Part shown: positions 1-64,000 of the stretch, one piece after another
Layout: every line of letters starts with the position of its first letter
Numbering within the stretch: position 1 is the first letter of the stretch
Assembly: GCA_017794945.1 (NCBI GenBank)
Contig: CP051239.1
Location: 1,850,692-1,914,691 of the forward strand
From: Alcanivorax sp.
GTDB taxonomy: Bacteria > Pseudomonadota > Gammaproteobacteria > Pseudomonadales > Alcanivoracaceae
Reading direction: 5' to 3'
Length of the DNA: 64,000 nucleotides
Notes under the pieces: generated by a model
The model's input: the letters and a program-made list of their open reading frames with translations, nothing else
Databases searched by the model: none
What the model was told of the DNA's origin: nothing
Position numbers and translations under genes: made by a program

Positions 1-111
1 GGCGCCGGCTTCAGTGGCGTCAGCCGGCGCCGGGCCCGCCAGCAGGCCCGGGATCTCAAGCGTTTCAAACGGAACTGGATTCAGTTCCAGGAGAAGCCGC
101 CGCTCCGTTAG
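1..111 (+). CDS. 3' end of an unidentified CDS
   Basis: An open frame runs from base 1 to a TAG at 109-111 and encodes 36 residues rich in arginine, ending QFQEKPPLR. It converges on the leftward glycosyltransferase with only 3 bp between stop codons, as expected for a true gene end. The basic RD-LKRF-RNW pattern is reminiscent of the C-terminus of LPS core kinases of the WaaP/InaA type, which would suit the LPS neighbourhood. The fragment is too short to assign, and that guess is weak. Confidence 0.5.
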   Translation, partial: GAGFSGVSRRRARQQARDLKRFKRNWIQFQEKPPLR

Positions 112-114
112 CGG

Positions 115-1212
115 TTACAGCCGGCCGTCGCCGCCTTCCATCAGAGAACGGAAGCGGGCGTGGTAGCTTTCGATGCTGAACGACTCATTGAAGATGCGGT
201 ATTGCTCGCGGCGGGTGTCTTCCAGCTGTTCCGGAGTGGCGCTGCCCAGATAGTCCAGCACCGTTTTCACCGCCTCCGTGCTTTCTTTTTCAAACAGCCA
301 GCGTTGATCCCGCAGAATTTCCGGAATGCCGCCCACCGGGGTGCCGTAGCCGGGGACCCCGGCGGCGATCGCTTCCAGCATGGCGATGGGCAGGCCCTCG
401 CGCAGTGACGGCATGATGAAGGCGTCGAACGCGGACACATAACGATAGGCGTTCTTGCGGCCGCCGGCGAAAATAAGCCGGTCCGCCAGATCGTGTTGTT
501 TGGCCGCCTCGCGCATTTCGTCGAGCAGTTCACCGTCCCCGATCACCACCACATGGGGCGGGTTGTCCATCTGGCGCATGGCCTCGATCAGATACTTGTG
601 GCCTTTTACCGGGCGCATGCGTCCCACCGTGCCGATCACTCTCGGCGCGTCCACCGGCACGCCCAGGTCGCGGCGCGCCTGTTCCCGGTCGAGCAGGTTG
701 TCGCGGACAATCTTTTCGTTCACGGAGTTGGGAATCGCCACCACTTCGTCCGGCGCGAAACCGCGCTGCAGCATGTCCTGGCGCACCGCCTCGGAACAGG
801 CGGCGAACTTCCAGTCTCGCATCAGCAGTTTGGCGAACAGGCGCCGGCGCGGGCGCTTGAACTCGCCCATGTTGTGCACCACCGAGATCTTGCGCACGCC
901 GGGCAGGAACAGGCCGCACCAGGCCACGAACACCGAGGGCTTCATGCGGTGGGTGATGATCACATCCGGTTTATCGCGGCGCAGCTGGCGCAGCACCTTA
1001 AGCACCGCCGAAGGGCGGATGCGTTTGATGTCCGACTTGCTGAAATTGAACGCCACCGTCTCGCAGCCGAGCCGTTCGCCCAGGTTGCCGGCCTCGCCGT
1101 GGAAGATATAAAAGCTGCGTTCGTGGCCGTGGGCGGCGCGGATCACTTCCTCGAACAGATCCACGCCTTCCACGGTGTCATTGCGGTATTTGCATACCTG
1201 AACCACTTTCAT
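115..1212 (-). CDS. glycosyltransferase, GT4 type (GT-B fold)
   Basis: The product is 365 aa, the usual length for a cytoplasmic retaining GT-B glycosyltransferase. The N-terminal half is a Rossmann-like acceptor domain starting MKVVQVCKYRND. The C-terminal half carries the donor-site hallmarks: IGTVGRMRPVKGHKYLIEA, then FIMPSLREGLPIAMLEAIAAG with the EX7E-type pair that binds nucleotide-sugar. It probably adds a sugar to LPS core or a surface glycan on the inner face of the membrane. It is last in a leftward run with the two ligase-like genes and the acyltransferase, and its start overlaps the upstream ligase by 35 bp, so the genes are likely co-transcribed. The sugar and acceptor cannot be read from sequence. 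Confidence 0.88.
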   Translation of the reverse strand: MKVVQVCKYRNDTVEGVDLFEEVIRAAHGHERSFYIFHGEAGNLGERLGCETVAFNFSKSDIKRIRPSAVLKVLRQLRRDKPDVIITHRMKPSVFVAWCGLFLPGVRKISVVHNMGEFKRPRRRLFAKLLMRDWKFAACSEAVRQDMLQRGFAPDEVVAIPNSVNEKIVRDNLLDREQARRDLGVPVDAPRVIGTVGRMRPVKGHKYLIEAMRQMDNPPHVVVIGDGELLDEMREAAKQHDLADRLIFAGGRKNAYRYVSAFDAFIMPSLREGLPIAMLEAIAAGVPGYGTPVGGIPEILRDQRWLFEKESTEAVKTVLDYLGSATPEQLEDTRREQYRIFNESFSIESYHARFRSLMEGGDGRL

Positions 1213-2428
1213 CGCGTGTCTCCTGTTGTCTCACATAGGCGACCAGCAGTGCCATGGGAATCCACACGCTGGGCCAGTTATACATAAACGGCGTATAGGG
1301 ATGGATGCCGTCGAACAGCACCGCGCTGAAGCCGGTGGCCATCGCCGCCGCCAGCACGCAGACGCGCTGCGGGTAGGCGCGCCAGCCGCGCCACAGCGCC
1401 GGCGCCCACAGCATCACCCACAGCCCCAGACCCAGAAAGCCGATGTGGTAAAGCAGCGACAGGAAATAGTTGTGCGGATGGTCCTGCACCACCGGCTCGC
1501 CGTCGACCACGATGTGCAGCTCGCGGGTTTCGTTGGCCATGCCGTGGCCCGTCACCGGCGCTTCCAGGATCATCTCCCAGGTGGCGGACCAAAGCTGCGG
1601 GCGCTGGCTGGTGCCCCGTTCGGTGATCACTTCCGGGTTCAGGGCGAGCGCCGCGGCGGCGACCAGTGCCACCGCCACCAGCGGCAACAGCAGCCGGCGT
1701 TTCATGTTGATGATCGGCAGCGCCATGCAGCCCACCGCCAGCGCCACCAGGGTGGAGCGGCGCTGGTTGGCGGCCAGATAAATGAGCAGCGCCAGGGTGA
1801 TCAGATAGGGGGCGACGCGCACCAGACGGCCGGGCGGCAGTTGCCGGCTGGCGAAGAAGGCGAAGAACGGCAGCGTGATGCAGTACATGCTGGCGTACAG
1901 CTGGTTGGTGTCGAGTACCAGCCAGGGGCGGATTTTGAACACCTCGAATACGCCGTAGAGCTGCGAGCTGAACGGCCGGTCGACGATGAAATAATAGGCG
2001 AAGAAATCCACCAGCGCGGCCAGCGCGGCGGCCCCGGTGCCGATCAGCAGGGCGCCCCAGAACGCGCGCGGGTAGCGTTGCACGGCCAGCTCCACGAACG
2101 CGAACAGGGTGAAAATTTCAATCAAGGCGCGCCCGAAGCGGCTCGGGTTGGGCGCCGGCCCGAAGAACGTGGAGAAGGTGGCGTAGAACAGAAATACCAG
2201 CAGCCAGCCGTGCCGTTTCAGCAGCGCCAGCGGCTGGTGCCGGGACGCCACCGCCACATAGATCAGCGCCGGCAGAAAGAACACCGCGTCCAGAGCGTTC
2301 ATCAAACCGGTGCGGGATGGGAACACCAGCAACCCGGAGAACATCATGCAAAAGCACAGCGTCAGCCAGCCACGGAACAGCATGGGGGCGGGGGGTGCGG
2401 AATCGGGGACGGAGCGGGGTCGGGTCAT
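1178..2428 (-). CDS. O-antigen ligase / Wzy_C-family membrane protein (copy 1)
   Basis: This 416-aa polytopic inner-membrane protein has about 10-12 hydrophobic segments and one large periplasmic loop before the last helices. In that loop the GHGMANETRE and DHPHNYFLSLLYHIGFLG motifs are the signature of WaaL/Wzy_C proteins, with the conserved H-N in HPHN. Such enzymes move undecaprenyl-linked glycan onto lipid A-core, or polymerise or attach other glycans. It overlaps lpxL-like DNA upstream by 4 bp (ATGA) and the glycosyltransferase downstream, so translation is probably coupled. A second, divergent family member lies on the other side of the acyltransferase. Confidence 0.85.
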   Translation of the reverse strand: MTRPRSVPDSAPPAPMLFRGWLTLCFCMMFSGLLVFPSRTGLMNALDAVFFLPALIYVAVASRHQPLALLKRHGWLLVFLFYATFSTFFGPAPNPSRFGRALIEIFTLFAFVELAVQRYPRAFWGALLIGTGAAALAALVDFFAYYFIVDRPFSSQLYGVFEVFKIRPWLVLDTNQLYASMYCITLPFFAFFASRQLPPGRLVRVAPYLITLALLIYLAANQRRSTLVALAVGCMALPIINMKRRLLLPLVAVALVAAAALALNPEVITERGTSQRPQLWSATWEMILEAPVTGHGMANETRELHIVVDGEPVVQDHPHNYFLSLLYHIGFLGLGLWVMLWAPALWRGWRAYPQRVCVLAAAMATGFSAVLFDGIHPYTPFMYNWPSVWIPMALLVAYVRQQETRDESGSGMQIPQ

Positions 2429-3342
2429 CGGTACGGATGGTCCTGGCCGGGCGGTTGGTGTTTGAAGCGCTTATGCACCCAGAGATACTGCTCCGGGTGC
2501 TTGCGCACATAGCTCTCGATGGTGCGGTTGATGCGGGCGGTGTCCGCCTCGTCGTCGCCGCAGGGAAAGTCCTCCAGCGGCGCGCCGAACTCGATCTCAT
2601 AGCGGCCGCCGGGCAGGCGGTAGTGGGCACAGGGAATCACCTTGGCCCTGCCCATGCGCGCGATCCGGCTGGTGGCGGTGATGGTGGCCGCCGGCACGCC
2701 GAAGAACGGCACGAACACCGCGTGGGCGGTGCCGTAATCCTGATCCGGCGCGTACCAGACCACCTCGCCCTGGCGCAGCAGGCGCACCGTCTGGCGGATG
2801 TCGTTGCGGTCCACGGAATGGTTGACCCAGGCGCCGCGGCCCTTGGTGATCAGATGATCGAGCAGGGGGTTGTCGTTGGGACGGTATACCACGCTGAAAC
2901 GGAAGAACTTGCCGAGCAGGCGGCTGCCCACGTCGATGCTGTTGAAGTGCATGCCCAGCAGCATCACCCCATGCCCCTCGCGGCGGGCGCTTTCCAGATG
3001 CTCCAGGCCGCTCACCGTGAGCCGCTTGTCCAGGTCGATGCGCTGGTTATGGAAGGCGCCGGCCATTTCCAGAATCGCCTCGCCGGTGCTGATCATGACG
3101 CGGCGGGCCAGGGCCTCACGCTCCTGCTCGGAAAGCTCCGGAAAGCACAGCCGCAGGTTGGTGAGCGCCACCCGCCGGCGCGAGGCGGCCAGGTACCAGG
3201 CCAGGCGGCCAACGCCGCGGCCGGCGGCGAGAAGCCAGTCCCAGGGCAGCTGGCCGATCAGCCAGAACAGGGCCAGGCCCAGACGGGTCGGCCACAGGCG
3301 CGGGTCGGACGGTGAGACCGGGCGGTGTTGGCGCTTTCCCAT
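2425..3342 (-). CDS. lipid A late acyltransferase, LpxL/HtrB family
   Basis: The 305-aa protein has an N-terminal hydrophobic anchor (LFWLIGQLPWDWLLAAGRGVG trimmed by neighbours) followed by an acyltransferase domain with the family HX4D catalytic box, HFNSID at about residue 133. Further family marks are YRPNDNPLLD and WYAPDQDYG. LpxL-type enzymes transfer an acyl chain from acyl-ACP to Kdo2-lipid IVA on the cytoplasmic face of the inner membrane. Length matches the family. The gene sits between two O-antigen-ligase-like genes with 7 bp upstream and a 4-bp overlap downstream, so this is an LPS operon. Whether it acts as LpxL, LpxM or LpxP is not resolvable. Confidence 0.9.
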   Translation of the reverse strand: MGKRQHRPVSPSDPRLWPTRLGLALFWLIGQLPWDWLLAAGRGVGRLAWYLAASRRRVALTNLRLCFPELSEQEREALARRVMISTGEAILEMAGAFHNQRIDLDKRLTVSGLEHLESARREGHGVMLLGMHFNSIDVGSRLLGKFFRFSVVYRPNDNPLLDHLITKGRGAWVNHSVDRNDIRQTVRLLRQGEVVWYAPDQDYGTAHAVFVPFFGVPAATITATSRIARMGRAKVIPCAHYRLPGGRYEIEFGAPLEDFPCGDDEADTARINRTIESYVRKHPEQYLWVHKRFKHQPPGQDHPYR

Positions 3343-3349
3343 GGCGCGG

Positions 3350-4528
3350 TCAGCCCTGACCGGCGCGGACCGGCCGGCGCATGGTGTCGCGGTTGCTGAG
3401 GCTGGCCAGCATCAGCGCCAGGGGCAGCCACAGGCACATCCAGCTGGGGTGGAACGGCACCAGCAGGTAGGCGCCGGCGCTCAGCATGGTGAGCAGGCCG
3501 GGCAGCAAGGCGACCAGGAACACCGCGCCTTCGCGCTGCTCCTGGCCAGCGTCCGGCAGCCGCCATGCGGGCACCGCCCAGGCGGCGATGAACAGCGCCA
3601 GCCCGATCAGGCCGGTGCTGTGCACCACCGCCAGCAGCACGTTGTTGGGGTGCGGCAGAACCCGCAGGCCCTCCGGGATCGAAACCAGCAGGGAGTCGCC
3701 GCCCTCCTGGCTGAGCCCGTTGCCGAACAGCGGGTGGCTGAAATACATGCCGGCCTGGCGCAGCACCTCGAAGTCCAGCGCCAGGTAGAGCGCCACCGCC
3801 CCGGCCAGGGCGGCCAGCAGCCGCTGTTGATAGCGCAGCAGCACCCAGCCCAGGGCCAGCACCAGCAGCATGGCGCCGGATTGCCAGTGCACCGCCACCA
3901 GGAAGGTGAAACCGACCAGAGCGCCGGCACCGCGACGGGCGCCCTTGGGGGTGAAGCCCTCGTCCAGGGTCTGGGCGAGCAGAATGAACGACGGCGCCAC
4001 CAGCGCCATGGTGCCGAGCAGCGGCCCCGGCTGGGGCAGGTTGAAGATCAGGCTGGCGGGCTGGCTGAACAGCGGGCTGGTGAGCGGCTGAATGGTGTAA
4101 TAGCTGACCATGATCACCGCCAGCACCACCATGGCGGTCATGGCGCCGTTGGCCAGCGCCTGTTTCAGAGTGTGGCGGTAGTACAGATGCACCCAGCGGA
4201 GAAGCCCCACCAGGATGATGATTTCCACGGCGGCGCGGATGGTCCGCGAACCGTTGGCGTCCTCGGCCCAGACCATGGTCAGCAGGGTCCAGCCCAGAAA
4301 GGCGTACAACGGCACCAGCCAGGGGTCCAGCAGCAGCCGCCGGTCGCCGCTTACCAGGGCGCGGGTCAGCAGCGTCAGCGAGGGCAGAAAGAACAGGACG
4401 TCCACCACGTTGAGCAGCGCCACCCGCGAGTGGAACAGGAAGGGCCCGGTGAACATGACCGCGAAAGAGACCGTCAGCCACAGTCTCAGCCACCTTCCCT
4501 GCAGTGCGTTGTGGCGCAAAGCCGTCAT
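3350..4528 (-). CDS. O-antigen ligase / Wzy_C-family membrane protein (copy 2)
   Basis: This 392-aa multi-span protein resembles copy 1 in topology. It shares its N-terminal pattern: W-RLWLTVSFAVMFTGPFLF, then NVVDVLFFLPSL. A periplasmic loop holds HPLFGNGLSQEGGDS and LPHPNNVLLAVVHSTGLIGL, the HPN box of the WaaL/Wzy_C fold. It is the first gene of the leftward LPS group and is divergent from hldE across 161 bp. Two such proteins around one acyltransferase suggest different glycan substrates, for example an O-antigen ligase plus a polymerase or protein ligase; sequence alone does not separate these. Confidence 0.83.
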   Translation of the reverse strand: MTALRHNALQGRWLRLWLTVSFAVMFTGPFLFHSRVALLNVVDVLFFLPSLTLLTRALVSGDRRLLLDPWLVPLYAFLGWTLLTMVWAEDANGSRTIRAAVEIIILVGLLRWVHLYYRHTLKQALANGAMTAMVVLAVIMVSYYTIQPLTSPLFSQPASLIFNLPQPGPLLGTMALVAPSFILLAQTLDEGFTPKGARRGAGALVGFTFLVAVHWQSGAMLLVLALGWVLLRYQQRLLAALAGAVALYLALDFEVLRQAGMYFSHPLFGNGLSQEGGDSLLVSIPEGLRVLPHPNNVLLAVVHSTGLIGLALFIAAWAVPAWRLPDAGQEQREGAVFLVALLPGLLTMLSAGAYLLVPFHPSWMCLWLPLALMLASLSNRDTMRRPVRAGQG

Positions 4529-4689
4529 AGAATTATGTCCTGTCTCGAATCGTATTCGCGCCGGTGGGGGCCCTGGTCCGGCCGCGCCCGCCCGGCAAGC
4601 GGCAAAGTGTACTCAGCGGGGCTGCTCGCATCCACCGCTATGCTACACTGCGCGCCTGTTCGAGGCTCCCCGTGGCGCAGGAGTAGGTG

Positions 4690-6117
4690 ATGCACAACCC
4701 GCGAATTCCCCCCTTTGGCCAGGCCCGTGTGCTGGTCGCCGGCGACGTGATGCTGGACCGTTATTGGCACGGCCCGACCGGACGTATCTCTCCGGAGGCC
4801 CCGGTGCCGGTGGTGCGCGTCACCGAACTGGAGGACCGCCCCGGCGGCGCCGCCAACGTGGCGCTCAACATGGCCGCCCTGGGAGCCCGGGCGGAGCTGG
4901 TGGGGCTCACCGGCCAGGATGAGGCCGCTGGCATTCTCGAGCAACGCCTGGGCGCCGCCGATGTGCTGTGCGACTTCCAGAAAGTGACCGGGCTGCCCAC
5001 CATCACCAAGCTGCGCGTGATCAGCCGCCAGCAGCAACTGCTGCGGTTGGATTTCGAGGAATCCTTCCAGGACCAGGACCCGGCACCCTTCGCCGAGAAG
5101 GTGAAAGCCCGGCTGGCCGGCTGCGGCGCCCTGGTGCTGTCCGATTACGCCAAGGGCGCCCTGCGCGATTGCCCCGGGCTCATCGCGCTGGCCCGCGAGG
5201 CCGGCGTACCGGTGCTGGTGGACCCCAAGGGCAGCGACTTCAGCCGCTACCGGGGCGCCACCCTGCTGACCCCCAATCTGGCCGAGTTCGAGGCGGTGGT
5301 GGGGCCGGTACCGGACGAGAAGACACTATTGGAGAAAGGCCAGGCGCTGATGGCCGAGCTGGACCTGGGCGCCCTGCTGATTACCCGCAGTGAGCGGGGC
5401 ATGACCCTGCTGCGCGCCGGCCAGCCGGAACTGCACCTGCCGGCCCACGCCCGCGAGGTGTTCGACGTCACCGGCGCCGGCGACACCGTGATCTCCACCC
5501 TGGCGGTTTCCCTGGCCGCCGGCGCCGACCTGCCGGAGGCGGTGGTGCTGGCCAATATCGCCGCCGGCATTGTGGTCGGCAAGCTGGGCACGGCGGTGGT
5601 GTCCGCCCCGGAGCTGCGCCGCGCGGTACACCATGCCGGCGGCCCGGGCCGAGGCGCGATGACCGAGGAGCAGTTGCTGATCGCCATTGAGGACGCGCGC
5701 GCCCAGGGCGAGAAAATCGTGTTCACCAACGGCTGCTTCGACATCATTCACGCCGGCCATGTGGGCTATCTGGATTCCGCCCGCCGCCTGGGCGACCGGC
5801 TGGTGCTGGCGGTCAACAGCGATGACTCGATCCGCCGGCTCAAGGGGCCGGGCCGCCCGATCAACTCCCTGGAGCGCCGCATGGCGGTGCTGGCGGCCCT
5901 GGAGGCGGTGGATTACGTGGTCGCCTTCGACACCGACACGCCGGAGCCGCTGCTGGAAAAGGTGCGCCCGGACATTCTCGTCAAAGGCGGCGACTACAGC
6001 GTCGACCAGGTGGTGGGCGCGGACATCGTCAAGCGCCACGGCGGCCGCGTGGAAGTGCTCGATTTCGTCGAGAACATTTCCACCACCCACATCGTGCAAA
6101 AGATTCGCTCCGAATAG
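4690..6117 (+). CDS. hldE: bifunctional heptose-7-phosphate kinase / heptose-1-phosphate adenylyltransferase HldE
   Basis: The 475-aa protein fuses two enzymes of ADP-L-glycero-D-manno-heptose synthesis for LPS inner core. Residues 1 to about 320 form a PfkB/ribokinase kinase with the [10 protein letters not shown] anion-hole box. The C-terminal 150 residues are a cytidylyltransferase-fold domain with [17 protein letters not shown] and VAVNSDDS-type motifs, ending [13 protein letters not shown]. Length equals E. coli HldE (about 477 aa). An ATG at 4690 has AGGAG at 4679-4683 with normal spacing; an in-frame GTG at 4687 is too close to it. It is divergent from the LPS operon and functionally linked to it. 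Confidence 0.97.
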
Positions 6118-6137
6118 CATCGCGCTTCGAAAGCGGC

Positions 6138-6233
6138 GTAGGTCGGGTTAGCGCAGCGTAACCCGACAATAAGCCCGGCAGCGGGCATCCAACGCCGAAC
6201 GTCGGCTTTCGCCTGCGGCTCAACCCGACCTAC
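6138..6233. repeat. YRGTCGGGTT-type intergenic inverted repeat
   Basis: A 96-bp palindromic element lies between convergent hldE and the AraC gene. Its ends GTAGGTCGGGTT (6138-6149) and AACCCGACCTAC (6222-6233) are exact inverted repeats. The first 30 bases contain an inner hairpin, GTCGGGTTA-GCGCAGCG-TAACCCGAC (6142-6167). Elements of this form are widespread in proteobacterial intergenic DNA and can act as bidirectional terminators or mRNA-end stabilisers. No coding potential was seen. Confidence 0.8.
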
Positions 6234-6239
6234 AGGGAG

Positions 6240-7247
6240 TTACAGAGAGCGCCGATACTTCGCCGGAGTCTGCCCGGTCCAGCGCTCGAACGCGCGGATG
6301 AAGGCCGCCGGCTCGCTGTAGCCGAGCAGGCCGGCGATTTCTTCCACGCTGCGTGACGAATCCGCCAGGTAGCCGCGCGCCTTTTCCAGCCGTACCCCGT
6401 CGAGAATCTTCTGATAGCTGCGCCCGGCGTCGCCGAGCCGGCGGCGGAAGCTGCGCTCGGGCATGTCGAAGGTGGCGGCGGCCCGGTCGGCGCCGGGGAA
6501 CTCACCGATGAACAACTCCAGATAGGCCGCCACGCGCTCCGGCAGGCCCTCCGGGGCCTCCGCCTGGCGCCGTGCCAGCAGGGCGTCGCACTGGTTCTGG
6601 TACATCTCCTGGGCGGTGCGGTTGTAGCCGGGCAGCGGCTGGGCCATGTCCTGGTTGCGAATGATTGCCTGGCACCAGGGCTGGTCGAATTTCACCGGCG
6701 CCCGGTAAAAATCTTCGTAAATGGACGCTTCGGCGGGTTTGGGGAACGGCAGCCACACTTCCAGCGGCGCCAGGTTGAGGCCCAGCTGGGTCTGGATTTC
6801 GTTGACCAGATTGAAGGTGCCGGTCATGTCCCGGTCGATCAGGATGCGCCGCACGCTGTCCGGCAGCGGCACCGGCTCCAGGATCAATTTGGTGGTGTCC
6901 TCGCCGGGCACCAGCGACAGCTTGCCGTAGAGATAGGTGAGCGCCTGGTAACGGACGCCGATCTGGAAGCCCTGGAAGGCGGTGCGGCTGGTCATCAGCA
7001 GCATGGTCAGCGGCCCGTAGCCGGCCAGCCCGAAGCGCTTGCCCATCTCAAAGCCGAACAGCGGGTCGCCGGCCAGCGGCAGCAGCTCGGTGAGCACCGC
7101 CAGCTCCCGGTCGCGCTCGATTTCCCCATTGGGGTCCAGCCGCTCCGGCTCCAGCCCGTGGCGGGCCAGCACCGGGGCGCAGTCCACGCCCCGCTCTTCG
7201 AGCACATCCACGGTGGACATCAGGGCAAGAATGGAACGCAGGGGCAT
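6240..7247 (-). CDS. AraC family transcriptional regulator (arabinose-binding-like N-domain)
   Basis: The 335-aa regulator starts MPLRSILALMSTVDVLEERG. An upstream in-frame extension to 7379 would run almost to the divergent monooxygenase start, so the ATG at 7247 is preferred. Residues 20-200 match the ligand-binding domain of the OruR/ArgR-like AraC group. The C-terminus has two helix-turn-helix motifs: RAAATFDMPERSFRRRLGDAG, then SVEEIAGLLGYSEPAAFIRAF and WTGQTPAKYRRSL. It is transcribed away from the BVMO at 7381 across 133 bp, so it most likely controls that gene in response to a substrate or intermediate. The inducer is unknown. Confidence 0.9.
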   Translation of the reverse strand: MPLRSILALMSTVDVLEERGVDCAPVLARHGLEPERLDPNGEIERDRELAVLTELLPLAGDPLFGFEMGKRFGLAGYGPLTMLLMTSRTAFQGFQIGVRYQALTYLYGKLSLVPGEDTTKLILEPVPLPDSVRRILIDRDMTGTFNLVNEIQTQLGLNLAPLEVWLPFPKPAEASIYEDFYRAPVKFDQPWCQAIIRNQDMAQPLPGYNRTAQEMYQNQCDALLARRQAEAPEGLPERVAAYLELFIGEFPGADRAAATFDMPERSFRRRLGDAGRSYQKILDGVRLEKARGYLADSSRSVEEIAGLLGYSEPAAFIRAFERWTGQTPAKYRRSL

Positions 7248-7380
7248 GGGAAACGCCTTGGCCGGAATTATCAATTTTCCGGTCAGCTTAACACCTTTAT
7301 CCGGGGCCGGGACAAGGTAAAGTGCCGGGCAGTGATGACCAACAGGGTCCAAGACCGTGGTCGGTAATAGGGAGAACAAG

Positions 7381-8898
7381 ATGAACAGTCGAGCGAAGGT
7401 CTATCAGTACGCACGGCCGGTGAAAGTGGCCATCGTGGGCGGCGGTTTCGGCGGCCTGTGCATGGCGATCAAACTGCGCGAAGCCGGCATCGAGGATTTC
7501 GTGCTGCTGGAGAAGGCCGAGCAGGTGGGCGGCACCTGGCGGGACAACAGCTACCCGGGTTGCGCCTGCGACGTGCAGTCGCACATGTATTCCTTTTCCT
7601 TCGAGGGTAACCCGGACTGGTCCGCGCGCTACAGCGGCTGGAAGGAGATTCAGGACTACATTCTGCGCACCACCGAGAAGCACGGCATCCAGGAAAAGAC
7701 CCGCTTCAACGCTGAAGTGTGCGGCGCCCATTTCGATCAGGACAAGGCACTCTGGACCCTGGATCTGAAAGACGGCAGCCAGGTGGTGTGCCAGCACTGG
7801 GTACTGGCCAGCGGCCCGCTGCACGTGCCGCAGATTCCCAACTTCCCCGGCCTGGACCGCTTCAAGGGCAAGGTCTTCCACTCGTCCCAGTGGGACCACG
7901 GCTACGACCTCACCGGCAAGAAGGTGGTGTCGGTGGGCACCGGCGCCAGTGCCATCCAGTACGTGCCGCAAATCGCCCCGGAGGTGGAGCGTCTCACCGT
8001 GGTGCAGCGCACCCCGGGCTGGATCATCCCCCGCGACGAGCGCACCTACTCCAAACTGACCAAGACCCTGTTCCGGCGCTTCCCGCTGCTGCGCAAGCTG
8101 CACCGGGTGCGGCTCTATTGGAGCAACGAATCCCGGGTGGTGCCGATCTTCCATCCGCGCCTGGCGGGCCTGCTGGAAAAAGTGGTCAAGCAGTTCATCC
8201 GTTTCCAGGTCAAGGACAAGGAAACCGCCCGCAAGCTGACCCCCAGCTACACCCTGGGCTGCAAGCGGATCATGATCTCCAACCGCTATTACCCGACCTT
8301 CAACCGTGACAACGTGGAGCTGTTCACCGAGGGCGTCAAGGAAGTGCGCGAGAACAGCATCGTGTTCACCGACGGCAGCGAACGGGAAATGGACTGCCTG
8401 ATCCTGGGCACCGGCTTTATCGTCGACCCGCGCATCTACATGAAGGATTTCCCGATCACCGGGCTGGAGGGTCGCAAGCTGCAGGACGACTGGGCGGACG
8501 CCTCCGAGGCCTATCTGGGCATCACCGTGGCGGGTTACCCGAACATGTTCCAGATGGTCGGCCCCAACACCGGCCTGGGCCATAACTCGATCATCTTCAT
8601 GATTGAGTGCCAGGCGGAATACATCCGCGACGCGATCCAGAAGCTGGACGCCAAGGGCGGCGACTACCTGGACGTGAAGCGCTCGGAGATGGACGCGTTC
8701 AACGACAAGCTCCAGGAGGATGTGTCCGGCACCGTCTGGCAGCAGGGCGGCTGCAGCAGCTGGTACCAGCAGGCGGACGGCAAGAACGTGGCAATCTGGC
8801 CCTACAGTACCTGGCGCTACTGGCTGAAAACGCGCCGCGTCGAGGACCGCGTCTACCGCTGGGAAAAGGTCCGCCAGGCGGAAAAAGCCGCCTCCTGA
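7381..8898 (+). CDS. flavin-containing monooxygenase, Baeyer-Villiger type (BVMO 1)
   Basis: The 505-aa protein uses FAD and NADPH to insert one oxygen atom into ketones, or to oxygenate related substrates. FAD-binding GxGxxG is at residues 20-25 (GGGFGG) and is followed by EQVGGTWRDNSYPGC. The BVMO fingerprint FxGxxxHxxxWD is intact at 161-172 (FKGKVFHSSQWD). The NADPH-binding GTGASAIQ follows. The start is an ATG with GGAGAA seven bases upstream; the longer in-frame extension from 7357 lacks a ribosome site. It is under the divergent AraC gene. It is related to BVMO 2 and more distant from BVMO 3. Substrate is unknown. Confidence 0.93.
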   Translation: MNSRAKVYQYARPVKVAIVGGGFGGLCMAIKLREAGIEDFVLLEKAEQVGGTWRDNSYPGCACDVQSHMYSFSFEGNPDWSARYSGWKEIQDYILRTTEKHGIQEKTRFNAEVCGAHFDQDKALWTLDLKDGSQVVCQHWVLASGPLHVPQIPNFPGLDRFKGKVFHSSQWDHGYDLTGKKVVSVGTGASAIQYVPQIAPEVERLTVVQRTPGWIIPRDERTYSKLTKTLFRRFPLLRKLHRVRLYWSNESRVVPIFHPRLAGLLEKVVKQFIRFQVKDKETARKLTPSYTLGCKRIMISNRYYPTFNRDNVELFTEGVKEVRENSIVFTDGSEREMDCLILGTGFIVDPRIYMKDFPITGLEGRKLQDDWADASEAYLGITVAGYPNMFQMVGPNTGLGHNSIIFMIECQAEYIRDAIQKLDAKGGDYLDVKRSEMDAFNDKLQEDVSGTVWQQGGCSSWYQQADGKNVAIWPYSTWRYWLKTRRVEDRVYRWEKVRQAEKAAS

Positions 8899-8915
8899 GC
8901 CTTCTGAAGCGGCCT

Positions 8916-9410
8916 TGTGGGAGCGGGCCCAGCCCGCGAAAGGGTGGCTTACAGCCACCCGGCAAAGGTTGCCCCGCAGTATTCCAGAGACGCTGATTCG
9001 TCGGGTGTCCGGAGCTCCGTATCCGAGACGCGGGGCAATGGTGGTGCCTTCCGGGATCGCTCAAGCCCTCCATGGGCGCTCTCATTTGGCCATCCCTGGC
9101 CAAATAGGTCCCTCCAGGCACCACCATTGCCCCGCTCACCTAGCAGCTCCCACCGCCACAGGGCATAACACCGCCTGGACCTTTCTACGAAGTAGGGTTT
9201 TGGCGGTGAATTCCCCAAGGAGCGCCGGGATCGGGTGGGCCCGTCCAGGACCGTATTTGGCCAGGGATGGCCAAATCCGAGCTTACATGGACGTACTTGC
9301 AGCGTGTCCTGGACGGGCCCACCCGATCCCGGCGCGGGCTCTCTGGAGAGAGGTCTCTGGGATCCTGCCGGGAGCTGGGCTCCCTTTCGCGGGCAGGGCC
9401 CGCTCCCACA
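8916..9410. repeat. REP-bounded composite repeat, copy A (two nested hairpins)
   Basis: This 495-bp intergenic block between BVMO 1 and nudE has no credible gene. It starts TGTGGGAGCGGGCCCAGCC and ends with the inverted form GGGCCCGCTCCCACA, the REP type known from pseudomonads. Inside are two large hairpins. One has exact 19-bp arms at 9031-9049 and 9116-9134. The other has exact 30-bp arms at 9222-9251 and 9306-9335. Each loop carries the same 20-bp core palindrome, TTTGGCCA-4-TGGCCAAA (9085-9104, 9256-9275). The left third of the block is shared with the copy at 17.5 kb in opposite orientation. Confidence 0.85.
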
Positions 9411-9513
9411 AGGTCCGCTCCTCTCAGGCCCGGCTGCCACAAAATAGCGGCCAGCACCGGTTGGGTTCGTGCGTGGTTGCGGTTAGGCTTAACGCCGTCG
9501 CAAAGGAGTGGCC

Positions 9514-10068
9514 ATGACCCGCGAAGGCAACCGCAAACCGGAAATCCTCGATACCCGCCTGGTGGCGAAGAGCCGCCTGTTCGGCATCGAGGAGATGCAC
9601 CTGCGCTTCAGCAACGGCGTGGAGCGCACCTACGAACGCCTGCGCACCCCGCCGATCGCCGGCGTGATGTGCGTGCCGATGCTCGACCGCGACACCGTGG
9701 TGCTGATTCGCGAGTACGGCGCCGGCGTCGACGAGTATCAGATCACCCTGCCCAAGGGTGCCTACGAACACGGCGAGGACTGGCGCGACGCCGCCAACCG
9801 TGAACTCAAGGAAGAGGCCGGCTACGGCGCCCGCAAGCTGACCCTGCTCAAGCGCATGACCCTGTCGCCGGGCTATATGGGCCACCATATTACCGTCGCC
9901 CTGGCGGAGGACCTCTACGAAGAGCGTCTGCCCGGCGACGAACCGGAACCTCTGGAAGTGATTCCCTGGAAACTGTCACGGCTGGATGAGCTGTTGCAGC
10001 GCGAGGACGTGACCGAAGCCCGCGTGATCGCCGCCCTGTTGATGACCCAACGTTTGATGGACCGCTGA
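9514..10068 (+). CDS. nudE: ADP compounds hydrolase NudE (Nudix hydrolase)
   Basis: The 184-aa Nudix enzyme hydrolyses ADP-ribose, NADH and diadenosine polyphosphates. The Nudix box GX5EX7REUXEEXGU is complete in GAYEHGEDWRDAANRELKEEAGYG (split: GAYEHGE / REL / EEAGY). The N-terminal KSRLFGIEEMHLRFSNG and the PEPLEVIPWKL region match NudE. AAAGGAG at 9502-9508 favours the ATG at 9514 over an in-frame GTG at 9508, which it overlaps. cysQ follows with no gap, so the two are an operon in the order commonly seen in gammaproteobacteria. Confidence 0.95.
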   Translation: MTREGNRKPEILDTRLVAKSRLFGIEEMHLRFSNGVERTYERLRTPPIAGVMCVPMLDRDTVVLIREYGAGVDEYQITLPKGAYEHGEDWRDAANRELKEEAGYGARKLTLLKRMTLSPGYMGHHITVALAEDLYEERLPGDEPEPLEVIPWKLSRLDELLQREDVTEARVIAALLMTQRLMDR

Positions 10069-10881
10069 ATGAACGATTTGAACGCCCTGCTGGGCCCGGT
10101 ATCCGCCATCGCCGTGGACGCCGGCGCCGCCATCCTTGAGATCTACAATCGCGGCGACGTGGACGTGGATCACAAGGACGACAACAGCCCGATCACCGAG
10201 GCCGACCGCGCCGCCCACAACCTGATCGAGGCGCGCCTGCGGGCGCTGACCCCGGAGATTCCGGTGTTCTCCGAGGAATCCGGCGGCATCGCCTTTGAAG
10301 AGCGCAAGGACTGGCCGCGTTTCTGGCTGGTGGACCCGCTCGACGGCACCAAGGAATTCATCAAGCGTAACGGCGAGTTCACCGTCAATATCGCCCTGGT
10401 GGAAGGTGGCGTGCCGGTGCTGGGCGTGGTGCACGTGCCGGTGACCGCGATCACCTACTCCGGTGGAGAGGGCCTGGGGGCCTTCAAGGAAGCAAACGGT
10501 GAGCGCGCCGCCATCCGTTGCCGGGAACGGCACGCGCCCATCGTGATGGTGGCCAGCCGCCGCCACGGCGCCGAGCAGGTGGCGGCGCTGGAGCGGCTGA
10601 TCGAAGGGCAGCTGGGCCCGGTGGAAAAGACCTCCATGGGGTCATCCCTGAAGCTCTGTCTAGTGGCGGAAGGCGAGGCGGACATCTATCCGCGTCTGGC
10701 GCCCACCTGCGAATGGGACACCGCCGCCGCCCACGCGGTGGTCAATGCCGCCGGTGGCGTCGTAGTGAACACGCACTTTGAGCCCCTGGCCTATAACAAG
10801 CCGGACGTGCTGAACCCGCATTTTCTGGTGTTGGGGCAATCCGCGGAAGACTGGCGCTTTATCGAGCCGGCGCTCGCCTGA
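10069..10881 (+). CDS. cysQ: 3'(2'),5'-bisphosphate nucleotidase CysQ
   Basis: The 270-aa Mg-dependent phosphatase of the inositol-monophosphatase fold converts 3'-phosphoadenosine 5'-phosphate (PAP) to AMP during sulfate assimilation. Metal-binding motifs are present: SEESGG, DPLDGTKEF and, near the C-terminus, CEWDTAAAHAV. Length matches CysQ (about 246-275 aa). The start codon directly follows the nudE stop, so translation is likely coupled. It is probably cytoplasmic at the inner membrane. Confidence 0.96.
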   Translation: MNDLNALLGPVSAIAVDAGAAILEIYNRGDVDVDHKDDNSPITEADRAAHNLIEARLRALTPEIPVFSEESGGIAFEERKDWPRFWLVDPLDGTKEFIKRNGEFTVNIALVEGGVPVLGVVHVPVTAITYSGGEGLGAFKEANGERAAIRCRERHAPIVMVASRRHGAEQVAALERLIEGQLGPVEKTSMGSSLKLCLVAEGEADIYPRLAPTCEWDTAAAHAVVNAAGGVVVNTHFEPLAYNKPDVLNPHFLVLGQSAEDWRFIEPALA

Positions 10882-10884
10882 GGG

Positions 10885-11154
10885 TCAGGTCAGCCAGGTC
10901 GGCATCACGTCCAGCAGTACCAATTGCAGGCGCTGGCTGAGCAGGTGGGCGCCGGCGGTGATCATGCACAGATGCACCAGCGGCATCATGATGCCCAGCG
11001 CCAGCACATTGACCAGCAGGCGCTGGCGGATCCGGCCGGTCCAAAGCACCGCCGCGACCATCACCAGGGCTCCCAGCGGAATGGCCAGCATCTCCCAAAG
11101 GTTCGGGTGGGGCAGAGCGAGCGCCAGGGGCAGGTCTTGCAGCAGGCTAGGCAT
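10885..11154 (-). CDS. small two-helix membrane protein, unrecognised
   Basis: An 89-aa ORF with two clear hydrophobic segments (about residues 22-42 and 48-70) separated by a short basic turn, TGRIRQR. It ends 3 bp from the cysQ stop, convergent. It lies downstream of, and on the same strand as, the Crp-type gene, 133 bp away. No family was recognised. Similar length and topology are common for membrane-stress or accessory proteins, but no function is proposed. Confidence 0.6.
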   Translation of the reverse strand: MPSLLQDLPLALALPHPNLWEMLAIPLGALVMVAAVLWTGRIRQRLLVNVLALGIMMPLVHLCMITAGAHLLSQRLQLVLLDVMPTWLT

Positions 11155-11287
11155 CGTTTTTACTCGGTACGGCCGGAATGTTTCCGTCTGTTGGTGTCTG
11201 TTACCGAGTGTTATCGACCGCTAGTGGGATTTCCTTTAATTGCGTCACAAAACTAATGCCAAAGTGCCATCATGCAGGTAATAGTTC

Positions 11288-11983
11288 TTACCCGGTACGT
11301 TCGTCCAGGTAAGCCTTGAGGGCGTCCAGGTCCGGCACCGTAATACGGCCATAGCTGAACCGGATCAGCCCGCGCTGCTCCAGGGTTTTCAGCACGCCGT
11401 GCACGCCCTGGCGGGTCATGCCCATCATGTTGGCGATGTGTTCGCGGGTCAGTTTGAAGGTCACCGGGCCGGGGCCGCGCTGGGGGGCGTGCATGTGCGC
11501 CAGGAACAGCAGCCGCCGGCCCACGCGCCCGGGCATGTCGCGCAGGGCGTTGTCCTCGATGATGGAGATCGCCGACCACAGCCGCCGGCTGAGCATATCC
11601 AGGGTACGCGGGTAGGCCTCCGGGTAGCGCGCCAGCAGGGCGCGGTAGTCCTGGCCCGGCACCTCCACCAGTTCGCCGTCGGTGTGGGCGGTGGCGCCGA
11701 ACACCCGTGGCATGCCCGGCGAAAACACCGTGTCGCCGAACCAGGCGCCGGGCTCGAACAGGGTGAGCATGATTTCCCGGCCCTCCGCGTTGGTGGAGCC
11801 GATGCGCACATTGCCGGCGCCCACCACCGACAACGCCGACTGCACCTCGCCGCGCTGGTAGAGCACCTCGTTGGCGCGGAACGGGCGCACCCGGGCCAGG
11901 GGCGCCACCTCGCGCAGGGCCGCTTCAGGCAGCCCGGAGAGCAGCGAGCAGCTTTTCAGTACTTCGAGAACATGATCGACCAT
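11288..11983 (-). CDS. Crp/Fnr family transcriptional regulator
   Basis: The 231-aa protein has an N-terminal cyclic-nucleotide-binding-like beta barrel (residues 15-130, with FEPGAWFGDTVFS) and a C-terminal winged helix, LTREHIANMMGMTRQGVHGVLKTL. The Fnr cysteine cluster is missing, so it is not an oxygen-sensing 4Fe-4S Fnr. The effector is unknown. The ATG at 11983 has GGGGTGGG upstream; the frame extends to a TTG at 12022, which would run into a palindrome that is probably its operator. It is divergent from the HD-domain gene at 12117, which is its likely target. Confidence 0.88.
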   Translation of the reverse strand: MVDHVLEVLKSCSLLSGLPEAALREVAPLARVRPFRANEVLYQRGEVQSALSVVGAGNVRIGSTNAEGREIMLTLFEPGAWFGDTVFSPGMPRVFGATAHTDGELVEVPGQDYRALLARYPEAYPRTLDMLSRRLWSAISIIEDNALRDMPGRVGRRLLFLAHMHAPQRGPGPVTFKLTREHIANMMGMTRQGVHGVLKTLEQRGLIRFSYGRITVPDLDALKAYLDERTG

Positions 11984-12014
11984 CGCCCACCCCGTCACAC
12001 CGTCTCGCGCGCCA

Positions 12015-12034
12015 ACTGTCAAACCGTTGACAGT
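12015..12034. promoter_or_regulatory. 20-bp palindromic operator, Crp/Fnr type
   Basis: ACTGTCAA-ACCG-TTGACAGT is an exact 8-bp dyad with a 4-bp spacer, the geometry of Crp/Fnr-family sites. It lies midway between the divergent regulator (start 11983) and HD-domain gene (start 12117), and its right arm TTGACA could be a -35 element for the HD gene. Autoregulation and control of the HD gene are inferred. Confidence 0.7.
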
Positions 12035-12116
12035 CTCAGTCCGGCGCGCGGCCTAGACTCTCCATCATACATCCAATAAACGCCAGGGCGTTCCAGCCCC
12101 AGCCGAGGAGAGAAGT

Positions 12117-12737
12117 ATGGACGGTCATCACGACGAGCCGCGCGCTCAGTTCAAACATATGGAAGAGGGTACCGCCGAGGATTGGAAGATCATCGGCCAG
12201 GCCTTCGGCGGTTTCGCCAAGGAGCTACCCGATCGCGTCATCACCCACCTGCGGTTGCTGGAAGGCGATTGCGGCGGCTTCCCGGTGGACCGCCTCACCC
12301 ATTGCCTGCAGACCGCCACCCTGGCGCACCGCGACGGCCAGGACGAGGAATACGTGGTGTGCGCCCTGCTGCACGACATCGGCGACACCCTGGGCCCCTA
12401 CAACCACGCCGACGTGGGCGCCGCCCTGCTGGAGCCGTTCGTCAGCGAGGAAAACCACTGGATGGTGAAGCACCACGCCATCTTCCAGGGCTACTACTTC
12501 TTCGAGCACCTGGGCCTGGACCCGGAGCTGCGCGAGAAATACCGCGATCACCCCTGCTTCGACCGCACCGTGGAGTTCTGCGCCAAGTACGACGCCGCCG
12601 CGTTCGACCCGGAGCAGGAAACCCTGCCGCTGTCGTTCTTCGAGCCCATGCTGCGCCGGGTGATGGCCAAGCCCAAGCGCTCGCTGTACAAGAACAAGCT
12701 GGACGCGGACCAGCAGGAACAGCGCGAAACCGCCTGA
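12117..12737 (+). CDS. HD-domain protein, PhnZ/MIOX-like (possible diiron oxygenase)
   Basis: The 206-aa soluble protein has HD-superfamily metal motifs: H-LQTA at about residue 62, ALLHDIGD (HD pair) and a downstream VKHHAIFQGYYF helix with paired histidines. The order H-Q-A, LLHDIG, NHADVGAALL and FQGYYF is closer to the HD-domain mixed-valent diiron oxygenases (PhnZ and myo-inositol oxygenase group) than to ordinary phosphohydrolases. Its real reaction is unknown. A good ribosome site (GAGGAGAGA) precedes the ATG and a strong terminator follows. It is a single-gene unit, divergent from a Crp-type regulator. Confidence 0.82.
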   Translation: MDGHHDEPRAQFKHMEEGTAEDWKIIGQAFGGFAKELPDRVITHLRLLEGDCGGFPVDRLTHCLQTATLAHRDGQDEEYVVCALLHDIGDTLGPYNHADVGAALLEPFVSEENHWMVKHHAIFQGYYFFEHLGLDPELREKYRDHPCFDRTVEFCAKYDAAAFDPEQETLPLSFFEPMLRRVMAKPKRSLYKNKLDADQQEQRETA

Positions 12738-12761
12738 ATGCATCCGCACTCGCGCACTGAA

Positions 12762-12789
12762 CGCCCCCGGAGCCCCCGGGGGCGTTTTT
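12762..12789 (+). terminator. rho-independent terminator after HD-domain gene
   Basis: Stem CGCCCCCGG / CCGGGGGCG with a 5-nt loop is followed directly by five T. It begins 25 bp past the HD-domain gene stop. Confidence 0.9.
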
Positions 12790-12794
12790 GTTGG

Positions 12795-12812
12795 TTGTCA
12801 TCTCTCTTTTAT
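12795..12812 (+). promoter_or_regulatory. Pho-box-like direct repeat upstream of metallophosphoesterase
   Basis: TTGTCAT-CTCT-CTTTTAT matches the PhoB box layout (two CTGTCAT-like 7-mers, 4-bp spacer) with 6/7 and 5/7 bases. It lies 88 bp upstream of the lipoprotein metallophosphoesterase. The second half-site is weak, so this is tentative, but a better match precedes the neighbouring lipoprotein gene. Confidence 0.4.
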
Positions 12813-12900
12813 TGAAATGCAATTTCACCGAAACCGTTCGTTCATCCCGTCGCGATAGCGTGAAGGCTGCGTCAAGTCTTCATTACTCGGGAGTTCAATC

Positions 12901-14763
12901 ATGATGATTTTGCATCGGCCCCGGTGGTACGCCGCCGGGCTCAGTTTTTTATTGTGTCTGTTTCTTGCCGCCTGTGGTGGCGACAGCGATTCCAATCCGT
13001 CCGCCGTCACGCCGCCGGACAGCGGTGGTGGCGACAGTGGTGCCAATGCCTTCACCGTAGCGGTGATTCCTGACACCCAGAAGTATTCGCGCTACTCACC
13101 GGAGCGCTATACCGCCCAGACCCAATGGATCGCCGACCACTACCAGGACGAGAAGATCAAATTCACCCTGCATCTGGGGGATGTGGTCGATCTGCCCCGC
13201 CAGAACGGCGAGTGGGTGGCCGCCCGTGAAGCGATGCAGATACTGGAAGCCAACGCGGAGACCCCGTACAGCGTTCTGGCCGGCAATCACGATGTGCTCA
13301 ACAGCGGCCAGTGGGACGACCAGCGTGACCTGACGGCGGAACCCTTCCTGCAGCATTTCCCGGCGTCCTTGCAGGCGGCCAACTTCACCACCTTCCAGGG
13401 CACCGACAGCACCGGTTTCAACAGCTACCATATTTTTGAAGCCGGCGGCCGTGAGTTCCTCGTGCTGGCCCTGGACTGGCTGCCGTCGGAGCAAACAGTG
13501 GCCTGGGTACAGGGCGTTCTTGACCAGCATCCGGAGACCCCCACGATTCTGACCACCCACCAGCTGCTGGGCATCGGCTCCGACGGTGAAACCGCCGTAT
13601 TCACCCCTCTGGGCGAACAGTTGTGGGAAAATCTGATTCGCGCCAATGACCAGATTTTCCTGACCTTCAGCGGCCACAACCACGGTGAAGCCACCCTGAT
13701 CGGCAAGAACCAATACGGCCGCGATGTGGTGATGGTAGTGGTGGACTACCAGTCCGGCTTCTGGGGCGGCAACGGCATGATGCAGTTGGTGACCTTCAAC
13801 GAAGCGGACCAGCAACTGGATTTCCGTTCCTACTCACCCTGGGTGGCGGCGATCCCGGAAGCTGAGCGTCAGCCCCAGGACGAGCTGTCGCGCTGGGAAT
13901 TCAGTGTGCCAATGAACTTCGAGCGCCGCTTCGCCGATCTCAACCAGGGCAATGTGGCGGACGCCCCGGGCAATATCGAGGGCACCCAGGCCTACTGGAT
14001 TCTCGACGATGATCATCGCGTCACCCGCGCCGACGGCTCGGTGCAGTTCCTGGACGCCTCCGGTAACGGCAACCTGCTGGAGCTGGTCGCCTATAACGAG
14101 CCGCAGGGCGAGCTGGCCGATTTCTTTGAGCTTCGCGATGACAAACCACCGTTCGGGTACGCCGCCGGCACCGCCACCTTCCACGGCAACAACGACATCG
14201 GAGGTTACTATCTGACTACCGGCGGGGCCGGTCTGAGCTTCGAGAACAGCGCCGCCGGCAAGCCGGGTTTCCTGCCGCAATACACCATCGAAGCCATCGT
14301 CCGCTTGCCGTCGGATTGGATGCGCGACGAGAACCAGTGGTCCGGCATTCTCAACCACGAACCGGGTATCAGCCAGGTTTGCCAGTACCACGAAGTGGCC
14401 TGCTCCGGCAGCGATGCCGCCCTGGGGCTGAACGTTTCCTCCTTGAAGGAGTTCCAGTGGGTAAGCACCTCGCAGAACGGCAAGGGTCAGGACAACTGGT
14501 CCTGGGAAGTGAGCAACGACTACTGGTACCACATTGCTCTGGTGAACGACGGTGAGCGGGTACGGATGTACGTGGACGGCTCACTGACCATGCGCACCGG
14601 CGTGGATGAGCAGCAGGGGCTGCTGGTGGAGCCGGGCCAGCCCTGGAACATCGGCATCAACAGCTGGCAGGGCAACCCGGGCAATCTGTTCGCCGGCGAC
14701 ATCGCCGAGATCCGCATCAACAACCGGGTACTGGAGTCCGGCGACTGGCTGTTGCATCAATAA
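12901..14763 (+). CDS. exported lipoprotein metallophosphoesterase with C-terminal LamG-like domain
   Basis: The 620-aa precursor has a lipoprotein signal peptide with lipobox FLAAC (Cys25), then a G/D/S-rich linker. Residues 50-320 are a calcineurin-like phosphoesterase with all metal motifs: PDTQKYS (58), GDVVD (93-97), GNHD (128-131), THQ and SGHNHGE. Residues about 400-620 resemble a concanavalin A/LamG fold (FLPQYTIEAIVRL, WYHIALVNDG, GDIAEIRINNRVL), common in secreted ligand-binding domains. It would hydrolyse phosphoester substrates outside the cytoplasm. GGGAG precedes the ATG. A possible Pho box upstream suggests phosphate-starvation control. Substrate is unknown. Confidence 0.9.
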   Translation: MMILHRPRWYAAGLSFLLCLFLAACGGDSDSNPSAVTPPDSGGGDSGANAFTVAVIPDTQKYSRYSPERYTAQTQWIADHYQDEKIKFTLHLGDVVDLPRQNGEWVAAREAMQILEANAETPYSVLAGNHDVLNSGQWDDQRDLTAEPFLQHFPASLQAANFTTFQGTDSTGFNSYHIFEAGGREFLVLALDWLPSEQTVAWVQGVLDQHPETPTILTTHQLLGIGSDGETAVFTPLGEQLWENLIRANDQIFLTFSGHNHGEATLIGKNQYGRDVVMVVVDYQSGFWGGNGMMQLVTFNEADQQLDFRSYSPWVAAIPEAERQPQDELSRWEFSVPMNFERRFADLNQGNVADAPGNIEGTQAYWILDDDHRVTRADGSVQFLDASGNGNLLELVAYNEPQGELADFFELRDDKPPFGYAAGTATFHGNNDIGGYYLTTGGAGLSFENSAAGKPGFLPQYTIEAIVRLPSDWMRDENQWSGILNHEPGISQVCQYHEVACSGSDAALGLNVSSLKEFQWVSTSQNGKGQDNWSWEVSNDYWYHIALVNDGERVRMYVDGSLTMRTGVDEQQGLLVEPGQPWNIGINSWQGNPGNLFAGDIAEIRINNRVLESGDWLLHQ

Positions 14764-14774
14764 CAGGACGTTCA

Positions 14775-14799
14775 GGCGGGGTCGCCCAAGGACCCCGCC
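14775..14799. terminator. hairpin between convergent genes
   Basis: GGCGGGGTC and GACCCCGCC form an exact 9-bp stem with a 7-nt loop between the metallophosphoesterase and MarR stops. There is no T-run, so termination is uncertain. Confidence 0.5.
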
Positions 14800-14812
14800 A
14801 CCATGGCCTGTT

Positions 14813-15253
14813 TTACACACCCAGGCGCCGGGCTATGGTCTCGGTGACCCGGAACCAGGCGTCGGCGCCGTCTTCGCCCACCTCGCCGAAGGCATGGGTG
14901 AGCAGCTCGCGCTGGATGCCGGTGAGCCGGGATTCCAGCGCCATGCCCTGGCCGGTGAGCGCCAGCCGCTTGACCCTTTTGTCGGAGGTGTCCCGGGTCA
15001 CTTCGACCAGGTCTTTCTCGACCAGGGATTTGAGCGGCTTATGGATGGCCTGCTTGGTCAGCCGCATGCGTTCCACCAGTTCGTTGACGCTGAGCCCCGG
15101 ATTGCGACCGATAAAAAACAGCAACCGGTGGTGGATACGGGACAGCCCCTGGCTTTTCAATATGCTGTCGGGTTCGGCCACCAGCCCCCGGAAGGCGAAA
15201 TGCAGGGTTTCCAGGCACTTGTTCAGCCGGTCCAGCGAAGCGTCTTCAACCAT
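14813..15253 (-). CDS. MarR family transcriptional regulator
   Basis: The 146-aa protein has the MarR winged-helix fold: FIGRNPGLSVNELVERMRLTKQAIHKPLKSLVEKDLV (helix-turn-helix at about residues 48-85, trimmed here by motif), then the wing VTRDTSDKRVKRLALT with conserved D-x-R. Length is typical. It has no obvious co-transcribed partner and faces the metallophosphoesterase convergently. A dyad at 15287-15305 just upstream is a likely autoregulatory operator. The ligand is unknown. Confidence 0.9.
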   Translation of the reverse strand: MVEDASLDRLNKCLETLHFAFRGLVAEPDSILKSQGLSRIHHRLLFFIGRNPGLSVNELVERMRLTKQAIHKPLKSLVEKDLVEVTRDTSDKRVKRLALTGQGMALESRLTGIQRELLTHAFGEVGEDGADAWFRVTETIARRLGV

Positions 15254-15286
15254 ATTGAGTTACCACCAGTCTTGATTTTGAGTAAT

Positions 15287-15305
15287 AGGTCATAAAAGTT
15301 GACCT
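15287..15305. promoter_or_regulatory. dyad upstream of MarR gene, candidate operator
   Basis: AGGTCA-7-TGACCT lies 34 bp upstream of the MarR start in AT-rich promoter DNA. Its size and position suit a MarR dimer site. The rest of the 320-bp gap from 15254 to 15573 holds only the terminator of the leftward lipoprotein gene. Confidence 0.5.
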
Positions 15306-15510
15306 TAATGGGCGCGCCATGCAAGCGTTTCCCCCAGGGGCGCCGCCTTCGGGCCAACAAAGTGTAACCTGTATGACCGTCGGCCGCAGAGCCGGCCCGC
15401 GCCTGCCGAAGAATCGGAAGGCTAACGTCCGGGCCTCGGTGGGCGCGTGAAGGCGTGTTTACCGGCAAGACTGCCGTGGCTGGGCCGCCGGGTCCAGTTT
15501 TCCCGCTCCG

Positions 15511-15550
15511 GAAACGAAAAACGCCCGGCGTGCCGTGGCACGCCGGGCGT
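15511..15550 (-). terminator. strong terminator of choice-of-anchor I gene
   Basis: On the minus strand ACGCCCGGCGTGCC pairs exactly with GGCACGCCGGGCGT (15521-15534 and 15537-15550), and TTTTTCGTTT follows. It lies 24 bp past the stop of the leftward gene. Confidence 0.92.
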
Positions 15551-15573
15551 TCGGCTGTCGCCGGGGGGGAAGG

Positions 15574-17451
15574 TCAGTCGCGCAGCACTTCCACTTCGTA
15601 GACGGCGGTGGTGCCGCTCACTTCGTAGCCCACCACCAGCAGCGCCTGGCCGTTGGGCGAATCCGAGGCGGGGATGAACACCAGGCCTTCCGGACCCAGG
15701 TCGCCGGCGCTGGCCAGCACCGATTCGGTATCCTCGGTGACCCAGTCCTCGCGGGTGTTCAGGTAGTCCTGCATCACCGGCGCGGTCGGGTCGGTGATGT
15801 CATAGACCAGAATGCCGCCCATGCGCTCCAGACCCAGGAACAGGAAGGTTTTGCCACCCAGGGTGCCGAGGGTCAGACCTTCCGGCTCCGGGCCCTTGGC
15901 ATCGCTGCGGCTGTCGAAGTCGCTGCCTTCGTCGTGGCCGCTGTTGAAGTAGTCCGCGCAGGGAATGTTGCGCTGGGCGCCGGCCCGGCACTCGTCGCTG
16001 GCAATGAACTGCTCGATGGCGTCGCCGGAATCCCACACCAGGGTGCCTTCGGCGTCCCAGATCGAGAACGAGCGGCCGCCGTAGGCGTACAGGGTGTCGT
16101 ACATGATGCGGTCACCGGCCGGGTCCTGCACGCCGGCGGCGGTGAACATCACCGGGTCGCCGTTGCTGTCGGTGCGGTAGCCCTCGGTCCAGGTGATGTT
16201 GAGGCGGCCCAGCACGTCGTCCTCGCGGCAGTCGCCCGGGTCGCCATCGACCGCGCCACAGTAGCCGAAGGTGGTGGGGTTGAGCAGGCCGCCGGCGCCC
16301 AGCGCGCGCAGCTGGGGCGGCAGGTCGTCGCCGCAGCGGCGGTCGAAACCGTTGGCGTGCACCAGATGCTTCACGCGGAATTCCTCCACGAAACCCTGGC
16401 TGGCGTCGCCGGCGCAACCGGCGCCTTCGGTGCCCCAGTAGGCGTCGTTGTCCTCGCCCCAGGCACGGGCGTCGCCCTCGTTGGCGGTGACCAGGTAGGT
16501 GTCGCCGCCGGCGCTGTAGGCGTGAATGGCGTCCGGCATGTACAGGCCGACCACGCCGTCGAAGGTGCGGATGTTGATCACGCCGTCGTCATCGCTGGCG
16601 TCGATGCCGTTGCCGTCCTGGCTGATGTCTTTCTCACCCAGCGGCAGAATGTCGGTGACCGTGGCGCTGGCGATGTCCACCTTGGCCAGGGCGTTGTTCT
16701 CCTGAAGCACCACCCAGGCGGTGGCGCCGTCGGCGTCCAGAGCGATGTACTCCGGCTCCAGGTCCTGGGCGGTGCTGGCGCCGGGGCCGAAGATCCGCAC
16801 CCCCTGCTCGCGCAGGTCGTCTTCCTGGCCGTTGAAGGCGGTGAAGTCGGCGGTGGCGACCACCGGGTTTTGCCGGTCGCTGATGTCCACCACGCTCACC
16901 GAGCCTTCCGGGTCCGCGCTGTAGTCGTCGCTGGGCTCGCCCTCGTTGGCGGTGAGCACGTACTGGCCGTCGGCGGTGAAGGCCACCATGTCCGGCAGTG
17001 CGCCAACGGTGACGAAGCTGATCCGTTCCAGGGTCTCGGCGTCGTACAGCGCCAGGTAGCCGGCGTCGGTTTTCAGCGGTGCCTGTACCGCCACCGCCAC
17101 CAGGCCGTCGCGTACCGCGACGCTGTTCACTTCGGTGCCCACGGCGATGTCCGAGGTGGTCAGGGTGTCCACCAGCGCCGGGTTGGCCGGGTCGTCCATG
17201 CCCAGTACGTCGAGGGCGCCTTTCTGGGCGTTGACCACGAACAGTCTCTGGGTGCCGGCGTCGTAGGCGGGAATTTCCGCCGCGCTCTCATCGAACTGGC
17301 CGGTGCTGTAGCGGCCCATGAAGTTCAGTTTTACGCCGGTGACGGCGGGCGGTTCGGAGGAGGGCAGGTTGTCGTTGCTGTCGTCACCGCCGCAACCCGC
17401 GAGCAGAGTGGCGGCAAGCGTGCCGGCGCCCAGGGCAAGCCAGAGTTTCAT
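15574..17451 (-). CDS. choice-of-anchor I family lipoprotein (beta-propeller)
   Basis: The 625-aa precursor starts MKLWLALGAG and has a lipobox LLAGC (Cys20), so it is a secreted lipoprotein. The body is a repeated beta-propeller with blades such as GALPDMVAFTADGQYVLTANEG and EPEYIALDADGATAWVVLQE. A mid-region GGRSFSIWD and a C-terminal GPEGLVFIPASDSPNGQAL match the choice-of-anchor I family, whose members often accompany extracellular phosphatases. Enzyme activity is not established. Acidic composition suits a periplasmic or surface protein in a marine organism. A good Pho-box match at 17507-17524 suggests PhoB control, as for the nearby metallophosphoesterase. Confidence 0.85.
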   Translation of the reverse strand: MKLWLALGAGTLAATLLAGCGGDDSNDNLPSSEPPAVTGVKLNFMGRYSTGQFDESAAEIPAYDAGTQRLFVVNAQKGALDVLGMDDPANPALVDTLTTSDIAVGTEVNSVAVRDGLVAVAVQAPLKTDAGYLALYDAETLERISFVTVGALPDMVAFTADGQYVLTANEGEPSDDYSADPEGSVSVVDISDRQNPVVATADFTAFNGQEDDLREQGVRIFGPGASTAQDLEPEYIALDADGATAWVVLQENNALAKVDIASATVTDILPLGEKDISQDGNGIDASDDDGVINIRTFDGVVGLYMPDAIHAYSAGGDTYLVTANEGDARAWGEDNDAYWGTEGAGCAGDASQGFVEEFRVKHLVHANGFDRRCGDDLPPQLRALGAGGLLNPTTFGYCGAVDGDPGDCREDDVLGRLNITWTEGYRTDSNGDPVMFTAAGVQDPAGDRIMYDTLYAYGGRSFSIWDAEGTLVWDSGDAIEQFIASDECRAGAQRNIPCADYFNSGHDEGSDFDSRSDAKGPEPEGLTLGTLGGKTFLFLGLERMGGILVYDITDPTAPVMQDYLNTREDWVTEDTESVLASAGDLGPEGLVFIPASDSPNGQALLVVGYEVSGTTAVYEVEVLRD

Positions 17452-17506
17452 GGAATTACCTCGTCATTATTCGTTTGTCGGTACCCTGGCAGTGGGCCGC
17501 AAACCG

Positions 17507-17524
17507 ATGACAAGGCGATGACGG
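17507..17524 (-). promoter_or_regulatory. Pho-box-like site upstream of choice-of-anchor I gene
   Basis: On the minus strand CCGTCAT-CGCC-TTGTCAT has two 7-mers, each matching CTGTCAT at 6 of 7 bases, with the canonical 4-bp spacer. It is 56 bp upstream of the start codon. No convincing -10 was identified. Confidence 0.55.
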
Positions 17525-17555
17525 ATTTTTGAAAGGTTTCTTGAGGTTGGGTGGT

Positions 17556-17952
17556 TGTGGGAGCTTGCCTTGCAAGCGAAAGGGTGGGTTAGCCACCCGG
17601 CAAAGGTTGCCCCGCGGTATTCCAGAGACCTCTCTCCAGACAGCCCACCCGATCCCGGCGCTCCTTGGGAAATTCGCCGCCACGAACCCCACTTCGTGGA
17701 AAGGTCCAGGCGGTGTTATGTCCCGTGGCGGTGCCGCTGCCAAGTGAGCGGGGCAATGGTGGTGCCTGGAGGGAGCTGTTTGGCCAGGGATGGCCAAACT
17801 AACAGCGGCCATGGACGGCTTGAGCGGTCCCGGAAGGCACCACCATTGCACCGCGTCTCCGATACGGAGCACCGAACACCTGAAAACCAAGGCCTCTGGC
17901 ATCCTGCCGGGTGGCTAAAGCCACCCTTTCGCGGGCGGGGCCCGCTCGCACA
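17556..17952. repeat. REP-bounded composite repeat, copy B
   Basis: This 397-bp intergenic block, bounded by TGTGGGAGCTTGCC and GGCCCGCTCGCACA, makes up most of the 544-bp gap before the acyl-CoA ligase stop. An inner hairpin has 20-bp arms with one mismatch (17748-17767 and 17835-17854), and the core palindrome TTTGGCCA-4-TGGCCAAA is at 17779-17798. The hairpin and its flanks align to copy A in reverse orientation, about 80-85% by eye. No gene is supported within it. Confidence 0.85.
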
Positions 17953-17995
17953 AACCCTTACTCCGTAGAAGGTCCGGGCGGTGTTCTACACCGCG

Positions 17996-19672
17996 TCAGG
18001 CGTCTTTCAGCAGTCGCCGCAGGACCTTGCCGGCGCCGGTGGCGGGCAGGCTGTCGATAAAGGCGATCTGGCGCGGATATTTATAGGCGGCCATGTGCTC
18101 CTTGGCCCAGTCGATCAGCGCTTGCTCGGTGACTTTGCCCTGGTAATCCGGTTTGAGGACCACGAACAGTTTCACGGTTTCACCGCGCTGGTCGTCGGGC
18201 ACGCCGATAGCGGCGGACTGGGCGATGGCCGGGTGATCCAGCATCAGCGCTTCCACGTCTTCCGGGAACACGCTGTAGCCGGAGCACTTGATCATCTCCT
18301 TGATGCGCCCGGTGAAGAACAGGTAACCCTCTTCGTCGAAGTAGCCCACGTCGCCGGTGTGCACGGCGCCGTCGCGCAGGGTTTCGGCGGTGGCTTCGTC
18401 GCGCTTCCAGTAGCCTTTGAAGACCGCCGGGTTGCGCACCACGATCTCGCCGCTCTCGTTGGCGGCGCACGGCTTGCCGGTTTCCACGTCGACGATGCGG
18501 ATCTCATTGCCGGCCACCGGCAACCCGCAGCTGCCCCATTTAATGCGCTCCTTGGGCATGAAGGTGTCGGAGGTATGGGTTTCGCTGAGGCCGTAGGCGG
18601 CTTCGTGCAGTTGGCAGCCGGTCAGGGCTTTCCACTGGTCCGCCAGCTTTTCCGTGACCGGGATGCCGAAACTGGTGGCCGGGTTCAGTTCCAGGCTGCT
18701 CAGGTCGCGCTGGTCGACGCCGGGGTGGTCGAGAATCGCTCGGTTCATGGGCGCGATGCTGTACCACATGTCGCAGTGATATTTTTCGAACGCCTGGATC
18801 ACCGTTTCCGGATCGAAGCGCGCCAGTATCACCGCCGTGCGGCGGGCGTACACCGGCATGTAGACGCCGAAATTCATGCCGGCGATATGGCACAACGGCG
18901 CCACGGCCAGGCCGATGCCGTCGCGCCTGGACGGGTTGGCCTGGTAGGAGGCGGCCATTTTGAACAGGCTGCTGCCGTAGCTGAGCATGGCGCCCTTGGG
19001 GCGGCCGGTGGTGCCGGAGGTGAAGGTCATCAGGCCGACGCCGTTCCACAGGTCCGCCTCCGGTATCTCGCGCAAGGGCGCGGTATCGGCCAGCACGCCG
19101 CTCAGATCAAAGGTGTCGCCGCCCGGGTCCGGCGCCTCGGTGAGCAGTTCCTTGGGCACCGGCAGGGTAGGCTGCTTCGGCAGGTAATCCTGGTAGGCGG
19201 TGGTGACCACGGTGGTCAGGTCCGGCACCTGGTCGCGCACGCCGGCGACGATCGGGTAAAGCTCACGGGCCACCACCAGGGCGCACACTTCCGCGTTGCT
19301 CAGTTGGTAGGTCACTTCGGCGGCTTTGTACTGCGGGTTCACCGGCGTCACCATCGCGCCCAGGCACTGCACCGCGTAGTGGGCCATGATGTATTGCGGG
19401 CAGTTCTGCATGTACAGCGCCACCCGGTCGCCCCGGCCCACGCCGCGCTGTTGCAGAAACGCCGCCAGCCGGCGCACGCCGTCGGCCATTTGCGCCCAGG
19501 TCAGCTCGGTGCCGTAGAACACATAGGCGCGCTGGTCGGGCACCTTGTCGGCGTGATCGAACAGGTATTCATGCAGCGGCTTCTCGCCGTCCAGATAGCG
19601 GACCGGATCGCCGGACCAGGCGGAGCCGGGCACCGGCACCGGGTTTAGTCCGGCCACGGTTTGAGTGTTCAT
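17996..19672 (-). CDS. AMP-dependent acyl-CoA synthetase/ligase
   Basis: The 558-aa ANL-superfamily enzyme activates a carboxylic acid to acyl-AMP and then the CoA thioester. It has the P-loop MTFTSGTTGRPKGAML, the YGLSET motif, the hinge HTGDVGYFDEEGYLFFTGR and the catalytic lysine in TGAGKVLRR near the C-terminus. The start MNTQTVAGLN has AAAGGAG overlapping the permease stop, so it is the last gene of the ABC transporter operon. A longer frame through to 20587 is only open because it runs antiphase through the permease. It may activate the acid imported by the adjacent transporter (inference). Chain-length preference is unknown. Confidence 0.92.
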   Translation of the reverse strand: MNTQTVAGLNPVPVPGSAWSGDPVRYLDGEKPLHEYLFDHADKVPDQRAYVFYGTELTWAQMADGVRRLAAFLQQRGVGRGDRVALYMQNCPQYIMAHYAVQCLGAMVTPVNPQYKAAEVTYQLSNAEVCALVVARELYPIVAGVRDQVPDLTTVVTTAYQDYLPKQPTLPVPKELLTEAPDPGGDTFDLSGVLADTAPLREIPEADLWNGVGLMTFTSGTTGRPKGAMLSYGSSLFKMAASYQANPSRRDGIGLAVAPLCHIAGMNFGVYMPVYARRTAVILARFDPETVIQAFEKYHCDMWYSIAPMNRAILDHPGVDQRDLSSLELNPATSFGIPVTEKLADQWKALTGCQLHEAAYGLSETHTSDTFMPKERIKWGSCGLPVAGNEIRIVDVETGKPCAANESGEIVVRNPAVFKGYWKRDEATAETLRDGAVHTGDVGYFDEEGYLFFTGRIKEMIKCSGYSVFPEDVEALMLDHPAIAQSAAIGVPDDQRGETVKLFVVLKPDYQGKVTEQALIDWAKEHMAAYKYPRQIAFIDSLPATGAGKVLRRLLKDA

Positions 19673-19683
19673 GACAGTCTCCT

Positions 19684-20580
19684 TTAACTGTGACCCTTGA
19701 TGGTCGGGTCGAGGGCGGCGCGCAGGGATTCGCCCAGGGCGTTGAAGGCCACCGCGGTGATCATGATGATCAGCCCCGGGGCGTACATTTGTTCGGGCAC
19801 GATGGACATGTACATATAGCCGCGCGCGATCATCGCGCCCCAGCTCACATCCGGCGGCTGTACCCCCAGGCCGAGGAAGCTCAGGCTGGCTTCGGCGAGC
19901 AACGCCACGGCGAGCAGCAGGGTGCTCTGCACGATCACCGGCTGAATCGCATTGGGCAGCACATGGCGCGACAACAGCCGCAGCGGCGAGGCACCGAAGC
20001 AGCGTGCTGCGTCGACGTAGAGTTCCTGCCTGACCACCAGCGTGCGCGCGCGGATCAGCCGCGCGATCTGTGGCGCGAACACCAGGCCCACCGAGAACAT
20101 GGCGTTGGTCAGACCGATGCCCATGGCGCCGGTCACCGCCACCGCCAGAATGATCGCCGGGAACGACAGAAAGGTATCGATCACGCGGCTGATCAGCGTA
20201 TCGGTCCAGCCGCCGGCGAAGCCGGCGATCAGCCCCAGGGGGACGCCGATCACCAGCGCCACCGCCACCGCCAGCAGCGCCGCGTACAGCGAGTTGGCGC
20301 CGCCGTGCATCAAGCGGCTGAACACGTCCCGGCCCAGATCGTCGGTGCCCAGCCAGTGCTCGGCGGAAGGGCCGTTGAGCATTTGGTCGAAGTTCTGCGC
20401 GGTGGGGTCGTGGGGCGCCAGCCAGGGCGCGAGCAGGGCGGCGCCGAGGATCACCACCAGCACCACCAGGCTGAGGGCGGCGCGCGGGTCGCCGCGCAGC
20501 CAGGTCAGAGTGCGGCGGCCCAGGCCGGGGTCGTCCCAGACCTCGGCGCCGGTCGAATCGTTCAGTGTGGACGTATTCAT
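19684..20580 (-). CDS. peptide-type ABC transporter permease (DppC/OppC family)
   Basis: The 298-aa inner-membrane permease has a cytoplasmic N-terminus and about six helices. It contains the DppC-type motif AQNFDQMLNGPSAEHWLGTDDLGRDVFSR and the EAA loop DAARCFGASPLRLLSRHVLPN that docks the ATPases. It overlaps the DppB-like gene upstream by 4 bp (ATGA). Together with the other genes of this cluster it forms a complete importer; the substrate of this family can be peptides, nickel, sugars or other small solutes. Confidence 0.92.
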   Translation of the reverse strand: MNTSTLNDSTGAEVWDDPGLGRRTLTWLRGDPRAALSLVVLVVILGAALLAPWLAPHDPTAQNFDQMLNGPSAEHWLGTDDLGRDVFSRLMHGGANSLYAALLAVAVALVIGVPLGLIAGFAGGWTDTLISRVIDTFLSFPAIILAVAVTGAMGIGLTNAMFSVGLVFAPQIARLIRARTLVVRQELYVDAARCFGASPLRLLSRHVLPNAIQPVIVQSTLLLAVALLAEASLSFLGLGVQPPDVSWGAMIARGYMYMSIVPEQMYAPGLIIMITAVAFNALGESLRAALDPTIKGHS

Positions 20581-21551
20581 GCTTCACTGATCCTCGGGTC
20601 GAGAACGGTGCACGCCAGATCGGTGAACAGGTTGACCAGAATCACCGTGACCACCATGGCCAGCACGGCGCCCTGAACCACCGGGAAGTCGCCCTGCAGG
20701 ACGGCGTTGACGATCGAGCTGCCGACACCCGGGATCGCGAACACCGCCTCCACCACCACGGTGGCGGCGAGAATTTTGTTGAACAGCAGGCCCACCACGG
20801 TGAGCAGGTTGACGCTGACGTTCTTCAGGCCGTGCTTCCAGAGAATGCGCGCCGGGCTCAGGCCCTTGGCGTGCAGAGTGCGCACATGCTGGGACGACTG
20901 GATTTCCACCAGCGAGCTGCGTAACTGCCGCGCGATTTCGGCGACGCCGTTGGTGCACAGCGCCAGCGCCGGCAGGGTGGCGTACCAGAGCGCGGCGGAG
21001 AAATCCTCGCGCGGTGATACGAAACCGGTGGCGGGAAACCACTTGAAGGTGAGGGCCAGATACAGCACCAGAATCATGCCGAACCAGAAGTTGGGCACCG
21101 CCACGCCCAGCGACGCGGCGCCCATGATGCCGCTGTCCAGCGGCGAACCGGCGCGGGTGGCGGCGAGAATGCCCAGCGGCACCCCCACCAGCACCGACAG
21201 CAACACCGCGTAGAAGGCGATCAGCAGGGTGTTGGGGAAGGTGCGCGCGATGGTTTGCGCCACCGGCTCACCGGACAGCAGCGAGGCGCCCAGATCGCCC
21301 TGCGCCGCCCGCCACAGCCAGTCGCCGTATTGCGCCAGGAACGGCTGATTCAGTCCGTAGGCCTCGCGGATCTGCGCGATCCGTTCCGCCGAGGCGTTCT
21401 CCCCGGCCAGGGTCACCGCCACGTCGCCGGGGATCAGCTGCATCAGGCTGAAGACGATAAAGGTGGCCAGCACCAAAATCGGCAGCGCCTGCAGCAAGCG
21501 CGACACCACCATCCTCTGTTTGACCCGGTTTGCTTTCACAGCAGTCGTCAT
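20577..21551 (-). CDS. peptide-type ABC transporter permease (DppB/OppB family)
   Basis: The 324-aa protein has six predicted helices and DppB hallmarks: IPGDVAVTLAGENASAERI, LNQPFLAQYGDWL and the EAA loop RTLHAKGLSPARILWKHGLKN. It pairs with the DppC-like permease to form the membrane channel. It is 31 bp downstream of the solute-binding protein gene and overlaps the next permease by 4 bp. Confidence 0.93.
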   Translation of the reverse strand: MTTAVKANRVKQRMVVSRLLQALPILVLATFIVFSLMQLIPGDVAVTLAGENASAERIAQIREAYGLNQPFLAQYGDWLWRAAQGDLGASLLSGEPVAQTIARTFPNTLLIAFYAVLLSVLVGVPLGILAATRAGSPLDSGIMGAASLGVAVPNFWFGMILVLYLALTFKWFPATGFVSPREDFSAALWYATLPALALCTNGVAEIARQLRSSLVEIQSSQHVRTLHAKGLSPARILWKHGLKNVSVNLLTVVGLLFNKILAATVVVEAVFAIPGVGSSIVNAVLQGDFPVVQGAVLAMVVTVILVNLFTDLACTVLDPRISEA

Positions 21552-21582
21552 AGCGTCCTTCTCCGCCGCCGGCGCGGCCCGT

Positions 21583-23178
21583 TCAGCCTTTCAGTGAGAC
21601 GCCGTTGAACTTGGGTTTGCCGAGCAGGTTGTTGCGGTAGCCGCGCACCTTGTCGTTGCTCGCCACGATGCTCTGACGGAACGCCAGCGGGGCCACCAGG
21701 GCGTTCTCCATCACCAGCCGCTGCACGGTGGCCAGCGCCGCTTTGCGCTGCTCGATGTCGTCGCTGCTGCGCGAGGCCAGCAGCGCCTCGTCGAAGCCTT
21801 CCGGCGGCGCCACGCTACCGGCGTTGAAGTAGGCGTCCTGGGTGTACATCAACGAATAGCTGAGGCTCGGGTCCGGCCGGCCGGTCCAGGCGGAGAGCAG
21901 CATGTCGCCGGTCTTCTCCTGGCCGAAATAGGCCGCCGACATGTCGGCGATGGTGCCGGTGCGGAAGCGACCGCGAATGCCGGCCTTGGCGAACTGAGCC
22001 AGCAGCACTTCCTGCATCTGCACCGAGGACTGATCGTTGTAGCCGCGCAGGTCGAGCTCGATGCCGTCCGGGTAGCCGGCCTCGGCGAGCAGCGCCTTGG
22101 CTTTCTCCGGATCATGGGGATAGAGCCCGGCGGTTTTTTTGTCGAACGCCCAGTGGGACTCGGGCAGGTTCATGTAGGCCGGTTCGCCGGCGCCGGCCAT
22201 GGTGGCGCGGATAAAGGCGTCCCGGTCGATGGCGTGGTTGATCGCCTGACGCACGCGCACGTCGTCCATGGGTTTGCGCGACATGTTCATGTACAGCTGA
22301 TAAACGTAGATGGTCGACGAGATGGAACCGCTCAGGGTCGGCATTTTTTCCACCAGCGGCTTCTGCCGGCCGTCCAGGTGGTAGGCCAGGTCCGCTTGTC
22401 CGGACATCACGGCGCGCAGCCGGGTGGCGCTGTCGGTGATCACCTTGAACTCGATGCCGCCCAGGTCGGGGCGTTGCTCGCCGTGGTAATCCTCGAAGCG
22501 GCTCATCGACACTTCGCTGCCGTCGGCCCAATTGGCGAAGCGCATAAAGCCGGCGCCCACCGGGTTGCGGTCCACGCGGCCGCCGTGTTTTTCCAGCGCG
22601 GCGGGGGACACCATCATGCCGGCCCGGTCGGAGAGAATCAGTGGCAGCGCGGTGTCCGGGTTTTTCAGCGTCAAGGTGACCTCGTGCTCGCCGGTGACCG
22701 CCACGCTTTCCACTGACGCCAGGTCGGCGCGGATATTGGAAAACTCGGCGCCGCGGCTGCGGTCCAGGTTGGCTTTCACCGCCTCGGCGTTGAACGCGCT
22801 GCCGTCGTGGAAGCGCACGTTTTTCTTCAGGGACAGCACCAGGGTGGTGTCGTCGCTGAAGGTCCAGCGCTCGGCCAGGCCGGGCTGGGCTTTCAAGGAT
22901 TCAAAGTCCCAGCTCACCAGGGTGTCGTAGAGCGGGTACAGGAACACGTGATCGGAGCCGGAGCCGCCGGTGGCCGGGTCCAGGCTGGATGGGTTGGCGT
23001 TGGCGCCCACCCGTAACAGGCCGGCTTTGCCGCCGCTTTGTGCCCAGGCACCGGTGGGGCCGAGCAGCGTGCCCGCCGCCAAGGCGCCGGACAGGTAGCC
23101 GATAAAGGCGCGGCGGGACACGCCACGGCCGTCAATCGTGAGGTCGGTGTCCTGTTGATCGTGTCGTTGTTTTTTCAT
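21583..23178 (-). CDS. Tat-exported ABC transporter solute-binding protein, family 5
   Basis: The 531-aa precursor begins MKKQRHDQQD and has a twin-arginine signal: SRRAFIGYL at residues 21-29, a hydrophobic stretch and cleavage near AWA-Q. The mature part is a family 5 (SBP_bac_5) protein with LAERWTFSDDTTLVLSLKKNVRFHDG and MDDVRVRQAINHAIDR. Upstream in-frame codons lack a ribosome site; GGAGAG precedes this ATG. Tat rather than Sec export is unusual for family 5 and suggests cofactor binding or folding before export. It initiates capture of the unknown substrate in the periplasm. Confidence 0.92.
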   Translation of the reverse strand: MKKQRHDQQDTDLTIDGRGVSRRAFIGYLSGALAAGTLLGPTGAWAQSGGKAGLLRVGANANPSSLDPATGGSGSDHVFLYPLYDTLVSWDFESLKAQPGLAERWTFSDDTTLVLSLKKNVRFHDGSAFNAEAVKANLDRSRGAEFSNIRADLASVESVAVTGEHEVTLTLKNPDTALPLILSDRAGMMVSPAALEKHGGRVDRNPVGAGFMRFANWADGSEVSMSRFEDYHGEQRPDLGGIEFKVITDSATRLRAVMSGQADLAYHLDGRQKPLVEKMPTLSGSISSTIYVYQLYMNMSRKPMDDVRVRQAINHAIDRDAFIRATMAGAGEPAYMNLPESHWAFDKKTAGLYPHDPEKAKALLAEAGYPDGIELDLRGYNDQSSVQMQEVLLAQFAKAGIRGRFRTGTIADMSAAYFGQEKTGDMLLSAWTGRPDPSLSYSLMYTQDAYFNAGSVAPPEGFDEALLASRSSDDIEQRKAALATVQRLVMENALVAPLAFRQSIVASNDKVRGYRNNLLGKPKFNGVSLKG

Positions 23179-23219
23179 TTTTTGAGCTCTCCACAATTCG
23201 ACTAATTTTCTTGTTTTGT

Positions 23220-24212
23220 TCAAAGATCCGGTTCGGCGAAATGACAGGCGACCCAGTGCGACGGGCGCAGCTCCCGCCATTGCGGCACCTGCTCCGCGCA
23301 CCGGGTTGCCGCTTTCGGGCAGCGGGTGCGGAACGGGCAGCCCGACGGCGGATTCAACGGGCTGGGAATTTCCCCTTCCAAGCGAATACGGCGCCGGCTG
23401 TCGCGCCTGTCGCTGGGCAGCGGCAGTGGCTCGGCGGAGAGTAACGCCTGGGTATAGGGGTGCAGCGGCCTGTCGCTGACGGCGTCCGCCGGGCCCTGTT
23501 CCATCAGGCGGCCCAGGTAGAGCACGCCGATGCGGTCGCTGACGTGGGAGACCACGGAAATATCGTGGGTAATAAACGCATAGGTGATGCCGAACTCTTT
23601 CTGGAGATCGGCGAACAGATTGAGAATCGCCCCCCGGATCGAGACGTCCAGGGCCGCCACCACTTCGTCGCAGACAATGAATTTGGGACGCAGCGTCAGC
23701 GTGCGGGCGATGTTCACCCGCTGCTTCTGGCCGCCGGACAGTTCGTGCGGGTAGCGTTTACCGATGGTCGCCGGCAAGCCGACCCGCTCCAGGGCATCGG
23801 CGGCGGTGCGCCGGCGGCTTTGCCGGTCACCTTCGCCAATGATGTCGAGCGGTTCGATCACCGATTGCAGAATGGTCATGCGCGGGTTCAGGGCGGCGTG
23901 CGGGTCCTGAAAAATAATCTGATGATCGCGCCGCAGCCGTTTGCGTTGCGACCGTGACAGGGCGCGCGGATCGTGTTCGCCGTAGTGAATGTCGCCGGCG
24001 CTGGGTTTCAGCAGGCCGGCGAGGGCGCGGCCCAGGGTGGTTTTGCCGGAACCGGACTCGCCGATGATGCCGAAGGTCTCGCCGGGCCGGATCTCGAAAC
24101 TGACGCCGTCCACCGCTTTGACGGTGCCCGCCTTGGTGGCGAAGTGAATGCGCAGATCGTGGGCGGACACGCCGGCGGCGCTGTCCGGGCGCGGGGTCAG
24201 AGGGGCGTTCAT
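23220..24212 (-). CDS. ABC transporter ATP-binding protein (DppF/OppF family)
   Basis: The 330-aa ATPase starts [10 protein letters not shown]. It has Walker A GESGSGKTT, signature LSGGQKQRV, Walker B FIVCDE and the OppF-type C-terminal extension with cysteines (CPFRTRCPKAATRC). A longer frame to 24434 is excluded because it would lie inside the upstream ATPase; the true start overlaps that gene's stop by 4 bp. It powers the importer with its DppD-like partner. Confidence 0.93.
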   Translation of the reverse strand: MNAPLTPRPDSAAGVSAHDLRIHFATKAGTVKAVDGVSFEIRPGETFGIIGESGSGKTTLGRALAGLLKPSAGDIHYGEHDPRALSRSQRKRLRRDHQIIFQDPHAALNPRMTILQSVIEPLDIIGEGDRQSRRRTAADALERVGLPATIGKRYPHELSGGQKQRVNIARTLTLRPKFIVCDEVVAALDVSIRGAILNLFADLQKEFGITYAFITHDISVVSHVSDRIGVLYLGRLMEQGPADAVSDRPLHPYTQALLSAEPLPLPSDRRDSRRRIRLEGEIPSPLNPPSGCPFRTRCPKAATRCAEQVPQWRELRPSHWVACHFAEPDL

Positions 24213-25231
24213 GGCGTCACGGCTCCCGGCAAAGTCAGTTCGGCGCTGCGCCAGCAGCGCGCCAGGCGGTGGTCGGTGAGCGGTTGCAGGGGCTGGGGCT
24301 GTTCGCAACCTTCGGTGGCGTGCGGGCAGCGCGCCTGGAAGCGGCAGCCCCGGGGCATCCGGTCCGGGGCCGGTACACGCCCGGCGATCGACGGCAACCG
24401 CTGGCCGCGCTCGCTGAGACCGGGCAGCGAACACAGCAGCCCGGAGGAGTAGGGGTGGCGCGGGCGGTACAGCACTGAATCCACCGGCGCGCTTTCCACC
24501 ACCTCGCCGGCGTACATGGTCAGCAAGCGGGAACAGGTTTCCGCCACCACGCCCAGATCGTGGGTGATGAACAGCAGCGCGGTGCCGGTGCTGTCGCTGA
24601 TCTCGCGGAGCAGGTCGATGATTTGCGCCTGGACCGTCACGTCCAGGGCGGTGGTGGGCTCGTCGGCGATCACCAGCTTGGGCCGGCAGATCAACGCCAT
24701 GGCGATCATCACCCGCTGACGCATGCCGCCGGAGAACTGGTAAGGGTAATCGTTGAGACGCTGCGCCGGTGACGGAATGCCCACCTCGGCCAACGCCTCG
24801 ATGGCGCGCTCTCGGGCCTCCTTGCGGCTCACCTTGCGGTGGCTGCGCAGGGTTTCGGTGAGCTGCTCGCCGATGGTGAACACCGGGTCCAGGGCGCTCA
24901 TCGGTTCCTGGAAGATCATGCTGATTTCGCTGCCGCGCAGGCGCCGCAGGCGGCTGGCCGGCAGGCGGCTCAGGTCCTCGCCCTGGAAATGGATGGCGCC
25001 GCGCACCCGCGCGGTGGCGGGCAGCAGGCCCAGCAGCGCCAGCCCGGTGACCGACTTGCCGCAGCCGCTTTCACCGACCACGCCGAGCCGCTCGCCGGCG
25101 GCCACGGTAAAGGACACGTCGCGGGTAATGGCGGTCTCGCCGCCCGGATGGGCGAAGGAAATACTCAGGTTCTCCACCGACAACAGGGGGGTGTCCTGAG
25201 CCGGGCGGGGCCTTTCAGTGTGTTGCGCCAT
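24209..25231 (-). CDS. ABC transporter ATP-binding protein (DppD/OppD family)
   Basis: The 340-aa ATPase has Walker [10 protein letters not shown], signature FSGGMRQRV, Walker [13 protein letters not shown] and the C-terminal cysteine motif [14 protein letters not shown] seen in OppD/DppD proteins. The ATG at 25231 has GGAGAGAG upstream and is preferred to an in-frame GTG at 25246, which would nearly abut the TetR stop. It lies 16 bp after the TetR gene, so regulator and transporter form one operon. Confidence 0.93.
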
Positions 25232-25247
25232 GACTCTCTCCGGCACC

Positions 25248-25880
25248 CTAGATTCCGTAGGCGGCGGCGATGGTGTCGGTGACCGCCTTGTAATGGTCCA
25301 GCAGTTTGTTCAGGCCGCTGTGCTGCGTGAGCAAGGAGCCGAAATACCAAAGCGGGGTGATCAGCATCACCACCTGACGCACCGGCGTGTCCGGGCGCAG
25401 CTCACCGGCGCCGATCGCCAGGGTGACCGCATGGGCCACGTAGTCCTCGAAATGGCGCGACATCTCGGAAATGCCCGTCTGCACACCCGGCGACAGCAAA
25501 TGGTTCTCGAACCGGGCCCGCGCCGACAGGCTCCAGGGGTTGCGGCCCCGGGCGTCGTCGTTGAATTCGTAGAAGCGGCGTTCGCAATCCCTGGCGGTGA
25601 GCATGATGCGCTCATCCAGCGTCAGACCGGGTTTCGCCCACACTTCCTTGAATTGCTCTTCCAGGCTGTCGAAGGTCTCCTGGAACACCGCGTCGATCAG
25701 CGCGTTCTTGTTGCCGAAGTGGTAATGCAGATTGGCCCGCGTGGTGTTCACCACCTCGGCGATATCGCCGTAGCTGACGTCGGCCAGGCCACGCTGAATA
25801 AACAAATCGCGGGCCGCTTTTTTGATCTGCGCCTTCATCGGCGGCTGGCCCAATTGCGATTTTTTCTCCGGTCTGGCCAA
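25248..25880 (-). CDS. TetR family transcriptional regulator (TTG start)
   Basis: The 210-aa regulator has an N-terminal helix-turn-helix, RGLADVSYGDIAEVVNTTRANLHYHFGNK (motif at about residues 30-58), and a ligand-binding C-terminus typed as TetR_C. The frame opens at TTG 25880, chosen because AAAGGAGG lies eight bases upstream; the first ATG (25838) has no ribosome site and would cut the N-terminal arm. It heads the leftward transporter operon and is divergent from the acyl-CoA carboxylase. A dyad at 25973-26000 between them is its likely operator. Confidence 0.9.
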   Translation of the reverse strand: MARPEKKSQLGQPPMKAQIKKAARDLFIQRGLADVSYGDIAEVVNTTRANLHYHFGNKNALIDAVFQETFDSLEEQFKEVWAKPGLTLDERIMLTARDCERRFYEFNDDARGRNPWSLSARARFENHLLSPGVQTGISEMSRHFEDYVAHAVTLAIGAGELRPDTPVRQVVMLITPLWYFGSLLTQHSGLNKLLDHYKAVTDTIAAAYGI

Positions 25881-25972
25881 GCGCCGCGCCTCCTTTCTCC
25901 ATGCGTTATCGGGTGTCGCGGCCCTGTGACCGCCAAGTTCTAATTAATCTGCAAGTAAATAAAACCGGTGTC

Positions 25973-26010
25973 AATACTAATTGACGTGTAAGTCAGTATT
26001 TGGCTATCTT
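25973..26010 (+). promoter_or_regulatory. TetR-type operator overlapping carboxylase promoter
   Basis: AATACT...AGTATT end an imperfect 28-bp dyad (25973-26000; 10 of 13 half-site positions match). It covers a -35 TTGACG (25981-25986), and TATCTT at 26005-26010 follows after an 18-bp spacer. Repressor binding would block the rightward carboxylase promoter and probably the leftward TetR operon. Confidence 0.65.
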
Positions 26011-26074
26011 GCCCCTAATCCGGACGTTGCCCCGGCGCTGCGTTCCCGCCCCAGAACAAGACGGACCCTGCTTC

Positions 26075-28063
26075 ATGACGATCAAAAAGCTGCTCATTGC
26101 CAACCGCGGCGAAGTCGCCGTACGTATCGCCCGCGCCGCCGCCGACCTGGACATCGCCACCGTCGCGGTCTACCCCGCCGATGACGAACGGGCCTTGCAC
26201 ACCCGCGTGGCGGACCAGGCGGCGGCCTTGTCCGGTCAGGGCGTGGGTGCTTACCTGGACGGCGCGCAGCTGGTGCGCGTGGCGCAAGAGCAGGGCTGCG
26301 ACGCGGTGCATCCGGGCTACGGGTTCCTCAGTGAGAGCCGTGATTTCGCGGCCGCCTGCGCGGCGGCCGGGCTGACCTTCGTCGGCCCCGACGCGGACAC
26401 CCTGGCGCTGCTCGGCGACAAGGCCCGCGCCCGGGTGCTGGCGGAGGAGTGTCAGGTGCCGGTGGTGCCCGGCACCGGCGCCGACACCACGCTGGAACAG
26501 GCCCGGGCCTTCCGCGACGGCCTCGGCGACGGCGCCACCGTGATCGTCAAGGCGATCGCCGGCGGCGGCGGTCGCGGCATGCGCATCGTGCGGCCCGGCG
26601 ACGATCTCGCCGAGGCCTTCAAGCGCTGCCAGGCGGAGGCCGGTGCCGCCTTCGGTAACGACGCCGTCTACGTGGAGCGCTTTATCGAGCGGGCCCGGCA
26701 CATCGAAGTGCAGGTGCTGGGCGATGGCGGTGACGCGCCCGTGCACCTCTGGGAACGGGAATGCAGCCTGCAGCGGCGCAACCAGAAGCTGGTGGAGTTG
26801 GCGCCCAGCCCGACGCTTTCCGAGCAGACCCGCCAACAGCTGCTCGACGCGGCGTTGCGGCTGGCGGCGAAAGTGGGTTACCGCAGCCTGGGCACGTTCG
26901 AATTCCTGGTCGATGCGGACGAAAGCCGTTTCGCCTTTATCGAAGCCAACCCGCGCTTGCAGGTGGAGCACACCGTCACCGAGGAAATCACCGGCGTGGA
27001 CCTGGTGCAGGCGCAATTGAAAGTGGCCGGCGGCGCCTCCCTGGCGGATCTCGGCCTGACCCGGCCGCCACGGCCGCTGGGCTTCGCCATGCAACTGCGG
27101 GTCAATATGGAAACCATGGAAGCCAGCGGCGAGGCCCGGCCCGCCGGCGGCACCCTGGCCACCTTCGAGCCGCCCACCGGCCCCGGCGTGCGCGTGGACA
27201 CCTTCGGCTACCGGGGCTACCGCACCAGCCCCCACTACGATTCCCTGCTTGCCAAGTTGATCGTGCATGGTCGGGGCGATTACGCCACCACGGTGCGGCG
27301 CGGTTACCGGGCGCTGTGCCAGTTCCGCATCGAGGGCGTGGACACCAATATCGGGTTTCTGCAGAACCTGCTGCGCCGCGACGAGGTGACGGCCAACGAC
27401 GTCTACACCCGCTTCGTGGACGATCACATGACCGAGCTGGTGGGCGAGGGCGAGCACCCGTCCCTGCATTTCGGTGCCTCCGAGAGCGACGGCGCCGCCG
27501 CCAGTCAGGCGGCCATTCAGGGGCCGGCGGGCACCGAGCCGGTCACCACGCCGATGCAGGGCGTGGTGGTGGAGCTGATGGTCGATGAGGGCGACAGCGT
27601 CCGCGAAGGCCAGCCGGTGGCGTTCGTGGAAGCGATGAAAATGCAGCACCAGGTGGTGGCCGGCGTCAGCGGCACGGTGCGTCGGGTGACGTTCGCCGTG
27701 GGCGACGCGGTCAGCGGCGGCGACCCGCTGTACTTTATCGAGCCCGGCGACGTGGCCGGCGACGCCGACCAGGAAGCGGAAGAGATCGACCTGGATCATA
27801 TCCGTCCGGATCTCGCCAAGCTGCGGCGTCGTGACGCCCTGCTGCGCGACGAGCACCGCCCGGACGCGGTGGCCAAGCGCCGCAAGACCGGCCAGCGCAC
27901 CGCCCGGGAAAACGTGGCGGCGATCTGCGACGCCGACAGCTTTATTGAATACGGCGGCTTTACCTTCGCCGCCCAGCGCGCCCGCCGCTCCACCGAGGAC
28001 CTGATCCACAACACCCCCGCCGACGGCATGACACCGTCCTGGCCGGCACCCAGGGCACCATGA
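26075..28063 (+). CDS. acyl-CoA carboxylase, biotin carboxylase-BCCP part (frame broken at 3' end)
   Basis: The 662-aa product contains a complete biotin carboxylase. It starts MTIKKLLIANRGEVAVRIARA and has HPGYGFLSE, the ATP-grasp loop GGGGRGM and NPRLQVEHTVTE. A biotin carrier domain carries the biotin site EAMKMQH. The beginning of the carboxyltransferase domain follows, up to NTPADG. In single-chain acyl-CoA carboxylases of about 1,100 aa the frame continues; here it ends after an unrelated MTPSWPAPRAP tail. The rest of the carboxyltransferase is in another frame. Roughly 25-30 codons of the expected sequence are missing at the junction near 28037-28041. It is divergent from TetR and under a TetR-overlapped promoter. 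Confidence 0.88.
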   Translation: MTIKKLLIANRGEVAVRIARAAADLDIATVAVYPADDERALHTRVADQAAALSGQGVGAYLDGAQLVRVAQEQGCDAVHPGYGFLSESRDFAAACAAAGLTFVGPDADTLALLGDKARARVLAEECQVPVVPGTGADTTLEQARAFRDGLGDGATVIVKAIAGGGGRGMRIVRPGDDLAEAFKRCQAEAGAAFGNDAVYVERFIERARHIEVQVLGDGGDAPVHLWERECSLQRRNQKLVELAPSPTLSEQTRQQLLDAALRLAAKVGYRSLGTFEFLVDADESRFAFIEANPRLQVEHTVTEEITGVDLVQAQLKVAGGASLADLGLTRPPRPLGFAMQLRVNMETMEASGEARPAGGTLATFEPPTGPGVRVDTFGYRGYRTSPHYDSLLAKLIVHGRGDYATTVRRGYRALCQFRIEGVDTNIGFLQNLLRRDEVTANDVYTRFVDDHMTELVGEGEHPSLHFGASESDGAAASQAAIQGPAGTEPVTTPMQGVVVELMVDEGDSVREGQPVAFVEAMKMQHQVVAGVSGTVRRVTFAVGDAVSGGDPLYFIEPGDVAGDADQEAEEIDLDHIRPDLAKLRRRDALLRDEHRPDAVAKRRKTGQRTARENVAAICDADSFIEYGGFTFAAQRARRSTEDLIHNTPADGMTPSWPAPRAP

Positions 28064-29289
28064 ACCACAAGAAAACCGACCGTATTCTCGAGATCGCCGA
28101 GCAGCAGAAACTGCCGGTGATTTTCTTCGCCGAGGGGGGTGGCGGCCGCCCCGGTGACACCGACAACGCCACCAAGGTGGCCGGTCTCGACGGCCCCAGC
28201 TTCCTGCAGTATGCGCGCCTCAGCGGCCTGGTGCCGCGCATCGCCGTGGTGTCCGGGCGCTGCTTCGCCGGCAACGCGGTATTCGCCGGTTGCAGCGATC
28301 TGATGATCGCCACCGAGAACGCCTGCATCGGCATGGCCGGCCCGGCGATGATCGAAGGCGGCGGCCTGGGTTCGTTCAAGCCCGAAGAGGTGGGCCCGGT
28401 CTCCGTGCAGCGCGCCAACGGCGTCATCGATTGCGTGGTCAAGGACGAGGAAGAGGGCGCCGCCCTGGCCAAAAAGCTGATGAGCTACTTCCAGGGCGAG
28501 CTCACCGACTGGACCTGCGAGGACCAGCGCTGGCTGCGCCGGGCGGTGCCGGAAAACCGCCTGCACGCCTACGACATGCGCCACCTGATCAACGTGTTCG
28601 CGGACACCGATTCGGTGGTCGAGCTGCGCCCGGACTTCGCCCCGGGCATGATCACCGCCTTCGTACGCGTGGAAGGCCGGCCCCTGGGTCTGATCGCCAA
28701 CGACCCGAAAGTGCTGGGCGGCGCCATCGACGCCGCCGGCGCCGACAAGGCGTCGCGCTTCATGCAGCTGTGCGACGCCTTCAACGTGCCCATGGTCAGC
28801 TTCTGCGACACCCCGGGCTTCATGGTCGGGCCCGAGGAAGAAGAGACCGCCATGGTGCGCCACACCTGCCGCATGTTCGTCACCGCCGCCAGCCTCACCG
28901 TGCCGCTGTTCTCCCTGGTCACCCGCAAGGGCTACGGGCTGGGCGCCCAGGGCATGACCGGCGGTTCCTTCCACGCGCCGTTCTTCTGTGCCTCCTGGCC
29001 GAGCGGCGAATTCGGCGGCATGGGCCTGGAAGGGGCGGTGAACCTGGCCTACAAGAAAGAACTGGACGCCCAGGAGACCCCGGAGCAACGCCAGGCGCTG
29101 TTCAACGAACTGGTGGGCAAACTCTACGAGCGCGGCGAGGCCCTGAGCATGGCCGCCGCCCTGGAGATCGACGCCGTCATCGACCCGGCCGACTCCCGCG
29201 CCTGGGTGTTGCGCGGCCTGCGCGCCGCGCCTCTGGCCGGCCGCGAGCCCATCGCCGGCAAAAAACGCCCGATGATCGACACATGGTGA
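28060..29289 (+). CDS. acyl-CoA carboxylase, carboxyltransferase part (separated by deletion/frameshift)
   Basis: This 409-aa frame starts MNHKKTDRILEIAEQ at an ATG overlapping the upstream TGA (ATGA). It contains the rest of a biotin-dependent carboxyltransferase: FAEGGGGRPGDTD, SGRCFAGNAVFAGCSD, CDTPGFMVGPEEEE and RKGYGLGAQGMTGG. In the same frame just before the ATG, TVLAGTQGT is readable, which is the normal continuation of the family. So it was once fused to the upstream ORF. Coupled translation could still make two chains, but a segment of the first carboxyltransferase subdomain is absent, so activity is doubtful. Confidence 0.85.
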   Translation: MNHKKTDRILEIAEQQKLPVIFFAEGGGGRPGDTDNATKVAGLDGPSFLQYARLSGLVPRIAVVSGRCFAGNAVFAGCSDLMIATENACIGMAGPAMIEGGGLGSFKPEEVGPVSVQRANGVIDCVVKDEEEGAALAKKLMSYFQGELTDWTCEDQRWLRRAVPENRLHAYDMRHLINVFADTDSVVELRPDFAPGMITAFVRVEGRPLGLIANDPKVLGGAIDAAGADKASRFMQLCDAFNVPMVSFCDTPGFMVGPEEEETAMVRHTCRMFVTAASLTVPLFSLVTRKGYGLGAQGMTGGSFHAPFFCASWPSGEFGGMGLEGAVNLAYKKELDAQETPEQRQALFNELVGKLYERGEALSMAAALEIDAVIDPADSRAWVLRGLRAAPLAGREPIAGKKRPMIDTW

Positions 29290-29295
29290 AAAGAC

Positions 29296-29403
29296 AGTTA
29301 ACAGTTAACAGCTAAAGGCGCGCGGGCGGGGGCTGTGGGGGCCGCTCGGCCATGCCCGCGTTGTTTCGCTATTCACTGTTCACTCTTAACTATTCACTTT
29401 CCC
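29296..29403. repeat. heptamer-repeat hairpin 1
   Basis: Left arm units AGTTAAC, AGTTAAC, AGCTAAA (29296-29316) and right arm units CTATTCA, CTGTTCA, CTCTTAA, CTATTCA (29369-29396) are degenerate 7-mers. They are partly complementary across about 50 bp of GC-rich DNA. The element lies just after the carboxyltransferase stop; nothing else is seen in the 205-bp gap. Confidence 0.55.
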
Positions 29404-29494
29404 GTTTCCTTGGGGGCGATGGCTTGCAGCCCGCGACTCACGCCTCTATAACAACTATCCTTGTCGTAAACCAATCGAAGTCGGGAGAGTGCTT

Positions 29495-30628
29495 GTGTCT
29501 CAACTGGTGCCCGAGATAGACCCGGACGGGTTGCTCGAATACTCCGTGGTGTTCACGGACCGGTCGCTGAATCATATGTCCCAGGCGTTTCAGCAGGTGA
29601 TGCGGGACATTTCCGCCACCCTGAAACAGGCCTATCACGCCGAAGCCGTGGCGGTGGTGCCCGGCGGCGGTACCTACGGCATGGAAGCGGTGGCGCGTCA
29701 GTTCGCCACCGGCAAGAAATGCCTGGTGATCCGCAACGGTTGGTTCAGTTACCGCTGGAGCCAGATTTTCGAGATGGGCTCGATCCCCGCCGCCGAGACC
29801 GTGCTGAAGGCCCGTCAGGTGGACGGCGAGGGCGAGCCGGCACCATTCGCGCCGGCGCCCATTGATGAGGTGGTGGCGTCGATCCGCGCCGAGAAGCCGG
29901 ACCTGGTGTTCGCGCCCCATGTGGAGACCGCCGCCGGGCTGTTGTTGCCCAACGATTATCTGGACGCGGTGGCGGAGGCGGTCCACGAAGTGGGCGGTCT
30001 GTTCGTGCTCGACTGCATCGCCTCCGGCGCCCTGTGGGTGGACATGAAGGCGCGCGGCGTGGACGTGCTGATCAGCGCGCCGCAGAAGGGCTGGAGCTCC
30101 TCGCCCTGCGCCGCCCTGGTGATGCTGGGCGAGGAAGCCTTGCGCCGCCTGGAAGACACCCAGAGCACCAGCTTCGCCGCCGACCTGAAGCGCTGGCTGG
30201 GCATCATGCGGGCCTACGAGGACGGTGGCCACGCCTACCACGCCACCCTGCCCACCGATGGCCTGGCACGCTTCCGCGACATCATGGAAGAGACCCGCGC
30301 CCAGGGTTTCCCGGTGGTGCAGGCCTTGCAGGAAGAGCTGGGCGGCCGGGTGCGGGCGCTGTTTACCCGCTACGGCATTCAGAGCGTGGCGGCCACCGGC
30401 TTCCAGGCGCCCGGCGTGGTGGTCTGCTACACCGGCGACGACGGCCTGCACAACGCCAAGAAGTTCATCGGCGAAGGCCTGCAGACCGCCGCCGGCGTGC
30501 CGCTGATGTGCGACGAGCCGGGCGACTTCAAAACCTTCCGCGTGGGCCTGTTCGGGCTCGACAAGCTCAACAACATTGAGCGCACCGTGGAAAACCTGGA
30601 GCAGGCGCTGGCGAAAATCCTCGACTGA
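29495..30628 (+). CDS. class V PLP-dependent aminotransferase
   Basis: The 377-aa fold-type I aminotransferase resembles serine-pyruvate or alanine-glyoxylate aminotransferases. VVPGGGTYGMEAVAR binds the PLP phosphate region. FVLDCIASGALWVDMKARGVDVLISAPQKGW (core ISAPQKGW) carries the Schiff-base lysine at about residue 198. The GTG at 29495 has GGGAG at good spacing; an earlier GTG at 29489 overlaps that site. It is a single gene with a GC-rich hairpin downstream. Substrates are unknown. Confidence 0.87.
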   Translation: MSQLVPEIDPDGLLEYSVVFTDRSLNHMSQAFQQVMRDISATLKQAYHAEAVAVVPGGGTYGMEAVARQFATGKKCLVIRNGWFSYRWSQIFEMGSIPAAETVLKARQVDGEGEPAPFAPAPIDEVVASIRAEKPDLVFAPHVETAAGLLLPNDYLDAVAEAVHEVGGLFVLDCIASGALWVDMKARGVDVLISAPQKGWSSSPCAALVMLGEEALRRLEDTQSTSFAADLKRWLGIMRAYEDGGHAYHATLPTDGLARFRDIMEETRAQGFPVVQALQEELGGRVRALFTRYGIQSVAATGFQAPGVVVCYTGDDGLHNAKKFIGEGLQTAAGVPLMCDEPGDFKTFRVGLFGLDKLNNIERTVENLEQALAKILD

Positions 30629-30651
30629 GGGCCGCCGCCGGTGCCCCCTTC

Positions 30652-30688
30652 CGCCCCCGCCGCCCGCGCGGGGGCGATTTGATCTTGT
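30652..30688 (+). terminator. probable terminator after aminotransferase
   Basis: CGCCCCCGC and GCGGGGGCG form a 9-bp stem with a 7-nt loop, followed by a T-rich but interrupted tail. Confidence 0.6.
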
Positions 30689-30840
30689 TTTAAGAACCCC
30701 GCCCCGCTTCACCCCTCTAAAGTGACAGACAACAGGGTCGACTTTGTTTACTCTTTTGCGCTGCCCGCAATGTGCTCACAACCATTGCGCAGTGCAAAAA
30801 CGCCGCCCCTAAAGACCGTTCTGAAGTAGAGGACTGAACT

Positions 30841-31296
30841 ATGATCCGTGCCATCCTGATCACCGCCTTGCTGGCCCTCGGCGCCACCGCCTGGGCCGCC
30901 GACGGCGAAAACGCCATTGAAGGTATCTGGGAAACCGATACCGGCGGCTATGTGCAGATTCATAAAGAGGGCGACGCCTGGGTGGGCACCGTGGTGGGCT
31001 CGCGCAGCGGCGAAGCCCGCTACGACACCGAGAACCCGGACGACAAGCTGCGCGGCCGCCGGCTGCTCGGCGTGACCGTGCTCAAGGGGCTGCAATACGC
31101 CGGCGACAACGAGTGGGAAGACGGCAGCATCTATTCCCCGGACAACGGCAAGACCTACAGCGCCCGCGCCACCCTGACCGACGAGAACACCCTGGAAGCG
31201 CGCGGCTATCTGGGCATCAGCCTGCTGGGCCGCAGCCAGACCTGGCAGCGGGTGGACCGCGACGCCCCCAACCTGCATACCGACTTGCTGAAATAA
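30841..31296 (+). CDS. DUF2147 domain-containing exported protein
   Basis: The 151-aa precursor has a Sec signal peptide cleaved after AWA (about residue 20). The mature protein matches DUF2147: IEGIWETDTGGYVQIHKEGDAWVG, LLGVTVLKGLQYAGDNEWEDGSIYSPDNGKTY (key GxIYxPxxGKTY) and ARGYLGISLLGRSQTW. It is a periplasmic lipocalin-like small protein, often next to catabolic or envelope genes; function is unknown. It converges on a TetR gene with 4 bp between stops. Confidence 0.9.
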   Translation: MIRAILITALLALGATAWAADGENAIEGIWETDTGGYVQIHKEGDAWVGTVVGSRSGEARYDTENPDDKLRGRRLLGVTVLKGLQYAGDNEWEDGSIYSPDNGKTYSARATLTDENTLEARGYLGISLLGRSQTWQRVDRDAPNLHTDLLK

Positions 31297-31300
31297 CGGA

Positions 31301-31921
31301 TCAGTCGGCGCTGCCCGCCCGTTGCAGCTCGCCGTCCACGAAGTGCGCGACCATGTCCCCCAGGCCGCGCACCAGGTCGTCGAAGGCGACGGTGGGGTTG
31401 GGCTCGGTGAGATAGCGAATCACCGTGAACACCCCGCCGTTGATCATAATGAATCCCATCGCCGGCAGGTTGCCCAGCCGCACCAGCCGCGGATGGTGCA
31501 TCACGTACTTCATCAGCAAATCCATCAGCAGCCGGTTGATCGGCTCGATCTGATCGCGCGGCGCGAAGTAGGCGGCGTAACTCATGTAGCGCAGATAACG
31601 GCCGTCGTCGCGCTCCAGTAAGTCACGGAACCGGTAGAGCAGCTCCGCCACCAGCTCGCGGATGTCCATGCGCACCAGCGTGGGGATCAGCGGCCGCACC
31701 ATGCCCACCACTTCCCGGACCATGTGTTCATGCATGGCATCGAACACTTCTTCCTTGTTGGCGAAATACTCATAGAGCGATCCCACGCTGACCCCGGCGA
31801 TATCGGCGATATGCCGGGTGGTGGTGTTTTCCACGCCGTGGCGGGCGAGCGAGATAAAACCGGCTTCGACGATGGCGCCGACGGTGGCGTGGGCGCGCGG
31901 CTGCTGGGGTTTACGAGGCAT
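31301..31921 (-). CDS. TetR family transcriptional regulator (second)
   Basis: The 206-aa regulator starts MPRKPQQPRA. The helix-turn-helix is RHIADIAGVSVGSLYEYFANKEEVFDAM, and the C-terminal domain is hydrophobic and unassigned. It is divergent from the SDR-diiron-BVMO genes across 80 bp, with the dyad TTAGTC-G-GACTAA between, so it is their likely repressor. An in-frame TTG at 31942 would run into that dyad and has no ribosome site. Confidence 0.9.
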   Translation of the reverse strand: MPRKPQQPRAHATVGAIVEAGFISLARHGVENTTTRHIADIAGVSVGSLYEYFANKEEVFDAMHEHMVREVVGMVRPLIPTLVRMDIRELVAELLYRFRDLLERDDGRYLRYMSYAAYFAPRDQIEPINRLLMDLLMKYVMHHPRLVRLGNLPAMGFIMINGGVFTVIRYLTEPNPTVAFDDLVRGLGDMVAHFVDGELQRAGSAD

Positions 31922-31942
31922 ATCCGAGTTGAATCCGAACAA

Positions 31943-31955
31943 TTAGTCGGACTAA
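31943..31955. promoter_or_regulatory. TetR-type operator between TetR and SDR genes
   Basis: TTAGTC-G-GACTAA is an exact 6-bp dyad with one central base, 22 bp upstream of the TetR start and 47 bp upstream of the SDR start. Control of both genes is inferred. Confidence 0.6.
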
Positions 31956-32001
31956 GTTGCCATTAATCAATGTCACGGTCAATTCGGCGAGGTTCGCTCT
32001 G

Positions 32002-32847
32002 ATGCTCAGCAGCAAAGTGTTTACCCCTAACAAGCTCTCCAAAGGCAGCCGCGCCGTGGTCACCGGCGCCGGTAGCGGCATCGGTCGGGCGTTCGCGCTG
32101 GAACTGGCGCGCCGTGGCGGCCGGGTGGTGTGCAGCGACCTTAACCCCGCGACCGCCACGGCCACCGCCGAGGCGATCCAGGAACAGGGTGGCCACGCCC
32201 TGGCGGTGCCCTGCGACGTGTCCGTGTTGGAGCAGGTGGAAGCCCTGGCGGACCAGGCCCAGGAATGGTTCGGCGAAGCGCCCACGCTGGTGATCAATAA
32301 CGCCGGCGTCGGTGCCGGCGGCAAGCCGGTGGGCGAGATTTCCATGGAAGACTGGCACTGGGTGATGGGCGTCAATATGTGGGGCGTGGTGCACGGCTGC
32401 CATGTGTTCACCCCGCGTCTGCGCGCCGGCGGTGGCGGCGGCATCATCAATGTGTGCTCCACCGCCAGCTTCGCCGCCGCGCCCAGCATGGGCCCCTATA
32501 ACGCCAGCAAAGCGGCGGTGCTGGCGCTGTCCGAAACGCTGGCGGCGGAAACCGCCGGCGCGGGTATCACCGTCACCGCCCTGTGCCCCACCGTGGTGAA
32601 GACCAATATTTTCCGTGACGGCCGCATCGACGATTCGGTGACGCCGCTGATGAACAAGTGGGTGTCGCTCACCGGCGTGTCCGCCGAGGGCGTCGCCGCG
32701 ACCACCCTGAAAGCCCTGGATAAGGGCCGTCTTTATGTTCTGCCGCAGGTCGACGCGCGCCTGATCTGGCGCGCCAAACGCTATCTGCCCGCCACTTACG
32801 CGCGCGGAGCCGGCTTGTTGAGCCGCTTCACGCTGGCCAAACCCTGA
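32002..32847 (+). CDS. short-chain dehydrogenase/reductase (SDR)
   Basis: The 281-aa classical SDR has the cofactor loop TGAGSGIG, the aspartate after beta-2 (CSDLN) suggesting NAD preference, NNAGVG, the catalytic Ser in CSTASF and YNASK (Tyr/Lys). It interconverts secondary alcohols and ketones. Beside a diiron protein and a BVMO, it could oxidise a hydroxylated intermediate to the ketone used by the BVMO (inference). The ATG at 32002 gives a normal N-terminus. It is followed after 29 bp by the diiron gene. Confidence 0.92.
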   Translation: MLSSKVFTPNKLSKGSRAVVTGAGSGIGRAFALELARRGGRVVCSDLNPATATATAEAIQEQGGHALAVPCDVSVLEQVEALADQAQEWFGEAPTLVINNAGVGAGGKPVGEISMEDWHWVMGVNMWGVVHGCHVFTPRLRAGGGGGIINVCSTASFAAAPSMGPYNASKAAVLALSETLAAETAGAGITVTALCPTVVKTNIFRDGRIDDSVTPLMNKWVSLTGVSAEGVAATTLKALDKGRLYVLPQVDARLIWRAKRYLPATYARGAGLLSRFTLAKP

Positions 32848-32876
32848 ACCCCGTTCCGTACCGGAAGGAGACACGC

Positions 32877-33806
32877 ATGGCTTCCATCGATCTCGACAAA
32901 ATGCTCGCCAAAATCAAAGCCAGCCAGTGGGCCCTCGCGGACATTGACTGGGACGCGCCCGGCGCCGACAAGATTACCGCCGAGCAGTGGCCCAAACTGA
33001 AAGCGTTCATGGCCGATCTGATGTGGATTGAACACGTCGGCGCGCGGGGCTTCGCGGCCATGGCCAAGAAAGCGCCCAACGACACGCTCAAGGAAATCTA
33101 CACCTATTTCCACGCCGAGGAGCAGCGCCACGCCAACGCGGAAATGGCGCTGATGAAGCGCTGGGGCATGCTTGACGGCGACAACATTCCCGAGCCCAAC
33201 AAAAACCTGAAGCTGGTGATCCAGTGGCTGGACCGCTACAGCGATGACATGCCCCTGGAGGTTCTGGGCTCGGTGATTCCGATGCTGGAGATCGCCCTGG
33301 ACGGCGCGCTCTGCACCTTCCTGCTGGAAACCGTGGACGACCCGGTGTGCCACCAGGCGTTCGCCAAGATCAATGACGACGAATCCCGCCACCTGGGCGT
33401 GGGCTTCCACGTGCTGGAAATGCAGGGCCACGGCCCGCTGTACCTGAAGACGCTGAAAGCGCTGGGCACCATCGCCGACCCGCGTCTGATCCTCGGCGTG
33501 GCCTCCTATGTGCCGCTGCTCAACCGGATGCGCGACAACATCATCGAGATGGGCCTCGGCGAGGAACGCCTCTACGCGGCGATGAGAAAGTTCGAGCGGA
33601 TCGGCGGCCGCACCCAGGAAGGACGCAACAACCCCTGGTACCAGATCATCAGCCGCCACGGCCGGATGGTGGTGAACCGCCGCAACCGCATGTACCACGC
33701 GCCGGTGGACGCCATGGTCAAGCTCACCGACCGCGTTCCCGAATGGGTGATGCCGTCCCGTGTGCCGACCTGGGTGAAGGGCATCACCTATAAACCGACC
33801 GCGTAA
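32877..33806 (+). CDS. ferritin-like diiron protein, candidate oxygenase
   Basis: The 309-aa protein is not a family I can name, but it shows a complete set of ferritin-like carboxylate diiron ligands. These are Glu52 (WIEH), Glu82-x-x-His85 (EEQRH), Glu138 (MLEIA) and Glu169-x-x-His172 (DESRH), spaced as in a four-helix bundle. Such proteins are oxygenases, desaturases, N-oxygenases or aldehyde deformylating enzymes. GGAGACACGC precedes the ATG. It is in an apparent operon with the SDR and, after a REP pair, BVMO 2. A role as the hydroxylase of this module is an inference. Confidence 0.78.
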   Translation: MASIDLDKMLAKIKASQWALADIDWDAPGADKITAEQWPKLKAFMADLMWIEHVGARGFAAMAKKAPNDTLKEIYTYFHAEEQRHANAEMALMKRWGMLDGDNIPEPNKNLKLVIQWLDRYSDDMPLEVLGSVIPMLEIALDGALCTFLLETVDDPVCHQAFAKINDDESRHLGVGFHVLEMQGHGPLYLKTLKALGTIADPRLILGVASYVPLLNRMRDNIIEMGLGEERLYAAMRKFERIGGRTQEGRNNPWYQIISRHGRMVVNRRNRMYHAPVDAMVKLTDRVPEWVMPSRVPTWVKGITYKPTA

Positions 33807-33841
33807 CGGCCCGGAGCTTCTCGGTGCTACGGCAGCAAGAT

Positions 33842-33926
33842 TGTGCGAGCTTGCTTGCAAGCGAAAGGGTGGCTAAAGCCACCCTTTCGCGGGCTGGGCC
33901 CGCTCCCACAAAGGCCCGCTCCCACA
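33842..33926. repeat. minimal REP inverted pair
   Basis: TGTGCGAGCTTGC...GCCCGCTCCCACA (33842-33910) is two REP units head to head around GGGTGGCTAAAGCCACCC, with no inserted cargo. A further half REP (GGCCCGCTCCCACA) ends at 33926. It separates the diiron gene from BVMO 2 and may limit read-through or stabilise the upstream mRNA. Confidence 0.8.
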
Positions 33927-33999
33927 AACCCGGCTGCCGTAGAAGTGCAGTGCCAAGCAATCACTCTTTTCAATCCGACCTTTCAGCCAGTGAATTCCT

Positions 34000-35733
34000 A
34001 TGAATGACGACACTCCCAACAGCAATGACAGCCGCGTGGCGGACCAGCCTGAGGTGAAGGCGGAAGCAACCGCGGCTGACAACGGTGGCGCGAAGAAGGC
34101 CGCCGCTAAAGCGCCGCGCAAGAAAGCAGCGGCAAGGAAGGCCACCGCGAAGAAAGCGACCGCTAAAAAGGCGACCGCCAAGAAAGCCGCCGCTAAAAAG
34201 GCGAGCACGCAGCCGGCGGCGAAGAAGGCCACTGCAAAAAAAGCGGCGCCTAAAAAAGCCGCCGCCAAGCGCAAGGCAAAACCGGCCTCGGTGGTGATCG
34301 TGGGCGCCGGCTTCGCCGGGCTGGGCATGGCGATCCGGCTGAAGCAGGCGGGCGTTAATGATTTCGTGATTCTGGAGCGCGGCGACCAGGTCGGCGGCAC
34401 CTGGCGGGACAACACCTATCCGGGCGCCGCCTGCGATATTCCGTCCAATCTGTATTCCTATTCATTCGCGCCCAACCCGGAGTGGTCGCGCAGTTTCTCC
34501 GGCAGCAACGAGATTCTCGATTACATCCACTATCTGGTGGACGAATTCGATCTGGAAAAACACATTCGCTTCAACTGCAACGTCACCGATTTGTCGTTCC
34601 AGGAGAAAGCCGGCCTGTGGGAAGCCACGCTGGAGAAAGGCGAGGTGGTGCGCGGCCGCACCGCGGTGATGGCCCAGGGTCCGTTGTCCAACGCCAGTTT
34701 CCCGAACATCGAAGGGCTGGAGGAGTTCGAGGGCAAGAAGATTCACAGCGCGCGCTGGGATCACGACTACGACTTCGCCGGCAAGCGCGTGGCGGTGATC
34801 GGCACCGGCGCCAGCGGTATTCAGATCGTCCCGGAGCTGGTGAAAACCGTGGGCAAGTTGAAAGTGTTCCAGCGCACGCCGGGCTGGGTGGTGCCGCGGC
34901 CGGACTTCAAAACGCCGGACTGGCACAAGACGCTGTTCAAGAAAATTCCCGCCAGCCAGAAGGCGGTGCGCCAGGCGCTGTTCTGGACCCACGAAACCAT
35001 GGCCATGGCGGTGATCTGGAACTCGCCGCTGACCCGCGTTGCCGAGCGGCTCAGCCTGGCGCACCTGCATAACCAGGTTGAAGACGACTGGATGCGCCGG
35101 CAGTTGACCCCGGACTTCCGCATCGGCTGCAAACGGGTGCTGGTTTCCAACGACTACTATCCTGCGCTGCAGAAAGACAATGCCGAGTTGATCACCTGGC
35201 CGATCGCGCGGTTGGCGCCGAACGGCATTCGCACCTCGGACGGCGTCGAGCACCAGCTGGATTGCATCGTGTTCGCCACCGGTTTTGACGTCAGCAAAAG
35301 CGGCACGCCGTTTCCGGTCAAGGGTCTGGATGGCCGGCGGCTGGACCAGGAATGGCAGGGCGGCGCCCAGGCCTACAAGAGCATCAACGTGGCCGGCTAC
35401 CCGAACCTGTTCCTCACCTTCGGGCCGAACTCCGGTCCGGGCCACAACTCGGCGTTGGTGTATATGGAGTCCCAGCTCGACTACGCGGTGAAGGGTATTC
35501 TGCGCATCCTCGACGGCAATCTGAAAATGCTGGACGTAAAGGAGGACGTGCAGCAGCGGCACAACCAGCGCCTGCAAAAGCGCCTGGCCAAGACCAACTG
35601 GAATTCAGGCTGCAAGAGCTGGTACCTCACCGAGGACGGCTTCAACGCCACCATGTTCCCGGGCTTCGCCACCCAGTACCAAAGGCAGATGGCGCGGTTC
35701 GAGGAAAGCGATTATCAGGCGGTGCCGGCCTGA
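34000..35733 (+). CDS. BVMO 2 with histone H1-like Lys/Ala-rich N-terminal tail
   Basis: The 577-aa flavoprotein monooxygenase has an unusual extension. Residues 1-30 are acidic. Residues 31-94 are almost only Lys, Ala, Thr and Arg in AKKAT/AAKKA repeats, like bacterial H1-like or AlgP proteins. The enzyme proper starts near residue 97: GxGxxG at 102-107, DQVGGTWRDNTYPGAACD, and the BVMO fingerprint FEGKKIHSARWD at 243-254. NADPH-site GTGASGIQ follows. The same frame and start continue through the tail without interruption. The tail could bind DNA, RNA, polyphosphate or membrane; this is inference. The ribosome site is weak. Confidence 0.93.
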   Translation: MNDDTPNSNDSRVADQPEVKAEATAADNGGAKKAAAKAPRKKAAARKATAKKATAKKATAKKAAAKKASTQPAAKKATAKKAAPKKAAAKRKAKPASVVIVGAGFAGLGMAIRLKQAGVNDFVILERGDQVGGTWRDNTYPGAACDIPSNLYSYSFAPNPEWSRSFSGSNEILDYIHYLVDEFDLEKHIRFNCNVTDLSFQEKAGLWEATLEKGEVVRGRTAVMAQGPLSNASFPNIEGLEEFEGKKIHSARWDHDYDFAGKRVAVIGTGASGIQIVPELVKTVGKLKVFQRTPGWVVPRPDFKTPDWHKTLFKKIPASQKAVRQALFWTHETMAMAVIWNSPLTRVAERLSLAHLHNQVEDDWMRRQLTPDFRIGCKRVLVSNDYYPALQKDNAELITWPIARLAPNGIRTSDGVEHQLDCIVFATGFDVSKSGTPFPVKGLDGRRLDQEWQGGAQAYKSINVAGYPNLFLTFGPNSGPGHNSALVYMESQLDYAVKGILRILDGNLKMLDVKEDVQQRHNQRLQKRLAKTNWNSGCKSWYLTEDGFNATMFPGFATQYQRQMARFEESDYQAVPA

Positions 35734-35743
35734 CCTTCGGTGG

Positions 35744-36988
35744 TCAGAGCGTGAAGTAGGCGGCGGTATGGCCGCGCTGGTCGCGGGCCTTGCCCAGTTC
35801 GTCGCGGGCCACGGTGCGAAGGTGCACTTCGTCCGGCCCGTCCAGAAAGCGCATGGCCCGCCCCCAGGTCCATAGCGCGGCCAGCGGCGTGTCCGGCGTC
35901 AGCCCCATGGCGCCGAACACCTGGATCGCCCGGTCCAGGACCCGGGTCTGCAGGCGTGCCGCCACCACCTTGATGGCGGACACATCCACCCGCGCCGCCT
36001 GATTGCCGAACCGGTCGATACGCCAGGCCGCCTGCAGAACCAGCAGGCGCGCCTGGTCGATCTCCAACCGGGATTCGGCAATCCAGTCCTTGACGTTGTC
36101 GAACTCACTCAGCGGCTTACCGAAGGTGCGCCGTTCCAGAGCCCGCTCGCACATCATCTCCAAGGCCAACTCGCACTGCCCCAGGGTGCGCATGCAATGG
36201 TGTACCCGGCCCGGGCCCAGCCGCGCCTGGGCCATGGCGAAGCCTTCGCCGGCGCCGCCCAGGCGGTCGGCCACGGGGACCCTGACCTTGCGAAACACCA
36301 GCTCGCAGTGACCTTCCGGGGCGCGGTGCTGCATGACCGGGATGTTGCGCTCCACCTCGAGGCCGGGGGCGTCCATCGGCACGATCAGCATCGAATGGCG
36401 GCGGTGGGGGAGTTGCTCCGCCGCCTGGTCGTCACGGCCCAGCACAATGGCGAACCGGCAATTCGGGTGCGCGGCGCCGGTGATAAACCACTTGCGGCCG
36501 TCGATCAGATAGTCGTCCCCGTCCCGGGTAAAGGTGGTGGCGATGTTGGTGGCGTCGGAGGACGCCACATCCGGCTCGCTCATGGCGAAGCAGGAGCGGA
36601 TCTCGCCCTCCAGCAGCGGCGTCAGCCACCGATGACGCTGGGCGTCGTCGGCGAAGCGCTGCAGCAGTTCCATATTGCCGCTGTCCGGCGCGCTGCAGTT
36701 GAACACTTCCGCCGCCCACGGCAGGCGCCCCATGATTTCCGCCAGCGGCGCGTAGTCCAGGGTGCTCATGGCGGTGCCGGGTTGGTCCGCGCGCAGATCC
36801 GGCAGGAACAGGTTCCACAGGCCGTCCTCACGGGCCTGGCGCTTTAACGGCTCGAGAAGGTCCAGCGGGTAGTCACCGCCGGCGACGCGCCGGTGCCATT
36901 CGCCATTGAGCGGCAGTACACGCTGCTTGATGAAACGCTTGAGCAAATCCTGGATTTTGCTGGCGTCTTCGTCGTAGCCGAAATCCAT
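35744..36988 (-). CDS. acyl-CoA dehydrogenase (ACAD10/11-like)
   Basis: The 414-aa flavoprotein oxidises acyl-CoA to the 2-enoyl-CoA. Motifs: CFAMSEPDVASSDATNI (FAD/substrate loop), DGRKWFITGA, RRTFGKPLSEFDNVKDWIAESR (acyl-CoA dehydrogenase signature region) and QVFGAMGLTPDTPLA. C-terminal HLRTVARDELGK is typical of the subgroup related to ACAD10/11, which can act on unusual acyl-CoAs. It converges on BVMO 2 (10 bp between stops) and is divergent from BVMO 3. It probably handles the acyl products of this catabolic block. Confidence 0.92.
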   Translation of the reverse strand: MDFGYDEDASKIQDLLKRFIKQRVLPLNGEWHRRVAGGDYPLDLLEPLKRQAREDGLWNLFLPDLRADQPGTAMSTLDYAPLAEIMGRLPWAAEVFNCSAPDSGNMELLQRFADDAQRHRWLTPLLEGEIRSCFAMSEPDVASSDATNIATTFTRDGDDYLIDGRKWFITGAAHPNCRFAIVLGRDDQAAEQLPHRRHSMLIVPMDAPGLEVERNIPVMQHRAPEGHCELVFRKVRVPVADRLGGAGEGFAMAQARLGPGRVHHCMRTLGQCELALEMMCERALERRTFGKPLSEFDNVKDWIAESRLEIDQARLLVLQAAWRIDRFGNQAARVDVSAIKVVAARLQTRVLDRAIQVFGAMGLTPDTPLAALWTWGRAMRFLDGPDEVHLRTVARDELGKARDQRGHTAAYFTL

Positions 36989-37245
36989 CGCGGTCTTCCC
37001 CCGGTATTGAAATCAGCAGGGTAAAGCGGCCCCGCGCGCCGTGTTTGACGCAGGTCAAAAGCCCGCTCGATTCGCGGATCGTGCCAGCCGATTGGCCTTA
37101 GCGACGACGGAACGGCCCAGTCGGCACTTTCGGTGTCCGGCCAGCGAAGGCATTATTGCCGCCAAGAAAAGATGCCATTGAGCAATGTAAGCCTGGGCTT
37201 CGGCGACACGCACACCGCGGCGCCGGGGTGGGGCTGGAGGAAACC

Positions 37246-38739
37246 ATGTCCAACAATCATTTTGATGTGCTGATTATCGGCGCCGGTCTTTCCGGTGTCG
37301 GCGCGGCCTGCCATTTGAGCCGTCAGTCCCCGGACCGCAGCTTTGCCCTGATCGAGCGCCGCAAGCGCATCGGCGGTACCTGGGACCTGTTCCGTTACCC
37401 GGGCATCCGGTCCGATTCCGACATGTACACCCTGGGTTATAACTTCCGCCCCTGGACCGAGCCCAAGGTGCTTGCCGACGGGCCGTCGATCCGCGAATAC
37501 ATCGCCGACACCGCCGCCGAATACAACATCGACGACAAGATCTATTTCGAGCGTCGCATGGTCGACGCGGACTTCTCCACCCGCGACGGTCAGTGGACCG
37601 TGCGGGTGGAGAACGAAGGCAGCGGTGAAAGCGAGGTCTTCACCTGTCAGTTCCTGCTCTGCTGCACCGGCTACTACAACTATGACGCCGGCTACACCCC
37701 GGACTTCCCCGGCGCCGACCGGTTCAAGGGCCGCCTGGTGCATCCCCAGCAGTGGCCGGAGGATCTGGATTACAGCGGCAAGAAAGTGGTGGTGATCGGC
37801 AGTGGCGCCACCGCGGTGACCCTGGTTCCGGCCATGGCCGGTGACGCCGGGCACGTCACCATGTTGCAGCGCTCGCCGACCTACATCGCCACCGTGCCGG
37901 AGCGCGACGAACTGTCGGTGAAACTGCGCCGCTTCCTGCCGGAAATGGTGGTCTACCGCATGGCGCGGGCGCGCAACATCGGCTTGCAGCGTCTGGTGTA
38001 CCGGTTGTCCAAGCAGCGCCCGGGTCTGGTGCGCCGCGCGCTGCTGGCCGCCGCCCGCCGTCAGCTCGGCGACGACATCGACATGAAGCATTTCCGGCCC
38101 AGCTATAACCCCTGGGACGAGCGTCTGTGCGCGGTGCCCAACGGCGACCTGTTCAAGGTGCTGCGCCGCGGTGAAGCCTCCATCGTCACCGATCACATCG
38201 ACACCTTCACCGAGAACGGTATTCGCCTGAAATCCGGTGAAGAGCTGGAAGCGGATATCATCATCACCGCCACCGGTCTGGACCTGCAGCTGCTCGGCGG
38301 CGCCGAACTTTCGGTGGACGGCCAGACCCGCGAGCCCCGCGATGTGCTCGTGTACAAAGGCGTGATGCTGCGCGACGTGCCCAACATGGCCATGGTGTTC
38401 GGTTACACCAACGCCTCCTGGACCCTGAAAGCGGACATCGCCGCCGAATACGTCTGCCGGCTGCTCAACTACATGTCCCGCAAGGGGCTGCAGCAGGTCA
38501 CGCCGAAAGACCACGACGGCAGCGACACCGACAAAACCTTCCTGGACCTGCAGTCCGGCTACGTTCAGCGCGCCGCCCACCGGCTGCCGCGTCAGGGCGA
38601 CAAAGCGCCCTGGAAGGTGCTCAGCAACTACCTCTACGATCTGCCGCGCCTGCGCTACGGCCGGCTCAACGATGACGCTCTCGAGTTCGTCAAGGCGGAA
38701 GGCGGCAAACGCCGCGGCCTGGGCGTGTCACGCGGCTGA
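37246..38739 (+). CDS. BVMO 3, EtaA-like short flavin monooxygenase
   Basis: The 497-aa protein belongs to a different branch from BVMO 1 and 2. It starts MSNNHFDVLIIGAGLSG (GxGxxG at 12-17), has RIGGTWDLFRYPGIRSDSDM, and carries the fingerprint as FKGRLVHPQQWP at 160-171, the HxxxWP form seen in EtaA/EthA-like enzymes. NADPH-site GSGATAV follows. GGAGG at 37236-37240 fixes the ATG; the frame upstream to 37156 is not used. A strong terminator follows. Substrate probably a ketone or thio-compound; unknown. Confidence 0.92.
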   Translation: MSNNHFDVLIIGAGLSGVGAACHLSRQSPDRSFALIERRKRIGGTWDLFRYPGIRSDSDMYTLGYNFRPWTEPKVLADGPSIREYIADTAAEYNIDDKIYFERRMVDADFSTRDGQWTVRVENEGSGESEVFTCQFLLCCTGYYNYDAGYTPDFPGADRFKGRLVHPQQWPEDLDYSGKKVVVIGSGATAVTLVPAMAGDAGHVTMLQRSPTYIATVPERDELSVKLRRFLPEMVVYRMARARNIGLQRLVYRLSKQRPGLVRRALLAAARRQLGDDIDMKHFRPSYNPWDERLCAVPNGDLFKVLRRGEASIVTDHIDTFTENGIRLKSGEELEADIIITATGLDLQLLGGAELSVDGQTREPRDVLVYKGVMLRDVPNMAMVFGYTNASWTLKADIAAEYVCRLLNYMSRKGLQQVTPKDHDGSDTDKTFLDLQSGYVQRAAHRLPRQGDKAPWKVLSNYLYDLPRLRYGRLNDDALEFVKAEGGKRRGLGVSRG

Positions 38740-38764
38740 CGCCGGCGTGATCCACCCGCGTTGA

Positions 38765-38789
38765 ACGCCCGCCGCCCGGCGGGCGTTTT
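38765..38789 (+). terminator. rho-independent terminator after BVMO 3
   Basis: ACGCCCGCC and GGCGGGCGT form an exact stem with a GCCC loop and then TTT. It lies 25 bp beyond the BVMO 3 stop. Confidence 0.88.
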
Positions 38790-38884
38790 CGTTGGCGGGT
38801 GCTGTCATTTAGTTGTCACGGTAATTGTCGTCGGAAAAATTCATAATCGGTCTCCTCTTAGAACCGCCAACCTCGGAGCCCTTC

Positions 38885-39760
38885 ATGAGCAAAGCCGCGA
38901 CCTCCGCTTCGGATTTGCCGGGACGCCTCGCCGGCGCCGCCTGCGAACAGGACGAAACCGTACTTTCCGTGCTTGAAGGTCAGACCAGCCTGACCCCGGA
39001 CCAGGTGCACCAGGTGCGCGTGGCCGTGAAGCGGCTGCGGGCGATCTGGCGGGTGATGGCCGGTGTGGTCGACAAGAAGACCGCGCGGCGGCAGGACAAA
39101 GCCCTGCGCATGGCGGCGCGGGCCCTGGCCGGTGCCCGCGATACACAGGTCATGGGTGAAACCCTGGACGCGTTGCGCAAGGGCGCCCGCGATTACGAAA
39201 GCGACGCCATCGACGCGGTGCGCGCCCAGGCCCTGTCGGCCGAGCAGGACGTGGTGTCGCCGGCCATGCCGGAAGGGCTGGAAGGCGTGTTCCGCGCCGA
39301 CCTGTACCTGTGGCGCAACCTGAACATCGAAGCCGATAACGCGGAACTGATCAAAAAAGGCTTTGGCCGGCTCTATGCGGAAGGCCGGCAGCAAGGCCTG
39401 GAAGCGGTGGTCGAAAACCAGCCGGAGCTTTGGCACCGGTTCCGCAAGCGGGTGAAGTATCAGCTTTATCAGCTGGAACCGCTGGAAAGCGCCCTGGACG
39501 ACTCCGCCGTTTCACTGAAGGAGTTTCGCAAACTGGGCAAGCTGCTCGGCGAGTTGCACGATCTGCATGTGCTCGACGAGCACCTGCGTAAGCGCAAGAA
39601 AGACTGCCAGGATAAAGAACCGTTCGTGATCGTGCGCCAGTTGATCGCCCGGCTCGAGGCGGACCGGGTGGCGGAATGCCGCAAGCGTACCCGCCGTTGC
39701 TACAGCCTCAAGCCCAAGGCGTTCCGCAAAACCCTGGCCGGAGCCGTCGGCGCCGGCTGA
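38885..39760 (+). CDS. CHAD domain-containing protein
   Basis: The 291-aa protein is nearly all CHAD (conserved histidine alpha-helical domain): HQVRVAVKRLRAIWRVM, the paired WHRFRKRVKYQLYQLE helix and LGELHDLHVLDEHL. CHAD domains are basic, bind polyphosphate and are found on polyphosphate granules. There is no fused CYTH triphosphatase domain. The ATG at 38885 is preferred to an upstream in-frame one at 38825 because it gives a normal N-terminus and has GGAG upstream. It ends 6 bp from a convergent small gene. Confidence 0.9.
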   Translation: MSKAATSASDLPGRLAGAACEQDETVLSVLEGQTSLTPDQVHQVRVAVKRLRAIWRVMAGVVDKKTARRQDKALRMAARALAGARDTQVMGETLDALRKGARDYESDAIDAVRAQALSAEQDVVSPAMPEGLEGVFRADLYLWRNLNIEADNAELIKKGFGRLYAEGRQQGLEAVVENQPELWHRFRKRVKYQLYQLEPLESALDDSAVSLKEFRKLGKLLGELHDLHVLDEHLRKRKKDCQDKEPFVIVRQLIARLEADRVAECRKRTRRCYSLKPKAFRKTLAGAVGAG

Positions 39761-39766
39761 GCGGCT

Positions 39767-40093
39767 TTAGTCCCGCTCTTGTTCGTCCTCATCCTCTTCG
39801 GGTTCCAGATTCGGCTCGAAGGCCCGTTTCGCATCCGGCAGGGCGACGGTGTCGCCCACCGCGATGCCCTGGTGTTCGGTGAGCCGCTTACCGGTTTCCG
39901 GGTCGATCAATGCCACCACGTCCCCGTAACTGGTGCCGTCGGTGTAGGCGTCCACCCGCACCCGCGCCACCAGGCCCTGGAAACGGGCCGACAGCACGCT
40001 GCCCTTGTGGGGTGTGGGGTCGATGTTCGGGTCCTTCGCGTAGTATTCGGCGACGCTCTGATCGCCGGGCGCGTCCCATTTAATCGCTCTCAT
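39767..40093 (-). CDS. small acidic-tailed protein, unrecognised
   Basis: A 108-aa soluble protein starting MRAIKWDAPGDQSVAEYY, with a short beta-rich core (VLSARFQGLVARVRVDAYTDG) and a C-terminal acidic tail EPEEDEDEQERD. GGAG precedes the ATG. It converges on the CHAD gene. No family recognised; the acidic tail next to a basic CHAD protein is noted only as context. Confidence 0.65.
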   Translation of the reverse strand: MRAIKWDAPGDQSVAEYYAKDPNIDPTPHKGSVLSARFQGLVARVRVDAYTDGTSYGDVVALIDPETGKRLTEHQGIAVGDTVALPDAKRAFEPNLEPEEDEDEQERD

Positions 40094-40204
40094 TCACTAG
40101 ACTCCATGTGGCGTAACGCTTCACCGCACAGAGTGCGCCGCCACGCCGGCTTCGGCAACACGGAGGGCGTGCCGCAAACGCAAACTCCTGTTAAGCGCGC
40201 CGGT

Positions 40205-40939
40205 TCAGGGGCCGGTGTCCAACGCCGGGTAGTGCCGGAAGATGCCGCTTTCGTTGAACGGCTGGCGCCGTTCGGATTGCAGATACGCCTTGATGCCGGG
40301 CCGCTCGGCGACCCGCTCCACCAGCGTCAGCGTTCTGGGGGTGCGCGCCCGGTGCGTTTTCATGGCTCTCGGAAACGCGTACTGCAGCCCGCGAATAACC
40401 TGAAAAAGGGACAGGTCCGCATAGCAGTGCTCACCGCCGGCCAGATAGTCCGGCCCGGCCGGGTTCAGTGCCAGCACCCGCTCGAAATAGTCGAGAAAGC
40501 GCGGTAGCCGGTGCTGGTGGAACACCGCCGCGCGCCGGCCGGCTTCTTGTTCCTGTTGGTCGTAGAAAAGGGTCGGACCGATCGGGTGATGAATATCGTG
40601 GACCTCCGCCACCCAGTCGCTCAGCGTCAGTTGCAGACCGTGTATCCAGTAGCGCGCCGGCTCGTTGTCCGGCACCAGCGCCAGCGGCGGGCCGAGGAAC
40701 TGGAGAATATTCGCCACATGCGAAATCACCAGATTGCCGGCTTTAAGAAAGGGCGGCGCGAACGGCGGGCGCGGCGTGGCGTCCCCGTTGAGATAGCCGT
40801 CGATGGCGGGCAGGCCCAGACCGTCACGGGGGTCGCCAAGCCCCACATCGAGATACGGCGCCCCAGCATCTTCCAGGGCGAGTCGGATGAACTCGCCGCG
40901 TCCCTGGATGCCGGGCCAATAGAAGAGTTCGTAGCGCAT
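40205..40939 (-). CDS. glutathione S-transferase family protein
   Basis: The 244-aa protein has a thioredoxin-like N-terminal domain (YELFYWPGIQGRGEFIRLALEDAG, with Tyr6 and a PGIQGRGE loop like the GST catalytic region) and ends the domain with VISHVANILQFLG. The helical C-terminal domain includes CYADLSLFQVIRGL with the conserved capping Asp. ATG 40939 has GGGAGGA upstream. It is single, leftward, downstream of LysR. Substrate is unknown; detoxification of electrophiles is the family role. Confidence 0.87.
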   Translation of the reverse strand: MRYELFYWPGIQGRGEFIRLALEDAGAPYLDVGLGDPRDGLGLPAIDGYLNGDATPRPPFAPPFLKAGNLVISHVANILQFLGPPLALVPDNEPARYWIHGLQLTLSDWVAEVHDIHHPIGPTLFYDQQEQEAGRRAAVFHQHRLPRFLDYFERVLALNPAGPDYLAGGEHCYADLSLFQVIRGLQYAFPRAMKTHRARTPRTLTLVERVAERPGIKAYLQSERRQPFNESGIFRHYPALDTGP

Positions 40940-41029
40940 GGTCGTCCTCCCAGCGCGGACCCGGATGGGCTCGTCAGTGGAACGGTAGTGCAAAGCGATG
41001 GCACTGACAAATCTATTCTCGTTCCGGTT

Positions 41030-41935
41030 TCAGGGTGTGATGCCGGGCTGGTGGCGCAGCAGGTCCACCAACCAGTCGACGAACACTTTCACCTTCCCGG
41101 ACAGATGCCGGTTATGGGGATAGACCACGGACATCAGTGACGGTGCCGGCCGGTAATCGGGCAGAATTTCCAGCAACGTCCCCTGGCGCAGGTGATCCGC
41201 CAGGCCCTGCAAGGGCGCCTGGATCAAACCGAGCCCGGCCAGCCCCGCCGCGATGTAGGCCTCGGTGTTATCCGTGGTGACGCGGGCGGGCAGCGTCATC
41301 TCGCGCACCACGCCGTGCTCAAGGTATTCCCAGGGCAAGGAGCGGCCGGTGCGACCGGCATGATAGTGGACCGCCTGGTGGCCGGTCAGGTCCGCGGGCA
41401 CGGTGGGGGTGCCGAAGCGCCGCAGATAGCCGGGCGCGGCGCAACTGATCTCCTGCAGCTCCCCGACGCGGCGCGCCACCAGGCCGGAATCCGGCAACGG
41501 GCCTACCCGCAACGCGCAGTCCAGGCCCTCCTGAATCAGGTCCACGGGGCGGTCGCTGACGCCGATTTCCAGATCAAGCTCCGGGTACTGGTCGCAGAAG
41601 GCGGGCAGGGCGGGAATGATCAACAGGCGCGCCGGGCGGCCGGGCAGGTTGACCCGAAGGCGTCCGGACGGCCGCTGACCTTCAGTGAGCATCGCTTCGG
41701 TGTCGGCCAGGGCTTCCAGCAGATGCAGGCAGCGTTCGTAGTAGGCGCCGCCGTCCACGGTTACCGCCACCCGCCGGGTGGTGCGGTTAAGCAAGCGTAC
41801 GCCCAGATGCGCTTCCAGCTGCTGTATCGCCGTGGTCACGGTGGCGCGGGGCATGTCCAGGGTCTCCGCCGCGCGGGTAAAGCTGCCGGCTTCCACCACC
41901 CGGGTGAACACCTGCATGGCTTTGAAGCGGTCCAT
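41030..41935 (-). CDS. LysR family transcriptional regulator
   Basis: The 301-aa regulator starts MDRFKAMQVFTRVVE, the usual start for this subgroup; an in-frame ATG at 41956 would add seven residues. The helix-turn-helix is GSFTRAAETLDMPRATVTTAIQQLE, followed by a PBP2-type effector domain (GRLRVNLPGR...LDLEIGVSDRPVDL). It is divergent from the aldo-keto reductase at 42049 across 113 bp, which is the classical arrangement for its regulated target. Inducer is unknown. Confidence 0.92.
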   Translation of the reverse strand: MDRFKAMQVFTRVVEAGSFTRAAETLDMPRATVTTAIQQLEAHLGVRLLNRTTRRVAVTVDGGAYYERCLHLLEALADTEAMLTEGQRPSGRLRVNLPGRPARLLIIPALPAFCDQYPELDLEIGVSDRPVDLIQEGLDCALRVGPLPDSGLVARRVGELQEISCAAPGYLRRFGTPTVPADLTGHQAVHYHAGRTGRSLPWEYLEHGVVREMTLPARVTTDNTEAYIAAGLAGLGLIQAPLQGLADHLRQGTLLEILPDYRPAPSLMSVVYPHNRHLSGKVKVFVDWLVDLLRHQPGITP

Positions 41936-42048
41936 GATGCGCTCTCTATTGTTCATGAATCTGAATAGAGTTAACCATGGCAGGCGGTTTATCCGCTATT
42001 CCTGAATGGCGCAGACTGGGGCTCTCGTCATCAACAGGAGTATTGGCA

Positions 42049-43038
42049 ATGCAAGAGCGCCGTTTGGGCCGTGACGGCCCGCGAGTCTCCGCCCTGGGTT
42101 TGGGCTGCATGGGCATGAGTGATTTTTACGGAAGCCGCGACGACCGGGAGTCCATCGCCACCCTGCATGCCGCGCTGGAGCAGGGCGTCACCCTGATCGA
42201 TACCGCCGACATGTATGGTCCGTACACCAACGAGGAACTGGTCGGCAAAGCGATCACCGGACGCCGGGACCGGGTTTTCCTGGCCACCAAGTTCGGCGTG
42301 GTCCGCGACAGCGATAATCCGCATTCCCGTGGCGTCGACGGCAGCCCCGATTATGTTCGCCGTTCGGTGGAAGGCAGCCTCAAGCGCCTGGGGGTGGATC
42401 ATATCGACCTCTACTACCAGCACCGTATCGATCCGCAAGTGCCGATTGAGGACACCGTGGGCACCATGGCAAGGCTGGTCGAGGAAGGCAAAGTGCGCTA
42501 CCTGGGGCTCAGCGAAGCGGCCCCGGACACCCTGCGGCGCGCCCACCAGGTCCATCCGATCACGGCGCTGCAGATGGAGTATTCGCTTTGGACCCGGGAT
42601 GCCGAGGCCTCGATGCTTCCCCTCTGCCGGGAGCTGGGTGTCGGCCTGGTCGCCTACAGTCCTTTGGGACGAGGTTTTCTCAGCGGCGCGATCCGCTCCC
42701 CGGAGGATTTCGACAGCGACGATTTTCGCCGGCATAACCCCCGTTTCCAGGGCGATAATTTTCAACGCAACCTGGATCTGGTGGCCGGGGTGACGGCGCT
42801 TGCCGAGACCAAACAGGTGCTTCCCTCACAACTGGCGTTGGCATGGGTGCTGGCCCAGGGGGAGGACATCGTGCCGATCTTCGGCACCAAGCGGCGGCGC
42901 TATCTGCGGGAAAACCTGGGCGCCCTGGGCCTTACCCTCAGCGAAGAGGATCAACAGACCCTGGCGCGTATTTTCCCGATGGGCGCGGCCGCCGGTGAAC
43001 GGTACGGCGAAGCGGGCATGGCGACGCTGGGGCGTTGA
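42049..43038 (+). CDS. aldo/keto reductase
   Basis: The 329-aa NADPH-dependent oxidoreductase of the AKR fold starts [24 protein letters not shown]. Catalytic residues: Asp/Tyr in [13 protein letters not shown], Lys in ATKFGVV, His in LYYQHRID. The nucleotide-binding C-terminal loop is [18 protein letters not shown] precedes the ATG. It reduces aldehydes or ketones and is under the divergent LysR. Physiological substrate is unknown. Confidence 0.93.
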
Positions 43039-43047
43039 ACATCGCCC

Positions 43048-43989
43048 CTAGCGCCGGGGCGTGGACACCACCGGCAGGGCCTCGCAGGGCTCGGCCCATT
43101 TCGCATCGGCGGTGAACAGGGTGTCGGTGACCTGGTGCGGGTAGACCGCCGACACCGCGCGGGTCAGGCGCTCACGCAAGCTGTCCAGTTGCGGCAGCCC
43201 GGCGAGCGGGAAATCCGCGGGCAGCACCACATGGATCATCACGTAAAGCTGGCGGCCCGGGCGCACCATGCGCACCTGGCACTGGCGCACCGGCAGGTCG
43301 GCGAGCGCCGCGTCGATGGCGGCCAGCACCGGGCGGCGCAACTCGCGGGGCGGCGCCCGGTTGAGCAGCTCCATGATGGCGCCCTTCGCCATGCGGATGG
43401 GCACGCTCAGGCAGAACAGCACCACCGCGATCACCAGTACCGAATCCACGTAGGGCACGATGTCCTCGCGATCGAAAAAGCGCGCCACCGGGATCATGCA
43501 GAAGGTGAGCAGCACGCCGGAGGAGATCAGCGCATTCACCAGCCAGTTTTCGAAATCGGCGCGCATCAGCGGGCTGTCCACGTGCCGGCGGCTGCGGTGC
43601 AGAATCCAGGCGGTCATGGAGCAGGCCAGGGTGGCGAACACCGCGTAACCGATGGCCGGCCCGGCGACGATCTCCCGGCCGCCGGCGAGCAGCGCCAGCA
43701 CCGCGTCGACCAGCGCGAACAGCGCCACGCCGAGAATCAGCAGGCCCTTGCCGGCGTTGACCAGGGATTCGAAGTAGCCGTAGCCGAACGGGAATTTGCG
43801 GTCATCGGGCTGAGCCGCCAGCACGCTGATGCGCACCGTCACCAGGGCGACCAGAAAGTAGATCAGGTTGAACAGGCCATCGAGAAGAATGGCCTTGGAC
43901 TGGGTGAGGGACGCGGCGGCCACCGCGGCGGCGCCCACTACCAGGGACATCACCACGGAAAGAATCAGTGCGCCGCGCTCGCTTTTCAT
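43048..43989 (-). CDS. cation diffusion facilitator family transporter
   Basis: The 313-aa inner-membrane protein has about six helices and a C-terminal cytoplasmic ferredoxin-like domain (VRQCQVRMVRPGRQLYVMIHVVLP). In helix 2 the expected metal motif appears as LLDGLFN, and in helix 5 as DFENWLVNA, so some metal ligands differ from zinc exporters such as YiiP. Substrate could be another divalent cation, or the protein could be diverged. It converges on the aldo-keto reductase with 9 bp between stops. Confidence 0.85.
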   Translation of the reverse strand: MKSERGALILSVVMSLVVGAAAVAAASLTQSKAILLDGLFNLIYFLVALVTVRISVLAAQPDDRKFPFGYGYFESLVNAGKGLLILGVALFALVDAVLALLAGGREIVAGPAIGYAVFATLACSMTAWILHRSRRHVDSPLMRADFENWLVNALISSGVLLTFCMIPVARFFDREDIVPYVDSVLVIAVVLFCLSVPIRMAKGAIMELLNRAPPRELRRPVLAAIDAALADLPVRQCQVRMVRPGRQLYVMIHVVLPADFPLAGLPQLDSLRERLTRAVSAVYPHQVTDTLFTADAKWAEPCEALPVVSTPRR

Positions 43990-44039
43990 GGCCCGCTCCG
44001 GTTGCCGTTAAAAAGCGCAGTCTAGCGCAAATCGAAACG

Positions 44040-44516
44040 TCAGGAACGGTCGGAGAAATCCTGATAGGCGTCCATGGCCTTGCGGGTCAGCACCGGGCCC
44101 GCCGCCCGGGTGACCAGGCGCCGGGCGCCGGGGCTGGCGGCCAGCAGGACACCGGCGGCAAGCGCGCCGATCATAACCGTGCCGGTGTGCTCCCGGGTCC
44201 ATTGCGCGGCCCGGTCGCCCACCAGGGGCCGGAGATTGTCTTCGATGCGCGCGTCCTGGCGTGACAGCTCGCGGCTTTCCTTGCCGCTGGCTCCGGATTG
44301 GTGGGCGGTGCGTTGCACCACCACCACGAGCAGCACCGCCATGACCAGCAGCCCGAGGCCGGTGAACAGGGACGCCAGCGGCGCGCCCAGAGGCGGCGCC
44401 ATGGCGAACCAGGCGGCGGCGGCCAGACAGAGCAAGGCCGCGAAGCCGGTGAGCATGGCCAGCCAGACCAGCGCGTTAAGGCTGAACAGGCTGGACAGGG
44501 GGCCGCGAATATTCAT
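44040..44516 (-). CDS. membrane protein of the YqjE/holin-like type
   Basis: The 158-aa protein has two adjacent hydrophobic helices (about residues 12-38 and 48-68), a basic/acidic linker and a glycine-alanine-rich third segment near 112-128. It lies 3 bp after a DUF883 gene, matching the common yqjD-yqjE arrangement, in which small membrane proteins of stationary phase occur together. Exact family membership is uncertain. Confidence 0.65.
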   Translation of the reverse strand: MNIRGPLSSLFSLNALVWLAMLTGFAALLCLAAAAWFAMAPPLGAPLASLFTGLGLLVMAVLLVVVVQRTAHQSGASGKESRELSRQDARIEDNLRPLVGDRAAQWTREHTGTVMIGALAAGVLLAASPGARRLVTRAAGPVLTRKAMDAYQDFSDRS

Positions 44517-44519
44517 CGA

Positions 44520-44789
44520 TCAGCGGCTGATCAGTTTGCCGATCAGCAGGCCCACGCCAAACGCGCTGAGCACGCTGGTGAAGGGGCGCTCCTTGATGTG
44601 CGAGCCCACTTGCTCGGCTTGGCCTTCGGCCTGACGGCGCACCTGATCGAACTGATCGCGGGCGTGCTCCACGCCGGCCTGGGCGCGTTGCTGGGAGCTG
44701 CGTTTAAACGCTTCGGTGAGCGCGCCCAGATCACGGCGCAGCTGGTCCATGTCCTTCTTGAGTGCTTCGGTTTCCGGCGATTGACTCAT
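44520..44789 (-). CDS. DUF883 family protein (YqjD/ElaB-like)
   Basis: The 89-aa protein has a long amphipathic N-terminal helix (TEALKKDMDQLRRDLGALTE) and a single C-terminal glycine-zipper membrane segment, ERPFTSVLSAFGVGLLIG. This is the layout of C-tail-anchored YqjD/ElaB proteins, which bind ribosomes at the inner membrane in stationary phase. It is co-transcribed with the following membrane protein gene. Confidence 0.9.
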   Translation of the reverse strand: MSQSPETEALKKDMDQLRRDLGALTEAFKRSSQQRAQAGVEHARDQFDQVRRQAEGQAEQVGSHIKERPFTSVLSAFGVGLLIGKLISR

Positions 44790-44876
44790 TACAACCTCCT
44801 GTTGCGATGAAGAATCCGTAAGTGGACTTCGAGCATAGAGGATACAGCGAGGCTCTGCCTACGCACGCGGGGCCGG

Positions 44877-44910
44877 GAAGCGGCGTTAACGCCGCTTCTT
44901 TTGCAAAAGA
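44877..44910. repeat. two adjoining perfect palindromes
   Basis: GAAGCGGCGTTAACGCCGCTTC (22 bp, 44877-44898, shown here as AAGCGGCGTT/AACGCCGCTT) is followed with slight overlap by TCTTTTGCAAAAGA (44897-44910). They lie between the isocitrate dehydrogenase stop and the DUF883 start. Either could be a termination structure for the dehydrogenase mRNA or an operator. Confidence 0.55.
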
Positions 44911-44934
44911 TTGATAAAGCGCGGCAAAAAACGC

Positions 44935-45942
44935 CTAAAGATTACGGATCACCTCGTCGGTGAATTCGGAGGTGGAGGCCTTGCCGCCCAGGTCCGGTGT
45001 GGTGACCTGACCTTCGCCCACCACGAAGCGGATCGCCTTGCGCATTCTTTCCGCGTCGTCGTTGCGCTCCAGGTACTCCAGCATCATCGCCGCGCCCAGC
45101 ATCAGGGCGGTGGGGTTGGCGATGTTCTGCCCGGCGATGTCCGGCGCGCTGCCGTGCACGGCTTCGAAGATGCCCTTGTGTTCGCCCACGTTGGCGCCGG
45201 GCGCCAGACCCAGGCCGCCGGTGAGGCCGGCGCACAGGTCGGAGAGAATGTCGCCGAACAGGTTGGTGGTCACGATCACGTCGAAGCGGTGCGGGTTCAT
45301 CACCAGCTGCATGGCGCAGTTGTCGACGATCATTTCCTCGTGTTCGATGTCGTCGTACTCCTTGGCGATGGAGCGCGCCACGTCCAGGAACAGGCCGGAC
45401 GTGGACTTCATGATGTTGGCCTTGTGCACCACCGTGACTTTGCGGCGGTTGAGCCGGCGGGCCGCTTCATAGGCGAAGCGCATCAGGCGCTTGGATTCCT
45501 TGCGGGTGATCACGCTGCGCAGCTCGGCGCGCTCGCCATCGTCGCTGACGGTCTGGCCTTCGCCGGAGTAAATCCCTTCGATGTTTTCGCGGATGGTGAC
45601 GATGTCCACGTTGTCGTAGCGCGAGCGCACGCCGGGGATGGACAGCGCCGGGCGCAGATTGGCGAACAGGTCGAAGTGCTTGCGCAGGGTCACGTTCACC
45701 GAACGGAAGCCCTTGCCCACCGGTGTGGTGATCGGGCCTTTCAGAGCCACCGGGTTCTTCTCAATCAGATCCAGGGTTTCCTGGGGCACCAGATCCTCGC
45801 CCTTATCCAGGGCGGTTTGTCCGGCGATCGCGTAGTCATAGGTGAGGCCGCAATCGAGCGCGTCGAGGACACGGATGGTGGCGCTCATGATATCCGGGCC
45901 GATGCCGTCGCCGGGGATGACTGTCACGCGTGTTTCCGCCAT
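44935..45942 (-). CDS. isocitrate dehydrogenase, NAD-type (isopropylmalate dehydrogenase family)
   Basis: The 335-aa enzyme starts MAETRVTVIPGDGIGPDIM. Its phosphate-binding RENIEGIYSGEG, R-x-x-x-R substrate arginines (LRPALSIPGVRSRY), the catalytic K in HKANIMKST and the metal Asp in TTNLFGDILSD match the short, NAD-linked isocitrate dehydrogenases of this family. EAVHGSAPDIAG and IANPTALMLGAAMMLEYL complete it. It oxidatively decarboxylates isocitrate in the TCA cycle. Homoisocitrate or tartrate as alternative substrate cannot be excluded. Confidence 0.9.
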   Translation of the reverse strand: MAETRVTVIPGDGIGPDIMSATIRVLDALDCGLTYDYAIAGQTALDKGEDLVPQETLDLIEKNPVALKGPITTPVGKGFRSVNVTLRKHFDLFANLRPALSIPGVRSRYDNVDIVTIRENIEGIYSGEGQTVSDDGERAELRSVITRKESKRLMRFAYEAARRLNRRKVTVVHKANIMKSTSGLFLDVARSIAKEYDDIEHEEMIVDNCAMQLVMNPHRFDVIVTTNLFGDILSDLCAGLTGGLGLAPGANVGEHKGIFEAVHGSAPDIAGQNIANPTALMLGAAMMLEYLERNDDAERMRKAIRFVVGEGQVTTPDLGGKASTSEFTDEVIRNL

Positions 45943-46087
45943 GGGAACTCCTGATTGCCGGTTTTCGGGACGCTATTCAAGCAAGCGTGCGGGGGCGCCG
46001 CAAGCGAGGGCGCCGCGACCTTAGTCTATATGACCGGGGCACGCTCTGTGCAGGCGTGGCCCCAGGGATACAAAGACCGTGCCATGC

Positions 46088-47002
46088 TCAACGCGGCGCC
46101 GGTGGGTGGCCGGCAAGCCGGCGCGCGGTGTCGAGAAACCGGTCCACTACCACGCCCGGCGGGCCTTTGCCGCGCGCCAGCAACAGCGGCAGAGTGGCGG
46201 ACGCGGGCTGCCCGTGAACCGTCAGCGGGCGCAGCAGTGCCCCATATTGATCGTCGGCGTCCGGGTCAGAGGGCACGATGGCCACGCCCAGGCCGGCCGC
46301 CACCAGACCGGCGGCGGTGGACAGCTGGTGGGCCTGATGGCTGACCCGGGGGCGGAAATCCGCTTCCGCGCACAGCTCCGTGATGCGCGCCACATAGCCG
46401 TCGGCCAGGCCCGCCGGCGGCAGGATAAAAGGCTCCGCGGCGAGCAGCTCCAAGGCCACGGTGCGCAGGGTCAGCAGTGGGTGCCGGGGCGGCAGTATCA
46501 CGCACAGCGGCTCCTCGGCGAGCGTTTCCCAGCGCAGCGCCGCCGGACTCCGCGCGGAATGCACGAAGGCGATATCCAGCCGCCCGGCCTCCAGCTCGCG
46601 CAGCTGGGCCCCGTCCGCGGCCTCGCGAATGTTCAGGGCGACACGCGGGAACAAGGCGCGGAAGGCGCTGAGAATACGGGGCACCAGCGGCGGTAACGGC
46701 GCCGCGGGCACGCCGATGCGCAGTTGCCCGTTGGCGGGCAGGTGGGTGCGCGGCGCGCGGCTGGCTTCCTGGCTGGCGAGCAACGCCCGGGCGCTGATCA
46801 CCAGGGCGTCACCGGCGCCGGTCAGGCTCACCGTGGTGGCATTAACGATCAGCAGGGGCGCGCCGATGTCGCGCTCCAATTCCCGCACGCTCTCCTTCAA
46901 CAACATCGGATGGCGATCCAGACGTTGGGAGGCGCGGGCGAAATCACCTTCCTCGGCGACGGTAAGAAAGTCCCTGAGGTCCTCGCTGCGAATCCGGTCC
47001 AT
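46088..47002 (-). CDS. LysR family transcriptional regulator (second)
   Basis: The 304-aa regulator starts MDRIRSEDLRDFLTVAEEGDF; a GTG three codons upstream is possible. The helix-turn-helix EGDFARASQRLDRHPMLLKESVRELE is somewhat diverged at the recognition helix. The effector domain (LRIGVPAAPLPPLVP...LDIAFVHSARSP) is standard. It is divergent from crcB at 47123. The CrcB gene is not a usual LysR target, so the target is uncertain. Confidence 0.87.
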   Translation of the reverse strand: MDRIRSEDLRDFLTVAEEGDFARASQRLDRHPMLLKESVRELERDIGAPLLIVNATTVSLTGAGDALVISARALLASQEASRAPRTHLPANGQLRIGVPAAPLPPLVPRILSAFRALFPRVALNIREAADGAQLRELEAGRLDIAFVHSARSPAALRWETLAEEPLCVILPPRHPLLTLRTVALELLAAEPFILPPAGLADGYVARITELCAEADFRPRVSHQAHQLSTAAGLVAAGLGVAIVPSDPDADDQYGALLRPLTVHGQPASATLPLLLARGKGPPGVVVDRFLDTARRLAGHPPAPR

Positions 47003-47122
47003 AGCATTCACCGGCGGGTTGTTTTTTTACCACGATACCCCTGTTGGCGGCGGACGCCATAGTGTTGTTATGGCGGGAATGGCATGCTAGTGGACCTTTC
47101 GAGCCGCTGGGGAAGCGAACGC

Positions 47123-47509
47123 ATGTGGTTATATGTACTGGCGATCAGTGCCGGTGCGGCCCTGGGCGCCAACGCCCGCTGGCTGCTGGGGCTGTGGCTG
47201 AACGCGTTGTTTCCGGCGCTGCCGCTGGGCACGCTGGCGGCCAACCTGCTGGGCGGCTGGCTGATCGGCCTGGCATTGGGGGTGTTCGCCTGGCTGCCGG
47301 CGCTGGCGCCGGAATGGCGGCTGTTTCTGGTAACCGGGTTTCTTGGCGCGCTGACCACCTTCTCCACCTTTTCGGCGGAGATGTTCGAGCATCTGCAAAG
47401 CGGCCGCTGGGCGGTGGCGCTGGCCGGCATCGCGGTGCACGTGGCCGGCTCGCTGGCGATGACCGGCGTCGGCTTCGCCATGGTGTCGCTGGTGCGCGAC
47501 CGCCTTTGA
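47123..47509 (+). CDS. crcB: fluoride efflux channel CrcB/Fluc
   Basis: The 128-aa protein has four helices and acts as a dual-topology fluoride channel in the inner membrane. Family marks: GANARWLLG (Arg/Asn), AANLLGGWLIG (conserved pore Asn) and TGFLGALTTFSTFSAE (the Phe box, TTFSTF). MWLYVLAISAG is taken as the start, because the frame upstream to 47084 would exceed the family length. I did not see a fluoride riboswitch upstream. Confidence 0.95.
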   Translation: MWLYVLAISAGAALGANARWLLGLWLNALFPALPLGTLAANLLGGWLIGLALGVFAWLPALAPEWRLFLVTGFLGALTTFSTFSAEMFEHLQSGRWAVALAGIAVHVAGSLAMTGVGFAMVSLVRDRL

Positions 47510-47518
47510 GGCGCGCGC

Positions 47519-48487
47519 CTAAACGCGCACCGGTTGAGGCGTTTCGCCGCGCAGCTTGATCACGTCCGCCCGCGGCGGCGCGCCGAACAGGCGGCTGTAC
47601 TCGCGGCTGAAATGGGACGGACTTTCATACCCCACCCGGAAGCTGGCGGTGGCCGCTTCCAGCCCCTCACTGAGCATCAGGCGCCGGGCTTCGTGCAGGC
47701 GCAGCTTCTTCTGGAACTGCAGCGGTGACATGCGCGTCACCTGCTTGAAACTGTGGAACAGGGACGACTCGCTCATGTTCGCCTGTTCCGCCAGCTCACG
47801 GATGCGCAGCGGCTCGGTGAAGCGCTCCTTGAGCACCGCGATCACTTTGGAGATACGGTGCGCCTGGCTGTCCGCCGACGCGAACCGGCGCATTCTAGGG
47901 CCGGTCTCGCCGATCAACGCCCGATAAATAATCTCGCGGCGCGCCAGCGGCGCCAGGATGCGCGCGTCCGCCGGGCTGTCCAGCAGGGCCACCAGCCGGG
48001 TCATCGCCTCCACCATGCCTTGTTCCGCCTGGGTGCGGCACAGGCCGCAGGCAAGGTCGGGGCATTCCTCTTCCGATTCGCTGAGATCGTCGCCCAGCTC
48101 AATGATCAGGTCGGTAACCTCCTGCGGGTCCACCGACAGCTTGACGGCCAGATAGGGCTTGTCCGGGCTCGCCTGGGTCACCTGGCCGAGCACCGGCAGA
48201 TGCACCGACGACACCAGACAACTGAGCGGCCCATAGACGATTTCCTTGTCACCCAGCCAGACGGTCTTGCCGCCCTGGGCAATCAGGCACAGGGAAGGCT
48301 CGTACACCGACGACACACAGGTGGTGGGGGTGTCCGAGCGTATCAATTCCAGGCCTTCAATGGGGGTGGGCTGCAGGCCGTCCAGCGGCGCCCAGGGCAG
48401 AATCTTGCGAGACAGAATCTCGCCGAGAAGTCGCAGTTCCTCGGCGGCTTCGTTTTCCGTGCTCGCGGTCGAAGTGCTTGCCTTCAC
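47519..48487 (-). CDS. AraC family transcriptional regulator (AraC_N type)
   Basis: The 322-aa regulator has an AraC_N effector domain (VYEPSLCLIAQGGKTVWLG...HLPVLGQVTQAS) and two C-terminal helix-turn-helix motifs: RIRELAEQANMSESSLFHSFKQVT and ATASFRVGYESPSHFSREYSRLFG. GGGAGGG eight bases upstream selects the GTG at 48487; the longer frame to 48664 runs into intergenic DNA. It is divergent from the RND efflux operon, its likely target, with a repeat element between. Confidence 0.9.
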   Translation of the reverse strand: MKASTSTASTENEAAEELRLLGEILSRKILPWAPLDGLQPTPIEGLELIRSDTPTTCVSSVYEPSLCLIAQGGKTVWLGDKEIVYGPLSCLVSSVHLPVLGQVTQASPDKPYLAVKLSVDPQEVTDLIIELGDDLSESEEECPDLACGLCRTQAEQGMVEAMTRLVALLDSPADARILAPLARREIIYRALIGETGPRMRRFASADSQAHRISKVIAVLKERFTEPLRIRELAEQANMSESSLFHSFKQVTRMSPLQFQKKLRLHEARRLMLSEGLEAATASFRVGYESPSHFSREYSRLFGAPPRADVIKLRGETPQPVRV

Positions 48488-48764
48488 GTCGTAACCCTCC
48501 CGAATTGGCTCGCGGTTCAGTATACGCCCGGCGACGGTGGCGTGAAGCGACTCCTTGCACGGGATGCAGTTTTGGGCAAGCACGCTGCAGGATCGCGCAA
48601 CCCGCGGAAGGAATACGTAGATAACAGTTTCGTGAACCTTTCCCTGCTTAACAGAATCGGGCAAGCACCCGGCAGGAATGCGCTACCGCCGTTCAGTGAC
48701 CTCTCCCTAAAGTAGCGCTTCATCGTCGTCATCGACGAAAGCATTCATTTTTTAATTGACCTAA

Positions 48765-49030
48765 GGAGCCTCTGGGCAACTCCCTGGCGTGCTCTGGCTT
48801 TCAGGCGAGTCCGCCGTCAAGGCGCGATTTTGAAGTCGTGCTGACGGCCCGACGAAAAAGCGCAACGCTGAGGGCGTGCTCGCCTGAAAGCCCCGAAGGG
48901 CGCGTCCTGAAGCGAGCATCTGCTGCGTTGTGCTTCTTGCCAAGGGCTGCGGCCATTGGCGGCGAACCACGCCTTGCATCTGCTCGCTTCAGGACGCGCA
49001 GAGCACGCCAGGGAGTTGCCCAGAGGCTCC
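48765..49030. mobile_element. MITE-like non-coding cruciform element
   Basis: A 266-bp element has exact 32-bp terminal inverted repeats (48765-48796 and 48999-49030). Two further hairpins lie inside: 14-bp arms (48796-48809 and 48879-48892) and 19-bp arms (48900-48918 and 48981-48999). It thus folds as a three-way cruciform. No transposase frame is present. No clear target-site duplication was seen. It fills most of the 679-bp gap between the AraC gene and the RND adaptor. Confidence 0.75.
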
Positions 49031-49166
49031 CGACTTGAGGAATTACCGTCCTGTCGAGTTCGGGTCGACCCGTTCGATTAGTGCCGAGGCCAGGCCGCGA
49101 CGCGGACCGTTATTCATTGTGGCCGTTATGACGTGTGGCCTTTCATTACAGGTGGAGAGAAACGAC

Positions 49167-50354
49167 ATGGATATTTTTAACGGTGAGTCCGCCAGCGACG
49201 CGGGCTTGTTCTGGGGACTGACGCCCCTGCTGTTGGCCATGGTGTTCCTGGCGGGCTGCGACGCGCGCAGCGAAGCGCAGCACGCCGGCGAACCGCCGGA
49301 GGTGGACGTGGCGCGCGTGCTCGCCGAGCCGGTCACGCTCCGGGAAACCTTCACCGGCCGGGTGGAAGCGCCGGAGACCGTGGCGCTGCGCCCCCGGGTC
49401 AGCGGTTACATCGACCAGGTCGCGTTCGAGGAAGGCGAGCTGGTGAAGGCCGGCGACCTGTTGTTCCAGATCGATCCGCGCCCCTACGAGGCCCGTGCCC
49501 GGGCGGCGCGCGCCGAACTGGAGCAAGCCCGCAGCCGTCTGCAACTGGCCGAAGGCGAAGCCGGCCGCGCCCAGCGTCTGCTGGAAAGCCGCGCCATTTC
49601 CCAGGAAGAGTACGACCAGCGCCGCGCCGCCCTGCTCAGTGCCCGCGCCAGTGTGCAGCAGGCCCAGGCCGCGCTGCAGAGTGCCGAACTGAACCTGCGA
49701 TACACCCGCGTCACCGCGCCGGTGGACGGTCGCGCCGGCCGTGCCCTGGTCACCAAGGGCAACCTGGCCAGCGCGGACCAGACGCTGCTGACCACGCTGG
49801 TCTCGGTGGATCCGCTGTATGTGTACTTCGACAGCAACGAGGACAGCGCCGTGCGGAGCGGCCAGTCGCTTGAGCCGGGAAAGACCGAGCCGGTACGCAT
49901 TGGCCTGGTGGGCGAGGACGGTTTCCCGCACCAGGGGGCGCTGGACTTCATCGACAACCGGCTGAACCCGAACACCGGCACCCTGCAATACCGCGCCGTG
50001 CTGGAGAACCCGGATGGCGCTTTTAAGCCCGGCCAGTTCGCGCGCGTGGAAATGCCGGTGGCGGAACTGGACAGCGCCCTGCTGGTGAACCGCAAAGCGG
50101 TGCTTACCGATCAGGACCGTCGCTACGTTTATGTGATCGACGGCGACAACACGGTCGGTCGCCGTCAGGTGGTCACCGGTCGCCAGGTGGGCCAGCTGCT
50201 GGTGATCGAATCGGGCCTGAAAAGCGGCGACCGGGTGATCGTCAACGGTCTGCAGAAAATATTCGGATCGGGGATGCAAGTGGCGCCCCGCGACGTCGCC
50301 ATGCGCGACGCGCCGGCCCTCGACGATAAAGCCGTCGCCGCTTCACAACCCTAA
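49167..50354 (+). CDS. RND efflux periplasmic adaptor lipoprotein (MexE/AcrA type)
   Basis: The 395-aa membrane fusion protein has a signal sequence with lipobox FLAGC near residue 30. The barrel-sandwich and lipoyl halves are VALRPRVSGYIDQVAFEEGELVKAGDLLFQIDPRPYE (key RVSGYI, VKAGDLLF). A coiled coil (SRLQLAEGEAGRAQRLLESRAIS) and beta-barrel domains follow. It links the inner-membrane pump and outer-membrane channel. GGTGGAGAG precedes the ATG. It is first in a three-gene efflux operon; the MexE-like sequence suits the MexF-like pump. Confidence 0.93.
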   Translation: MDIFNGESASDAGLFWGLTPLLLAMVFLAGCDARSEAQHAGEPPEVDVARVLAEPVTLRETFTGRVEAPETVALRPRVSGYIDQVAFEEGELVKAGDLLFQIDPRPYEARARAARAELEQARSRLQLAEGEAGRAQRLLESRAISQEEYDQRRAALLSARASVQQAQAALQSAELNLRYTRVTAPVDGRAGRALVTKGNLASADQTLLTTLVSVDPLYVYFDSNEDSAVRSGQSLEPGKTEPVRIGLVGEDGFPHQGALDFIDNRLNPNTGTLQYRAVLENPDGAFKPGQFARVEMPVAELDSALLVNRKAVLTDQDRRYVYVIDGDNTVGRRQVVTGRQVGQLLVIESGLKSGDRVIVNGLQKIFGSGMQVAPRDVAMRDAPALDDKAVAASQP

Positions 50355-50420
50355 AACCTTAATTATCGGGGAACGACTGCATCCGGCGGGCCGGCGGCCC
50401 GCCGCATGGGAGCTATTGCG

Positions 50421-53400
50421 ATGAATTTTTCACGCTTTTTCGTGGACCGACCGATCTTCGCGGCGGTGGTGTCCATCATTATCTTCGCGGTCGGGTTGAT
50501 CTCCATTCCCAACCTGCCCGTGAGTGAATACCCGGAAGTGGTGCCCCCCTCGGTGGTGGTGCGCACGGTTTACCCCGGCGCCAACCCCAAGGAAATCGCC
50601 GAGACCGTGGCCACGCCGCTGGAGGAATCCATCAACGGCGTGGAAGACATGATGTACTTCAAATCCGTGGCCGGCTCCGACGGCGTGCTGCAGATGACCA
50701 TCACCTTCCGCCCCGGCACCGACGCGGAAGACGCCACCGTGCGCGTGCAGAACCGGGTCAGCCAGGCGCTGGCGCGTCTGCCGGAAGCGGTGCGCCGCCA
50801 GGGCGTGACCACCCAGAAACAGTCGCCCACCTTTTTGATGGTGGTGCACCTGACCTCGCCGGACGGCCGTTACGACACCCTGTATTTGCGCAACTACGCC
50901 CGGCTGCATGTGAAGGACCGGCTGGCGCGGGTCCAGGGCGTGGGCGACGCCCAGGTGTTCGGCGGCGGCGACTACGCCATGCGTGCCTGGCTGGACCCGG
51001 CCAAGGTGGCCTCGCGGGGGCTTACCGCCAGCGATGTGGTGGGCGCCATGCGCGAACAGAACGTGCAGGTGTCCGCCGGCCAGTTGGGCGCCGAGCCGAT
51101 GCCCGACAGTGATTTCCTGACGCTGATCAATGCCCGTGGCCGGCTGCGCACCGTGCAGGAGTTTGGCGACATCGTGCTCAAAAGCGGCGAGGACGGCGAG
51201 ATCGTGCGGCTCTCCGACGTGGCGCGTCTGGAGCTGGGCGCCGGCGACTACACCCTGCGCGCGCAACTGGACGGCAAGGACGCGGTGGCCATCGGTATCT
51301 TCCAGGCCCCCGGCGCCAACGCTCTGGAAATCCGTGAGCAGGTGATCGGCATCATGGACGAGCTGGAGCCGCGTTTCCCGGAAGGGGTGGAATACGAAGC
51401 GGTCTATGACACCACCATTTTCGTCAGCGATTCCATCAAGTCGGTGATCAAGACGTTGCTGGAAGCGGTGCTGCTGGTGGTGCTGGTGGTGACCCTGTTC
51501 CTGCAGACCTGGCGCGCCTCGATCATTCCGTTGCTGGCGGTGCCGGTGTCGGTGGTGGGCACCTTCGGCGCGCTCTATCTGCTGGGCTACTCGATCAATA
51601 CCCTGACACTGTTCGGCCTGGTGCTGGCCATCGGCATCGTGGTGGACGACGCCATCGTGGTGGTGGAGAACGTGGAGCGCAACATCGAAGAGGGGCTGAC
51701 GCCGCTGGCCGCCGCCCACCAGGCGATGAAGGAAGTGTCCGGCCCGATCGTCGCCATCGGCCTGGTGCTGTGCGCGGTGTTCGTGCCGATGGCGTTTCTC
51801 GACGGCGTCACCGGGCAGTTTTACCGGCAGTTCGCGGTGACCATCGCCATCTCCACGGTGATCTCCACCATCAACTCGCTGACCCTGTCGCCGGCGCTGG
51901 CGGCCATGCTGCTCAAGCCCCACGACGCGCCCAAGGACCGGCTCACCCGGGTGATCGACGCCCTGTTCGGCTGGCTGTTCCGGCCGTTCAACCGCTTCTT
52001 CAATAAAAGCTCCAACAAGTACCAGGGCGCGGTGTCCCGGGCGCTGGGCAAACGCGGCGCGGTGTTCCTGGTGTATATCCTGCTGCTCACCGGCACCGGT
52101 GCCATGTTCCAGGTGGTGCCGCCGGGCTTTATCCCGATCCAGGACAAGCTCTATCTGATGGCCGGGGTGAAGCTGCCGGAAGGCGCGTCCTTGCAGCGCA
52201 CCGACGAACTGCTCAACGACGTGGTGGACATCGCCATGAGCACCGAGGGTGTGGAACACGCCATCGCGTTTCCCGGTTTGAACGCGCTGCAGTTCACCAA
52301 CACCTCCAACACCGGCGTGGTGTTCTTCCCGCTCAAGCCGTTCGACCAGCGCGAACGCAGCGCCTCCGAGATCAACGCGGAGATCAACCAGAAGATCAGC
52401 GCGTTGAAAGAGGGCCTGGCGTTCTCGTTCATGCCGCCGCCGATCCTCGGCCTGGGCAACGGCTCCGGGTATCAGCTGTTCATCGAGGACCGGGGCAATC
52501 TGGGTTACGGCGCGCTGCAGGACGCGGTCAACAATTTCCAGGGCGCGGTGGCGCAAACGCCGGGCATGGGCTTCCCGATCAGCAGCTACCAGGCCAACGT
52601 GCCGCAGCTCGACGCGGAAGTGGACCGGCTGAAAGCCAAGGCCCAGGGCGTGTCGGTGACGGAGCTGTTCGACACCCTGCAGACTTATCTGGGCTCCACC
52701 TACGTGAACGACTTCAACCGCTTCGGGCGCACCTGGCAGGTGATGGCCCAGGCGGACGCGCCGTTCCGCGAAAACGTGGAAGACATCGCCCGTCTGCGCA
52801 CCCGTAATGACCGTGGCGAAATGGTGCCGATCGGTTCCATGGTCACGCTCACGGAGACCTTCGGGCCCGATCCGGTGCTGCGCTACAACGGCTATCCGGC
52901 GGCGGACCTGGCCGGCGAAACCGACCCCACGGTGCTGTCCTCCGCCCAGGCCATGGCCGGCCTCACCGCGCTGGGCGAGGAAGTGCTGCCGCCGGGCATG
53001 GACTTCGAATGGACCGACCTGAGCTACCAGCAGGCCACCCAGGGCAACGCCGCGCTGGTGGTGTTCCCGCTCTCCATTCTGCTGGTGTTCCTGGTGCTGG
53101 CGGCACTGTACGAAAGCTGGACCCTGCCGTTGGCGGTGATCCTGATCGTGCCGATGTGCATGCTCTCGGCTTTGATCGGCGTGTGGTTCGCCGGCGGCGA
53201 CAACAACATCTTCGTGCAGGTGGGGCTGGTGGTGCTGATCGGGCTGGCCTGCAAGAACGCCATTCTGATCGTCGAGTTCGCCCGCGAGCTGGAGCTGCAA
53301 GGCAAAGGCACCGTGGAAGCGGCGCTGGAAGCCTGCCGTCTGCGGCTGCGCCCGATCATCATGACCTCGATCACCTTCACCGCCGCCGTGGTGCCGCTGG

Positions 53401-53615
53401 TACTGGGCAGCGGCGCCGGCGCCGAAGTGCGCCAGGCCCTGGGCACGGCGGTGTTCGCCGGCATGATCGGCGTCACCCTGTTCGGCCTGTTCCTGACGCC
53501 GGTGTTCTACGTCGCCCTGCGTAAGCTGGCCGGCGGCGGCCGGCCGGTGAGCCACCACGGTTCAACCATGGACGGCGAAGCGCACGGCCAGATTTCTGGA
53601 GGCAATCATGCATAA
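50421..53615 (+). CDS. RND multidrug efflux pump, MexF-like
   Basis: The 1,064-aa proton-driven pump starts MNFSRFFVDRPIFAAVVSII, as in MexF. It has the two large periplasmic loops and twelve helices of HAE1 transporters. LGLVLAIGIVVDDAIVVVENVERNI (core GIVVDDAIVVVENVER) carries the proton-relay aspartates of TM4. PPGFIPIQDKLYLM and GLACKNAILIVEFAREL (TM10 region) are further marks. GGAG nine bases upstream sets the start over an ATG at 50406. It exports hydrophobic drugs or solvents. It overlaps the outer-membrane gene by 8 bp. Confidence 0.95.
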   Translation: MNFSRFFVDRPIFAAVVSIIIFAVGLISIPNLPVSEYPEVVPPSVVVRTVYPGANPKEIAETVATPLEESINGVEDMMYFKSVAGSDGVLQMTITFRPGTDAEDATVRVQNRVSQALARLPEAVRRQGVTTQKQSPTFLMVVHLTSPDGRYDTLYLRNYARLHVKDRLARVQGVGDAQVFGGGDYAMRAWLDPAKVASRGLTASDVVGAMREQNVQVSAGQLGAEPMPDSDFLTLINARGRLRTVQEFGDIVLKSGEDGEIVRLSDVARLELGAGDYTLRAQLDGKDAVAIGIFQAPGANALEIREQVIGIMDELEPRFPEGVEYEAVYDTTIFVSDSIKSVIKTLLEAVLLVVLVVTLFLQTWRASIIPLLAVPVSVVGTFGALYLLGYSINTLTLFGLVLAIGIVVDDAIVVVENVERNIEEGLTPLAAAHQAMKEVSGPIVAIGLVLCAVFVPMAFLDGVTGQFYRQFAVTIAISTVISTINSLTLSPALAAMLLKPHDAPKDRLTRVIDALFGWLFRPFNRFFNKSSNKYQGAVSRALGKRGAVFLVYILLLTGTGAMFQVVPPGFIPIQDKLYLMAGVKLPEGASLQRTDELLNDVVDIAMSTEGVEHAIAFPGLNALQFTNTSNTGVVFFPLKPFDQRERSASEINAEINQKISALKEGLAFSFMPPPILGLGNGSGYQLFIEDRGNLGYGALQDAVNNFQGAVAQTPGMGFPISSYQANVPQLDAEVDRLKAKAQGVSVTELFDTLQTYLGSTYVNDFNRFGRTWQVMAQADAPFRENVEDIARLRTRNDRGEMVPIGSMVTLTETFGPDPVLRYNGYPAADLAGETDPTVLSSAQAMAGLTALGEEVLPPGMDFEWTDLSYQQATQGNAALVVFPLSILLVFLVLAALYESWTLPLAVILIVPMCMLSALIGVWFAGGDNNIFVQVGLVVLIGLACKNAILIVEFARELELQGKGTVEAALEACRLRLRPIIMTSITFTAAVVPLVLGSGAGAEVRQALGTAVFAGMIGVTLFGLFLTPVFYVALRKLAGGGRPVSHHGSTMDGEAHGQISGGNHA

Positions 53616-55029
53616 ATCCATTGTCCTGCTGACGGCTCTGGCGTGGCTTTCCGGCTGCGCCGTGGGGCCGGACTACCAACCGGTGGAACCGGAGGCGCCG
53701 GAGCGCTTCCTGGAGGCGCCGCAAGCGCCCGGCAACGCCGACGAGCAGCGCTTCTGGGCCGGTTTCGATGACCCGATGCTGGCGGGACTTATCCGCCAGA
53801 CCCTGGACGCCAACCGCGACCTGCGCGGCGCGCTGGCCCGCTACCAGCGCGCCGAGGCACTGCTGCGCGGCAGCCGTGCCGAGCAACTGCCGAATGTGGG
53901 TGTCTCCGCGTCCGCCGCCGAGCAGCACCTGGCGGATGTGGAACGCACGCCGCCGGGCGCCGGGGACGACCGTGTCGAGCTGTATCAGGCGGCGGCGGGG
54001 CTGAGCTGGGAACTGGATCTGTTCGGTCGCCTGCGCCGTGCCAGCGAAGCCCGGCGGGCCGAGTTGGGCGCCGCCGGTGCCGACCTGGCCGCGCTGCAGG
54101 TGGCGCTGGTCGGCCAGCTGGCCACCAGCTACTTCGAGCTGCGCGGCCTGCAGCAGCAACTGCTGGTGGCGCGCAGCAACGTGGACAACCAGCGCCAGTC
54201 CCTGGAGATCGTGCGCTCGCGGGTGGGCGCCGGACGCGGCACCGCGTTCGACGAGGTCCGCGCGGTATCGCAACTGGAAGCCACCCGCGCGGTGATCCCC
54301 GATCTGCAGGCGGCGGTGCGGGCGCGCATGTTCCGCATTGCCGTGCTCACCGGGCAGAACCCGGCGGCCCTGGTGGACGAGCTGGCGCCGCCGGCTCCGC
54401 TGCCGGAAAGCCTGCCGGTGATTCCGGTGGGCAGCCCCGGCGAGGTGCTGCGCCGCCGGCCCGACATCCGTGCCGCCGAGCGGCGCCTGGCCGCGGCCAG
54501 CGCCCGCATCGGCGTGGCCACCGCTGACCTGTTCCCGAGCTTCAGCCTGGACGCGCTGATCGGCTCGGTGGCCAGCGACAGCGGCGATCTGTTCAGCGCC
54601 GGCGCGGAAACCCGTCGGGTGGCGCTGGGCGTGGACTGGACCTTCCTGGACTTCGGCCGGGTGCGCAGCCGCATCGACGCCGCCGACGCGGACAGCCAGG
54701 CGGCCCTGGCCAACTATGAGCAGACCGTGTTGCTGGCGCTGGAAGAGACCGAAACCCAGCTGGTGCGCTACGCCCGCAGCCGCGAACGCAGCGAACGCCT
54801 GAGTGCCGCCACCGACGCCGCCGGCGAAGCCGCCGAGCTCGCCCGCACCCGTTACCGGCAGGGCTTTATCGGCTTCTTCGAAGTGCTCGCCGCCAAGCAG
54901 GAGCTGATCGACACCCGCGATGCCCTGATTGAAAGCCGCACCGCCGAGACCCTGGCCATGGTCAACATCTACCGGGCCCTAGCCGGCGCCCCCGGCGACG
55001 CCACACCCATCGCCTCGGCAAACGATTAA
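53608..55029 (+). CDS. outer-membrane efflux lipoprotein (OprM/OprN type)
   Basis: The 473-aa TolC-family protein has lipobox LSGC near residue 17 and AVGPDYQ following. It contains two OEP repeats with the long periplasmic alpha-helices (QVALVGQLATSYFELRGLQQQL and LALEETETQLVRYARSRERS). IPVGSPGEVLRRRPDIRAAERRL is the inter-repeat signature (RRRPDIRAAE). It completes the tripartite pump. A terminator follows the stop. Confidence 0.94.
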   Translation: MHKSIVLLTALAWLSGCAVGPDYQPVEPEAPERFLEAPQAPGNADEQRFWAGFDDPMLAGLIRQTLDANRDLRGALARYQRAEALLRGSRAEQLPNVGVSASAAEQHLADVERTPPGAGDDRVELYQAAAGLSWELDLFGRLRRASEARRAELGAAGADLAALQVALVGQLATSYFELRGLQQQLLVARSNVDNQRQSLEIVRSRVGAGRGTAFDEVRAVSQLEATRAVIPDLQAAVRARMFRIAVLTGQNPAALVDELAPPAPLPESLPVIPVGSPGEVLRRRPDIRAAERRLAAASARIGVATADLFPSFSLDALIGSVASDSGDLFSAGAETRRVALGVDWTFLDFGRVRSRIDAADADSQAALANYEQTVLLALEETETQLVRYARSRERSERLSAATDAAGEAAELARTRYRQGFIGFFEVLAAKQELIDTRDALIESRTAETLAMVNIYRALAGAPGDATPIASAND

Positions 55030-55064
55030 CCGAAAACGACGCGCTGATTCGTTTTCTTACCCCA

Positions 55065-55097
55065 GGGGCCAGGACGGCCCCCTTTTTTTTGGGGGCC
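55065..55097 (+). terminator. terminator of RND operon
   Basis: GGGGCC-AGGAC-GGCCCC followed by eight T. The T-run itself is the loop of a second dyad, GGCCCCC-T8-GGGGGCC (55076-55097). It lies 35 bp after the operon's last stop. Confidence 0.88.
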
Positions 55098-55113
55098 TTG
55101 AGGGAAGACGCTC

Positions 55114-55283
55114 TGTGGGAGCGGTTCTTGTGGGAGCGGGCCCCGCCCGCGAAAGGGAGCGCAGCTCCCGGCAAAGGTTGCCCCGCAGGATCCCAGAGCC
55201 TTCTCTAACGACAGCACAAACAGCGTTTCTGGAATCCCGCCGGCCGGCTGTGCCGGCCTTTCGCTTGCAGGCAAGCTCCCACA
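55114..55283. repeat. REP-bounded composite repeat, copy C (short cargo)
   Basis: The element contains a doubled left REP (TGTGGGAGCGG at 55114 and TGTGGGAGCGGGCC at 55130) and ends in GGCAAGCTCCCACA. Inside it keeps the shared module GGCAAAGGTTGCCCCGC found in copies A and B but lacks the TTTGGCCA hairpin. It lies between the RND operon and the convergent MarR gene. No ORF supported. Confidence 0.8.
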
Positions 55284-55309
55284 AGTCCGACTTCGTAGCG
55301 GAGCCTGTC

Positions 55310-55741
55310 CTAATGTTCGCGAAGGTTATCCAACATCCGATTACCAATCTCGATAAAAGTGTTCTGGTCTTTCTTATTAATGCCTTTGAGAAGCGTCTTT
55401 TTCACGTCGTCCTCGGCGTCCTTGATGCGAGCCATCAAACCCCGCCCCTTCTCGTTGAGCGACAGAAGCTGCGCGCGGCGATCTTCCGGGTCGGGCGTGC
55501 GCGTAATCAGCGCCATGCCCTCCAGCTCCTTAATCACCCGGGTGATCTGCGCCTTATCGCGGCCGGTGACACTGGCGATCTGCTGGGCGGTGCAATCGGG
55601 GTGGCGGCGAATCATATGCAGCAGGCGGATGTGCATGCCGTTCAGCGGCAGGTCGTAATCGCGCACCGCGCGCTTGGAGCTGACCTTGAATTGAAACGCC
55701 AGTTGCCAGAGCACCTGGCGAATATCGGGATCGTCGTTCAT
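55310..55741 (-). CDS. MarR family transcriptional regulator (second)
   Basis: The 143-aa regulator starts MNDDPDIRQVLW. Winged helix: CTAQQIASVTGRDKAQITRVIKELE and TPDPEDRRAQLLSLNEKG with the conserved D-x-R wing. It is divergent from the siderophore-interacting protein gene at 55831 across 89 bp containing two related candidate sites. The upstream frame to 55807 lies in these sites and is rejected. It is probably an autoregulator also controlling the flavoprotein. Ligand unknown. Confidence 0.9.
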   Translation of the reverse strand: MNDDPDIRQVLWQLAFQFKVSSKRAVRDYDLPLNGMHIRLLHMIRRHPDCTAQQIASVTGRDKAQITRVIKELEGMALITRTPDPEDRRAQLLSLNEKGRGLMARIKDAEDDVKKTLLKGINKKDQNTFIEIGNRMLDNLREH

Positions 55742-55785
55742 ATGGTTGACAACATCAACTAGTGAAATTATGGTTGATATTGTCC
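55741..55785. promoter_or_regulatory. paired candidate MarR sites between MarR and SIP genes
   Basis: TATGGTTGA occurs twice (55741-55749 and 55769-55777), 28 bp apart. The first leads into the dyad GTTGA-CAACA-TCAAC and the second into GGTTGATATTGTCCACC. Both lie in the divergent promoter region. Confidence 0.5.
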
Positions 55786-55830
55786 ACCAGTTAGACGGGC
55801 GCCACAAGCGCCACCATCATGAGGTAACCC

Positions 55831-56613
55831 ATGCCCAGACCCGCTCCCCGTATTCTGGAAGTGCTGCGCACCGAGAACGTCACCCCGAACATGAAACGGG
55901 TGGTGCTCGGCGGCGGCGATCTCAGCGACTTCCCGAAGAACCACGAAAGCGCCAACTTCAAACTGCTGATTCCCCGGCCGGGACAGACGGCGATCCCGCT
56001 GCCGCCGTTCGGCGACACGCCGACCGAGGAACGCCCCATTGTGCGTACCTACACCCTGCGACACTACGACCATGAACGCGGCGAAGTGGTGGTGGATTTT
56101 ATGATGCACGCCGACCACGGCCCCGCCTCCGGCTGGGCCGCCGCCGCCCGCCCCGGTGACCGCATCGGCTTCGCCGGGCCCGGCGCGCCCAAGTTCGTCG
56201 ACTTCGACGCCGACTGGTTCCTGCTCGCCGGCGATATGTCCGCGCTGCCCGCCATCGGCGCCAACGTCGAGCGCCTGCCCGCCAACGCCCGTGGCTACGC
56301 GGTGCTGGATATTCTCGACGACGCAGACCGGCAGGCCCTGCCGTTCCCGCCCGGCATGGAAGTGATCTGGCGGGTGAACCCCAACCCGGAACAGCCCGCC
56401 ATGGGCTGGGTGGATACCATCGTCGGGCTACCCTGGCTGGACGGCTCGCCGTCGGTCTGGGTGGCCGGCGAAAGCGGCGCGGTGCGCGCCGTGCGGCGCT
56501 ACCTGACCCAGGAACGCCAGATCGAACGCGGCCGCCTCTACGCCAGCGGCTACTGGCAGATCGGCCTCACCGAGGACCGCCACCAGCTCGAAAAGCGCAA
56601 AGAAAAGGGATGA
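55831..56613 (+). CDS. siderophore-interacting protein (SIP/ViuB-like ferric reductase)
   Basis: The 260-aa FAD-dependent NAD(P)H:ferric-siderophore reductase has the FAD motif RTYTLRHYD, and the NAD(P)H part contains FLLAGDMSALPAIGANVE. VWVAGESGAVRAVRRYL is the conserved C-terminal motif. It releases iron from imported siderophores in the cytoplasm. It is under the divergent MarR rather than an obvious Fur box. No siderophore synthesis or receptor gene is adjacent. Confidence 0.92.
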   Translation: MPRPAPRILEVLRTENVTPNMKRVVLGGGDLSDFPKNHESANFKLLIPRPGQTAIPLPPFGDTPTEERPIVRTYTLRHYDHERGEVVVDFMMHADHGPASGWAAAARPGDRIGFAGPGAPKFVDFDADWFLLAGDMSALPAIGANVERLPANARGYAVLDILDDADRQALPFPPGMEVIWRVNPNPEQPAMGWVDTIVGLPWLDGSPSVWVAGESGAVRAVRRYLTQERQIERGRLYASGYWQIGLTEDRHQLEKRKEKG

Positions 56614-56623
56614 TCTCGCAAAG

Positions 56624-56652
56624 TTGATGCGTGATGCGCATCACGGTATATT
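56624..56652 (+). promoter_or_regulatory. higBA promoter with palindromic operator
   Basis: TTGATG (56624-56629), 17 bp, TATATT (56647-56652) form a good sigma-70 promoter. The spacer holds the exact 14-bp palindrome GTGATGCGCATCAC (56631-56644), a likely HigA operator. The expected transcript start is at or next to the higB ATG (56659). Confidence 0.75.
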
Positions 56653-56658
56653 GAGCGC

Positions 56659-56937
56659 ATGATTAAGTCATTCCGCCACAAGGGACTGAAGCGGTTCTTT
56701 CATATCGGCAGTGTTGCGGGCATTCAACCCTCACACGCCAAACGTTTGCGTATGCAGCTGGCGGCGCTTGATACCGCAGTAGTTATTAGTGACGTGGATA
56801 TTCCCGGGTTCCACCTACACGCGCTTAAGGGGCATAAGAAAGGGCGATGGTCGATCCGGGTAAACGGCAATTGGCGTATTACTTTTGAGTTCAGGGATGG
56901 CAACGCTTACGTGCTTGATTACGAGGATTATCACTGA
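56659..56937 (+). CDS. higB: HigB-type toxin (RelE superfamily)
   Basis: The 92-aa RelE-fold mRNA interferase cuts mRNA at the ribosome. [14 protein letters not shown], the middle [26 protein letters not shown] (core [13 protein letters not shown]) and the ending YVLDYEDYH match HigB. It lies upstream of its antitoxin with a 1-bp overlap, the reversed order typical of higBA. The promoter predicts a leaderless or nearly leaderless mRNA, and no ribosome site precedes the ATG. Confidence 0.95.
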
Positions 56938-57230
56938 TGACGATGCACAATCCCCCGCATCCCGGTGAGTTCATTAAAGAGGTCTATCTGGAGCCGTTCG
57001 GCGTCAGCGCCCGGCAGTTGGCCGTGAAACTGGCGGTGTCACCGTCCACCTTGTCCCGGGTATTGAAAGGCACCAGCGGCATCAGCCCCGAGATGGCGTT
57101 GCGGTTGTCGAAGGCCCTGGGAAGAACCCCCGAAAGCTGGCTGGCGCTGCAGCATGCGTACGATCTCTGGGAAGCCCGGCAGTCGATAGATCTCAACGCC
57201 GTTGAGCCGGTGGATTTCGATGCGGCCTGA
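56937..57230 (+). CDS. higA: HigA-type antitoxin (XRE family)
   Basis: The 97-aa antitoxin starts [18 protein letters not shown] (the PPHPGE opening of HigA). The helix-turn-helix [35 protein letters not shown] has the XRE pattern (core [10 protein letters not shown]). It neutralises HigB and with it represses the operon through the upstream palindrome. ATG 56937 overlaps the toxin stop; ATG 56943 is an alternative. Confidence 0.95.
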
Positions 57231-57244
57231 AAGGCCGCGATTCG

Positions 57245-57688
57245 CTAGCCGCAGCACTTCTTGAACTTGCGGCCGCTGCCGCAGGGACAGGGGTCGTTGC
57301 GGCCGGGCCTGAACGGCGTGACGGTGTGCTCGCCGTCCAGATAAAACCAGTGGCCGTTCTCGCGCACAAAGCGGGAACGTTCCTCCAGCACCGCGAAGCC
57401 GTCGCCATCCCGGTGGGTGGCGCGGAAGTGCACCTGCCCCGCGTCGCCGTCCTGCTTCGCGTCGACGATCTCCAGGCCCAGCCATTGATCGTCGCCTTCC
57501 AGCGTCAGCTCGGCGGGCCGGGTATCCGGGTGCCAGCTGGCGCGGACATAGTCGGCGTCGTCGCGCACGAAAGCGCTGTAGCGCGAGCGCATCAGCGCCT
57601 CCGGGGAGGACGCCGGCTCGCCGTGATGCAGCGGCGCGCAGCAGTTTTCGTAGGGCAGGCCGGATTGGCAGGGGCAAGTGGTCATCAT
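57245..57688 (-). CDS. YchJ family SEC-C motif protein
   Basis: The 147-aa protein has two SEC-C zinc-binding motifs framing a YchJ core: [13 protein letters not shown] at the N-terminus and [14 protein letters not shown] at the C-terminus. Between is [24 protein letters not shown]. It is conserved and cytoplasmic, with no defined reaction. Tandem ATGs at 57688/57685 are both possible; the frame to 57703 starts with TTG and is not favoured. It converges on higA (14 bp). Confidence 0.92.
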
Positions 57689-57777
57689 GAATCCAAGCGC
57701 CAATTAAACGCTCAAGGTACCAGCAGTTCTGCCGATGTGGAATCGACTAGGAAGGGAACCTTAAAAGGAGGCGTTTG

Positions 57778-58380
57778 ATGAGGACCACGATTTTCATTTC
57801 CATCATTATCAGTATCGGGATATGGGTTGCCGCGGTATTGATCTTCTATGGCATTTTGCCGCTTCCCGTTGGTTGGGAGATTGGGCTGTCTTTTCCTGAA
57901 ACGACCAGTGAGGCAGGTGATTCACTGGTGGCTGTGGAGGGTATCTTTTCTTCCGTAGCAGTGGTTTTGGCTCTAATAGCAGTGTTGTTACAAGGTAGAG
58001 AGCTAAAGGCGTCCACATTCGCGCAGAGAGAACAAGCCGCCGCTCTACAAGTACAGTCATCGCAACAAATTGACGCGATAAAAATGCAGGCTCACTCTGT
58101 GCGCCTGCAGTTCCTGCTCTCCGAAGTTGAACGGCTCGGCAATATTGCAGATAAGACACGTAACGAAATTGAGGAATGTGACGATACTAAAGAGAAGAGA
58201 AAAAAGTGGGATCTGGTAAAGAATTCTCGACATAAACAAAACCGTTACCGAGAAGAATGTGAACAAGCAACCGTCGCGATGGAACACTTCCTGAAAGTAA
58301 AAGGAGCTCAGTCCCCAAGCGATGTCCAGAGAAGTTATGCCGTCGGCGAAGCGGTCATGGCTCAGCGAACTACAACTTAG
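57778..58380 (+). CDS. AT-rich membrane protein with coiled coil, unrecognised
   Basis: The 200-aa protein has two hydrophobic helices (about residues 5-26 and 54-72), then a long charged helix with heptad character (KASTFAQREQAAALQVQSSQQ...EEEC-DD-KEKRKKW). AGGAGG at good spacing fixes the ATG. Base composition is clearly lower in GC than the flanks, which suggests recent acquisition. The 3' end overlaps the convergent flavin reductase by 11 bp, and its last residues (AVGEAVMAQRTTT) return to host-like codons. No function proposed. Confidence 0.7.
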   Translation: MRTTIFISIIISIGIWVAAVLIFYGILPLPVGWEIGLSFPETTSEAGDSLVAVEGIFSSVAVVLALIAVLLQGRELKASTFAQREQAAALQVQSSQQIDAIKMQAHSVRLQFLLSEVERLGNIADKTRNEIEECDDTKEKRKKWDLVKNSRHKQNRYREECEQATVAMEHFLKVKGAQSPSDVQRSYAVGEAVMAQRTTT

Positions 58381-58993
58381 GGCGGTACATCTGGAAGAAC
58401 GTATCCGGGCTGATGCCGAAGTAATCCGCCGGGCCGCCGCCGCGCAGGATGGGCTCGGCGTCGGCGGTCTGGTAGACGCCGTCCTTGAGCAGATGCCGGG
58501 CGATGTGCACGCCCACCACCTCGCCGAAGACCATCCAGGTGTCGGTCTCGGTGCCGTCGGCGCCGGTGAGCCGCAGAATCTGGCTGAGCCGGCACTCGAA
58601 CGACACCGGCGTCTCCTTCACCCGGGGCACGCCGATCACCCGGGACGGCTCCGGCGTCAGCCCGGCCAGCTGGAATTCGTCCACCTCCGGGCCCACCGCC
58701 GCGCAGCTCTGGTTCATTGCCTCCGCCAGCGGCCGGGTGGCCAGATTCCAGCCGAACTCGCCGGTCTCCTCGATGTTCCGCACGCTGTCCTTGTACCCAA
58801 CGCTGGCGAAGCCCACCAACGGCGGCGTGTAGTTAAAGGCATTGAAGAAACTGTACGGCGCCAAGTTCAGCACCCCGTCCCGGCTACGCGAGGAAATCCA
58901 GCCGATCGGCCGGGGCGCCACCAAAGCATTGAACGGATCGTGGGCCAGCCCGTGGCCGGCGGAGGGTTCATAGAAGTGGATGTCAGTAGTCAT
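58370..58993 (-). CDS. flavin reductase family protein (FMN-binding split barrel)
   Basis: The 207-aa protein matches the flavin reductase-like domain: ALVAPRPIGWISSRSRDGVLNLAPYSFFNAFN (core RPIGWISSRS and NLAPYSFFN) and SFECRLSQILRL. Such proteins bind FMN and reduce flavin or act on small substrates. It lies between an AT-rich ORF and alkB, on the alkB strand, 90 bp downstream of it. It is not a rubredoxin reductase, and a role with AlkB is not shown. Confidence 0.88.
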   Translation of the reverse strand: MTTDIHFYEPSAGHGLAHDPFNALVAPRPIGWISSRSRDGVLNLAPYSFFNAFNYTPPLVGFASVGYKDSVRNIEETGEFGWNLATRPLAEAMNQSCAAVGPEVDEFQLAGLTPEPSRVIGVPRVKETPVSFECRLSQILRLTGADGTETDTWMVFGEVVGVHIARHLLKDGVYQTADAEPILRGGGPADYFGISPDTFFQMYRPKL

Positions 58994-59029
58994 TGAGCAA
59001 TGCTACTTGGGGCGGGCTATAACCGACAA

Positions 59030-59083
59030 GCGCGGGCCAGGCCCGCGCGTGAAGCTATCAACTGTCAATTATCAACTATCAAC
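59030..59083. repeat. heptamer-repeat and GC hairpin after alkB
   Basis: TATCAAC, TGTCAAT, TATCAAC, TATCAAC (59056-59083) are four consecutive 7-mers reaching the alkB stop codon. Beside them GCGCGGGC-CAG-GCCCGCGC (59030-59048) is an exact stem, a likely transcription end for the leftward alkB mRNA although it lacks a clear U-run. Confidence 0.55.
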
Positions 59084-60286
59084 TCAAGCCGCCACCTTAG
59101 CCGGCGCATCCCCATGCTTGATCCCGTACTTCTCAATCAGCTTCTCCCGCTTGGCCGGGTCGAAGTTGATGTTGCGGGCGTCGTAGCCGGCGTGTTCCAG
59201 CAGACGCTTGTCCATCACCTTGTACCAGATCGGCGGGAAGTAGCTGATAAAGAACATGCCGAAGTAGCCGTTGGGCAGCTCGGGCAGGTTCTCGAAGTGG
59301 CGCAGGCTCTGGTAGCGCCGGGTCGGGTGCGCGTGGTGGTCGGAGTGGCGCTGCAGGTGGAAGGTCGCCCAGTTGGAGAACATGTGGTTGCTGTTCCAGC
59401 TGTGGTGCGGCTGGGTGCGCTCGTAGCGGCCGTTGGCTTTCTTGTGGCGCAGCAGGCCGTAGTGCTCGATGTAGTTGGCGGAGGTCAGCTGGAAGGCGCC
59501 CCAGAAGGCGGTGCCCAGAATGTAGGGCAGCAGGCCGATGCCGAAGATGGCGAGCACGGAGCCCCAGGCGACGATAGTAATGATCGCCGGCTGGATGATC
59601 TCGTTCTCCAGGGACCAGACCGATTTGCCCTGGCCGTTCAGGCGGTCCTTCTCCAGGCGCCAGGCGCGCTTGGCGGCGCCGGGCAGCTCGCGCAGCGCGA
59701 ACTTCCAGATGCTCTCGCCCATGCGCGAGGAGGCCGGATCTTCCGGGGTGGCCACGTCTTTGTGGTGGCCCTTGTTGTGCTCGATAAAGAAGTGGCCGTA
59801 GGCGCAGGGCGCCAGCACGAACTTGGCCAGCCAGCGCTCGCCCTTGCCCTTCTTGTGGCCCAGCTCATGGCCCAGGTTGATGCCCACGCCGCAGGTGCCG
59901 CCGATCAGGTAGATCATCGCCAGCACGCCGTGCCAGGGCAGGTTCTGGGTGCCCACGAACCAGGCGCCGTAGAACCAGGCGCCCCAGATCAAAGGCACCA
60001 GGGCGTACAGAATCCAGCGGTAGTAAGGGTCGTTTTCCAGCTGCGGCACCACCTCTTCCGGCGGGTTGCTGGTGTCCTCGCCGATCAGCATGTCCAGCAC
60101 CGGCACGGTCAGGTAGTAGAACGCCAGCGGCAGCCACAGCATCAGCGCGTTGTTGCCGGTGGCGAAATAGAGCGCCGGGCCCACGAACACGATGGCGGGC
60201 ACGAAAAGGGACGAGAACCACAAATGCCGTTTGCGGTCGCGGTAGATCACACCGGACGGCCCGGTGAACACACCTGCCTTGCTCAT
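59084..60286 (-). CDS. alkB: alkane 1-monooxygenase AlkB
   Basis: The 400-aa inner-membrane diiron enzyme hydroxylates medium- to long-chain n-alkanes at the terminal carbon with electrons from rubredoxin. It has about six helices and all histidine boxes: HELGH (140-144), EHNKGHH (169-175), LQRHSDHHAHP, plus NYIEHYGLLR, the AlkB signature. The ATG at 60286 has GAGGTGAGG upstream; the frame to 60451 extends into the regulatory region and is rejected. It is divergent from an AraC gene. No rubredoxin or its reductase is in this window, so electron donors must be encoded elsewhere. Confidence 0.97.
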   Translation of the reverse strand: MSKAGVFTGPSGVIYRDRKRHLWFSSLFVPAIVFVGPALYFATGNNALMLWLPLAFYYLTVPVLDMLIGEDTSNPPEEVVPQLENDPYYRWILYALVPLIWGAWFYGAWFVGTQNLPWHGVLAMIYLIGGTCGVGINLGHELGHKKGKGERWLAKFVLAPCAYGHFFIEHNKGHHKDVATPEDPASSRMGESIWKFALRELPGAAKRAWRLEKDRLNGQGKSVWSLENEIIQPAIITIVAWGSVLAIFGIGLLPYILGTAFWGAFQLTSANYIEHYGLLRHKKANGRYERTQPHHSWNSNHMFSNWATFHLQRHSDHHAHPTRRYQSLRHFENLPELPNGYFGMFFISYFPPIWYKVMDKRLLEHAGYDARNINFDPAKREKLIEKYGIKHGDAPAKVAA

Positions 60287-60354
60287 AAACCTCACCTCTT
60301 TGTTATGTAATGGTTCCATCCTCCGCCTGTCCGGGGCCAACCGGCACCGCTTAG

Positions 60355-60383
60355 AGTGGCAATAAATCGTCATAAAGTGACAA
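60355..60383. promoter_or_regulatory. AraC-type direct repeats upstream of alkB
   Basis: AGTGGCAA (60355-60362) and AGTGACAA (60376-60383) are direct repeats 21 bp apart, two helical turns. They lie 69-97 bp upstream of alkB and 52-80 bp upstream of the AraC gene. They fit an AraC/XylS binding site; control of alkB by the adjacent regulator is inferred. Confidence 0.5.
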
Positions 60384-60434
60384 GGCGGCCGACATTCACT
60401 ACCTTGGAGGGAAGGCTTCCAGGGAGCGGCACCC

Positions 60435-61457
60435 ATGACCGTGCAGATCACAAACCGGCTGCGCCCCGCGATTCACCCCACCTATCCGCGTCTTTTGTGC
60501 GCGTATTTGCATGAGCGGGGCTTCGATAACGCGGTGATATTCCAGGACACCCGCCTGCAATGGGAGCAATTGCTGGGCGATCACCGCTATTTGAGCCTGG
60601 AGCAGATGTCGCGCCTGATCCGCCGCGCCATCGACCTCACCGGCCAGCCCTGGATCGGCCTGGAAACCGCCGGCGTCACCTCGGTGTCCGCCCACGGGCC
60701 GCTGGGCTACGCGGTGGTGTCCGCGCCGGACCTGCGCGAAGTGCTGCGGGTGGTGTCCCGCTACGTGGGGGTAAGGTTTCAACTGGTGGGGGTGCGCTTC
60801 GAGGAATTCGACGACCACGCCGTGCTGACCCTGGACGAGCAGGTGGACCTGGCCGAGATCCGCGAGTTCGTCACCGGCTCGATCCTCGCCACCTACTTTC
60901 AGCTGGTGGACACGGTGACCTCGCGGCGGCTGCGCGACGTGGCCGTCACCCTGCCGCTGGACGAGCCCGCCTGGGCGTCGGTGTACGAAGAGCGCCTGGG
61001 CTGCCCGGTGACCTTCGGCGCCAGCCAGCTCACCATCACGCTGCCCGCCGCGCTGCTCGACACCCCCTGCCTGACCGCCGACCCCACCACGCACCGCGCG
61101 GCCTTGCGGGATTGTGAGCACCAACTACGGCAGATCCAGAGCGGCGGCCCGCTCAGCCAGCGCATCGGAGTGATGCTGCTCGACCGCGACGGCGACTACC
61201 CGACCCTGGACGACACCGCCGAGGAATTCGCCATGTCCCGCCGCACCCTGATCCGCAAGCTCAAAGCCGAAGGCACCAGCTTCCAAGAACTGCTCGACGA
61301 CGTGCGCCGCGAACTGGCCGCCTGGTACCTGCTGGAGACCAGCCTGCCGGTGGAGCGCATCGCCGAGAAACTCGGCTACCAGGACCCCTCCAACTTCAGC
61401 CGCACCTTCCAGCGCTGGTTCGGCACCACGCCGCTGCGCATGCGCCGCGCGCCCTGA
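60435..61457 (+). CDS. AraC family regulator, likely controlling alkB
   Basis: The 340-aa AraC protein has a Arabinose_bd-like effector half (RRAIDLTGQPWIGLETAGVTSVSAHGPLGYAVVSAPDL, core GLETAGVTSVSAHGPLGYA) and a C-terminal double helix-turn-helix: FAMSRRTLIRKLKAEGTSFQELLDD and VERIAEKLGYQDPSNFSRTFQRWFG. Divergent placement from alkB suggests it is an alkane- or alkanol-responsive regulator similar in role to AlkR. An ATG at 60435 with GGGAGCGGC upstream is accepted. Same subgroup as the AraC gene next to BVMO 1. Confidence 0.9.
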   Translation: MTVQITNRLRPAIHPTYPRLLCAYLHERGFDNAVIFQDTRLQWEQLLGDHRYLSLEQMSRLIRRAIDLTGQPWIGLETAGVTSVSAHGPLGYAVVSAPDLREVLRVVSRYVGVRFQLVGVRFEEFDDHAVLTLDEQVDLAEIREFVTGSILATYFQLVDTVTSRRLRDVAVTLPLDEPAWASVYEERLGCPVTFGASQLTITLPAALLDTPCLTADPTTHRAALRDCEHQLRQIQSGGPLSQRIGVMLLDRDGDYPTLDDTAEEFAMSRRTLIRKLKAEGTSFQELLDDVRRELAAWYLLETSLPVERIAEKLGYQDPSNFSRTFQRWFGTTPLRMRRAP

Positions 61458-61458
61458 C

Positions 61459-62025
61459 CTACGGCGCCAGCGCCAGCAGCCGCCGCTCCAGCCCGAACAC
61501 ATGCTCGTCCTCGGCGCCCAGCTCGCGCAACGCCTCGGCCAGATGCAGCAGATAATCCCGGTTGGCCCCGCTGGGCCCATGGCTGCCATGAATATGCCGC
61601 GCGATCTCGTCCTCCGGCGCCGGCCCCAAAAAGGCCGCGTTATCCTCGGTGGCGATGTACACCAGCCCCTCTTCATGGCCGCCATCGGCGAACGTCATCG
61701 GCGTGGCGAAGCGCAAATAGCCGTTCTTCTCGCGCACATCCAGATGCTCGAACACCGACGGCGCCACCCGGTACGCCATGCCCGCGCACACCGTGCCCGG
61801 GCTCTCCACCAGCGTCAGCACCCGGCCCGGCCGCTCCGGCGTGCCGCGATGATCGTGGGAGCCCTGCCAGAAACGCCGCGCCCAGCCCTCAATGCTGGCA
61901 GGCCGGCGCTCCAGAAACGGAAAGTCCGCCTTGAAAATCAGCGAGCCGTAGCCGAACAGCCAGACGTCGTCCCGGCCGCTCAGGTCCTGGCGGGTTTTAT
62001 TGAGTTCGGAAGTGTCGAGAGTCAT
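61459..62025 (-). CDS. gamma-glutamylcyclotransferase, ChaC-like
   Basis: The 188-aa protein has the cyclotransferase opening VWLFGYGSLIFK, then SHDHRGTPERPGRVLTLVES. The LDVREKNGY motif carries the catalytic Glu, and the end matches ChaC-type proteins (LLHLAEALRELGAEDEHVF). It degrades glutathione to 5-oxoproline and Cys-Gly. The ATG at 62025 is the family-like start; the frame to 62136 runs through a heptamer repeat. Nearly abuts the AraC stop (1 bp). Confidence 0.9.
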   Translation of the reverse strand: MTLDTSELNKTRQDLSGRDDVWLFGYGSLIFKADFPFLERRPASIEGWARRFWQGSHDHRGTPERPGRVLTLVESPGTVCAGMAYRVAPSVFEHLDVREKNGYLRFATPMTFADGGHEEGLVYIATEDNAAFLGPAPEDEIARHIHGSHGPSGANRDYLLHLAEALRELGAEDEHVFGLERRLLALAP

Positions 62026-62036
62026 AACGAACGGAA

Positions 62037-62133
62037 GATACAGGATGCAGGATACAGGATGAAGCGCGCGCACGGCCGTGCGGCGGGGCAGGCCTTTACC
62101 CGCGCCTGTATCCTTCATCCTGTATCCTGAATC
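62037..62133. repeat. heptamer-repeat hairpin 3
   Basis: GATACAG, GATGCAG, GATACAG, GATGAAG (62037-62064) face CTGTATC, CTTCATC, CTGTATC, CTGAATC (62106-62133). The arms are inverted and largely complementary around a 41-bp GC-rich loop. It lies between the divergent ChaC-like and pdxH genes. Confidence 0.7.
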
Positions 62134-62184
62134 CATAATGGATAGCTACAATCCCCGCATCACCGAATTGCCCAAGGACACCCC

Positions 62185-62814
62185 ATGAAAGACGTACGCC
62201 AGGAATACCACGCCCCCGGCCTCACCGAAGCGGACCTGCTGGCGGACCCGGTGGAACAAGCCCGCCAATGGGTCGACGACGCCATCAACGCCGAGCTGCC
62301 CCTGGCCAACGCCATGACCCTGGCCACAGTCTCCGCCGACGGCCGCCCCTCCAGCCGCGTGGTGCTGCTCAAAGGCATCGAAGACGGCGGCTTCGTCTTC
62401 TTCACCCACTACGACAGCCGCAAAGGCGACGACATCGCCGCCAACCCCAACGTCTCCTTCGTCATGTTCTGGGGCCCCTTCGACCGCCAACTGATCGTCA
62501 ACGGCCGCGCCGAGAAAATCCCCGCCCAGCAATCCCGCGACTACTTCGCCAGCCGCCCGCGGGGCAGCCAGCTCAGTGCCGCCGTCTCGCATCAGAGCCG
62601 GCCCGCCAGCCGTGAGCAGTTGGAGGCGGATATGGCTGAGCTGGCCGAGCAATATCCGGACGGTGAAAGCATTCCCATGCCGGAGACTTGGGGTGGTTAC
62701 CGCATTGTCCCTGAAGAGATTCAGTTTTGGCATGGGCGGCCGAGTCGGTTGCATGACCGGTTTCGCTGTATCAGGGATGGCAATGACTGGACTCGCGAGC
62801 GCCTGGCCCCCTGA
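62185..62814 (+). CDS. pdxH: pyridoxamine 5'-phosphate oxidase PdxH
   Basis: The 209-aa FMN enzyme oxidises pyridoxine/pyridoxamine 5'-phosphate to PLP, the last step of vitamin B6 synthesis. It begins MKDVRQEYHAPGLTEADL and has AMTLATVSADGRPSSRVVLLKG, FVFFTHYDSRKG, FWGPFDRQLIVNGRAEKI (parts of the FMN site) and the C-terminal signature EIQFWHGRPSRLHDR. Length matches family. Cytoplasmic dimer. It marks the end of the GC-rich host-like stretch. Confidence 0.97.
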   Translation: MKDVRQEYHAPGLTEADLLADPVEQARQWVDDAINAELPLANAMTLATVSADGRPSSRVVLLKGIEDGGFVFFTHYDSRKGDDIAANPNVSFVMFWGPFDRQLIVNGRAEKIPAQQSRDYFASRPRGSQLSAAVSHQSRPASREQLEADMAELAEQYPDGESIPMPETWGGYRIVPEEIQFWHGRPSRLHDRFRCIRDGNDWTRERLAP

Positions 62815-63013
62815 TCCACGACCGCATTTAATACCGCTCCTGCGTGTGCCGTAGGAGCGAGTGTGCCCCTCCACGAGCCGGATAGCCGCATTTGTGCCCT
62901 GCGGAATTTTCTGGTTTTATCTTACTTCATCGAAATATTAATAATGTGATAACGCGCCAACTGACCATAGGATGCTTGAGTTGGCGTGCAAGGCTATTAA
63001 AACAAGGATCGTG

Positions 63014-63406
63014 ATGGCTGAGCGGCCCCCCAAGGAAGTTGTCGATACTCGAATCCGAAACCGGATCATGGGGTATCTTCAGCTCGTATCATCTGCGGCG
63101 CAGCAGAAAGATTGTCAGTGCCGCGTTCCCTATGTGAATGTGCCCGCCGAGCTCATATGTGGCTGGGAAGATTGGATGCCTGTCGAAGAGGGCGCTCAAG
63201 AGTTCACTCCGCCTGTTTACTCAGCTGAAGAGTACGAGGCAATAAAAAAGTATGGCTGTGCGTGGGGAGCCGTCGCTGCTGCGACATCAGAGGAAATGCC
63301 GTCACTTGAGGAGTTTATTGGAACGTCGGAGTGGGAGCGGCTGAAACAAGCAGCGGAGGAAGCCTTGAACGTTTTTCAGCGCCGTGGGGTATTCGAAGAA
63401 ACGTGA
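63014..63406 (+). CDS. small soluble protein, AT-rich region, unrecognised
   Basis: A 130-aa protein starting MAERPPKEVVDTRIRNRIM. AAGGA at five bases upstream selects this ATG over one at 62972. It has two cysteines close together (CQC), an acidic middle (EEGAQEFTPPVYSAEEYEAI) and a C-terminal helix. GC is lower than the core window. No family recognised. It may belong with the following small genes to an accessory or immunity-type cluster. Confidence 0.6.
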   Translation: MAERPPKEVVDTRIRNRIMGYLQLVSSAAQQKDCQCRVPYVNVPAELICGWEDWMPVEEGAQEFTPPVYSAEEYEAIKKYGCAWGAVAAATSEEMPSLEEFIGTSEWERLKQAAEEALNVFQRRGVFEET

Positions 63407-63492
63407 AGGCGTTCTGGCAAGAAGCTTGGCTGGATATTTTGAACCTCTTTAGTGGCCTTAAACCGTCCGTTTAGATCAAGCGCTAAAAGTCT

Positions 63493-63834
63493 ATGAAAAC
63501 AGAGCACGATATAAAGTTATTGCTGTATGCGCAGCAAGCGCTCTTGGGCGAAGTGGCTCCACAGTTTAGGGCTGTGTCATTTAAGCTCTCTGCGGATGGC
63601 GAAGACTTGGTTGCTCGTTTCATATTTGATGGTGAGCCAACGAAAGAGGCCAAGGAAGTTGCTGGCGTTGCGATAACAAATTTGCTTGCAAACTACTCAA
63701 AAAACCATCGTAGTTACAAAGAAGAAATGTTGGGGTGCCCATACCCGCAAAAGATGGAGCACCTTCCGCTATTGGCCTATCTCCGAAATGAGGACGATTG
63801 GGGCACATGGACGAAACTGTACAAAACAACTTAA
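63493..63834 (+). CDS. small protein, possible immunity-type family
   Basis: A 113-aa soluble acidic protein starting MKTEHDIKLLLYAQQALLGEV. The pattern LLLYAQ-ALLG-V-P-FRAVS followed by a hydrophobic FIFDGEPTKEAKE strand-loop is familiar from small orphan proteins near toxin/immunity loci, but I cannot confirm the family. AT-rich. It is 86 bp after the previous small gene in the same direction. Confidence 0.6.
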   Translation: MKTEHDIKLLLYAQQALLGEVAPQFRAVSFKLSADGEDLVARFIFDGEPTKEAKEVAGVAITNLLANYSKNHRSYKEEMLGCPYPQKMEHLPLLAYLRNEDDWGTWTKLYKTT

Positions 63835-63900
63835 AAAGAAAAGGCAGTCGGGCGCATAAATGCGCCGCTGCTTTTGACGTTAAGCTCTAAAGGAGACTAG

Positions 63901-64000
63901 ATGATAGAGTTTTGTCCTCACTGTTGTAACAGAGCCAAGCAAGAGATGGTGCATGAGCAATATCATCGATCTATTGCTTGGGGAGTAGCCGATGGCGAAG
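63901..64000 (+). CDS. 5' end of an unidentified CDS, cut by window end
   Basis: An ATG at 63901 with AAAGGAG eight bases upstream opens a frame that stays open to base 64000. Its 33 visible residues, MIEFCPHCCNRA..., contain a CPHCC cluster that could bind zinc. Too short to assign. Confidence 0.6.
   Translation, partial: MIEFCPHCCNRAKQEMVHEQYHRSIAWGVADGE

Follow-up and report, generated by a model that had tools for sequence, protein, structure and literature searches.

TnpA-REP recognises REPs as folded single-stranded DNA. A small number of dedicated sponge RNAs, e.g., CsrB and CsrC, are held to govern most of the activity of CsrA, and CsrB, RsmX, RsmY, and RsmZ are all products of dedicated sRNA genes. 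The CsrB/RsmX/RsmY/RsmZ sponges carry several GGA hairpin loops per RNA, and the CsrA/RsmE site is an ANGGAN hexaloop for which the consulted portion of PMC7652899 gives the SELEX consensus RUACARGGAUGU and a preference for stems of four or fewer pairs. The TwoAYGGAY RNA (RF01731) has tandem G-A mismatches and predicted CsrA binding, according to the excerpt of PMC4333381 used here. Ysr224 (RF02770), a Yersinia sRNA family, is reported to be multicopy and to be expressed in Y. ruckeri (PMC12112432), and it is listed in the top 20 sRNA families by prevalence (PMC9029176); neither a CsrA nor a repeat-element reading of Ysr224 is given in the parts of these two accounts that were consulted. TIRtrons (TIRYT) are TIR-flanked Y1 transposases, and their repeats are moderately abundant, sometimes self-complementary, and found in dimers, as described in the accessible sections of PMC3733652. 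In the literature searched, to which most subscription journals did not belong, we found no description of dispersed repeats with CsrA-type loops. Here we describe a family of dispersed hairpins with such loops, found as cargo of REP-bounded composites.

REP-bounded sites in the window

The window, i.e., the whole 64-kb stretch of DNA that was analysed, contains four REP-bounded sites. A preliminary description had read these four sites with different cargo, and inspection of the sequence found all of them present as read, borders and cargo included. An inverted REP pair, the arrangement that defines a REPIN, bounds the 33.8- and 55.1-kb sites, both plain REPINs, and forms the outer frame of the other two. 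The absence of cargo at 33.8 kb and the sole presence of the CCCGGCAAAGGTTGCCCCGC module at 55.1 kb were likewise borne out. So was the relation between the two larger composites: the 8.9-kb site holds the 17.5-kb unit in reverse orientation (9001-9240 versus 17643-17883) plus a second hairpin with exact 30-bp arms and the same core. The REP-related features are as follows.

8915-8944, plus strand: left REP of the 8.9-kb composite, from the sequence, 97% complementary to 9382-9413
8958-9009, no strand given: REPIN inner module CCCGGCAAAGGTTGCCCCGC... in the 8.9-kb composite, with copies also at 17596 and 55167
9382-9411, minus strand: right (inverse) REP of the 8.9-kb composite, inverted-repeat match
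17555-17584, plus strand: left REP of the 17.5-kb composite, inverted-repeat match
17924-17953, minus strand: right REP of the 17.5-kb composite, inverted-repeat match
33841-33911, no strand given: bare REPIN, i.e., a REP pair without family hairpin, from repeat comparison and covariance model
55128-55284, no strand given: REPIN with only the inner module CCCGGCAAAGGTTGCCCCGC, without family hairpin, from repeat comparison and covariance model

Two further repeats were seen in the window. A 32-nt exact inverted repeat (48765-48796 and 48999-49030, spacing 202 nt) is unlike the hairpin family, and short-period repeats rich in Lys/Ala codons (34089-34262) lie right after the 33.8-kb REPIN.

Structure of the hairpins

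The 8.9-kb composite carries two back-to-back hairpins, A and B, and the 17.5-kb composite a single one, A', for which no B-type partner was found at that site. Copies were aligned (alignment A1, 69 of 75 arm-distinct copies; left out were L011, L065, two copies of L141, and the copies with long tips in L090 and L138) and a covariance model, R1, was built on this alignment. Searched against the window with E up to 1, R1 matched A, B, and A' alone.

9030-9135, minus strand: hairpin A, long arms and two-loop tip, with GGA loops on the minus strand (R1 match 9125-9040, 45.1 bits, E 2.3e-8)
9067-9074, minus strand: tip loop 2 of hairpin A, CATGGAGG, from the sequence
9091-9098, minus strand: tip loop 1 of hairpin A, CAGGGATG, from the sequence
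9136-9221, no strand given: spacer separating back-to-back hairpins A and B, from the sequence
9222-9335, plus strand: hairpin B, two-loop tip, exact 30-bp arms at 9222-9251 and 9306-9335 (R1 match 9234-9323, 92.0 bits, E 2.2e-19)
9262-9269, plus strand: tip loop 1 of hairpin B, CAGGGATG, hexaloop AGGGAU, from the sequence
9286-9293, plus strand: tip loop 2 of hairpin B, CATGGACG in UAC/GUA, hexaloop AUGGAC, from the sequence
17748-17855, plus strand: hairpin A' of the 17.5-kb composite (R1 match 17758-17844, 39.1 bits, E 5.9e-7)
17785-17792, plus strand: tip loop 1 of hairpin A', CAGGGATG, from the sequence
17810-17817, plus strand: tip loop 2 of hairpin A', CATGGACG, from the sequence

Fold energies were -92.5 (B), -72.6 (A), and -69.4 (A') kcal/mol, with z-scores of -11.6, -8.4, and -7.2, and none of 200 shuffles folded as well as A, B, or A'. 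In general, the hairpin is about 110 nt long, and its long arms are topped by two small hairpins whose ANGGAN loops stand about 24 nt apart. The tip between the arms, mostly 51-54 nt, runs in the order CNT or similar, hairpin 1 with an ANGGAN-type loop, GAGC, hairpin 2 (ANGGAN in YAC/GTR or similar), and GCGT. The arms end inwards in GGGAC/GTCCC-like letters and measure 16-38 bp (median 31, in 84 arm-distinct clusters); their letters are unrelated between lineages, and their pairing is nearly perfect. This architecture changes the earlier picture of the loop in two respects: what had been read as a palindrome, TTTGGCCA-4-TGGCCAAA, is itself a small hairpin, the first of the pair at the tip, and the second (in hairpin B at 9286-9293, CATGGACG in UAC...GUA) had been overlooked. 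Some tips contain extra sequence (L090, L138, and copies in the own genome, G000), which lies between hairpin 1 and GAGC and could fold into a third stem. In L156 (Luteimonas) and L204 we observed another long hairpin with several GGA motifs and a different middle, perhaps a second family.

Copy number, distribution, and orientation

In the own genome, the 495-base composite of the 8.9-kb site gave at least 130 matching pieces, pieces of one copy being counted separately (40 of 196 candidates scored), and R1 gave at least 86 copies (best 150 of 2208 candidates scored). The core palindrome, whose restriction to the four sites would by the preliminary description have told against its growth series, is thus widespread. 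The composite is present in 26 of 114 genomes, own included, and the range of the hairpin among genomes is far wider. A hairpin-2 pattern occurred in 88 of 390 genomes of the order, with 16 copies in the own genome and a maximum of 46 (G280), as against three matches overall for the reversed pattern. R1 matched 32 of 398 genomes of the phylum, all flagged as own, same genus, order, or class (the share of other classes in the 398 is not given), and the copy counts across these genomes are lower bounds since 11 candidates were scored per genome. Among the matches listed (at least 119 stretches), the holders include Xanthomonas, Stenotrophomonas, Marinobacter, Alcanivorax, Alloalcanivorax, Halopseudomonas, Microbulbifer, Aquisalimonas, Haliea, Sedimenticola, Luteimonas, Arenimonas, Rheinheimera, and Erwinia. 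By eye, a doublet in Alloalcanivorax venustensis (L144) is the same as one in G005 (L036), from which the window is probably of the genus Alloalcanivorax. The hairpin family was also found in two stretches of a viral contig collection, and blastn against a plasmid collection gave no matches.

The copies are often paired and have a preferred layout. In the own genome, 29 of 31 neighbouring pairs are back to back, i.e., divergent (p 9e-16), the gap between the R1 matches of neighbours is 85-123 bp in 20 of the 31, and 26 of the 86 copies are solitary. Among the fetched loci, 84 neighbouring pairs comprised 60 divergent, 10 convergent, and 14 tandem ones. By eye, the two partners of a doublet have different arms, which turn up elsewhere in other combinations. 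Other arrangements were also observed: six same-orientation tandem tips about 227 bp apart in L066 (G003:C1 about 94426-95650), unlike the usual divergent pairs, and alternating hairpins (- + - + - +) in steps of about 150 bp in L175 (2440-3400). Six intervals separate widely spaced divergent tips, two of them inside hairpin arrays. The ORFs in four such intervals, which from their likeness we take to be of the AraC, ketoacyl synthase, DnaJ, and enoyl-CoA hydratase types, read by eye as host genes, and a cargo gene between the tips was rejected.

Covariation and loop conservation

RNAalifold recovered 25 pairs from A1, 24 of them with compensated double changes, and a fuller structure has 28 pairs with double compensation in 27. 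Paired cells amounted to 93.9%, versus 60.1% in shuffled and 35-45% in slid alignments; the A1 arms had been selected for at least 15 of 18 pairs, which makes this percentage partly, and the compensation less so, a matter of construction. The covariation score was 0.839 versus 0.181 shuffled, and none of 500 shuffles reached either the percentage paired or the score.

The loops are conserved as well. When hairpin 2 and the arms served as the anchor, a script found GGA in the loop of hairpin 1 in 235 of 244 copies; by eye, eight of the nine exceptions are CANGGAYG in another stem register, and one (L165) has GAA, a real loss. In the converse test, anchored on hairpin 1 plus the arms, the script found the second GGA hexaloop in 117 of 126 arm-distinct copies, the other nine having GGA in that stretch. 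In the own genome, the model places GGA in loop 1 of 86 of 88 copies (the two exceptions being GAGA) and in loop 2 of all 88. Arms were present at 164 of 198 GGA anchors versus 1 of 100 other-loop anchors, in loci that had themselves been fetched by the GGA pattern.

Strand specificity and predicted CsrA binding

Non-Watson-Crick cells in the arms distinguish the two strands. Among 4176 arm cells of 261 copies, G-U occurred 203 times versus 18 for A-C, and counted as distinct events in 84 arm clusters the figures were 81 versus 17 (p 3.6e-11), the arms having been picked on Watson-Crick pairs alone. The G-U excess over A-C arose both from G-C majority pairs (18:7) and from A-T majority pairs (9:3), so a cytosine-deamination bias alone is insufficient to account for it. 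The fold of the GGA strand is therefore what is kept in the hairpin arms, as RNA or as single-stranded DNA: a G-T wobble in a folded single DNA strand would yield the same asymmetry as G-U in RNA.

The hairpins present two ANGGAN hexaloops on one strand, which is the sequence asked of a CsrA/RsmE site, and the letters that are free in their loops are those left free by the CsrA/RsmE consensus, as far as the portion of PMC7652899 used here gives it. A CsrA gene was found in all 18 genomes examined; three of these (G240, G286, and G389) have no hairpin-2 pattern match, so its presence discriminates little. One genome, G060, holds nine CsrA-family matches and 15 hairpin pattern copies. Some features count against binding by CsrA. 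The stem of hairpin 1 has a median of nine pairs over all copies, versus the four or fewer favoured in SELEX (PMC7652899, same portion). The last loop letter is almost always C or T, which is narrower than the CsrA/RsmE consensus. The strand filed for Ysr224 has UCC in place of GGA.

Judging from the loops, the double ANGGAN tip would be what a CsrA dimer needs, and we lean towards a mobile element that serves itself and has its RNA bound by CsrA, rather than one moving purely as DNA. The GGA strand would be transcribed by read-through or from some promoter, and a CsrA/RsmA dimer would sit on the tip with one loop per subunit. Given the back-to-back layout, one copy would be made in the proper sense whichever side transcription came from. 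These transcripts might serve as dispersed CsrA decoys or as mRNA tails tethered to CsrA, and the element's own stability or mobility would probably gain from CsrA binding. A wider proposal, which we put forward tentatively, is that of a mobile family of Gammaproteobacteria with a paired CsrA-binding tip, whose doublets always present one sense copy, and whose dozens of copies per genome may form a distributed CsrA sponge that couples the upkeep of the element to the Csr state of the host.

The genomic context of the copies, based on a crude ORF caller, bears on whom such binding might serve. Single copies had no sense preference toward host genes, with 27 sense versus 24 antisense in co-directional gaps and 34 sense versus 39 antisense when scored against the nearest 3' end that faces them. 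When another copy lay within 600 bp, orientation to that 3' end was antisense in 40 cases versus 22 sense (p 0.03), an excess that is expected from the divergent layout itself. Because there is no sense bias toward host genes, a simple host-serving role, as an mRNA element with copies sense to host genes, is disfavoured. The U-run of an intrinsic terminator is lacking as well: at least six T in the 12 nt after the hairpin were found in 0 of 84 cases on the GGA strand versus 9 of 84 on the other.

Transposases and alternatives to an RNA role

The main rival is a mobile hairpin acting at the DNA level, in which the folded GGA strand, as single-stranded DNA, would be the target of a transposase or recombinase, the doublet would move as one unit in the manner of a REPIN, and the likeness to CsrA sites would be coincidental. 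We regard this as possible, if the less probable of the two readings. Dispersal, doublets, and an empty site all suit it, as do the strand-specific pairing, the lack of orientation preference of single copies relative to genes, and the depletion of hairpins from divergent (promoter-only) gaps (9 of 144 versus 54 of 269, p 1.5e-4). The coincidence of the free loop letters with those of the CsrA/RsmE consensus speaks against it.

The survey of Y1 transposases also speaks against it. The own genome has five Y1_Tnp matches. The link between REPs and RAYT made in the preliminary description is borne out: elsewhere in the genome a 153-aa Y1 transposase gene (G000:C1:259430, L033) has the composites' own REPs on both sides, i.e., it is a REP-flanked RAYT. 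A strict REP pattern had 0 matches in the own genome and was too strict to judge by. In another stretch (L034, G000:C1 about 2544243-2547563), three consecutive 234-aa ORFs have Y1_Tnp matches, and no full composite-type REP is present. The hairpin family, in contrast to the REPs, is not tied to a Y1 transposase. No Y1_Tnp match was obtained in 5 of 14 hairpin-rich genomes, including G280 with its 46 pattern copies, which leaves room for other kinds of recombinase. A strong R1 match lay near just one of 46 Y1 loci (L214, not Stenotrophomonas, E 1.4e-9), and a second match was weak (L291, E 0.93). No Y1 gene at the 46 loci was bracketed by two family hairpins according to R1, and a script found the two-loop tip beside none of them and a lone hairpin-2-like letter match in eight. 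Thus, the REPINs are probably moved by the genome's REP-flanked RAYT, and the hairpins probably by another agent.

Arms that are unrelated between lineages and yet nearly perfect could also be explained by passive repeats, in which template switching during replication corrects quasi-palindromes and no fold is selected. Such a process treats both strands alike and predicts equal numbers of G-U and A-C, whereas 81 versus 17 events were observed, and the conserved loops and GAGC...GCGT letters would be unexplained. On these counts, template switching stands refuted as a full account, and we consider it very unlikely.

Origin of the composites

The preliminary description proposed graded growth, i.e., one element enlarged by successive insertion of hairpins between standing REPs. 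Two patterns agree with growth of this kind: composites with and without A and B coexist, and a REP pair frames six doublets (L341, L345, L348, L350, L360, and L368) and the single hairpin of the 17.5-kb site (L389), ordered by position. The empty orthologous sites with which the description wished its series to be compared do not contain the REP pair that growth calls for. In the two relatives nearest to the own genome (G005 and G010), the flanks of the 8.9-kb site stand 19 bp apart with neither REP nor composite, and another five relatives show the two flanks and no composite. In one of these five (L277), the gap shows, by eye, a lone degenerate REP-like stretch and no pair. Twelve relatives were compared at this site, of which five (L279-L283) had the right flank only and were not usable; one of these, L279, carries its own hairpin doublet close to the gene there. 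At the 17.5-kb site, six of seven relatives have no REP or hairpin in the gap, and the seventh, G010, has the insert in common, cut there by a contig end.

The composite is moreover multicopy. Four further loci (L003, L005, L006, and L007) match the 495-base composite end to end at 82-84%, which makes the whole composite itself a repeated unit. The nesting also occurs in reverse. A whole REP pair lies between both hairpins at 2 of 31 doublet loci (L358 and L362), and a looser count of any REP between hairpins gives 9 of 31, these two included; of the rest, L369 is ambiguous, L348 and L368 each have a framed composite next to a third hairpin, and L347, L352, L355, and L367 have a lone REP. Finally, of 55 loci, 12 with doublets and 13 with single hairpins show no REP in the roughly 200 bp taken on each side. 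From the empty sites, the framing, and the reverse nesting it follows that two mobile families have landed in each other: the composites are two independent mobile repeats, REPINs and the hairpin family. The growth series is thus most improbable.

It is hardly credible that the hairpins are the terminal inverted repeats of TIRtrons, such as the self-complementary S. maltophilia 1152 family: that family is often paired at short distance (PMC3733652, accessible sections), but the Y1 flanks examined in S. maltophilia (four loci in one genome and one in another) are GGGGTCAGATCCCTTTCGC-type and other repeats, and by script none of the 46 Y1 loci has the two-loop tip beside it, the model adding L214 and the weak L291. 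L287/L288 appear to be of the 1152 type from their GGGGWSAS motif.

Comparison with known systems

At the gathering threshold, Rfam gave no match in the window and none of the hairpin kind in 14 loci; sub-threshold miRNA matches were taken as look-alikes of long hairpins and set aside. The composites resemble REPINs/BIMEs with RAYT in being bounded by REP pairs, in having a RAYT with the same REPs in the genome, and in their inverted doublets. Unlike REPINs/BIMEs, the hairpins of the window are about 110 nt long, have a two-loop tip and no likeness to REPs, and the family occurs without nearby REPs and in genomes without Y1_Tnp matches.

The hairpins share with TwoAYGGAY two GGA-hexaloop hairpins on a common stem, and several A1 rows show tandem G-A mismatches in their hairpin 1. 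RF01731 scored 31.8 and 31.0 bits in two of nine loci, below the curated 43, and was not listed for nine further loci with E up to 5, nor for the 14 loci at gathering. Unlike TwoAYGGAY, the hairpin family is dispersed, amplified within lineages, and paired, with freely varying arms. In the alignment, the consensus core of Ysr224 is the reverse complement of the hairpin tip, and RF02770 scored 29.4 bits on the opposite strand versus the curated 70 (18-20 bits in L175); the filed Rfam strand is the opposite one, with UCC instead of GGA. The CsrB/RsmX/RsmY/RsmZ sponges likewise have several GGA hairpin loops on one RNA, but here there are two loops per unit, many dispersed units, and neither a promoter nor a terminator was identified.

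If CsrA sites do occur on dozens of repeats in each genome, Csr output would vary with the repeat content, a dispersed class of intergenic repeats would gain a candidate cellular ligand, and many-copy sRNA families such as Ysr224 would have a possible explanation. The scatter of the hairpins through this and many related genomes, often as back-to-back pairs, allows a test of whether a mobile repeat has acquired binding to the global regulator CsrA. TIRtron repeats, for their part, are like the hairpins in being moderately abundant, sometimes self-complementary, and in dimers, whereas the Y1 genes examined here are flanked by repeats other than the hairpins. On the one hand, TwoAYGGAY and Ysr224 are the nearest known systems by model; on the other hand, REPINs and TIRtrons are the nearest by life style.
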